Part shown: positions 1 to 33,805 of the stretch, piece by piece | How the letters are laid out: each line of letters begins with the position of its first letter | How positions within the stretch are numbered: the first letter of the stretch is position 1 | Source of the DNA: Candidatus Competibacteraceae bacterium | GTDB taxonomy: Bacteria > Bacteroidota > Bacteroidia > CAIKAF01 | DNA: 33,805 nt | NCBI GenBank assembly: GCA_014879445.1 | Contig: JACSSC010000050.1 | Span: forward strand, 1-33,805 | Reading direction: 5' to 3' | Position numbers and translations under genes: made by a program | The notes under the pieces: generated by a model | The model's input: the letters and a program-made list of their open reading frames with translations, nothing else | Database searches by the model: none | Told to the model about the DNA's origin: nothing

Positions 1-69
1 CCCGGCTTGTATATCATCCACCTGCTAAAAAACGGAATACAAACCCAGGTGAAATGGATCAAACAATGA
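1..69 (+). CDS. C-terminal fragment of a T9SS cargo protein (type A sorting tail)
   Basis: The first 22 codons are open from the window edge and end at TGA (67-69). They read as a short beta-strand tail with PGLYIIHLL followed by a basic end (KWIKQ). This is the usual last part of a type A C-terminal sorting domain, where a G-x-Y strand is followed by a turn and a final strand ending in K. Proteins with this tail are exported across the outer membrane by the type IX system and the tail is then removed. The rest of the gene lies left of the window, so the cargo function cannot be told. The tail resembles that of the protein at 28858-32181 (GWYILQI near the end). Confidence 0.6.
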   Translation, partial: PGLYIIHLLKNGIQTQVKWIKQ

Positions 70-181
70 AATATGTAGATTGTTACATTACAATGCACTA
101 TAACTTTCAACCGTTAATTCGCAGATAACCATGCTCCGATAATTGATGAATTTTGTCTGCCTGCATATTTCGATTTTTTAA

Positions 182-189
182 TACCTTTA
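182..189 (+). promoter_or_regulatory. possible -7 element before the GWxTD gene
   Basis: TACCTTTA matches the Bacteroidota -7 consensus TANNTTTG at all fixed positions except the last base. It lies 16 bases before the start codon at 206. No TTG sits at the expected -33 spacing, so this is a weak call. Confidence 0.35.
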
Positions 190-205
190 TTCCAAATTAT
201 TAAAC

Positions 206-1666
206 ATGAGAAAGACATTCTTTCTTATATCGCTAATTCTAATATGTGCCACACAACAGTTGCATGCTACCCTAACCGGCGGATATGATTATGTGCTCTA
301 TTATGCGCAGGATTATACGCCTTACATCGAAACCTACTTATGGATTGATGGAAAATCCATTCAATACACTACAGAGAACGACCGAAAAGAAGGAAAAGTT
401 GAAATTACTGTTATTCTTTCTCAAAATGGGAAAGTGGCATTTTATGACAAGTATGGATTGAAAACACGAAACTACCATTCGTCAGATACAATTTTTGACT
501 GGGTGTATGATTTACGAAGATTTCCAATCGGACAAGGTATATGGGAGTTCGAAATCATCCTTACTGACCCCAACAACCCCGATGGCCTGCCAGTGGAGAT
601 GAAAGATACTATTACTGTGGGTCTAAACAATGGGACCCCCTCTTTAAGTCAAATACAATTTATATCGCATTATCAAAAATCTGCTAACCCGAATATCTTT
701 TCTAGAGGTGGATATGATATGATTCCGTTTCATGATAACTACTACGAGGAAAATCTAAAAAAAATCATCTTTTATGCCGAACTGTATCAGGCAGATAAAT
801 TTTTCGGTCCACAAGGCAAATTCCTGCTCAGCTATTTTATCGAAAACTATGAATCGGGCAAACAACTGGAAGAGTTCTCATACCGAAAACGCGAATTTGC
901 ACAACCTGTTAAGCCCTTGTTGGCCGAAATGGATATCTCTCAGCTCCCCGTTGGGCGATACAATCTGGTGATTGAAATCAGAGATAGCTTAAACCAGTAT
1001 AGAACACGCATAAAAAAGTTTTTTGAACGCGAAAACAAATATTATAGTTTTAAGGATATTGATATTCAGGCAGTAGATGTTACAGGGACATTTATTGATC
1101 GTTTTTCTGATATTGATTCGCTACGCCATTTTATCAAATGCCTCAAACCCATAGCCGCCGAATCGGAATATCAACATGGAAAAAATGTAATAAAAAACGG
1201 CGATCCCGTTATGATGAAAAGATTTATTTATGCATTTTGGGTAAAACGTAATGCTTCCCAACCTCAGAATGCCTTCTCCGACTATTGGAAACAAGTGCTG
1301 ATTGCCAACGAAAACTTCGGCACACTCATTAATAAAGGATATGACACCGACAGAGGACGCGTATTTCTAAAATATGGAATGCCTAATGCCATCTCGCAAC
1401 GACATAATGAACCCAGTGCATACCCCTACGAAATTTGGCAATATTTTCAGCTCAAATCTCAAACCAACGTGCGGTTTGTTTTTTACAACAAAGATCAAAT
1501 TTCCAACGACTTTACACTTCTTCATTCCGATTTGCGTGGCGAAATTAATAACCGGCAATGGGAACTATTCTTGTTTCAACGAAACAACTCATTTAATGTA
1601 GATGACAACAACATCTATAACCAATTCGGCAACTGGTCGAAAGACCTATACAACAACCCTAGATAA
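206..1666 (+). CDS. secreted GWxTD-domain protein
   Basis: A 486-residue protein with a Sec signal peptide (residues 1 to about 21, hydrophobic FFLISLILI). The N-terminal two thirds looks like beta-sandwich domains. The C-terminal part, roughly 300-460, matches the GWxTD family: an FW-x-RN segment near 344-349, then GYDTDRGR at 378-385 followed by FLKYGMP. The signature G-W-x-T-D is GYDTD here, so the Trp is Tyr, while the downstream DRGR and YG-P are kept. GWxTD proteins are common in Bacteroidota and have no established biochemical role. The start is the first ATG of the frame and directly gives the signal peptide. The next gene begins 126 bases downstream behind its own promoter, so this gene is probably transcribed alone. 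Confidence 0.85.
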   Translation: MRKTFFLISLILICATQQLHATLTGGYDYVLYYAQDYTPYIETYLWIDGKSIQYTTENDRKEGKVEITVILSQNGKVAFYDKYGLKTRNYHSSDTIFDWVYDLRRFPIGQGIWEFEIILTDPNNPDGLPVEMKDTITVGLNNGTPSLSQIQFISHYQKSANPNIFSRGGYDMIPFHDNYYEENLKKIIFYAELYQADKFFGPQGKFLLSYFIENYESGKQLEEFSYRKREFAQPVKPLLAEMDISQLPVGRYNLVIEIRDSLNQYRTRIKKFFERENKYYSFKDIDIQAVDVTGTFIDRFSDIDSLRHFIKCLKPIAAESEYQHGKNVIKNGDPVMMKRFIYAFWVKRNASQPQNAFSDYWKQVLIANENFGTLINKGYDTDRGRVFLKYGMPNAISQRHNEPSAYPYEIWQYFQLKSQTNVRFVFYNKDQISNDFTLLHSDLRGEINNRQWELFLFQRNNSFNVDDNNIYNQFGNWSKDLYNNPR

Positions 1667-1726
1667 TCAAATCGTCTGATGTTCGACCTGATGAAAGCAG
1701 CTACTCAAAACACTTGAGCCATTATA

Positions 1727-1757
1727 TTGTTAATTTTCTAAACAATTTATACCTTTG
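1727..1757 (+). promoter_or_regulatory. Bacteroidota-type promoter of the Crp/Fnr gene
   Basis: TTG at 1727-1729 and TACCTTTG at 1750-1757 are separated by 20 bases, fitting the -33/-7 layout (TTTG, about 19-20 bases, TANNTTTG) of the primary sigma factor of Bacteroides and relatives. This is the only promoter in the window where I see both halves. The start codon follows 35 bases after the -7 element. An inverted repeat, TTGTT and AACAA with a 9-base spacer (1727-1745), lies between the two elements and could be an operator for self-regulation. Confidence 0.7.
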
Positions 1758-1792
1758 CTGTGTTTTTAAAAAAAGGACAGTAAAATGTAATC

Positions 1793-2512
1793 ATGCATAG
1801 AAGACCGGCTACCAAAATATCACTTACCTGTAATCACTGCGTAGCTAAATCACTTTCTATTCTTTGTACTTTATCGGATGAGGAAATGTCGGTTATTGAT
1901 AGTCAGAAATCATCCCTTGTATTTTATCCCGGTCAATTGATTTTTCATGAAGGCGCATACCCAAATGGAATGTATATCCTATATAACGGCAAAGTGAAAG
2001 TATCAAAAATTGGTGATGAAGGCAAAGAGAAGATTGTACGTTTTGCCAAAACAGGTGATTTGTTGGGATATCGGGCTATGCTAAGTGGCGATATGTACAC
2101 GGCTTCTGCTTATGCTATTGACGAAGTAACCATCTGCTATATCCCTAAAGAAACTTTCTATAAAGTGATTCAGCGACGTCCCGAACTCTCTTTTAAACTC
2201 ATGAAACTTTTGGCCGATGATTTAAAACTAGCCGAAAGAAACAGCACCAACATTGCACAAAAGAATGTAAGAGAAAGGATGGCCGAAACACTGCTTATTC
2301 TGAAAGAAACATATGGATTTGAGGATGACAATATCACCCTGAATGTTTGCTTAACCCGCGAAGAAATTGCCAGCGTGGCAGGCACTTCACGCGAAACTGC
2401 CACCCGTCTGTTGTCAGAGTTTAATGCGGATGGTATCATTGCCTTGTTTGGTAAAAAAATTCGACTTGTCAATATACCTCAACTCATACACACTGCACGC
2501 TTGATGGATTAA
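1793..2512 (+). CDS. Crp/Fnr-family transcriptional regulator with FNR-like cysteines
   Basis: A 239-residue cytoplasmic regulator. Residues about 20-140 form a cyclic-nucleotide-binding-type beta-roll (FYPGQLIFHEG, then GDLLGYRAML). A long dimer helix follows (about 145-175), then a winged helix (about 186-225) with recognition helix SRETATRLL. Cysteines lie at 13, 16, 25 and 115. The last sits in TICYIPKET, which lines up with the segment holding Cys122 of E. coli FNR (VCEIPFET). The first three resemble the FNR N-terminal cluster, though the gap between the second and third is 8 residues instead of 5. An oxygen- or redox-sensing iron-sulfur cluster is therefore plausible but inferred. R200/E201/R205 match the DNA-contact pattern of the family. 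The stop codon overlaps the convergent arsC gene. Confidence 0.9.
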   Translation: MHRRPATKISLTCNHCVAKSLSILCTLSDEEMSVIDSQKSSLVFYPGQLIFHEGAYPNGMYILYNGKVKVSKIGDEGKEKIVRFAKTGDLLGYRAMLSGDMYTASAYAIDEVTICYIPKETFYKVIQRRPELSFKLMKLLADDLKLAERNSTNIAQKNVRERMAETLLILKETYGFEDDNITLNVCLTREEIASVAGTSRETATRLLSEFNADGIIALFGKKIRLVNIPQLIHTARLMD

Positions 2513-2934
2513 TGAGCTACATTCAGCTTTATAGACAAGCCCTCACAAAACGCCTTTATTTCATCACGTACCTGCCTGAAAATCTCCATAATCTCTTCCT
2601 CACCTCCTTCGACCCGGGCCGGGTCTGCAAAACTTCGATGTATCCGTACCACATCTCCCGGAAAAAAAGGACAACTTTCTCGGGCATCATCACAAACCGT
2701 TATGATAACATCAAAAAGTATATGAAGATATTCACTGATATGATGACTTCTGTGCGACGACAAATCTATTCCGTCTTCCTTCATCACGGCCACTGCTCGC
2801 CAATTCACGCCATGCGTTTCAATCCCTGCGCTGTAAACCTGATATGCCGGAAGAAGCATAACCGACAAATATCCATGAGCCATTTGACTGCGACAACTAT
2901 TTCCTGTACACAAAATCAGTACGTTCTTCATCAT
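2509..2934 (-). CDS. arsC: arsenate reductase, thioredoxin-coupled (low-molecular-weight phosphatase fold)
   Basis: A 141-residue protein that reduces arsenate to arsenite using a cysteine relay renewed by thioredoxin. The P-loop C9-TGNSCRS-16 is intact. Cys81 (VCDDA) and Cys88 (SCPFFPG) keep the seven-residue spacing of Cys82 and Cys89 in Staphylococcus aureus ArsC. Asp104 in FADPA matches the general acid. YSAGIETHGVN is also typical of this clade and separates it from plain tyrosine phosphatases, which lack the second and third cysteines. Two ATGs are possible (2934 and 2931). No arsenite pump or ArsR lies in the window. The gene is convergent with the Crp/Fnr gene and its stop codon overlaps that gene's stop by 4 bases, leaving no room for a terminator between them. 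The symbol follows the family. Confidence 0.87.
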   Translation of the reverse strand: MMKNVLILCTGNSCRSQMAHGYLSVMLLPAYQVYSAGIETHGVNWRAVAVMKEDGIDLSSHRSHHISEYLHILFDVIITVCDDARESCPFFPGDVVRIHRSFADPARVEGGEEEIMEIFRQVRDEIKAFCEGLSIKLNVAH

Positions 2935-3029
2935 TTCTCAGTTGACATCTTCATCATAAATATACAAATCAATAATCAACGGCATCAAGCCATTTGCGAT
3001 GATTTAACACAGATTTCATTCGACTTGTA

Positions 3030-6000
3030 TTAGGGTATTGGCTCATCGTCGGCTGATGATTCAACCGGATTATCCCTCATCCACAATGCCCTGTACACTA
3101 CCTGCTGTACATTCTGGCGTATGCGGTATTGAATCAACTTTTTATTTTCAGCATCAGGATACACACGATTGGAGAGAAACACAAAAACAAACTCATACTT
3201 GGGGTCAACCCAAACACAAGTACCTGTAAAACCAAGATGCCCGTATGTATGCTGCGATGCGCTGTCGGCCATGCTCGGAGAACGTGACGAAAACTGGTGA
3301 TCCCAACCTAAGCCACGATGACTGCCGGACTGGCTGGCCGTAAAAAGTTGGGTTGTGGCCGGAGAAAAAAAACGAACACCTGCATACGTACCACCATTCA
3401 ATACCATTTGCAATAAAATACCTAAATCAGTAGCATTAGAAAACAACCCTGCATGCCCACTCACTCCTCCCAACAAGGCAGCTATGGGATCGTGCACAAA
3501 CCCATGTATGAGTTGTCGCCTGAAAACTTTTTCATTTTCAGTCGGCACAATTTGGGTTATATCTTTTCTCTTCAATGGATTGAATCCTGTTGTTTGCAAC
3601 ATCAACGGTGCATAAAGTGTTTGTGAGGCGTATTCATCCAAGGGTCTTTTAACTATTGATTCAATGATACGCATCATCACATACATACTCATATCACTAT
3701 ACTTGTATTCCGCCGGACTATTGATTTTGGTCGGCACTATGGTTTTCCAAATCGAATCGGGCATATCTTTATGCAAATACAATCCTTCGGCAATTTGCAG
3801 CGGAAAATCTTTGTGTTCTACATCCAAAAAAGCAAAGCGATAAAGCGAATCGCGCTTGTTGACCAACGAAGGCACACCGGTACTATCATCCAATTGCTGC
3901 ATGGCTGCCACCTCCTTCTTTCCATACACCCTGAATCGCTGCATTGCCCTGATAAAGCGAAATATCGGAGGCACAGCAGGAAAACCTGCTTTGTGTATCA
4001 ATATGTTGCGAATACGCACATCACCCAATTCCGTACCCTTTGTTTCAGGTAAATATACTTTTACTACTGTATCGAGATGCAACCTCCCTTCATCGTATAA
4101 CTTCATAGCGCACAATGTCGTTGTGGCCACTTTGGTTACCGAAGCCAAATCGTAAATGTCGGAATTTTGTACAGGAAACTCTTTGGAATAAGTATGATAT
4201 CCATACGATTTTTGAAATATCACCCTACCCTCTATGGCAACAAAAACCTGACAACCGGGCATAGCATGTCGGTTGATACCACTATGTGCTATCGAATCTA
4301 TGGGCTTCAGCCATTCGGACCTAATTCCTACCTCTTCGGGTATCGTAAATTTTAACCTTGTTTGGGTGCGCAACTCCCCATCTGCATAACAAAATGCATC
4401 GCTGCATGTAAAAGGCAATTTGCCTCTAACAGGCATAGCACCCGCCAAAATATGTGCAGCAACTCGCTGTGCCGTTTTATTGTTGCCATGCGTTATAAGC
4501 AGTGTGGGCACATCATGCATCCTGTCTAACGAAGCATAACCGCCCGCCCATACCACAATCAACTGCTCTGATAATAATGCCTGAACAAATGCTGAAAAAT
4601 TACTGTCGTTCTCATTCCACAAACTCTCATCTGCAAATAACATTAATGTTTTATCTTTCATCTGCTTCGCCTTCTCTTCATAATATGCTTTCGACTCATA
4701 GGCACGCAAGCCAACCGTCGAAACCTGAAAATGATCGCAAAGTACTTGCAAAAAAGAAGTTATCGGCTGTTTCTCGGCATGCAATACCATGATTGAATGT
4801 GCAACAGGTGCATGTATCGGAATGCGATTTTTTCTATCACGCAGCAATACCATCATCTCTCCGTATATGTTTTCGGCCATCAGTCGGTCGGTCGTGGGAT
4901 GATAACTTTTCTTCAATTCTTCGGCCTGTATCATTTGCTGACGATGCGCTCCCGCCCATGCTTTCAGCATCAGCACACGTTTGGCTTTTTCTGCTACTAA
5001 TTTTTTTCCGGCTTTGTCCGATAATTTTTTTTCCAAATAATCTACCACTACCCATAAACTATCTCGTATCAACAGCATATCCGATCCTTTTAGCAGTACG
5101 TCCAAACACAAAGGTCGATAAGCATATATCCGAGCATTTTCTGTATGCCTAAGATCTGAAATCACAAGTCCCTCAAATCGGGTAATTCTTCGCAACGAAT
5201 CATCTACAATGGGTTTGTGAAGTAGCTGATTATGATACGCCTCTCCACGCAAATAATACGGATAGTGCATCACACTAATGGCTTGTATGCCACTATCCAC
5301 AAGCTGTATAAATGGATTATGATGTAATGTACTCCATAGAGGCGGCGATAACTTGACTAAAGATTTATCCGTCGAAAATCGCATGTTCGGAAAACCTGTT
5401 ATACAGGTTACAATTTTGTGCTGGGCCAAAACCGTATGATAATGGTATGCGGCCAGTGCCAAATCGTTCTGCAGTTTCTCATTTTGCAAATCATATTGCC
5501 CGTCTGATGATAGCATCAATGGAGCTAATGATGGGGCAAAGTTTATATGTACCCGCATGGCACTTAATTGTTCTGCCACATAATAGCTCAACGATTGTCG
5601 TATCGAATCATTATCCAAATTCAGCAAACTGCCTCCGGCCGGTGGGCTATAATCGGCATGTGCTGCTAAACTCAGCCCAAATTCGGCCTCTGCTCCCAAC
5701 AACACTCCTGTTTTGCTTTCCTGCAAATACCGATTGCTCTGCTTGGCTCGTATAAGTAAATTTTGCGATTGCAACAATACGCCTCCTGTCTCAATCCATG
5801 TTTCTTCTATAGCTGCACTATCGTTATGTTCCCAAAATATAAGTTGCAAAATCCGCTGCCTATGACTTAGCGTCTGCAATACCGAATCTGCCCAATGCTC
5901 GTATGTAGGTTGCAAAAAATCAGGTCCTTTGCCTACCAATTCAATATGCTGCTCCGGCTTTTTTCTGAATAGCCAATACCCTATCAAACAACCCAACACT

Positions 6001-6059
6001 ACAAACAGCAATGCAAAGATTATCAGTACTTTCTTATTATGCTTGGCATGTATTCGCAT
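3030..6059 (-). CDS. GH3-like / class C beta-lactamase-like serine hydrolase fusion
   Basis: A 1009-residue protein from the ATG at 6059; the frame is open to a GTG at 6071. One hydrophobic segment at about 10-30 anchors or exports it. VLGC ends near residue 24 and resembles a lipobox, but the hydrophobic run continues past it. Residues about 50-360 resemble the GH3 beta-N-acetylglucosaminidase (NagZ) barrel, with VISD ending at Asp302. Residues about 400-550 resemble the GH3 C-terminal domain. Residues about 575-995 are a class C beta-lactamase/amidase fold with S640-V-T-K643, Y787-S-D and H941-L-G, all intact. Such fusions join the functions of Bacillus NagZ and AmiE in muropeptide recycling. 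Unusually, the GH3 loop that should read KHFPGHG is TGFPNMR (221-227), so the acid/base His is missing. The hydrolase half looks active; the GH3 half may not be. Confidence 0.85.
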   Translation of the reverse strand: MRIHAKHNKKVLIIFALLFVVLGCLIGYWLFRKKPEQHIELVGKGPDFLQPTYEHWADSVLQTLSHRQRILQLIFWEHNDSAAIEETWIETGGVLLQSQNLLIRAKQSNRYLQESKTGVLLGAEAEFGLSLAAHADYSPPAGGSLLNLDNDSIRQSLSYYVAEQLSAMRVHINFAPSLAPLMLSSDGQYDLQNEKLQNDLALAAYHYHTVLAQHKIVTCITGFPNMRFSTDKSLVKLSPPLWSTLHHNPFIQLVDSGIQAISVMHYPYYLRGEAYHNQLLHKPIVDDSLRRITRFEGLVISDLRHTENARIYAYRPLCLDVLLKGSDMLLIRDSLWVVVDYLEKKLSDKAGKKLVAEKAKRVLMLKAWAGAHRQQMIQAEELKKSYHPTTDRLMAENIYGEMMVLLRDRKNRIPIHAPVAHSIMVLHAEKQPITSFLQVLCDHFQVSTVGLRAYESKAYYEEKAKQMKDKTLMLFADESLWNENDSNFSAFVQALLSEQLIVVWAGGYASLDRMHDVPTLLITHGNNKTAQRVAAHILAGAMPVRGKLPFTCSDAFCYADGELRTQTRLKFTIPEEVGIRSEWLKPIDSIAHSGINRHAMPGCQVFVAIEGRVIFQKSYGYHTYSKEFPVQNSDIYDLASVTKVATTTLCAMKLYDEGRLHLDTVVKVYLPETKGTELGDVRIRNILIHKAGFPAVPPIFRFIRAMQRFRVYGKKEVAAMQQLDDSTGVPSLVNKRDSLYRFAFLDVEHKDFPLQIAEGLYLHKDMPDSIWKTIVPTKINSPAEYKYSDMSMYVMMRIIESIVKRPLDEYASQTLYAPLMLQTTGFNPLKRKDITQIVPTENEKVFRRQLIHGFVHDPIAALLGGVSGHAGLFSNATDLGILLQMVLNGGTYAGVRFFSPATTQLFTASQSGSHRGLGWDHQFSSRSPSMADSASQHTYGHLGFTGTCVWVDPKYEFVFVFLSNRVYPDAENKKLIQYRIRQNVQQVVYRALWMRDNPVESSADDEPIP

Positions 6060-6097
6060 GGGTCGGTACACCTGTTGTTGGTTAACACGTTTTGTTA

Positions 6098-6105
6098 CGA
6101 AGATA
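6098..6105 (-). promoter_or_regulatory. possible -7 element of the GH3-serine hydrolase gene
   Basis: Read on the minus strand this is TATCTTCG, one mismatch from TANNTTTG, about 38 bases before the ATG at 6059. No clear -33 element is seen. Confidence 0.3.
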
Positions 6106-6120
6106 CAGGTTTTTTTTATG

Positions 6121-6290
6121 TCTCAGGGCAGCTAATCCCTTCCTCCGTTGTAGCGTCTTCGTGTAGGGCATGCATCCGTATGTCGTGCGGGGTCTGCTTC
6201 ATAATCAGCAGCCACCACCAACCTACGGCTGCTATACCCACACTTCAGCCGGCTGCCACTACGGCAGGGGCTGCTAACCCAATGCTCGCC
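6121..6290. other. GC-rich, hairpin-rich intergenic block
   Basis: This is the largest gap between the two minus-strand genes. By direct count it is about 59% GC (100 of 170 bases), while nearby coding DNA is near 35-40%. It holds two clear inverted repeats. AGCAGCC (6207-6213) pairs with GGCTGCT (6227-6233) around 13 bases. CAGCC (6246-6250) pairs with GGCTG (6269-6273), enclosing CTGCC (6253-6257) paired with GGCAG (6263-6267) around a 5-base loop. The ends carry a near direct repeat, GGGCAGCTAATCCC (6126-6139) and GGGCTGCTAACCC (6268-6280). Small frames cross it on both strands but show no recognisable protein. It may be a structured RNA, a REP-like dispersed repeat or a transcription attenuator; I cannot tell which. 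There is no T-run suited to a simple terminator for the minus-strand genes. Confidence 0.55.
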
Positions 6291-6922
6291 TAAGTTGTTT
6301 TTGTATAAAAATGAAATATACGACATGCATGCTCATCTTCTGCCGAATGGTCGTATCCCCCATGATCGTTGGCATGCATATTCCTTCCTCCCGACGAAAA
6401 TATGTGCACTTCTTGTCCATCAGCTACCCACCTGTCAAGCTGTCCGGCAATTTGCTTATCTAATTTATGCAGCAACTGCAAATATTTTTGTGGATTAGAA
6501 TGTGCAATCTCGGTATTGCTCAACGAAACATATATTGGTTGTATTTTTAATCGCAATGAATGAATAGCATGGTGCAAAAGTACTTCATCATACCATAGGT
6601 CGGCTTTCGAATGTATCATGCTCGAATGTGAAATGTGAATAGCTTGCCTGCTGAAATCATCCCACTGTTTGGGCCTGAAAATCGCTTGACTGTCACCAAG
6701 TGCAATGGTTTGCATCCCGAGCAGATTGTCTTTCACTCTTCGCATCAAATAGGGCATGGCCGATGGCGATTTCAGTATATCATGTATGCGAATTCTGCCC
6801 AAATCAATAAATAGGGGGTGCAACCGACCCTCAAGGCGAGATTGCAAACTCCCCACAGCCGGCAATAGGGTGATAACTCCGGCAACCAAAGCTGTATTTC
6901 GCACAAAATTCCTTCTATTCAT
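6290..6922 (-). CDS. Tat-type exported protein of unknown function, His-rich C-terminus
   Basis: A 210-residue protein starting MNRRNF, a twin-arginine-like motif (R3-R4-x-F6), followed by a hydrophobic stretch (about 10-24). It is thus probably exported folded to the periplasm. The body contains LGMQTIALGD (about 68-77) and AIHISHS (about 94-100). The C-terminus is dense in His and Asp (GGRNMHANDHGGYDHSAEDE), which looks like a metal site. This stretch loosely recalls the GR-x-x-E-N-x-x-GTDH motif near the end of DUF1501 proteins, which are also Tat-exported, but the protein is far shorter than that family. I do not recognise the family with confidence. It may be transcribed with the downstream fusion gene, although the GC-rich block lies between them. 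Confidence 0.7.
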   Translation of the reverse strand: MNRRNFVRNTALVAGVITLLPAVGSLQSRLEGRLHPLFIDLGRIRIHDILKSPSAMPYLMRRVKDNLLGMQTIALGDSQAIFRPKQWDDFSRQAIHISHSSMIHSKADLWYDEVLLHHAIHSLRLKIQPIYVSLSNTEIAHSNPQKYLQLLHKLDKQIAGQLDRWVADGQEVHIFSSGGRNMHANDHGGYDHSAEDEHACRIFHFYTKTT

Positions 6923-7001
6923 ATTACCGAATGTTGAGATAAGTTTTCATAAAATAACAACAAATACCCTAAAATGTTCATGGCAAATAGCGTAATCATC
7001 G

Positions 7002-7009
7002 TACATTTG
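7002..7009 (+). promoter_or_regulatory. -7 promoter element, nearly leaderless start
   Basis: TACATTTG is an exact fit to TANNTTTG and ends only 4 bases before the ATG at 7014. Because transcription in Bacteroidota starts a few bases after this element, the mRNA would have little or no leader. No -33 TTG at the right spacing was found. Confidence 0.55.
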
Positions 7010-7013
7010 TAGC

Positions 7014-7814
7014 ATGAAGCATCTCATCGTTTACGGAATTTTGGCGCTCATTCTGATGCAATTATCAGTAAGTGTTTCAGCCCAAAACAAGAAGCAAAAA
7101 ATCAAAGGTGCAGAAGAAGTACCCAGCAAGCAGAAAGTTTTTGTTTCTGCAGGCCCCGATGTGGGCGTCATGTTCCCTACCGATTTTGGCTCTAAAGTGC
7201 ATGTGCAATATCAGGATACCTTATTTAAACTAAGCCCTCAGGTACGTTTCAAAATAGGTATGTGCGTACGTACCGACTTTTCCAAAAAATTCTCTTTTCA
7301 AACCGGATTATATTATGTTGAACGCATGTATGAAGCGCAGATTGGAAGAGCATCTGCCACCGGCGACAATATTGAAACCATGTTTTACGCCAACTCCATT
7401 AAATACACCGGATTTGAACTTCCTATCATGGGGCTTTTTTATGTTCAGCTCGGCGAACGGTGGTTTATGAATAATCTGGTAGGATTCTCCATTGACTTTT
7501 TTCCAAGCAGCGTAAAAAATATCTCTACCGACTCACTGGTTGAATACAAAATATACGGCGGTCGCAATTCATGGGTAGTGCCCAGTGTAAAAGCAGCTGT
7601 CGGATTCGAATATCGTACCGAAAGAGCTGGATATTTTTATCTCGGCGCTCAATTTCACCGCCCGTTCTTCGCCATATTCGACGGGTTTATCGAACGAAAA
7701 AATCCCGAACCTTTCGGATTCCAAACCGCCCAACTGCCTGCATCCGGCACCTACTTCTCGGTTGATATTAAATACTTTTTCCCCACAGGCAAAAAGAATA
7801 AATTCTTTGATTAA
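7014..7814 (+). CDS. outer-membrane beta-barrel protein (PorT-like)
   Basis: A 266-residue protein with a Sec signal peptide (likely cut after VSVSA, about residue 23) and a basic linker (KKQKIK). A series of alternating-polarity strands follows: FVSAGPDVGVMF, FKIGMCVRTDF, FSFQTGLYYVERMY, and a C-terminal barrel strand ending FSVDIKYFF. This is the PorT-family outer-membrane barrel pattern. The homologous PorT is a T9SS component, but this group is large and most members have no known function, so no T9SS role is claimed. Its stop codon overlaps the next start (TAATG at 7812-7816), so it is translationally coupled to the L,D-transpeptidase. That suggests the two act together at the cell wall/outer membrane boundary. 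Confidence 0.8.
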   Translation: MKHLIVYGILALILMQLSVSVSAQNKKQKIKGAEEVPSKQKVFVSAGPDVGVMFPTDFGSKVHVQYQDTLFKLSPQVRFKIGMCVRTDFSKKFSFQTGLYYVERMYEAQIGRASATGDNIETMFYANSIKYTGFELPIMGLFYVQLGERWFMNNLVGFSIDFFPSSVKNISTDSLVEYKIYGGRNSWVVPSVKAAVGFEYRTERAGYFYLGAQFHRPFFAIFDGFIERKNPEPFGFQTAQLPASGTYFSVDIKYFFPTGKKNKFFD

Positions 7815-8779
7815 TGCTTGCTTATCATCGCCTTATTCCTGTTATTATTTCTTTATGCATCATTTCGTGTGGCAAACCTTCTCCACAACTTTCTGTATCC
7901 TCTTCCCCTATTGATTCAAATCCAGCACCTTCATCTATTACATATATCCCCGTTGTTCGCGATTCTGCAGCATTTCGCATTCCCGTTGGTCGAAACATTA
8001 TCGTTAAAAAATATTTTGCTTTCATTGATTCTGTAGTGGCTGTAGCAAACCGGCAAATCAATGGCTATCAAATCAACGAACATATTTTAGTTCATGCCAA
8101 TGCTTGGATTATTGACACCTTGGCGTCGTTCGATTATTACCAAATGATAAACCGCGACTCATTTGTATATGATCAATCCCAATTAATCATTCTGAAATCG
8201 CACGACACACTCAGCATACCCGACTCAGCATGGGCCGCCAACATTCAGCACCGGCTAAGTCAAACACGTATTGATGTAAATATCCCTCAATTTACTTTAT
8301 GGATTTATCGCAACAATAAAATTTGGCGCACCTGCAAAGTACGTGTTGGGCGCAATGCACGGCAATTTTTAAAACTCGCAGGTCGCGAAATGGATTTGCG
8401 AACACCCATCGGCAATGGCGAAATCGTGCGTATTGCACGCGAACCGTATTACGTCAATCCACGAACAGGAAAAAAATACAAAGGCACAACACGCGATGAT
8501 GGTCGCTTCACACTGATGCCCATTATTCCATGGCTCGAACCATCTATCGGAGGTATCCGATACGGCTCCATGATTCATCCCACCACAAATCCCGAAACCC
8601 TTGGTAAGGCATATTCAAACGGTTGCGTAGGCACTACCGAATCAGATGCATGGTACATCTATTACAATGCACCCGTTGGCACTATGATTACCTTTCGTTA
8701 TGATCTGACTACAACCAACGAACAAGGTGATACCATTCAACTTAACGATATATACGGCTTATCAAAAAAACGCCCCTGA
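7814..8779 (+). CDS. L,D-transpeptidase (YkuD family), predicted lipoprotein
   Basis: A 321-residue protein. The N-terminus is a lipoprotein signal: a hydrophobic stretch ending IISC with the modified Cys at 19. A low-complexity Ser/Pro linker follows. Residues about 150-295 are a YkuD catalytic domain with H255 (MIHPTTNP) and the nucleophile C271 in SNGCVG. Most family members have SHGC-x-R; here the motif is S-N-G-C-V-G and the Arg is absent, a known variant type. These enzymes make 3-3 cross-links in peptidoglycan or attach proteins to it. Being a lipoprotein, it probably acts on the periplasmic face of a membrane. It overlaps the upstream barrel gene by one base, so co-translation is likely. 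Confidence 0.85.
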   Translation: MLAYHRLIPVIISLCIISCGKPSPQLSVSSSPIDSNPAPSSITYIPVVRDSAAFRIPVGRNIIVKKYFAFIDSVVAVANRQINGYQINEHILVHANAWIIDTLASFDYYQMINRDSFVYDQSQLIILKSHDTLSIPDSAWAANIQHRLSQTRIDVNIPQFTLWIYRNNKIWRTCKVRVGRNARQFLKLAGREMDLRTPIGNGEIVRIAREPYYVNPRTGKKYKGTTRDDGRFTLMPIIPWLEPSIGGIRYGSMIHPTTNPETLGKAYSNGCVGTTESDAWYIYYNAPVGTMITFRYDLTTTNEQGDTIQLNDIYGLSKKRP

Positions 8780-8796
8780 TTCGTCAATCAAAATAT

Positions 8797-8804
8797 TATC
8801 TTTG
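8797..8804 (+). promoter_or_regulatory. -7 promoter element of the M23/LysM gene
   Basis: TATCTTTG exactly fits TANNTTTG, 36 bases before the start codon at 8841 and just after the stop of the transpeptidase gene. It allows separate transcription of the following genes. No -33 half is visible. Confidence 0.6.
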
Positions 8805-8840
8805 TAGTCCAATCACCCATCACTACCTCTTCTACAACTT

Positions 8841-9779
8841 ATGAAGGAAGGATTGTTACTACCGATTTTATTTCTCATGACTTGCTCGCTTCGAGGTCAA
8901 GAAGTAGATACATTGAGCCGGCACTTAGGCGCTGCATTTGAAGATGTTGAATCAGACCAAACCATCTGCCTACAATTCGACGAAAACCTTTTTTTGTGTA
9001 ATTGGGTTACCGGTCAAACTTTTGCCTATTGGAACGAAAAAGTAACACCCAATGGCAATCATGTGTTAGAATTAGTGAAAAGTGATGAAAAATTTTGTTT
9101 ACCTATCTATGGCAAACTCTGGAGTGTATTCAAAAAAGGACATAACGGATTAGATATCAACCTGCGAACCGGCGATACCATCCGAGCAACATTTGACGGA
9201 AAAGTGCGATACGCCATGTACAATAAAGGCGGATTTGGCAACCTGATTATTATTCGTCATTACAACGGCCTCGAAACCTATTATGCCCATTTGTCAAAAT
9301 TCCGTGTATCGGCCAACGATGAAGTGAAAGCCGGTCAGGTAATCGGATTGGGTGGCTCTACAGGTCGAAGCAAAGGCCCTCACCTCCATTTTGAAGTTCG
9401 ATACAAAGACAAACCACTCGACCCATTTTCGTTTATTGACTATGAAAATAAATCACTCAAAACAACCGAACTCGAATTGTCGCATGCCATCTTCGAACCC
9501 TGGCTCTACGGCCATCACGACACACAACATGTAAGCAACAATGCAGCCGCATATACAACCGACGACAAATCCAACCATCAAAAAGATACAACAGAAATAA
9601 AAACTAATCCCCTGACAACGCCTCCATCCTCTATCCCTGCCTACCATACCATCAAGCAAGGCGACACACTCTATGCTCTATCCCTTCGATACAAAACTAC
9701 AGTAAAAAAAATCTGCGAACTCAACAAAATGAAAGAAACTGACATTCTTCAAATAGGTCGCAAAATCCGTATCAAATAA
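8841..9779 (+). CDS. M23 metallopeptidase with C-terminal LysM
   Basis: A 312-residue exported peptidoglycan hydrolase. A short signal peptide covers residues 1 to about 20. The LytM/M23 domain (about 95-200) has H101-x-x-x-D105 (GHNGLD), H150 (YYAH) and H181-L-H183 (GPHLHFEV), so both the zinc ligands and the catalytic His are present and it should be active as an endopeptidase. A Thr/Pro-rich linker follows (about 230-265), then one LysM domain (about 268-311: YHTIKQGDTLYALSLRY...), which binds glycan strands. The order peptidase-linker-LysM differs from the common LysM-first layout. It follows the L,D-transpeptidase gene and lies only 4 bases before the methyltransferase gene, so the latter is probably in the same transcript. 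Confidence 0.92.
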   Translation: MKEGLLLPILFLMTCSLRGQEVDTLSRHLGAAFEDVESDQTICLQFDENLFLCNWVTGQTFAYWNEKVTPNGNHVLELVKSDEKFCLPIYGKLWSVFKKGHNGLDINLRTGDTIRATFDGKVRYAMYNKGGFGNLIIIRHYNGLETYYAHLSKFRVSANDEVKAGQVIGLGGSTGRSKGPHLHFEVRYKDKPLDPFSFIDYENKSLKTTELELSHAIFEPWLYGHHDTQHVSNNAAAYTTDDKSNHQKDTTEIKTNPLTTPPSSIPAYHTIKQGDTLYALSLRYKTTVKKICELNKMKETDILQIGRKIRIK

Positions 9780-9783
9780 AAAC

Positions 9784-10566
9784 ATGAAGCATCAGACATT
9801 CATGCTGCAACAGTATATTCGATATCGCCTGTCGGCTCGCAGCATGCAATATATTCATTCGCCATTTTTATATTCATTGATGCTGCATACATTTACCGAT
9901 CGCAACCATACAGCACACAACTGGATTGAAGAAGAAAGAATACGACTCAAAAAAAACAATACGTTAGTTCCTGCTTGGGAAGCAGGTGCAGGCAGCCGCA
10001 TTTCAGCAGATAAACGTACAGTTGGCAGCATCGCAAAATATAGCTTGCAGCCACCTCGTTATGCACGGCTACTCATGCGCATGGCAACATTCCTGCAATC
10101 AGCCACAGCCCTCGAATTAGGCACTTCGCTTGGCATAACAACCGCTTATCTGGTATCAGCAAATTCCATTCAATCCATTGACTCTATAGAAGGAAATCCA
10201 TTCATTGCATCGCTGGCTCAGGATATGTTCAGCAAGCATCATCTACATAAAATCAAACTGCATAACGGATTGTTTGATGATGTTTTGCCACAAATACTAA
10301 ACACGAAAAAAAAATTTGATTTTGTGTACATAGATGGCAATCATCGCCGTGAAGCCACACTACAATACGTAAATCAAATTCTACCCTCATGTCATTCAAA
10401 TACGTGGCTGGTACTTGACGATATTCATTGGTCGCCGGATATGCAACAGGCATGGACAGAAATTATTCAAATGCCTGAATTTACTCTCAGCATTGATATA
10501 TTTAAAATGGGCTTTCTGTTTTTAAATCCTGATTTGCAAAAGCAACATTTTGTATTAAAGTATTAA
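9784..10566 (+). CDS. class I SAM-dependent methyltransferase (O-methyltransferase-like)
   Basis: A 260-residue cytoplasmic protein with no signal. The SAM-binding core (about 90-215) shows motif I ELGTSLG at 111-117, the acidic end of strand 2 at E136 (SIEGNP), FDFVYIDGNH with D184, and LVLDDIHW with D212/D213. This arrangement matches the Methyltransf_24/O-methyltransferase group, which often uses a DD pair for metal binding. The substrate cannot be inferred. The N-terminal 80 residues are helical and rich in aromatic and basic residues (YIRYRLSARS). The gene follows the M23 gene by 4 bases and is probably cotranscribed with it, although the functional link is unclear. Confidence 0.85.
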   Translation: MKHQTFMLQQYIRYRLSARSMQYIHSPFLYSLMLHTFTDRNHTAHNWIEEERIRLKKNNTLVPAWEAGAGSRISADKRTVGSIAKYSLQPPRYARLLMRMATFLQSATALELGTSLGITTAYLVSANSIQSIDSIEGNPFIASLAQDMFSKHHLHKIKLHNGLFDDVLPQILNTKKKFDFVYIDGNHRREATLQYVNQILPSCHSNTWLVLDDIHWSPDMQQAWTEIIQMPEFTLSIDIFKMGFLFLNPDLQKQHFVLKY

Positions 10567-10589
10567 TATCATTATCACTCCAAACCCAT

Positions 10590-10597
10590 TATCTTTG
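10590..10597 (+). promoter_or_regulatory. -7 promoter element of the alpha/beta hydrolase gene
   Basis: TATCTTTG exactly fits TANNTTTG, 17 bases before the ATG at 10615. It is the same octamer as at 8797-8804. No -33 half is seen. Confidence 0.6.
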
Positions 10598-10614
10598 TCA
10601 TTCGCATCAACAAT

Positions 10615-11451
10615 ATGGAATTTGAATACGACCGTCATATTATCACATATCTAAAGTTTGGGTCAGGCACTAAAATACTGATCGCATTCCATGGATTTGG
10701 CCAGGATGCAAGTGTCTTTTACAATATCGAACCGGCCATCGGTAAAAAGTTTACAATTTATACCATCAATCTTTTTCATCATGGGGGAAGTTGCTTCCCG
10801 AATGATAAAGACCCCAATTCACCCATTAGCCCTGAATGGAATCTGGCATGGTTCGAACAATTTCTTCAAAAACATAACATTCAACAGTTCTCTTTGATGG
10901 GATACAGCTTGGGCGGAAGAGTGGCACTTATGTATATGCAGCAAATGCCACAACGCATAGAAAGCATGATATTACTGGCGCCTGATGGGATAAAAAAAAG
11001 CTTTTGGTATCATTATGCCACACAAAACCCGAGAGGAAAAAAACTGTTTAAACGTGTAGTAGAACGTCCCGATTTATTTTTCAACCTGGTGAAATATCTT
11101 CGCATGATGGGCGTACTCAGCAAAAAGATGGAAAAGTTTACCAAAGCTCAATTCGGAGATGAAGAACGTAGAAAAAAAGTTTTTCACGTTTGGAATGCCT
11201 ATAGTCATCTTTTACCACGTGTATCCTCATCACGAAAAATTCTTCGCGAATATAAAATTCCGGCTGTCATTTTCACCGGCAGATACGACCCTGTTCTAAA
11301 TCCTCAAATTGGCAGTATTCTAACCCACGACATGGACGGACTCATTCAGTGGCACATCCTCGATTCTGGTCACGATTTGCTCAAACCCGCTTATTGCGAC
11401 TCTATACACTCAATCCTCTTCGACAAACTTTATCATAAACTCAACCCATAA
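10615..11451 (+). CDS. alpha/beta hydrolase
   Basis: A 278-residue cytoplasmic hydrolase of the alpha/beta fold. The oxyanion segment is FHGFGQD (about 25-31). The nucleophile elbow is GYSLGG with S98. The acid is D225 in GRYDP and the base is H253 in SGHD, giving a complete Ser-Asp-His triad. A helical, basic cap region spans about 125-205. The substrate is unknown; the family includes esterases, lipases and C-C hydrolases. It has its own -7 element and follows the methyltransferase by 48 bases. No signal peptide or membrane segment is seen. Confidence 0.87.
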   Translation: MEFEYDRHIITYLKFGSGTKILIAFHGFGQDASVFYNIEPAIGKKFTIYTINLFHHGGSCFPNDKDPNSPISPEWNLAWFEQFLQKHNIQQFSLMGYSLGGRVALMYMQQMPQRIESMILLAPDGIKKSFWYHYATQNPRGKKLFKRVVERPDLFFNLVKYLRMMGVLSKKMEKFTKAQFGDEERRKKVFHVWNAYSHLLPRVSSSRKILREYKIPAVIFTGRYDPVLNPQIGSILTHDMDGLIQWHILDSGHDLLKPAYCDSIHSILFDKLYHKLNP

Positions 11452-11518
11452 TACCCTAATTTACTTCTTTGTTGGAAATGCTGTTGTCAGGCAATGATTT
11501 TATTTTTTTATTTGTCGT

Positions 11519-13084
11519 ATGGCTCGATTCATTTTATCATCATGGATTCGCACACTTCCATTTATTTGTATTGCATTTTGCACCACATCGATTTTCTTCT
11601 TTCTTCCACCTTCCACACTTGATCTATTTGTATTCAATGCCGACTTCCTTTACCTACCATCTTTGTATAAAAGCATTTTTGAAGAACAAAACCCCATTCG
11701 CGACTGGTATCTAACACCGGCGCCATACTTCTTTCCCGATTTCTTTATTTACTCAATAATACAGTCGCTGGCACAAAATTTCCGCATTTCCATCATCCTC
11801 ACAAATGCTTCATTAATTACCCTTATATCTCTTTTACTTTACATGCTGGTTCGAAAAATATCAAATGCCAAATTCCTTCAAGCTTTTGTTTGGATGGGAA
11901 TCGCATTTCTATTCGTAATATGGATCAACGCACTCACCGGACACTATCTTCTTGTTCAATTCATCTTTACCATATCCAACCATGCAGGCAATATTATAAA
12001 TACATTACTCTGCGCCATATTGGCTGTTCATATTTTTCAAGAAAAAAAATTAAGAATTGGTTATTGGATTCTCTTTTTTCTGATACTGATACTATCGCTC
12101 GTATCAGATAATTTGTTTTTCCTCACATTTGTTATCCCTTTTACCATCATCGGTATCTTATTGTTGATACGCCAATTTTCAAAACGCTCATTTCTTTTCT
12201 TCCTTTGGCATGCAACGGCTGTTGTAGCTGGGATGGTACTTAGCAACAATCTGCGATTTTTCGCATATCATGTAAATAAAGTAAAAACAAAATGGGAGCG
12301 CATGCCCGAATCAATTGACTTCTTTTGGGATGTATGCTCATTTTTTGCTCGCCATTACACACCCTTCGTCGTTATACTATTGTTTATAATTGCATATAGT
12401 ATTTTCATCCTCATTTCACGCATGTTTCAAATAAAAAGACAGGAAATACAACCGCCCGATCTATTGCTCTTCTTTAGCTTTCTTGCAGCATTTGCATCTC
12501 TTTCAATGGCAGTGCTTGGCGGATATCACTGGAATTTAGATACCATTCGGTATTACATTGTGCCTGTTTATGTTTTTGTATTAATTGGATCTGTGCATTT
12601 TTTCTCATTATATGTGCTACGCAAAAGCATTCGAATTGCTTTAGTTCTTATAATCCTTTTATATGGATCATTCATGTTTTTTAAATCCGAACAACAAAGT
12701 TTTATTCGAATTGATAGATATACACCATCACACATTAACCGTATTATACATATAGCCGATTCGTTACAACTACAAAATGGCATTACTGACTATTGGGCAG
12801 CCAAACCTGTGTATATGTTTAGCAATGGACAACACATCATGGCAGCCATGTATGACCAAATGTTTTACCCCTATCACCATATCTCTAATATAAGATGGGC
12901 ATGGGGACCCGAATTCACATTTGCATATATTACAGATTATGCGCCTGTGAATAAAGAAATCATAGATAGTATCACATTACAAACCATACCCGTAACAACA
13001 GGAAGCATGTTTCATGTCACCAAACCCTTCAGGTTGGAAAAAGAAACCAAACAACCTATTCTTGTTCCCATTAAGGAGATGTGA
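11519..13084 (+). CDS. polytopic membrane protein, glycosyltransferase-like
   Basis: A 521-residue integral membrane protein with about nine to eleven hydrophobic segments across residues 10 to about 400 and a soluble C-terminal domain of about 110 residues (from about 400). The first loop holds NADFLYLPSLY and RDWYLTPAPYFFPD, acidic and aromatic residues where GT-C fold glycosyltransferases carry their catalytic Asp. That resemblance is general, and I could not place the protein in a named family. The start is the ATG at 11519, 67 bases after the hydrolase; no exact -7 element lies in front. It converges with the DUF2723 gene, and the two coding regions overlap by 14 bases (13071-13084). Two large membrane proteins of possibly related fold meeting tail to tail is suggestive of a shared glycan pathway but not proof. 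Confidence 0.75.
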   Translation: MARFILSSWIRTLPFICIAFCTTSIFFFLPPSTLDLFVFNADFLYLPSLYKSIFEEQNPIRDWYLTPAPYFFPDFFIYSIIQSLAQNFRISIILTNASLITLISLLLYMLVRKISNAKFLQAFVWMGIAFLFVIWINALTGHYLLVQFIFTISNHAGNIINTLLCAILAVHIFQEKKLRIGYWILFFLILILSLVSDNLFFLTFVIPFTIIGILLLIRQFSKRSFLFFLWHATAVVAGMVLSNNLRFFAYHVNKVKTKWERMPESIDFFWDVCSFFARHYTPFVVILLFIIAYSIFILISRMFQIKRQEIQPPDLLLFFSFLAAFASLSMAVLGGYHWNLDTIRYYIVPVYVFVLIGSVHFFSLYVLRKSIRIALVLIILLYGSFMFFKSEQQSFIRIDRYTPSHINRIIHIADSLQLQNGITDYWAAKPVYMFSNGQHIMAAMYDQMFYPYHHISNIRWAWGPEFTFAYITDYAPVNKEIIDSITLQTIPVTTGSMFHVTKPFRLEKETKQPILVPIKEM

Positions 13085-14984
13085 GTGTAAGCCCGGGTGG
13101 AGGCGGCACATCCTCTCTGATAGATTTAATCATGCTGAATACAAGCGTCGCTTCCTTTTGCTTTCCTAAATTCATCTCATACGACAAACGGTCAGTAAGA
13201 ACAGTAAGAATGCTATTTTTCATACTTTTTGTAAACAAATCCTCTTCCATCGGGAAACGAATATCAGGTATATTAATGTCTTCCATCGCTAAATAATCAG
13301 TATAACCACTCAAGCGATAAAAATACTTTTGAGGTATCAGTTTTAACGAATCAGGAAGCACTACATCCTTTTTATTTTTGATTTCGTTATTAAGCACTTC
13401 GGGCGCAATATATATAGCACGCTTATCGTAGTGCAACCGCAACATAGTTGTAATCAATTGCTCAAAAGAATTTTGAAGAATACGTGCATCAAACTTTGTT
13501 TTTCTTTCAAACTTAATGAGTTCCGATAAATATTTTTCTTTTTCCACTTCCATACCTGAAAAGAAATCGGGTTCGATATGCTCGATATGTGAGATATACC
13601 AACTGCGTCTTAAAAGTTCCTTATCCACAATCAATACATCAGGTGAGATTCCCTCCACATATTGCAAATAAAGAGCCGGTGATATAAGTATATCCCATTG
13701 GTATGAAAAAATAAGAGCCCCGGAAGGAACAGATTGCAAAGCATCACGTGTATAATCACCTATATGAAAACGAGTACTTTGATCCACTTTATTGTAGTTG
13801 AAAGCAAGTAAGTAAACCGGTATTGCTATAGCCAACCAACTAAAAGCAGGCCTTGTTATGAATGTGTCCACTTTTTCAAAAATCCAAATGACAGCACCGC
13901 TCATCAGCATGGCACCCGAAATGAAACTAATTAAAAAATAAGGCAGCAAATCTTTAATTTTATAATTGATGGAATAAATAACACCAAAAAGAAAACAAAT
14001 CATCAGAAAAATACCAATAGGTTTATACTTGCGTATAAAATAAATACAGCCGGCAATCAAAAAAGCAATACCGATGAATGAAAATTCGTTAGGCAGGTTG
14101 TTTAGAAAAAGATTAAAATTTTGTTTGGCCACATCAGCTGAGGAAAACATCCAAACCTGATATTGTTTGCCGGTTACATGCCTGATAAAATTCTCCCATG
14201 TTACAGGGTTCCCCCAGTTAAGCAACGGTTGAGTTGATGCTCTAACAGGCAAATAAACATAAAGCAAAGAAGCTGTAACACCTGTCGAAATCATCCAAAT
14301 TAAAAGCGACTTTACTGAAGTAGCGATTTTTTTGTTTTTGTAAATGATTAGAAATAAACTGCCGGGCAAAAGCAATATGCTCGTCATGTGATTAGCAAAA
14401 CATAAGCCCAATGTGAAACCAGCCAACGTAAGTTCTTTCCATGATGGATTGGGATGCTGATAAAACCTAACTAATGTATAGATATATGCGCAGAGTAATG
14501 CAATATGAAGAGAGTACACTTCAACCCCGGTACTTTGCGCCCAAAAGGTTGTGCCGAAAGCGGCAAAAGAAACACCGACACAAGTCGCCATCCAATAATG
14601 CAGCGGTTGCAAATTGTTGGATAGTGTAGTTGCTATTGCGGTCTTATCGGATTTCCTGACCGATTTATTTCTTTGTGTCTGAGTATGTGGATTTGATAGT
14701 ACCAGAAAAGATGTTTTCATTAAAAAAAACACACCCACTGAACAAAACAAAGCAGCAAGCAAATTCAGTTTATAAATAACAGAACCCGGAATAGGTAAAT
14801 AAGACCATACATGCCCAAAGAGTGTGAATAGCGGATATCCGGTTGGGTGGGCAATCCCTAGAGAATATTGAACCGTAGCAAGCTCACCGGCATCAATCGG
14901 AAGGATATCATGACTTAAAGTAAATAGATAAACAATCATGGCAGCCAATGAGGCCAATGCCGGTATCCAAAATATTTTTTTCAC
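13071..14984 (-). CDS. DUF2723 membrane protein (GT-C type, TMEM260-like)
   Basis: A 637-residue polytopic membrane protein, taking the GTG at 14984 as start, which gives MKKIFWIPAL. The frame is open to a TTG at 15011, and the first ATG (14940) would cut into the first membrane segment. The N-terminus shows the DUF2723 hallmark: an acidic loop (D31-A-G-E34) and G-I-A-H-P-T-G-Y-P-L-F (about 43-53). About ten membrane segments follow (to about 400), then a soluble domain. Human TMEM260, of the same family (CAZy GT117), is a protein O-mannosyltransferase; the bacterial members are mostly uncharacterised. A role in glycosylating exported proteins is inferred. Its start faces the T9SS type B gene at 15120, so the two are divergently transcribed. 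Confidence 0.88.
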   Translation of the reverse strand: MKKIFWIPALASLAAMIVYLFTLSHDILPIDAGELATVQYSLGIAHPTGYPLFTLFGHVWSYLPIPGSVIYKLNLLAALFCSVGVFFLMKTSFLVLSNPHTQTQRNKSVRKSDKTAIATTLSNNLQPLHYWMATCVGVSFAAFGTTFWAQSTGVEVYSLHIALLCAYIYTLVRFYQHPNPSWKELTLAGFTLGLCFANHMTSILLLPGSLFLIIYKNKKIATSVKSLLIWMISTGVTASLLYVYLPVRASTQPLLNWGNPVTWENFIRHVTGKQYQVWMFSSADVAKQNFNLFLNNLPNEFSFIGIAFLIAGCIYFIRKYKPIGIFLMICFLFGVIYSINYKIKDLLPYFLISFISGAMLMSGAVIWIFEKVDTFITRPAFSWLAIAIPVYLLAFNYNKVDQSTRFHIGDYTRDALQSVPSGALIFSYQWDILISPALYLQYVEGISPDVLIVDKELLRRSWYISHIEHIEPDFFSGMEVEKEKYLSELIKFERKTKFDARILQNSFEQLITTMLRLHYDKRAIYIAPEVLNNEIKNKKDVVLPDSLKLIPQKYFYRLSGYTDYLAMEDINIPDIRFPMEEDLFTKSMKNSILTVLTDRLSYEMNLGKQKEATLVFSMIKSIREDVPPPPGLTLTSP

Positions 14985-15090
14985 AGGGTAAAAATAAAAC
15001 CTACGCAACAAAATACAAATATGTCACAGTATTTAATAAACTAATGACCATGTTAATAGCATTTTTTTTATTTTGATATTGATTATTTTG

Positions 15091-15098
15091 TAAATTTG
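15091..15098 (+). promoter_or_regulatory. -7 promoter element of the T9SS type B gene
   Basis: TAAATTTG exactly fits TANNTTTG, 21 bases before the ATG at 15120. It overlaps the upstream in-frame TTG (15096), which argues that translation starts at 15120. A TTTTG lies at 15071-15075, but closer than the usual -33 spacing. Confidence 0.6.
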
Positions 15099-15119
15099 GT
15101 TTTTAAAACCAAGTTTGTT

Positions 15120-17711
15120 ATGAAGCATTTACGTATTCTCATTTTGCTTTTTTGGGCTCTGCCATGCACATGTACTAACCTATTGGCACAAGCGCCTGGA
15201 TGTCCTGATGTGGATGCCGGCACCGATGTTAACTTGGCATGTGGTGGATGCACAAACCTGACGGCAACACCATTTCATGTTGGAAGTACAAATACTTATG
15301 CTGTTTCTTTTGTACCTTATGCACCACCATACCCATACAACTCAGGCACATCCATATTTGTTGGGCAGGATGATATTTGGAGTGACGTGATTAATCTGCC
15401 GTTTGATTTTTGTTTTTTTGGCAATACATATAATCAGATTGTGGTAGGCGCCAATGGATTGATTTCTTTTAATACCTCTTTAGCAAATTCATATTGCACT
15501 TGGAGCTATTCTGCATCATTGCCCAGTTCTTCTTTATACACAAACTCTATTTTTGGCGCATATCACGATATTGACCCGTCTGTATGTGGAAATATTTATT
15601 ATGCCATCCTGGGCTCGGCGCCATGCCGCACATTTGTCGTAAACTACTACAACGTATGTCATTATAGTTGTACAAGCATTCAAACTACCCAACAGATTGT
15701 ATTGTACGAAACAACCAACGTGATAGAAGTATATATTCAAGATAAACCTACCTGCTCGGGATGGAACTCAGGCAACGCACTGATAGGAATTCAGGATGCA
15801 ACCGGCACAAGTGCATTTTGGCCTGCGGGCTATAATACCGGCCCTTGGTCTGCATATAATATGGGATTTCGATTTACTCCGGACGGCCCTCCGGCATATA
15901 CCTTAGAATGGTTTGATGGCGCCAACCTGATTGCCACCAATACGCCCACAATCAATGTATGTCCGGGCAGCAATACCATGTACACAGCAAAAGTTACATA
16001 CAGTGGTTGTAACTTAGTAAACCCCGTTGTTGTAACAGATGATGTATGGGTAAACGTAACAGGTATTCCTACCGGTGCCAATAGCAACAGCCCGATTTGC
16101 GAAGGGCAAACACTTCAACTACAGTCGCAGGGTGGATATGTATCATACCAATGGTCAGGCCCCAGCGGGTTTACGTCTACATCCCAAAACCCCAGCATTA
16201 CCAATGCTACTACGGCCAACTCAGGTGTTTATACTGTTACCGTTGATGATGGAACCGGAACCTGTTCATCCACCATTACTGTTCAGGTAAATCCATACCC
16301 TACAGCAACAGCCCAAAACGACGGGCCTGCTTGCGTAGGCGACAATGTTACTTTTTCAGCCACCAGTGGCACATCCTATAGTTGGGCAGGCCCCAACGGA
16401 TTTTCATCCTCATCATCCGATACAACACTCACAGGAGTTACCACATCGGCCTCTGGCATATATACCGTTACGGTTACTTCTAATGGCTGCTCATCAACTG
16501 CCACAACCAGTTTGGTTGTAAATAATATTCCATCAGCCACCGTGGCAGGAAATGATAATATATGCTCAGGAGCATCCACAACGCTTACGGCAGGAGGCGG
16601 AAATACTTATCTTTGGAGTACCGGCGAAACAACATCTTCGATTACGGTTTCTCCTGCCACAAATACTACATATACAGTAACTGCATCAAACGGTGGCTGT
16701 AACGATACAGCAAGCATCGCCATTAATGTCGTACCATCTCCAACACCCGCTGTTGATGGCATTGTGGAAATATGTAACGGCGATTCATTAGTCATTACGG
16801 CTTCTGGAGGCACTGACTACGTTTGGAATACCGGTGCAACTTCTGCTGCTATCAACATTCCTGCAGGCGCTTATACTGTTACTGTTTCGGATGCAACATC
16901 TTGCACTGCAACCATGTCTGTTACAGTTCCCCTAAGCCCAAATCCGAATACAGGATTTACAGCTAGCATTGCTTGTGTTGGTGCTGCAACCAACTTCACC
17001 AATACTTCTACCATCACATCAGGAAGTATTACCGACTATTTATGGGATTTTGGAAGTGGCAACACCAGCACCATAGAAGATCCCAACTTCACATTCTCCA
17101 GCCCCGGAACTTATACGGTTTCGCTTACAGCCACTTCAGCTTTTAACTGTACAGCATCCTATTCGGCACAGGTAATAGTTGGCGGCGGTCCTGACATCTC
17201 CATGCAATTACTGGCACTATGCTTTGCACAATTGCAAGCAACAGGCATCAATAACGACACATCTATACAAGTATCTAGCTGGACTTGGGATTTTGGAGAT
17301 GGGAATGGCGATAATGGATTCATGGTTGCTCATCCTTATTCCCAACAAGGCACATATACAGTTTTGCTCACCGGAACCGATATCTACGGATGTGAAACCA
17401 CAATCTCCGAAAGTTTCACTACAAAAGGAGGAAAAACACTCGATCAAATTATTTTCCCCAATGTAATTACACCCAATGGTGACAACCAAAATGATGAGAT
17501 TGTAATGGACCCCGAATTTGAAGAATGTTCGCCATACATACTTACCATTTATAACCGATGGGGATTCAAGGTATTCGAGTCTGAAAACTATGGCCCAACA
17601 TTCAAGGGCATTTCAACTACTGACGTTACCATCGTGCCAGGCGTGTATTTCTTGGTTATTCGCTCAAATGATTTATCATACAATGGCACAATAACCATCT
17701 TGGGGAATTAA
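15120..17711 (+). CDS. T9SS type B (CHU_C) surface protein with Ig-like and PKD repeats
   Basis: An 863-residue exported protein. A signal peptide (1 to about 24, ending LLAQ) is followed by a Cys-rich N-terminal domain (about 28-315) with VGANGLISF and FGAYHDIDP, resembling a nidogen-like beta domain. Four Ig-like repeats follow (about 318-392, 396-468, 471-538, 541-604). Each has a Cys in an ICEG/ACVG/ICSG/ICNG turn and a YTVTV strand with a second Cys nearby. Two PKD-type domains follow (about 609-688 and 690-768: LWDFGSGN, WTWDFGDGNG). The end (774-863) is the gliding-motility-type C-terminal domain: FPNVITPNGDNQND, IYNRWGFKVFES, PGVYFLVI. Such tails direct secretion and attachment by T9SS. 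It is likely a surface adhesin or matrix protein. The start at 15120 was chosen for the signal peptide and the promoter. Confidence 0.92.
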   Translation: MKHLRILILLFWALPCTCTNLLAQAPGCPDVDAGTDVNLACGGCTNLTATPFHVGSTNTYAVSFVPYAPPYPYNSGTSIFVGQDDIWSDVINLPFDFCFFGNTYNQIVVGANGLISFNTSLANSYCTWSYSASLPSSSLYTNSIFGAYHDIDPSVCGNIYYAILGSAPCRTFVVNYYNVCHYSCTSIQTTQQIVLYETTNVIEVYIQDKPTCSGWNSGNALIGIQDATGTSAFWPAGYNTGPWSAYNMGFRFTPDGPPAYTLEWFDGANLIATNTPTINVCPGSNTMYTAKVTYSGCNLVNPVVVTDDVWVNVTGIPTGANSNSPICEGQTLQLQSQGGYVSYQWSGPSGFTSTSQNPSITNATTANSGVYTVTVDDGTGTCSSTITVQVNPYPTATAQNDGPACVGDNVTFSATSGTSYSWAGPNGFSSSSSDTTLTGVTTSASGIYTVTVTSNGCSSTATTSLVVNNIPSATVAGNDNICSGASTTLTAGGGNTYLWSTGETTSSITVSPATNTTYTVTASNGGCNDTASIAINVVPSPTPAVDGIVEICNGDSLVITASGGTDYVWNTGATSAAINIPAGAYTVTVSDATSCTATMSVTVPLSPNPNTGFTASIACVGAATNFTNTSTITSGSITDYLWDFGSGNTSTIEDPNFTFSSPGTYTVSLTATSAFNCTASYSAQVIVGGGPDISMQLLALCFAQLQATGINNDTSIQVSSWTWDFGDGNGDNGFMVAHPYSQQGTYTVLLTGTDIYGCETTISESFTTKGGKTLDQIIFPNVITPNGDNQNDEIVMDPEFEECSPYILTIYNRWGFKVFESENYGPTFKGISTTDVTIVPGVYFLVIRSNDLSYNGTITILGN

Positions 17712-17717
17712 ATGAGT

Positions 17718-17732
17718 TGGCAAATTTTGCCA
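17718..17732. repeat. 15-base palindrome before the Nif3-like gene
   Basis: TGGCAAATTTTGCCA has 7-base arms around one central base. It lies in the 28-base gap between the T9SS gene stop and the ATG at 17740. The loop is too short for an RNA hairpin of full length, so a protein-binding site is more likely than a terminator. It also contains AAATTTTG, a poor match to the -7 element. Confidence 0.4.
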
Positions 17733-17739
17733 TGCAACT

Positions 17740-18831
17740 ATGAATCTGAAAGATATCGTTTCGCATCTCGAAAATGCAAACCCGGCTGCTTATGCCGAAA
17801 GCTACGACAATACAGGCCTGTTGGTAAAAGGCAATGAAAAAGTAACCGGCATTCTTGTTTCACTCGACTGCACCGAAGCCCTCATTGAAGAAGCCATAAG
17901 CCGAAATTGCAATTTTATTGTTTGCCATCATCCCATCATTTTTAAAGGCATAAAAAAACTTACCGGCGCCCATTATGTCGAACGCACTGTAATGTCGGCT
18001 ATACGAAATAATATCAGCATATTTGCCGTTCATACCAATCTCGACAACCGACATGATGGAGTTAGTAAAATATTAAGCAACAAGTTAGGGATAACAGATA
18101 CTCAGGTGCTGTCTCCACAAACAGGCAATCTTTACAAACTTCAAACATTTGTACCCGTAAATCATACCGAAAAAGTAAGCAATGCCTTGTTTGAAGCAGG
18201 AGCCGGTAAAATCGGAAAATATTCGGAATGTAGTTTCAGTGTAGAGGGCAAAGGTACCTTTCGTGGCAACGAAACTTCTCAACCCTATGTAGGCAATCCC
18301 GGAGAACGACATCAGGAAGCAGAGAATAAACTGGAAGTGGTTTTTCCCCGACATTTGCTTTATAGAATTACCGTAGCACTCCAAAATGCCCACCCATATG
18401 AAGAAGTAGCATACGACATCATCCCATTGACGAATAGCCACCCTGAAATTGGTGCCGGCACAATAGGTATCTTACCACAACCTGTTGATTCTATTGAGTT
18501 CCTCAAACATGTTAAAGAACAATTAAAAACCGGCTGCATACGATATTCACAGCTATGTAAACCATTGATTCAGAAGGTTGCCGTTTGTGGAGGTTCGGGT
18601 AGTTTTTTGCTATCCGATGCCATTCGAGCTGGGGCAGACATACTCATTACCGCTGATATCACATACCACCATTTCTTTGATGCAGACGGTAAAATCATAT
18701 TAGCCGATGTCGGGCACTTTGAAAGTGAGCAATTTGCAAAAGATTTACTGGCAGATGAAATTCAAAAAAAATTTCCTACCTTTGCCGTCCTAATTTCTAA
18801 CACCAATACAAATTCGGTAAATTACATATAG
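17740..18831 (+). CDS. Nif3-like dinuclear metal centre protein (DUF34, YqfO type)
   Basis: A 363-residue cytoplasmic protein of the NIF3/DUF34 family, sometimes annotated as GTP cyclohydrolase I type 2. The metal ligands are visible: H63-H64 in VCHHPIIF, H98/D102 in VHTNLDNR, and H326/E330 in GHFESEQ. The length shows it is the long, YqfO-like form, with a middle domain (about 130-230) inserted between the two halves, ending HPYEEVAYDI. The true biochemical role of the family is unsettled; metal insertion or nucleotide-related functions have been proposed. It starts 28 bases after the T9SS gene and is followed, after one base, by the zinc-ribbon gene. That pairing is common in Bacteroidota and supports a shared function. 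Confidence 0.92.
   Translation: MNLKDIVSHLENANPAAYAESYDNTGLLVKGNEKVTGILVSLDCTEALIEEAISRNCNFIVCHHPIIFKGIKKLTGAHYVERTVMSAIRNNISIFAVHTNLDNRHDGVSKILSNKLGITDTQVLSPQTGNLYKLQTFVPVNHTEKVSNALFEAGAGKIGKYSECSFSVEGKGTFRGNETSQPYVGNPGERHQEAENKLEVVFPRHLLYRITVALQNAHPYEEVAYDIIPLTNSHPEIGAGTIGILPQPVDSIEFLKHVKEQLKTGCIRYSQLCKPLIQKVAVCGGSGSFLLSDAIRAGADILITADITYHHFFDADGKIILADVGHFESEQFAKDLLADEIQKKFPTFAVLISNTNTNSVNYI
18777..18784 (+). promoter_or_regulatory. -7-like element inside the Nif3-like gene
   Basis: TACCTTTG exactly fits TANNTTTG and sits 48 bases before the ATG at 18833, within the last codons of the upstream gene. It could be an internal promoter, but since the bases also encode protein the match may be chance. 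Confidence 0.35.
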
Positions 18832-18832
18832 T

Positions 18833-19633
18833 ATGGCCAAAAAAACACAGGCAACCGCTGTCAATCCTAAAGATATGACGATAGAAGAAAAGCTAAGAGC
18901 ATTATACGATTTGCAATTAGTTGATTCACGTATTGACCGTATCCGCACAATCCGTGGTGAATTACCCCTTGAAGTGCAGGATTTGGAAGATGAAATTGTC
19001 GGCATGGAAACCCGAGTAGGCAAAATGAAAGAAGAATTATCGGCTATAGACGCTGAAATTTCAGACCGAAAAAACACCATCAAAGATAGTCAGGCACTCA
19101 TCAAGAAATACGAACAACAGCAAGCCAATGTTCGTAATAATCGTGAATTTGACTCACTGTCTAAAGAAATTGAATACCAAAATCTCGAAATTCAACTTGC
19201 CGAAAAGCGCATCAAAGAGCACAAGGTGAAAATCGAAATGGTAAAAAAGAATATTGAAGAGTTGGAAAGCAAACTTGCTGATCGCCAAGAAGACCTAAAA
19301 CACAAGAAAGGTGAATTGGATGATATTGTTTCTGAAACTGAAAAAGAAGAAAAACAACTACTTCTCAGATCAGGAGAATTTGAAACCTTTATTGAAGAAA
19401 GATATCTTTCTGCCTACAAAAGAATTCGTTCTAATTCATTTAATGGATTAGCCGTTGTAACCATTGAGCGTGATTCGTGTGGCGGTTGCTTCAACAAAAT
19501 ACCGCCTCAGCGTCAGATTGATATTGCACAACGCAAAAAGATACTGGTTTGCGAACATTGTGGCCGTGTAATCGTTGACGATGTATTAGCAACCGAAGAG
19601 AGCGATAAGGTAACGTCCTTTATCAAGTTCTGA
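18833..19633 (+). CDS. zinc-ribbon, coiled-coil protein (DUF164/CdsZ-like)
   Basis: A 266-residue soluble protein. Residues about 18-185 form a long charged helical hairpin with heptad-like leucines and isoleucines. Residues about 210-250 are a C4 zinc ribbon with C216-G-G-C219 and C240-E-H-C243. The family (DUF164) includes Chlamydia CdsZ and Helicobacter FlgZ (HP0958), which help protein export complexes and RNA or sigma-factor control. In Bacteroidota the role is not established. The start lies one base after the Nif3-like stop, so the two are almost certainly cotranscribed, and purE follows 22 bases downstream. Confidence 0.9.
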   Translation: MAKKTQATAVNPKDMTIEEKLRALYDLQLVDSRIDRIRTIRGELPLEVQDLEDEIVGMETRVGKMKEELSAIDAEISDRKNTIKDSQALIKKYEQQQANVRNNREFDSLSKEIEYQNLEIQLAEKRIKEHKVKIEMVKKNIEELESKLADRQEDLKHKKGELDDIVSETEKEEKQLLLRSGEFETFIEERYLSAYKRIRSNSFNGLAVVTIERDSCGGCFNKIPPQRQIDIAQRKKILVCEHCGRVIVDDVLATEESDKVTSFIKF

Positions 19634-19655
19634 TTAACTACTATAAACAATAGTT

Positions 19656-20165
19656 ATGAAACCTCGTGTGGGCATAATTATGGGAAGTTCGAGCGACCTG
19701 CCGGTGATGAAAGAGGCAGCCGATTTCCTTGAGTCCATGCACATCCCCTTTGAAATAACAGTTGTTTCAGCACATCGTACGCCAAATCGCATGTACGAAT
19801 ACGCCTCACAAGCAAAAGAAAGAGGTATTCAGGTGATTATTGCCGGAGCCGGTGGTGCTGCGCATTTGCCTGGTATGGTTGCATCCATTACAACATTGCC
19901 CGTTATTGGGGTACCCATCAAATCTTCCAATTCCATTGATGGATGGGACTCTATTTTGTCCATCCTCCAAATGCCCAATGGTATTCCTGTTGCTACAGTT
20001 GCTCTAAATGCTGCCAAAAATGCCGGCATATTATCAGTCAGCATTCTTTCCGCCTTCGATAACGAGATTGCAACGCGTTTCATTCAATTTAAAGACAGCT
20101 TAACACAAAAAGTTTTGGACAGCATAAAAGATTTTGATAATTTGGGCTATGAAAATCAGGTGTAA
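19656..20165 (+). CDS. purE: N5-carboxyaminoimidazole ribonucleotide mutase (PurE class I)
   Basis: A 169-residue enzyme of purine synthesis that converts N5-CAIR to CAIR. The family signature is complete: GIIMGSSSDLPVM near the N-terminus, SAHRTP (about 39-44) with the catalytic His, AGAGGAAHLPGM (about 65-76), and GVPI with a SILQMPNGIPVATVA stretch (about 108-122). The length is normal for class I PurE, which works with PurK. No purK is present here; the other purine gene, purH, lies 4.3 kb downstream. It is the third gene of a tightly spaced plus-strand run that continues into two outer-membrane protein genes. That places a housekeeping enzyme within an envelope-related transcript. Confidence 0.96.
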   Translation: MKPRVGIIMGSSSDLPVMKEAADFLESMHIPFEITVVSAHRTPNRMYEYASQAKERGIQVIIAGAGGAAHLPGMVASITTLPVIGVPIKSSNSIDGWDSILSILQMPNGIPVATVALNAAKNAGILSVSILSAFDNEIATRFIQFKDSLTQKVLDSIKDFDNLGYENQV

Positions 20166-20191
20166 ATCTGATTAAACCCATATCAAAAACC

Positions 20192-21019
20192 ATGACACAA
20201 CCAACGCTACGAATTCATTTTATTCTGTTTTTCTTTCTTGCTTACCCACTGAGTTGGTCGCAAAATCAACCTGTTGGTGCACGCTCAGCAGCGCTAGGCA
20301 ATGCCTCAGTTACACTGTTTGATGTTTGGGGTGCATACAACAACCAATCAGCCACAGGTTGGCTACAACATATTGAATGTGGCGCCTATTACGAAAATCG
20401 TTTCATCTTACCAGAACTCAGCAGCCAGGGGCTTGCTGTTGTCGTACCTGTAAAAAAAGCCGGTTCTTTCGGTTTTAATTTTACACGATTTGGATACACC
20501 CAATACAATGAAAATAAGTTTGGATTCTCTTATGCACGAAAATTCGGGCCTATATTTTCTGCCGGACTGCAAATAAATTTGCACTGGATACATATTGGAC
20601 AAGGGTACGGCGATTTGATTACAGCTACAGGTGAACTCTCTTTTACCGTAAAGCCCTTGCCCAAATGGATTATAGCTGCTCATGTATTCAACCCTACACG
20701 AACGCCATTGGCAGAATATGACCGTGAAAAAATTCCTACTCTTTTCAGAATCGGCACCTCATATGCTTTTCACGAAAAAGTATTGGCCTGTACCGAAATT
20801 GAAGCAAGCATTCACGATACCCCCATTTTTAGAATGGGCGTAGAATATCACGTCATTCCCATCTTAAACCTACGTGCAGGATTTAGCTCATATCCTGTTT
20901 CTCCCAGCTTCGGGTTCGGACTGCATATTAAAAATTTCAAACTCGATGCGGCAGCTTCTTGGCAACCCATTTTAGGATTCTCGCCTCAGGCATCATTGAG
21001 TTATGCTTTCGGAAAATGA
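20192..21019 (+). CDS. outer-membrane barrel protein, PorQ/PorV-like
   Basis: A 275-residue exported protein with a signal peptide ending WSQ (about residue 24). The mature N-terminus PVGARSAALGNASVTL and VWGAYNNQSA matches the opening of the PorV/PorQ family (GARS/A-G-A-x-V, then NP/NQ-A). Strands of alternating character run to the final SLSYAFGK. PorV and PorQ are FadL-like barrels, and PorQ/PorV themselves take part in T9SS. This protein is a divergent, shorter relative and its role is unknown. Its stop overlaps the start of the next gene (ATGA at 21016-21019), so translation of the two is coupled. Confidence 0.78.
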   Translation: MTQPTLRIHFILFFFLAYPLSWSQNQPVGARSAALGNASVTLFDVWGAYNNQSATGWLQHIECGAYYENRFILPELSSQGLAVVVPVKKAGSFGFNFTRFGYTQYNENKFGFSYARKFGPIFSAGLQINLHWIHIGQGYGDLITATGELSFTVKPLPKWIIAAHVFNPTRTPLAEYDREKIPTLFRIGTSYAFHEKVLACTEIEASIHDTPIFRMGVEYHVIPILNLRAGFSSYPVSPSFGFGLHIKNFKLDAAASWQPILGFSPQASLSYAFGK

Positions 21020-23118
21020 AACAACGATTGATTTATATATTCCCACTGCTATCTTTGATAGCAAACTGCCAGAGCTGGGCTCAAACCAATGCACTTATTA
21101 AGGAAAATATTATTGAACGATTCATTGAAACTATATCAGAAAACAGCGAACAGGAAATAGATTTTACTGCGCTTACAGAAGATTTGTATTATTATTTTGA
21201 TAACCCCATCAATCTTAATCAAACCACCGAAGATGAGCTAAAACGACTTTATTTACTCTCCGAACATCAGATTAATGCATTGCTTACATATATCGAAAAA
21301 CATGGAAAGCTACTCTCAATCTATGAAATACAATTGCTTTCAGGATGGAACGATGAAACCATTTATGCTATTCTTCCTTTTGTGGATGTGCAGCCCGTAA
21401 AAGAAAAATCCAAACTTAAATTCAAAAATATTTTTCGCTATGGCAAACACGAAATTGTAACACGCTACACTCGAATTATTGAACCGGCTGCTGGATTCTT
21501 AATGAACAACACCAATGATACAAAAGGATATCTCGGCGACCCCTCTCAAGTTTTTTTTCGTTATCGTTTTACCTACAAAGACAGAGTAAGCCTTGGACTG
21601 GTAGCAAAAAAAGATAGAGGGGAGGAATTCTTTACGGGTACCCAACCCTACGGTTTTGATTTTTATGGCGCCCACCTTTTTATTAAAGATTTAGGACCAT
21701 TTAAAAAAATTGCTTTGGGCGATTACAATTTGCAGTTTGGACAAGGATTAACCATGTGGACAGGATTCGGATACAGGCGTACGGCCATGGCCATGAACAT
21801 CAAACGCTTCCCGTCAGGTATCAAACCCTGTTCGGCAACCAATCAAGCGTTCTTTAATAGAGGACTTGCTGCAGAGGCAGGTATCGGCCCCGTTTCTATT
21901 ACAGGTTTCATTTCTTTCAAACCAAGAAGTGTAAGTGTGAGTCAGCTTGACACACTAGACGGTGATGTGCTTGAATTCTCCTCACTCGACGAAACCGGAT
22001 TACATCGCACACTTACCGAAGTAAATAAAAAAAACAGGATATACGAACTCATTGCCGGAGGTAATGTAACTTTCAAAAAAAGAAAATGGAACATTGGTAT
22101 TACTTCTGCCTATACATACTACACGGCATCTCTCACTTTAAGCGATGCGCCATACAACCGATATCGTTTTCAAGGCAATCAACTTTTTAATATCGGTGTA
22201 GATTATAACATTTTGTTGGGGAAATTTTATCTTTTTGGGGAACTTGCTTTTAGCGGCAATGGAGGCCATGCCTTTTTACAAGGTGTACAAGCACAACTCA
22301 GCAACGACTTTTCGCTTGCATTATTGATAAGAGATTATGCCCCTTCATACCAAAACATGAATAATAATGCGTTTGGCGATCGCAGTCAAAACGAAAACGA
22401 AAGAGGTGTTTATCTTGGATTTTCAGCCATACCTGCTCCAAAATGGACCATTACTGGGTATGTTGATGTATTTCAGTTTCCATGGTTGCGATATAATGTT
22501 GACGCACCATCTTTCGGATACGAATGTTTGTTGCAAGCCACTTTTGTTCCTAACCGAAAAACAGAAATTTATACACGGATTCGAAGATCTAGCCGACAAG
22601 AAAACTCAGTATTAGATGATGAATATACAGACCCATTGGTACATGTTGACAAAACACATTACAGATTAAATTTTACTTATGAAGTTAATTCACAATTAAA
22701 ACTGCGATCCAGAATGGAGTTTGTAACACTTGAACGGGCTGACAAACCCTTTCGGTGGGGCATGTTGGCCTACCAGGATATTGTATATAAACCCGCGCCT
22801 ATACGACTCGACATTTCAGCACGCTTAGCTTTTTTTCATACCGATGATTTTGACACACGTTTGTATGCTTATGAAAATGATGTTTTGTATAGCTTCTCTG
22901 TTCCTGCCTATTACAATAAAGGAATGCGCTTTTATATTCATCTGAAATATGAAATCATTCCTGGATTCAGTATCAGTTGCAGAGTGGCGCAATCATATTT
23001 TGCTAATCAAAAAACAATCGGAAGTGGCTTGGATTTAATAGATGGAAATACGCGTACCGAAATCAAAGCGCAACTCAGATATCGCTTTGGTGTATATCGT
23101 AAAAAGAAATTGTCATAG
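21016..23118 (+). CDS. helix-hairpin-helix domain outer-membrane barrel protein
   Basis: A 700-residue exported protein starting at the ATG in the ATGA overlap with the previous gene; an upstream TTG at 20959 is unlikely because it would put 19 extra residues before a good signal peptide (1 to about 23, ending SWAQ). Residues about 60-125 are two ComEA-like helix-hairpin-helix units (NPINLNQTTEDELKRL, then LSIYEIQLLSGW). The remaining about 570 residues are a large beta-barrel-like region with many amphipathic aromatic strands, ending in IKAQLRYRFGVYR, typical of barrel closure. Related proteins are frequent in Bacteroidota but not characterised. HhH units usually bind DNA backbones, or sometimes proteins. 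The domain would face the periplasm, so a link to DNA passage is a hypothesis only. Confidence 0.83.
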   Translation: MKQRLIYIFPLLSLIANCQSWAQTNALIKENIIERFIETISENSEQEIDFTALTEDLYYYFDNPINLNQTTEDELKRLYLLSEHQINALLTYIEKHGKLLSIYEIQLLSGWNDETIYAILPFVDVQPVKEKSKLKFKNIFRYGKHEIVTRYTRIIEPAAGFLMNNTNDTKGYLGDPSQVFFRYRFTYKDRVSLGLVAKKDRGEEFFTGTQPYGFDFYGAHLFIKDLGPFKKIALGDYNLQFGQGLTMWTGFGYRRTAMAMNIKRFPSGIKPCSATNQAFFNRGLAAEAGIGPVSITGFISFKPRSVSVSQLDTLDGDVLEFSSLDETGLHRTLTEVNKKNRIYELIAGGNVTFKKRKWNIGITSAYTYYTASLTLSDAPYNRYRFQGNQLFNIGVDYNILLGKFYLFGELAFSGNGGHAFLQGVQAQLSNDFSLALLIRDYAPSYQNMNNNAFGDRSQNENERGVYLGFSAIPAPKWTITGYVDVFQFPWLRYNVDAPSFGYECLLQATFVPNRKTEIYTRIRRSSRQENSVLDDEYTDPLVHVDKTHYRLNFTYEVNSQLKLRSRMEFVTLERADKPFRWGMLAYQDIVYKPAPIRLDISARLAFFHTDDFDTRLYAYENDVLYSFSVPAYYNKGMRFYIHLKYEIIPGFSISCRVAQSYFANQKTIGSGLDLIDGNTRTEIKAQLRYRFGVYRKKKLS

Positions 23119-23127
23119 CACAAAAAA

Positions 23128-24372
23128 CTACTTAGCCCGCATTGCTTCTACCGGGTCGAGCTGTGATGCCGAATATGCAGGCATAAGACCAGAGAACAAC
23201 CCTACGACAGCTGAAATAAAAACACCAATTACAACATTTTGAATTGAAAGGGCCAAATTAAAAGTAGAGATGGACTGCACAAGTAAACTGGTAAAAAAAA
23301 CCAATAACAATCCCAACAGCCCTCCAATTAAAGAGAGAACCAATGCTTCAACCAAAAATTGTAAAAGAATAAAAGATTTTCTAGCGCCCAATGCTTTTTG
23401 AATACCAATCAGGTTAGTTCGTTCTTTCACAGAAACAAACATAATATTAGATATCCCAAATCCGCCTACCAAAATGGCCAACAATCCAATCACCCATCCC
23501 ACAATATTCAGGATGCTGGTAATGCCTCCCATTTCTTTAGCTAAAATGCTGGCTTCGTTGAGTGAAAAATTATCTTCTTCACCGGGCTTTAGTTTACGAA
23601 TGGAACGCATTATGCCGGTCAACTCATCTTTGAGCTGTGAATTGCTGATGCCAGGACGAGCTTTAACAACCAACTCTTTATGCACTCGCCAATTATTCAG
23701 ATCGGCTAAAGTGCGAATAGCGGGATATGGAATATAAACCTTACTGTCGGCACCGGTTCCAATCAAGCTTTCGCCCTCTTTTTCCAATGAGCCAACTACT
23801 TCAAATTTTTTGCCTTGAATCTTGATGGACTTACCGATAGAGTTATCATCTTCAAATAATCCGGAACTGATAGTATGCCCTAAAATGGCAATATTTTTAC
23901 CCGAACGAATTTCATTATCTGTAAAAAACCGCCCGTCATCAATATCAATATTTGTTGTCAAATGATAATTCTCAGCAATACCATTGATTTCAACATTCTG
24001 AACAGAGTTATTCTGATATTTAATTGTGCGGTTAACTACTACGCGGTACGAAACAGATTCGGCCAATTGACTACGCTTTATTAATTCTGCTACTTCATCA
24101 TATTCAGCTTGTGGCCTCAGCAAATACTTCCACCAAGGATAATCGAATCCCCCTTCCCACGGCCATTTATGCACATATACAACATCATCACCCAGCGAAG
24201 AAATACTTTCATTCACATCCTTCTTCAATGAATCAACAGAAGCAAGAATCAATATAATCACAAAGATACCAATCACAACACCCAACAAGGATAATAATGT
24301 TCGAAGCTTATTGGCTACTAATGAACCAATAGCAAAAGACACACTCTCCCAAATCAGTCGTAAAAAAAGCAT
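23128..24372 (-). CDS. FtsX/MacB-type ABC transporter permease
   Basis: A 414-residue inner-membrane protein with the MacB topology: a membrane helix near the N-terminus (about 21-44, LRTLLSLLGVVIGIFVIILI), a large periplasmic domain (about 45-280, MacB_PCD), and three C-terminal helices (about 290-410, FtsX domain with KERTNLIGIQKALGARK and DPVEAMRAK at the end). These are the usual signatures of the type VII ABC exporters that work mechanically with an ATPase and often an outer-membrane channel. I start it at the ATG at 24372, which gives MLFLRLIWES; the frame is open to a TTG at 24411. No ATPase or membrane-fusion gene is next to it, so its partners are encoded elsewhere. It converges with the barrel gene, 9 bases apart. 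Confidence 0.9.
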   Translation of the reverse strand: MLFLRLIWESVSFAIGSLVANKLRTLLSLLGVVIGIFVIILILASVDSLKKDVNESISSLGDDVVYVHKWPWEGGFDYPWWKYLLRPQAEYDEVAELIKRSQLAESVSYRVVVNRTIKYQNNSVQNVEINGIAENYHLTTNIDIDDGRFFTDNEIRSGKNIAILGHTISSGLFEDDNSIGKSIKIQGKKFEVVGSLEKEGESLIGTGADSKVYIPYPAIRTLADLNNWRVHKELVVKARPGISNSQLKDELTGIMRSIRKLKPGEEDNFSLNEASILAKEMGGITSILNIVGWVIGLLAILVGGFGISNIMFVSVKERTNLIGIQKALGARKSFILLQFLVEALVLSLIGGLLGLLLVFFTSLLVQSISTFNLALSIQNVVIGVFISAVVGLFSGLMPAYSASQLDPVEAMRAK

Positions 24373-24423
24373 ATTGTTAATATCTGGTGTAAAAATAATC
24401 AAACGCAACAACTATTTATTTAT

Positions 24424-24431
24424 CACCTTTG
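24424..24431 (+). promoter_or_regulatory. possible -7 element of purH
   Basis: CACCTTTG matches TANNTTTG at all but the first fixed base and lies 65 bases before the purH start, between divergent genes. Weak. Confidence 0.3.
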
Positions 24432-24496
24432 TTGCTAAATTTCATCGGGTTTATAAAACTGATTGATACATTGTTACATATCTTAATATTTATTAA

Positions 24497-26002
24497 ATGA
24501 AAGATCCTGTTCGCATTCAGCATGCATTAATTTCGGTTTACAATAAAGATGGCCTGGCCCCAATTATTCATGCACTTCATAAATTAGGGGTATCATTTAT
24601 TTCAACAGGTGGCACCCAACAATTCATCGAACAACTCGGATATGTGGCTACACCCGTTGAAGAACTTACTGACTATCCTTCGATACTTGGCGGACGCGTT
24701 AAAACACTACATCCTAAAATTTTCGGCGGCATATTGTTTAGAAGAGAGACAGAAACCGATTTGCAGGAAGTAAAACAATTCAACATCCCCTCTATTGATT
24801 TGGTGATTGTAGATCTGTATCCATTTGAACAAACCGTAAAACAGGGTGGAACCCCCGATGAGATTATTGAAAAGATTGATATCGGAGGCATTTCACTCAT
24901 TCGTGCTGCTGCCAAAAATTTTGCTCATACACTCATTGTATCATCAATGAACGAGTATGCACATCTTTTAAATTTGCTTGAGCAAAAAAATGGTATCACT
25001 CACATTGACGATCGGAAAGGATTTGCATCAAGAGCATTTCGTACCAGTTCATATTACGACTCTATGATTCATGCATTTTTTGCAGGAAATCATGCCCATA
25101 CGGCATGTCGCCCTTTGAGATATGGAGAAAATCCACACCAACAAGCCGAATTTTCAGGCAATTTGGATGAGTTGTTTGATATCTTAAACGGTAAAGAACT
25201 TTCGTTTAATAATTTGGTTGATGTGGATGCCGCATTACAACTTGTAGCCGAATTTAATGAACCGGCCATTGCCATCATCAAGCATACCAATTCTTGCGGT
25301 TTGGCCTCATCAGCAAACATTCAAGAGGCCTACGAAAAAGCATTTGCATCCGACCCTGTATCAGCTTTTGGCGGCGTAATTGCGTCAAATCGCATTATTG
25401 ATTTACACACAGCACAAGCCATGAACAGTTTGTTTTTTGAAATACTGGCTGCACCCGGATTTGAACCGGAGGCGTTGGAATTGCTCAAACAAAAAAAGAA
25501 TCGCATTCTGCTATTTATAAAACAAACGCCTTCTCCATCTCGTGTTTTTAAAAGTTTATTGAATGGTGTGATTGTACAAGATGCCGATAATACTTCTGAA
25601 AATCGCACCCATTTCAAAATGGTAACCAATCGCCAACCTGATGATAGAGAATTAGCCGATTTGGAATTTGCTATCAGGGCTGTTAAACATCTCAAGTCAA
25701 ACGGCATTGCCATAGTAAAAAACCAACAACTCATAGGTATGGGATGTGGTATGACATCCAGAGTAGACGCCTTGCAACAAGCCATCAAAAAAGCCAATGA
25801 ATTTGGTTTGGATTTGTCAGGTGCCGTGATGGCTTCTGATGCATTTTTTCCTTTTCCCGACTGCGTAGAAATCGCACATCAAGTAGGCATTACAGCTATT
25901 TCTCAACCGGGAGGCAGCATCAAAGACCAAGAATCAATAGATGCAGCCAATACTTATCATTTAGCAATGGTTTTTACAGGCGTGCGACATTTCAGGCACT
26001 AA
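24497..26002 (+). CDS. purH: bifunctional AICAR formyltransferase / IMP cyclohydrolase
   Basis: A 501-residue enzyme carrying out the last two steps of purine synthesis, slightly shorter than typical PurH. The N-terminal MGS-type cyclohydrolase domain (about 1-150) has ALISVYNKDGL, FISTGGTQQFI and GGRVKTLHPKIFGG. The C-terminal formyltransferase domain has RYGENPHQQAEF (about 208-219), AIIKHTNSCGLA with the catalytic Lys-His pair, SDPVSAFGG, and a conserved end with ASDAFFPFPD and SQPGGS. All known key motifs appear intact. It is divergent from the permease gene and its stop overlaps the convergent lytic transglycosylase gene by 4 bases. It is not in the same transcript as purE. Confidence 0.96.
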   Translation: MKDPVRIQHALISVYNKDGLAPIIHALHKLGVSFISTGGTQQFIEQLGYVATPVEELTDYPSILGGRVKTLHPKIFGGILFRRETETDLQEVKQFNIPSIDLVIVDLYPFEQTVKQGGTPDEIIEKIDIGGISLIRAAAKNFAHTLIVSSMNEYAHLLNLLEQKNGITHIDDRKGFASRAFRTSSYYDSMIHAFFAGNHAHTACRPLRYGENPHQQAEFSGNLDELFDILNGKELSFNNLVDVDAALQLVAEFNEPAIAIIKHTNSCGLASSANIQEAYEKAFASDPVSAFGGVIASNRIIDLHTAQAMNSLFFEILAAPGFEPEALELLKQKKNRILLFIKQTPSPSRVFKSLLNGVIVQDADNTSENRTHFKMVTNRQPDDRELADLEFAIRAVKHLKSNGIAIVKNQQLIGMGCGMTSRVDALQQAIKKANEFGLDLSGAVMASDAFFPFPDCVEIAHQVGITAISQPGGSIKDQESIDAANTYHLAMVFTGVRHFRH

Positions 26003-26982
26003 TTAGGTAGTTGAATCTCGTAGGTTTTATGCATCGGATTGCGCAACTGCTTTGACCGAAGCCAGGGATTAAGCTCTTTGAGCATATAATACGTTGTGCC
26101 ATGCTCTTTTGCAAATGTTACCCAGTCAGATACCTGCTTATCAACCGATAATTTTTGGGTAGAAATGGGTGCATACAATTCTTCTGGTGTAAATCGAAAT
26201 CCATATTTATCAGGGTGCTCAAACAACTCCTTTGTAACTGCCATGCGAAAAATATAACGTGATGTTTCCTGATTAAGTTTTAATCTGTAATAATCTTTTT
26301 CTCCCTGCTCTTCCATTTGCTTATCAAGACCTGCCATACCCATGTTGTAGGAGGCAGCCGCCAAGGTCCAACTTCCGAATTTTCGATATGCATCTTTCAA
26401 ATACTTGCATGCTGCAAGGGTTGATTTTTCAACATGATACCTCTCATCCACATCCTCATTCACCTCCAGCCCGTATTGTCGCGCTGTACCTTCCAAAAAC
26501 TGCCAAAATCCAACAGCATTCGAAGGAGAAATGGCATGAGAAAGGTTGCTTTCAATAACACAGAGATATTTGAAATCATCAGGAATACCTTGTGATGCAA
26601 GCAACGGCTCTATGATTGGAAACCATCTTGCAGCTCTTTTAAACCCTAATATGGTTGCTGATTGCCGGTAAGTAGTAACCAAAAGTTCGAATTCATATCG
26701 TTCGCGAAGATCTGCCTGATGTAGTGGCACCGGCTCTCCAGCCAGTGATAATGTATCAGGTATAGGCAACGACGGTAAAAAAAATTCAGAATTAACCCGG
26801 ACAGAATCATCGCCCTTTTCCATCGCTGGTACCTCATTCATGGCATTGGCTATTGTGGTTTGTCTGCTTTGAAAAAGCAGCCCGACCAATAAGCCCAACA
26901 ATATCACAATAACAGAAAGTATAGCTATCGCCAAACGCATTCGGCGCAACTCTTTTTGGATCTCATCCCATTCAGCGCTCAT
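25999..26982 (-). CDS. membrane-anchored lytic transglycosylase (SLT, MltD-like)
   Basis: A 327-residue protein with a short cytoplasmic N-terminus, one membrane segment at about 17-37, a linker, and a periplasmic SLT domain (about 115-265). The catalytic Glu is E144 in CVIESNLSHA. The downstream GFWQF (about 158-162) and LAAASYNMGMAGL (about 207-219) motifs complete the goose-lysozyme-like fold. The enzyme cuts the MurNAc-GlcNAc bond with formation of a 1,6-anhydro end. No LysM repeats follow, unlike classic MltD. It overlaps the WecA-like gene by 11 bases and is thus in the same transcript, joining glycan-lipid synthesis to wall cleavage. The stop (TAG) overlaps the purH stop region. Confidence 0.9.
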   Translation of the reverse strand: MSAEWDEIQKELRRMRLAIAILSVIVILLGLLVGLLFQSRQTTIANAMNEVPAMEKGDDSVRVNSEFFLPSLPIPDTLSLAGEPVPLHQADLRERYEFELLVTTYRQSATILGFKRAARWFPIIEPLLASQGIPDDFKYLCVIESNLSHAISPSNAVGFWQFLEGTARQYGLEVNEDVDERYHVEKSTLAACKYLKDAYRKFGSWTLAAASYNMGMAGLDKQMEEQGEKDYYRLKLNQETSRYIFRMAVTKELFEHPDKYGFRFTPEELYAPISTQKLSVDKQVSDWVTFAKEHGTTYYMLKELNPWLRSKQLRNPMHKTYEIQLPN

Positions 26983-28045
26983 GTTGATTATTCATTTGTG
27001 TAGTAAAAAATAATGCAAGTGTGATTATGATATAGTAAAGAGAAAACAACAAAATATAAAGCCAATTCCATGTAGATAGAGATTGAATCACAAATAAAGC
27101 CAACATCCCAGATATTAAACTTACAACACCCAAAAGCAATGCAATATGTCGCTGCTTGATACCTAAATAAGCAAGGTGATGAGTGGTATGATCCTTGCCA
27201 CCAACAAAAGGCGACTTCCCTTTTCGAATTCGATTAAAAAATACAGTAGTAGTATCAGCAATGGGCACAATAAACACCAATAATACTGTCAAAAATTGTT
27301 TGGTTTGTATCGGTTGCAAATGTATATCTACACCATTCCAAAACAACTGAATCCCGATAACAGAAAGGAATATTCCCAAAAACTGACTGCCCGAATCGCC
27401 CATATACATTTTGGATGGATGCCAATTATAATACAAGAATGCCAGCAAAGCAGCCCCCACTCCGGTTATTATAGAAACATATACCGAGTATAATGAATGT
27501 GTGAGTGCTAAATAAAAAAAGCCGACAACACAAATCATTAGTGAAACGATACCCGTTATTGCATCCATGTTATCAAGCATATTAACAGAGTTCATCATGC
27601 CTGTTACCCAAAACACTGTTATAAAATAATTAAACCACTCCCATGGTGTAATTTGAATATAAATCCCCCCCCAAATTAAAATAGCTGCACAAGCAAACTG
27701 AACAATGAATTTTAAATACGGACGCGTATTGTATGCATCATCAGCCAATCCCATCAAAAAACCCAAAGAACAAGCAGCAATAAGTGCTATAAATTCTTTG
27801 CGATGAAAAAAGGTAATATCATTATTAAAAATGATGTAAAAAACAATACTAAGCAAAAAAGCTATATAAAAACCAAATCCACCAAGTGAGGGTTTCTGCT
27901 GCGACGACCATCGAATCTCTGCGCCGGGTGTACGCATTCCTAAATTAGTGGAAAACTTCAGTAATATTGAATTTATAAGCAAATTGAATATCATTACCGC
28001 TCCAAAAAAAATACCAAATCCCAATAAATATGTTTCTGCTTCCAT
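26972..28045 (-). CDS. MraY/WecA-family glycosyl-1-phosphate transferase
   Basis: A 357-residue integral membrane enzyme with about ten or eleven helices. It transfers a sugar-1-phosphate from a UDP-sugar to undecaprenyl phosphate. Family motifs are present: D102-D103 in GLADDAYN, NMLDNMDA (155-162), MGDSGSQFLG (215-224) with D217, and GGKDHTTHH (282-290). The NMLDNMDA motif differs from the usual N-x-x-D-G-x-D-G, but such forms occur among Bacteroidota WecA-like proteins. It is more WecA/TagO-like than MraY because of the K-D-H-T-T-H-H loop. Likely products are lipid-linked precursors for O-antigen or other surface glycans. It is first of a two-gene transcript with the lytic transglycosylase and divergent from the small gene at 28205. 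Confidence 0.9.
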   Translation of the reverse strand: MEAETYLLGFGIFFGAVMIFNLLINSILLKFSTNLGMRTPGAEIRWSSQQKPSLGGFGFYIAFLLSIVFYIIFNNDITFFHRKEFIALIAACSLGFLMGLADDAYNTRPYLKFIVQFACAAILIWGGIYIQITPWEWFNYFITVFWVTGMMNSVNMLDNMDAITGIVSLMICVVGFFYLALTHSLYSVYVSIITGVGAALLAFLYYNWHPSKMYMGDSGSQFLGIFLSVIGIQLFWNGVDIHLQPIQTKQFLTVLLVFIVPIADTTTVFFNRIRKGKSPFVGGKDHTTHHLAYLGIKQRHIALLLGVVSLISGMLALFVIQSLSTWNWLYILLFSLYYIIITLALFFTTQMNNQHER

Positions 28046-28204
28046 GCTATCAAAAACTCACATATCCCATAATCCAAAGGTATAGATTTTCATTCATATT
28101 CTTTCAGGCCTGTTTAACGATATCATGAAATATTACATAGAAATAATCGTTTATTTTCATCATACGATTCAATTATATCCGTTTTTTCTTTATCTTGCTA
28201 CATT

Positions 28205-28615
28205 ATGACCATTGAAACAGCCGAACGTATTATCAACGATTATGGAAAGGTATTATCTCATTCCGTTCCGCCTAGAGTATTTCAACCCAACAGCAACTTG
28301 CCATGTTCAACAGCCCGTATTAAATTTGCCATATATCGCTATGTTATCGAATTATTACGAATCGGTCATTTAAATAAGGATACTGCTGAAATGCTGATAA
28401 TAGGATATAGCAGCTTAAGTTATTTTGTACAGGGACAACCCTTAGCTGATGCATTGAACCAGGCCGGCGAATTGAAAGATGACAAACATCCAGATACACA
28501 AGTAAAAATCAAACGACTTCAAGATCAAATTCATGCTTTGGCATTGCAAAAAGATATACTCACAAACGAAATACAGGAGTTTATTAAAGAGTGTATAATG
28601 CAACGACACGGGTAG
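28205..28615 (+). CDS. small helical protein of unknown function
   Basis: A 136-residue soluble protein without a signal peptide. It is predicted to be mostly alpha-helical: residues 1-80 contain hydrophobic helices (FAIYRYVIELLRIG, EMLIIGYSSLSYFV), and about 98-130 form a charged, heptad-like coiled coil (VKIKRLQDQIHALALQKDI). No motif for enzyme activity is visible and I do not recognise the family. A TATCTTG (28191-28197), a shortened form of the -7 element, lies 7 bases before the ATG. It stands alone between the divergent WecA-like gene (159-base gap) and the large T9SS gene (242-base gap). Confidence 0.65.
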   Translation: MTIETAERIINDYGKVLSHSVPPRVFQPNSNLPCSTARIKFAIYRYVIELLRIGHLNKDTAEMLIIGYSSLSYFVQGQPLADALNQAGELKDDKHPDTQVKIKRLQDQIHALALQKDILTNEIQEFIKECIMQRHG

Positions 28616-28728
28616 GTTTATGTCAACCATCTATTCTCTTAACACGATTCAACATCCTACAAAATAAGTCATTGGAATTGATTTCTAAAATCATAAAGTT
28701 GATGATTGATACCTATATTATGTTTATT

Positions 28729-28790
28729 GTTGGTGCATAAAATTTAATACCAACTTGACTTTATTTTGCAAATACTGGCGTAAATTTGCA
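28729..28790. repeat. two inverted repeats upstream of the large T9SS gene
   Basis: GTTGGT (28729-28734) pairs with ACCAAC (28749-28754) around 14 bases. TGCAAAT (28767-28773) pairs with ATTTGCA (28784-28790) around 10 bases. The second overlaps the -7 element at 28781-28788, so it may be an operator. The rest of the 242-base gap (28616-28857) is AT-rich and holds no gene that I can see. Confidence 0.4.
28781..28788 (+). promoter_or_regulatory. -7 promoter element of the large T9SS gene
   Basis: TAAATTTG exactly fits TANNTTTG. It leaves a leader of about 65 bases before the ATG at 28858. A TTG at 28755-28757 lies about 3 bases further than the ideal -33 spacing. Confidence 0.55.
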
Positions 28791-28857
28791 TAAGATATTA
28801 AGGATAATTGTAGGTTCTCAAAAAACGAATCAATAATTTCAAAAGTTTACACCCACT

Positions 28858-31800
28858 ATGACAAAACATATATACTCCTTTTTGCTGGTCATTCTCCTTT
28901 TTACTCCTATAAGATTTTATTCTCAAGCCATTCTTACTTTCGAGTTTGCAGGGTTAGCCGGAAGTGAGCTCACAGCCAATTCCAATTTTAATAACGCAGG
29001 ACTCAATATCTCTACCATCAGCAGAGGTGCAGGACTAACTGCTTCAGCCAATGCAGACAGATTTAATGCAACCAATTGGGCACTAACTTCTATTGCAAAT
29101 GCCGTTTCTGGCAACAACTATATGGAGTTTACTATAGCCCCACTAGCCGGTTATGAATTCACTGTAAGCTCCATTACTATCAGCTTGCAACGATCAGGTA
29201 CGGGTCCAAGCGCCATAGCTCTTAGAAGTTCGGCAGATGGATATACCAGCAATTTGGATGCTGTCAAAACAATTGTTGACAATACCTCCACACAAACATT
29301 TACCTTTACATTTACCCAATCAAGCACAAGTTCGCCAATTAGCTATCGCATGTATATGTATGCCGAAGCAACTGGAGGGAGTGGCGGCCCGGGCGACTTT
29401 GCCGGCAATGATATTATTGTAAATGGTACTGTTTCAGCTATTGCCACTAATACCATCACGACTGGTACTGTTTCCGGTAGTCCTTTTGGTCTTGATTGTG
29501 TTACTGGAGCATCCGGCTCAGTTAGTTTCACATCAACAGGCACATTCAATGCAGGTAATATATATACAGCCCAACTCTCAGATGCTACTGGTAGTTTCAC
29601 TTCTCCAATTGATATCGGCACACTTTCATCTACAAGTAATTCCGGTAGCATTTCTATTATAATTCCGGCGGCAACGGCTTCTGGTTCGGGTTATAAAATT
29701 CGTATCACCGGCTCATCACCTGCTACAATCGGTTCATCTTCGACCGACTTCACCATTAATTCTACCTGTGGCCCAACAATACTTCAATCTGGTGAAATTG
29801 CGATCCTTGCATTTAATACTGATGTTGGTGGAGGTGTTGATGAAATTAGTTTTGTTTGCTTTGTAGATATCAATCCGGGTACGATTATTGACATAACCGA
29901 CAATGCCTATCAAAAATGCGGAACGCCAAACGGCTGGGGCATTTCAGAAGGGTGGATTCGGATACAAAGAACAAATTCAATCTTGCCCGCAGGTGAGGTC
30001 GTTACAATTCAAGTCACTTCAGGACTTCCCTCCCCTCTTTCACCCGATTTAAATTGGATAGGCAGTAAACCACAACCTTCAGGGCAAGGCAGTTTTGATA
30101 TGAATGCCAACGGAGAGCAAATCTTCTTCTTGTCTGATGGTTCGGTTGGGGGGCCAAATACAAATACGGCTGCATCAGATGCAGGTACTTACAGTGGCCA
30201 TTTTCTCTATGGATTTAATACAAAAGGTAATGTTTGGACTCCGATATGCGGTACTGCGGCAGCTGGCGGCACACAAAATTCAGACAAACCGCTAAACTTT
30301 GACTGCTACCTTGTTTGGCCCACTGCACAAGCCGATAAGAACAAATATACCGGACCACTCTCTCCTACTACCCAAAGAAACTGGATTGACCGAATTGGCA
30401 ATCCATCCAACTGGACCGGCTATCCAGATAATGCTACATATAATGCCGGAACTGATTATGTCAACTTTAATGGCCCGTTATTAGGTCGAACCATCGTTAT
30501 TCAACCCGGTGGCTTCTCAGCCGGCAAATGGGTGGGCACTACTGATGTCAACTGGTTTAATTGCAGCAACTGGGAAAACATGCTTGTGCCGGATGCCAAC
30601 ATAGATGTACTTATCCCCTCTTCTGCATCAAACATTGCCAAAATTGATTATTCTGCTCCCTATTCAGATGCCTTTAACGATACTGCCAAATGCAAAAACC
30701 TATTGATTGAAGGTCGGGAAGTGAACCTTGAGGGAAATACTTCAAATATATTAGTTGTGCATGGTAATCTGACGATTCAAAATGATGTAAATGCTCGTTT
30801 GGATATGAACGATGGTGGCCCTGGCGCTGACGGACAACTTATACTTCATGGCAACTGGATAAACAATAAAGGGCTCTCCGAATTCATGGAAGGTCATGGT
30901 ACTGTAAAGCTTGTAGGCAATGCCAATCAAAGCATATCTTCGGTTGCCGCAAAAGAAGCATTTTATCACTTACAAATAAACAAAACCGGTGGCTCCGTTC
31001 TACTTAACATCCCAATAGAAATTGGAGGCGCATCATCTGAGCCCATTTCCGACCGCAATGGAATTCTTACCCTTACCTCCGGACATATCAACACCGGCTC
31101 ACATTTTGTGTATGTAACCAATCCTTCCATAGCAGCCATTTCTGGAGGATCTATCACATCTTTTATAGATGGTCGTTTACAACGTCATACACAGTCAACT
31201 GCGCTGTACGATTTCCCCACCGGTAACGGCATACGATTTATGAGATCCGGATTGCGAACGGCTAATGCAGCAGAAAATGTGTTGGAAATCATCGCATATG
31301 ATAATGGGTTGGGAACTTATACCCCACTCGAAACCGGATTGTTTGATGTAAGCTCATTAAGATGGTGGGATATTTCGCATACATCTGGCGTTACACCCGT
31401 AACCGTTCGCCTTTACTGGAGCATATTGGCTGATGACCAAATTGTGGATGCTACCCAATTGGTTGTAGCGCACTGGAGCAACCGCAACCATGCAGGCGTT
31501 GTTGATATCCAACAATGGTGGAATCGTGGTAGAAATGCAGGCAATAGCACAGCTACTGTTGCTAATGGATATGTTGAATCAAGCGAATGGATGACTTCTT
31601 TCAGTCCATTTACTTTTGGTACTTTAGATCCTATCAATCCACTACCTATAGAATTGATACATTTTAGCGGAACTTGCACCGGACAAAGTCGCTATCTAAC
31701 TTGGTCAACAGCTTCTGAAACCAACAATGCATATTTCAATTTAGAAAAATCACTAGATGCCGAAACTTTTTTCCCCATTGCCTTGATTCAAGGAGCTGGG

Positions 31801-32181
31801 AATAGCAACACTCTACAGACCTATTCATACACAGACACTGAAAAAAATTCAGGTGCATATTACCGATTGCAACAAGTGGATAATGATAACCAATCCGAAA
31901 CATTTGCACCCATTTATGTATCCTGCCATGAAAACAATAATGAATTTGAGGTGTCCTTGTTGAGTGTTATCGAGCAACAGGTATTGATACATATAAGTGG
32001 AGCACCTGCTGAATTTGGACTGATAACAATGTATGACTTTAGCGGAAGAGCTATTGCTCAAATAAACATGTCATTGAATGGAACGGTTTCATTTGCAATC
32101 GGCGATCTAGCTAAGGGGTGGTATATTCTTCAGATAATGGCAGGGGATGAAGTTCGCACATTGCGATTTTTCCGGCATTAA
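28858..32181 (+). CDS. large T9SS cargo protein with type A sorting tail and lamin-tail-like domain
   Basis: A 1107-residue exported protein. The signal peptide ends near YSQ (about residue 23). Residues about 24-195 form a beta-rich domain. About 196-305 is an Ig-like, Ser/Thr-rich domain. About 306-545 (GEIAILAFNTD, WGISEGWIRI) resembles surface domains of the lamin-tail type seen in many secreted Bacteroidota proteins. About 555-900 contains beta-helix-like strands (NLLIEGREVNLEGN, LVVHGNLTIQNDV) with a repeated Trp-rich segment (WVGTTDVNWFNCSNW). About 930-1020 is a fibronectin-like segment with LTWSTASETNNAYFNLEKS. The final 75 residues match the type A sorting domain (GWYILQI and terminal RFFRH). 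It is probably a cell-surface or secreted protein. No catalytic motif was recognised. Confidence 0.85.
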   Translation: MTKHIYSFLLVILLFTPIRFYSQAILTFEFAGLAGSELTANSNFNNAGLNISTISRGAGLTASANADRFNATNWALTSIANAVSGNNYMEFTIAPLAGYEFTVSSITISLQRSGTGPSAIALRSSADGYTSNLDAVKTIVDNTSTQTFTFTFTQSSTSSPISYRMYMYAEATGGSGGPGDFAGNDIIVNGTVSAIATNTITTGTVSGSPFGLDCVTGASGSVSFTSTGTFNAGNIYTAQLSDATGSFTSPIDIGTLSSTSNSGSISIIIPAATASGSGYKIRITGSSPATIGSSSTDFTINSTCGPTILQSGEIAILAFNTDVGGGVDEISFVCFVDINPGTIIDITDNAYQKCGTPNGWGISEGWIRIQRTNSILPAGEVVTIQVTSGLPSPLSPDLNWIGSKPQPSGQGSFDMNANGEQIFFLSDGSVGGPNTNTAASDAGTYSGHFLYGFNTKGNVWTPICGTAAAGGTQNSDKPLNFDCYLVWPTAQADKNKYTGPLSPTTQRNWIDRIGNPSNWTGYPDNATYNAGTDYVNFNGPLLGRTIVIQPGGFSAGKWVGTTDVNWFNCSNWENMLVPDANIDVLIPSSASNIAKIDYSAPYSDAFNDTAKCKNLLIEGREVNLEGNTSNILVVHGNLTIQNDVNARLDMNDGGPGADGQLILHGNWINNKGLSEFMEGHGTVKLVGNANQSISSVAAKEAFYHLQINKTGGSVLLNIPIEIGGASSEPISDRNGILTLTSGHINTGSHFVYVTNPSIAAISGGSITSFIDGRLQRHTQSTALYDFPTGNGIRFMRSGLRTANAAENVLEIIAYDNGLGTYTPLETGLFDVSSLRWWDISHTSGVTPVTVRLYWSILADDQIVDATQLVVAHWSNRNHAGVVDIQQWWNRGRNAGNSTATVANGYVESSEWMTSFSPFTFGTLDPINPLPIELIHFSGTCTGQSRYLTWSTASETNNAYFNLEKSLDAETFFPIALIQGAGNSNTLQTYSYTDTEKNSGAYYRLQQVDNDNQSETFAPIYVSCHENNNEFEVSLLSVIEQQVLIHISGAPAEFGLITMYDFSGRAIAQINMSLNGTVSFAIGDLAKGWYILQIMAGDEVRTLRFFRH

Positions 32182-32265
32182 CGGATTGAATTGTTAAAAT
32201 GCGAATAGGAATTTGTTTTTCTCAATAATTCCATCTACATTAGGGTAAAATATAAACCTGATGCT

Positions 32266-32550
32266 ATGATAACCCCTGTAGAACTTATTCAAAAAGAAAA
32301 CGTCAAACTGTACAAATTTGTGACAGGAGATGTGCTCACTACGGCAGAAGAAAAGAAACTTCGCATGGCACAGCTAGAGAAGGCCATGCTCCTTGGAAAT
32401 GGTTACAAAGGGAAGGTGAAAATCATCTTTGAAACACAAGAGGGCGCTAAAGCGGTTGAAACAACTGTTTGGCAAACCGGACAAGAAAACATCATGCTGA
32501 AAGGAGGCGTTAATATCCCCATTCGGTGTATTCGTGAAGTGCAAATCTGA
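32266..32550 (+). CDS. small conserved-looking protein of unknown function
   Basis: A 94-residue soluble protein without signal or membrane segment. An N-terminal helical half (about 5-48, including TTAEEKKLRMAQLEKAMLLGN) is followed by a beta-rich half (about 49-94: VKIIFETQEGAKAVETTVW, GVNIPIRCIREVQI) that looks like a small SH3-like or barrel fold. I do not recognise the family. TACATTAG (32236-32243) is one base off the -7 element and gives a short leader. The VOC gene follows after 21 bases, so the two are probably cotranscribed. Confidence 0.72.
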   Translation: MITPVELIQKENVKLYKFVTGDVLTTAEEKKLRMAQLEKAMLLGNGYKGKVKIIFETQEGAKAVETTVWQTGQENIMLKGGVNIPIRCIREVQI

Positions 32551-32560
32551 TGGATTTGTT

Positions 32561-32567
32561 TATTTTG
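32561..32567 (+). promoter_or_regulatory. shortened -7-like element directly before the VOC gene
   Basis: TATTTTG is TANNTTTG with one spacer base missing. It ends 4 bases before the ATG at 32572, repeating the arrangement at 7002-7016 (TTTG, four bases ending AGC, then ATGAAG). Confidence 0.3.
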
Positions 32568-32571
32568 CAGC

Positions 32572-32952
32572 ATGAAGTTACATCATCTTGGTTTTGTGCT
32601 CTCACATCCCGACGACATTTCGGACTCAATTCCGGAAAAAGAATTATTACATGAAGTAATTGACCCGATTCAGGATGCTCGTATATCGGTTTATCACATG
32701 GGCATTGATTGCTTGCTTGAATGTATTGTGCCGTTATCACCACAATCTACGGTATATGGATTTCTAAAAAAAAATGGTTCAGGATTCCATCATTTTTGCT
32801 ATTCCTGTAGTATGGCTGAAATGGAAGCGCATGCAACAAAGCATCGGTTGATAAAAGTCATGGGCCCTGTGTTAGCTCCCGTTTTCAACAACCGTACAGT
32901 TTTTTTCTATGTGAGCCGCAATAATCGCATAACTGAATTTATTCTTGACTGA
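32572..32952 (+). CDS. VOC-family (glyoxalase-like) protein
   Basis: A 126-residue protein with the paired beta-alpha-beta-beta-beta units of the vicinal oxygen chelate fold. HHLGFVL opens the first unit (H4-H5), LLECIVPL is strand 4 with E50, GFHHFCYSC (H73-H74) opens the second unit, and RITEFILD with E122 ends it. The layout and the SPQSTVYGFLKKNGSGFHH segment resemble methylmalonyl-CoA epimerase, whose metal ligands fall at equivalent places, though the protein is short and a different substrate is possible. It is a soluble cytoplasmic enzyme by sequence. It follows the 94-residue gene by 21 bases. Confidence 0.83.
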   Translation: MKLHHLGFVLSHPDDISDSIPEKELLHEVIDPIQDARISVYHMGIDCLLECIVPLSPQSTVYGFLKKNGSGFHHFCYSCSMAEMEAHATKHRLIKVMGPVLAPVFNNRTVFFYVSRNNRITEFILD

Positions 32953-32994
32953 GTTTAAAAAGTCAAATACAATGATATTATGGCTTCGTTTAAC

Positions 32995-33025
32995 TTGGTA
33001 TTTATACAATAAATTGGTATTTGTA
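32995..33025. repeat. short direct repeat in the convergent gap
   Basis: TTGGTATTTATA (32995-33006) and TTGGTATTTGTA (33014-33025) are identical at 11 of 12 positions, 19 bases apart, in the 140-base AT-rich gap between the VOC gene and the convergent partial gene. No hairpin terminator is obvious here. The meaning is unknown and it could be chance in AT-rich DNA. Confidence 0.3.
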
Positions 33026-33092
33026 AATTTATTCTTTGCTCAAGTCATTAGTTGACAATTATTGTTTAATTATCATTCATTTCAGTACTCAA

Positions 33093-33805
33093 TCATGAAC
33101 CGGCCATCAAATATCGAACGAATTGCATATTATCAGTATCAAAATAATAGAATTCTTGCTCGTCATAAAAAATAGTATTACTCCGATTTCTATTATAATC
33201 TCCATTGATCCCAACAGATAAGATCTGAAAACCATTATCCATTTCTAACCGAAAGAATACATTATTAAATGAAAACAACATCAGAATTCCGGTATCGTTC
33301 TTAATAGCATGATATAATGTATAGTCGTTAGATGTAATAATTAAATCTTTAACAACAGGATGGTATATGGTATATTGTGGCTTGGGTGGTAAGTTGAAAA
33401 GTGAAAGAAAACTGTTAAGGTTAAAATAGTTTTTCGAAGAAAGGTTATAAACAAAAGGAGAATGAAGAAAGAAAACCATGTCGTCAATTATCAAATGATC
33501 ATATAACAAAAGATCCCCAGAATACGTCTTAAATGGAAGTTTGCTGCTTCGAATAAGATGCAACTTGTTCTGATTAATTTTGTAATATTTAATAATACCA
33601 TCATCCTTAACATAAGAAGGCGTAATAATACTATTGTCAACATAATTAAAAATATAATAAACCGGATAATATTTTTGGGGAGAGCGATTCGGGATTAATT
33701 GCAAATTCTTTTTATGGGTTTCAGTGTTATAAAATGTAAAAAAATAAACAGGCAATATTTCCTGTTTATTTCCTTTACCTGATAATACAGAAATGCCAAA
33801 AAGTG
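33093..33805 (-). CDS. partial protein of unknown function, AT-rich gene (start outside window)
   Basis: The minus-strand frame is open from the stop at 33093 to the window edge, encoding at least 236 residues. A TTG at 33755 is in frame, but the reading frame continues past it with LFGISVLSGKGNKQEI, so the real start is probably right of the window. The sequence is rich in Tyr, Phe, Asn and Leu with repeated short beta strands (HLIIDDMVFFLHSPFVYNL, KDLIITSNDYTLYHAI), suggesting a beta-propeller or similar beta-repeat fold, perhaps an exported lipoprotein. I do not recognise the family. The gene is clearly more AT-rich than its neighbours (line counts of 13 of 60 and 18 of 60 GC), which may reflect horizontal transfer or rapid evolution. 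Confidence 0.6.
   Translation of the reverse strand, partial: LFGISVLSGKGNKQEILPVYFFTFYNTETHKKNLQLIPNRSPQKYYPVYYIFNYVDNSIITPSYVKDDGIIKYYKINQNKLHLIRSSKLPFKTYSGDLLLYDHLIIDDMVFFLHSPFVYNLSSKNYFNLNSFLSLFNLPPKPQYTIYHPVVKDLIITSNDYTLYHAIKNDTGILMLFSFNNVFFRLEMDNGFQILSVGINGDYNRNRSNTIFYDEQEFYYFDTDNMQFVRYLMAGS

Follow-up and report, generated by a model that had tools for sequence, protein, structure and literature searches.

Introduction

Among the closest described counterparts of the locus studied here is the transformation machinery of Riemerella anatipestifer, in which RA0C_RS04915, RA0C_RS04920, RA0C_RS02645 and comEC are essential and which its authors, in the accessible part of their report, deem unlike known machineries (PMC8459023). 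In the model set out there, RA0C_RS04915, a barrel with a CarboxypepD-reg domain, and RA0C_RS04920, a DUF5689 protein, act with ComEC and a ComEA-like helix-hairpin-helix (HhH) protein. In other systems, the PilQ secretin lets DNA pass the outer membrane, and the SprA-PorV translocon of the type IX secretion system (T9SS) combines a large barrel with a PorV-like partner. Large single barrels of ~24-26 strands are found in the FimD/PapC usher and in MtrB.

Here, we analysed a 33,805-nt stretch of Bacteroidota DNA (the window) in which a predicted outer-membrane barrel protein with an HhH module, hereafter the HhH barrel, is encoded beside a PorV-like protein. Like the Riemerella pair, this locus joins an outer-membrane barrel to a partner gene, but the gene is a different one: the Riemerella-type barrel has no HhH module, its profile matches other places in the four genomes that carry both, and the two are nearly exclusive in their distribution within the class. 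PilQ is alike in the role proposed here, and differs in its Secretin domain (PF00263), which was not found in the HhH barrel; the window's genome has no secretin. SprA is far larger (~2,400 aa), and its occurrence is not linked to that of the HhH barrel. With FimD/PapC and MtrB we see a similarity of fold only, at 6-9% identity, and neither a chaperone nor a cytochrome partner was seen. ComEA and periplasmic proteins of the RA0C_RS02645 type share the HhH module and have no barrel. A search of the open-access literature found nothing that links an HhH barrel protein to DNA uptake; in the accessible part of another report, the B. thetaiotaomicron HhH domain protein BT3167 appears in an iron-dependent stimulon table with a value of -3.7 (PMC10434189).

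Results

A large barrel gene overlaps a PorV-like gene

The preliminary description had placed the HhH barrel gene correctly, its ATG and stop giving a protein of 700 aa (Table 1), and the ATGA overlap with a second barrel gene was borne out. The signal peptide proposed there stands as a signal-peptide-like N terminus that is visible by eye and helical in the model. Within the acidic segment that follows, E38 is invariant in 60/60 homologues. The purE-like gene upstream is probably not part of the unit. Elsewhere in the window, positions 15096-17711 encode a PKD-repeat protein with a CHU_C type IX secretion signal domain.

Table 1. Features of the HhH barrel locus, in window coordinates.
Feature	Position	Strand	Remarks
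Upstream purE-like gene	19656..20165	+	name by eye; found in 29/81 loci
PorV/FadL-like outer-membrane barrel protein (partner), 275 aa	20192..21019	+	ends TGA at 21017-21019
ATGA overlap of stop and start, putative translational coupling	21016..21019	+	read in sequence
HhH barrel protein, 700 aa	21016..23118	+	
Signal-peptide-like N terminus, residues 1-23	21016..21084	+	seen by eye; modelled as helix
N-terminal segment, helical and acidic, residues 24-63	21085..21204	+	
Tandem HhH module with degenerate hairpins, residues 64-123	21205..21384	+	
Barrel of 24 predicted strands, residues 144-692; outer loops and basic lumen-facing positions conserved	21445..23091	+	

The second barrel had been called PorQ/PorV-like. 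We found that it matches PorV_fam (NF033709) with E 1.8e-11 and 44.2 bits, against a cut-off of 90. Its AlphaFold2 model (pLDDT 92) has ~14 strands, and Foldseek places it in the PorV/FadL fold, with PorV of the T9SS as the best match (8gl6_F, TMq 0.75) and a TMq of 0.73 to 6h3i_F. By profile and fold, the partner is related to the PorV/PorQ family, without being a certified member.

All 15 genomes of the order carry the HhH barrel with a PorV-like gene alongside. Among 81 loci (80 named loci and the window), the PorV-like gene lies immediately upstream of the HhH barrel in 71; six of the other ten have another gene upstream, and four have no upstream ORF in the stretch covered. The two ORFs overlap in 42 of the 72 named loci with both, and are 0-30 bp apart in 25 and more than 30 bp apart in 5. 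In Chlorobiaceae, no PorV-like partner was found next to the barrel in any of five regions.

The HhH module is related to ComEA but lacks DNA-binding hallmarks

The two HhH-like units that had been read at ~60-125 form one tandem (HhH)2 module, as confirmed by homologues and by the AlphaFold2 model, with helices at 72-76, 83-96, 102-107 and 113-122. Taken singly, the window protein matches Pfam HHH_3 over residues 64-123 with E 0.011 and NCBIfam comE with E 6.8e-4, both under the curated cut-offs. The HhH match is not a chance one, since HHH_3 is matched by 49/60 homologues (best E 1.2e-11) and the profile of the 60 homologues finds the ComEA structure 8dss with E 3.9e-5 at positions 68-127. 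It is for the family, then, that homology to the HhH of ComEA holds.

The preliminary description took the module to bind DNA, in which case the barrel's own HhH would grip incoming DNA as ComEA does. The homology to ComEA speaks for this, as does the retention of both hairpin-2 glycines in 5/15 homologues from other families. However, when 104 barrel proteins were scored for GxG (60 of alignment A3, 24 from family f2, 5 from Chlorobiaceae and 15 others), the motif was found in hairpin 1 of none and in hairpin 2 of those five alone; neither hairpin has it in any of the 60 homologues of alignment A3. No conserved basic residues were found in the hairpins in the homologue alignment, and residues 24-130 carry a net negative charge in 60/60 homologues. 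As a control, the separate ComEA-like proteins of f2 (~300 aa) keep GIG in their middle unit (9/10 by alignment, the tenth by eye), and most of their units are basic or neutral. Because GxG is missing from the hairpins and the N-terminal part is acidic, the barrel HhH is unlikely to be a DNA-binding clamp, and a docking or structural role probably fits better. With degenerate hairpins, an acidic module and no conserved basic residues, we rejected the reading that the HhH of the barrel itself binds DNA, which we consider highly improbable. Among the signs that had been named as speaking against it, the loss of conserved basic or Gly residues from the hairpins was found, whereas the HhH helices are present in the predicted structure.

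The third unit of the f2 ComEA-like proteins is itself without GxG, and it is to this unit that the barrel HhH is closest (29-47 bits, vs 4-22 for units 1 and 2).

The barrel gene is followed by comEC in one family

Family f2 was first spotted by comparing the coordinates of barrel and ComEC matches: here comEC, identified by Pfam Competence (3.6e-60), starts at or a few bases from the end of the HhH barrel gene. A search of 61 f2 genomes gave a barrel match with E no higher than 1e-100 in 48 (own count), and we examined the best 30 of this search together with 3 earlier loci and, as the 34th, L214. On the same strand, comEC is the next gene after the HhH barrel in 30/33 loci, or 31/34 with L214, and the three exceptions (L159, L167 and L171) belong to one genus. 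Wide flanks were compared for 24 loci: 23 of them have the barrel-comEC pair, the two genes overlapping or lying no more than 6 nt apart in 21 of the 23, and 21 of the 24 have the PorV-like gene immediately upstream. Genes outside the run PorV-like / HhH barrel / comEC vary between loci. The B. subtilis comEA-comEC genes have the same order. comEC was found near the HhH barrel in none of the 80 named loci, nor in the other sampled families. Since the adjacency is confined to one lineage, it probably reflects one founding event.

This run bears on the earlier guess that the pair forms a channel for DNA. The ground given for that guess, DNA binding by the HhH units, is not borne out, but the DNA-channel reading gains support from the f2 gene run.

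A recQ-like helicase gene directly follows comEC in 6/24 f2 loci (L145, L203, L204, L205, L208 and L214), and its domains were confirmed in L145. In family f6, a ComEA-like HhH gene lies within ~1 kb of comEC in 4/4 genomes (G051, G078, G172 and G176). In 6/20 regions from families outside the class, the PorV-like gene has the gene for PorD (NF052317, DUF4835) as its divergent neighbour (L181, L182, L183, L185, L186 and L189). The neighbours in other lineages, which include genes for EPSP synthase, DHQ synthase, proline dehydrogenase, LpxD and a SpoIIE domain, show no shared theme.

The predicted barrel has conserved outer loops and a basic lumen

AlphaFold2 was run for the HhH barrel on 60 sequences and gave a model with a mean pLDDT of 86 and a pTM of 0.82. 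The ~570 residues of barrel strands noted earlier are modelled as a barrel whose two ends are periplasmic; from residue 144 to 692 we count 24 strands of transmembrane length. Mean conservation is highest in the outer loops (0.61), followed by the strands (0.54) and the periplasmic turns (0.44), and the best-kept motifs lie in outer loops 200-215, 241-280 and 610-634, as would be expected if these loops folded inward as a gate. Lumen-facing positions were assigned by hydrophobicity, which places charged residues inside by construction; so assigned, they are net basic in 60/60 HhH barrels and in 18/56 PorV-like partner barrels. Within the HhH barrel lumen, 19 positions are >80% Lys/Arg and 12 are >80% Asp/Glu. 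The Riemerella-type barrel is not basic overall.

Fold searches covered the barrel region without the HhH region. The best VIA-align scores were to AlgE and Wzi (Z ~16), over only 288-307 residues at ~6 A, and five FimD usher rows gave Z 13-15 over 378-387 residues at 4.2-4.4 A, barrels matching barrels. We claim no barrel kinship, because Foldseek TM to large barrels is only ~0.25-0.38. A PHROGs search found nothing.

The AlgE and Wzi matches, together with the broad distribution of the barrel, would also suit a general outer-membrane transporter that imports or exports a different polymer or a small solute (polysaccharide, nucleotide or metal), for which the comEC adjacency would be a frozen accident in one family. 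In most nutrient receptors, however, the outer loops are not more conserved than the strands, as they are here, and across f2 genera the run PorV-like / barrel / comEC persists despite reshuffled flanks. We regard such a transporter as quite unlikely.

The HhH barrel is widespread and not tied to type IX secretion

We found an HhH barrel match in 148/178 sampled phylum genomes. After dropping 11 with a short or weak match only (best E above 1e-12; G071, G098, G113, G129 and G132 in the class, G015, G020, G032, G080, G149 and G170 outside it), 137/178 remain, in agreement with the earlier description of the family as widespread. The barrel is present in 38/38 sampled Chlorobiaceae. This is family f16, for which an assignment to Bacteroidaceae was rejected: the FMO protein, present in 10/10 tested, points to Chlorobiaceae.

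Co-occurrence with ComEC, which the preliminary description had put forward as a check, is real but uninformative, because ComEC is present in 177/178 phylum genomes, including 44/44 of the class. The Riemerella RS02645 type of ComEA-like protein was likewise found in 44/44 class genomes (in the window's genome at G000:C9:25156-26046). Secretin occurs in 6/44 class genomes, all of family f5, and in 16/38 Chlorobiaceae. With ComEC and the ComEA-like protein in all 44 class genomes and secretin in six, any DNA uptake in these genomes would require a different channel in the outer membrane.

In one alternative, the pair would serve type IX secretion as an accessory or alternative translocon that exports or anchors proteins; the PorV-like protein would be a shuttle or lid bound to the large barrel, and the HhH would bind proteins as that of the pseudopilin GspK does. 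The resemblance of the partner to PorV, the divergent PorD in regions from other families and the five FimD alignments are consistent with this, and 11/60 members match the GspK first domain, while one f2 member matches T2SS_GspK (7.2e-5). However, SprA, present in 139/178 genomes, is absent from all 38 Chlorobiaceae, which all carry the HhH barrel, and is found in 17/17 f5 genomes, which all lack a full-length HhH barrel. The pair is thus not tied to the T9SS, and a T9SS-like role leaves the run with comEC unexplained. Since the occurrence of barrel and SprA is unlinked, we rejected a T9SS part as the main reading and judge it unlikely.

The HhH barrel and the Riemerella-type channel rarely share a genome

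The Riemerella-type channel family was rebuilt from f5 genomes (CarboxypepD-reg domain, DUF5689 neighbour) and counted at a score of at least 350 bits; f5 appears Flavobacteriaceae-like because of this locus. Among the 44 class genomes, 16 have the HhH barrel only, 22 the Riemerella-type channel only, 4 both and 2 neither (HhH barrel 20, Riemerella-type 26), with a Fisher p of 1.5e-6 for exclusion before correction for relatedness. On a quick ComEC tree with several weak or long branches, the two states change 6 and 7 times; among 5 independent pairs, about half differ in opposite directions and hardly any in the same direction (p 0.25, sign test). The near mutual exclusion is not significant after this correction and is suggestive only. 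In the window's genome, DUF5689 was not found, and the best match of the Riemerella-type profile is partial (E 2.9e-32) and on another contig; a domain search found no CarboxypepD-reg domain in the window's HhH barrel protein.

In f5, a secreted-looking endonuclease/exonuclease/phosphatase family protein is encoded divergently beside the Riemerella-type channel gene in 5/6 regions by eye (L136-L139 and L141), and the one tested matches Pfam Exo_endo_phos_3 (1.2e-114). It could be the single-strand-making nuclease that the accessible part of the Riemerella report does not assign (PMC8459023).

Discussion

On the evidence of sequence and predicted structure, we lean slightly towards the view that the HhH barrel and its PorV-like partner belong to DNA uptake at the outer membrane. 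We count in favour of a DNA-uptake channel the f2 run, a class largely without secretin, the split with the Riemerella-type channel, the basic lumen, the likeness to the third ComEA-like unit, and the barrel in all sampled Chlorobiaceae (green sulfur bacteria), a group with Chlorobaculum tepidum, which the accessible part of one report describes as naturally transformed as routine (PMC3842273). Against it we count the adjacency in a single lineage, an HhH without hallmarks, the exclusion p of 0.25, the PorD neighbour elsewhere, the partner that is not adjacent in 5 Chlorobiaceae regions and the secretin in 16/38 Chlorobiaceae, as well as lumen charges placed inside by construction and a Riemerella-type barrel that is not basic overall.

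In those Bacteroidota and Chlorobiaceae whose natural transformation involves no type IV pilus secretin, the outer-membrane gate would be the HhH barrel, together with the PorV-like partner in genomes that have one. The arginine-rich lumen would be the entry path for DNA, gated by the conserved outer loops, and the PorV-like barrel would stand beside the HhH barrel as PorV stands beside SprA. The periplasmic HhH module, itself not gripping DNA, would dock the true DNA-binding protein, a separate ComEA-like protein with three HhH units and, by eye, an N-terminal membrane-anchor-like segment, which would pull DNA to ComEC. What we observed is the sequence, the gene pair, the predicted fold, the degenerate hairpins, the gene order with comEC and the distribution; channel function, gating, docking and stoichiometry are what we infer from them. 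More tentatively, and with some doubt, the pair may be an ancient non-secretin DNA channel common to Bacteroidota and Chlorobiaceae that was displaced by the Riemerella-type barrel in Flavobacteriaceae-like lineages, its HhH docking and handing DNA to ComEA and ComEC.

These observations bear on the route that DNA takes across the outer membrane where a type IV pilus secretin is lacking: almost every genome of the phylum sample has ComEC, yet most genomes of the class have no secretin. The pair is a named candidate whose operon can be tested, and the transformable C. tepidum belongs to the group, which makes the question directly testable. In conclusion, the HhH barrel and its partner may be relevant to gene transfer in a major bacterial group with gut, soil and marine members.
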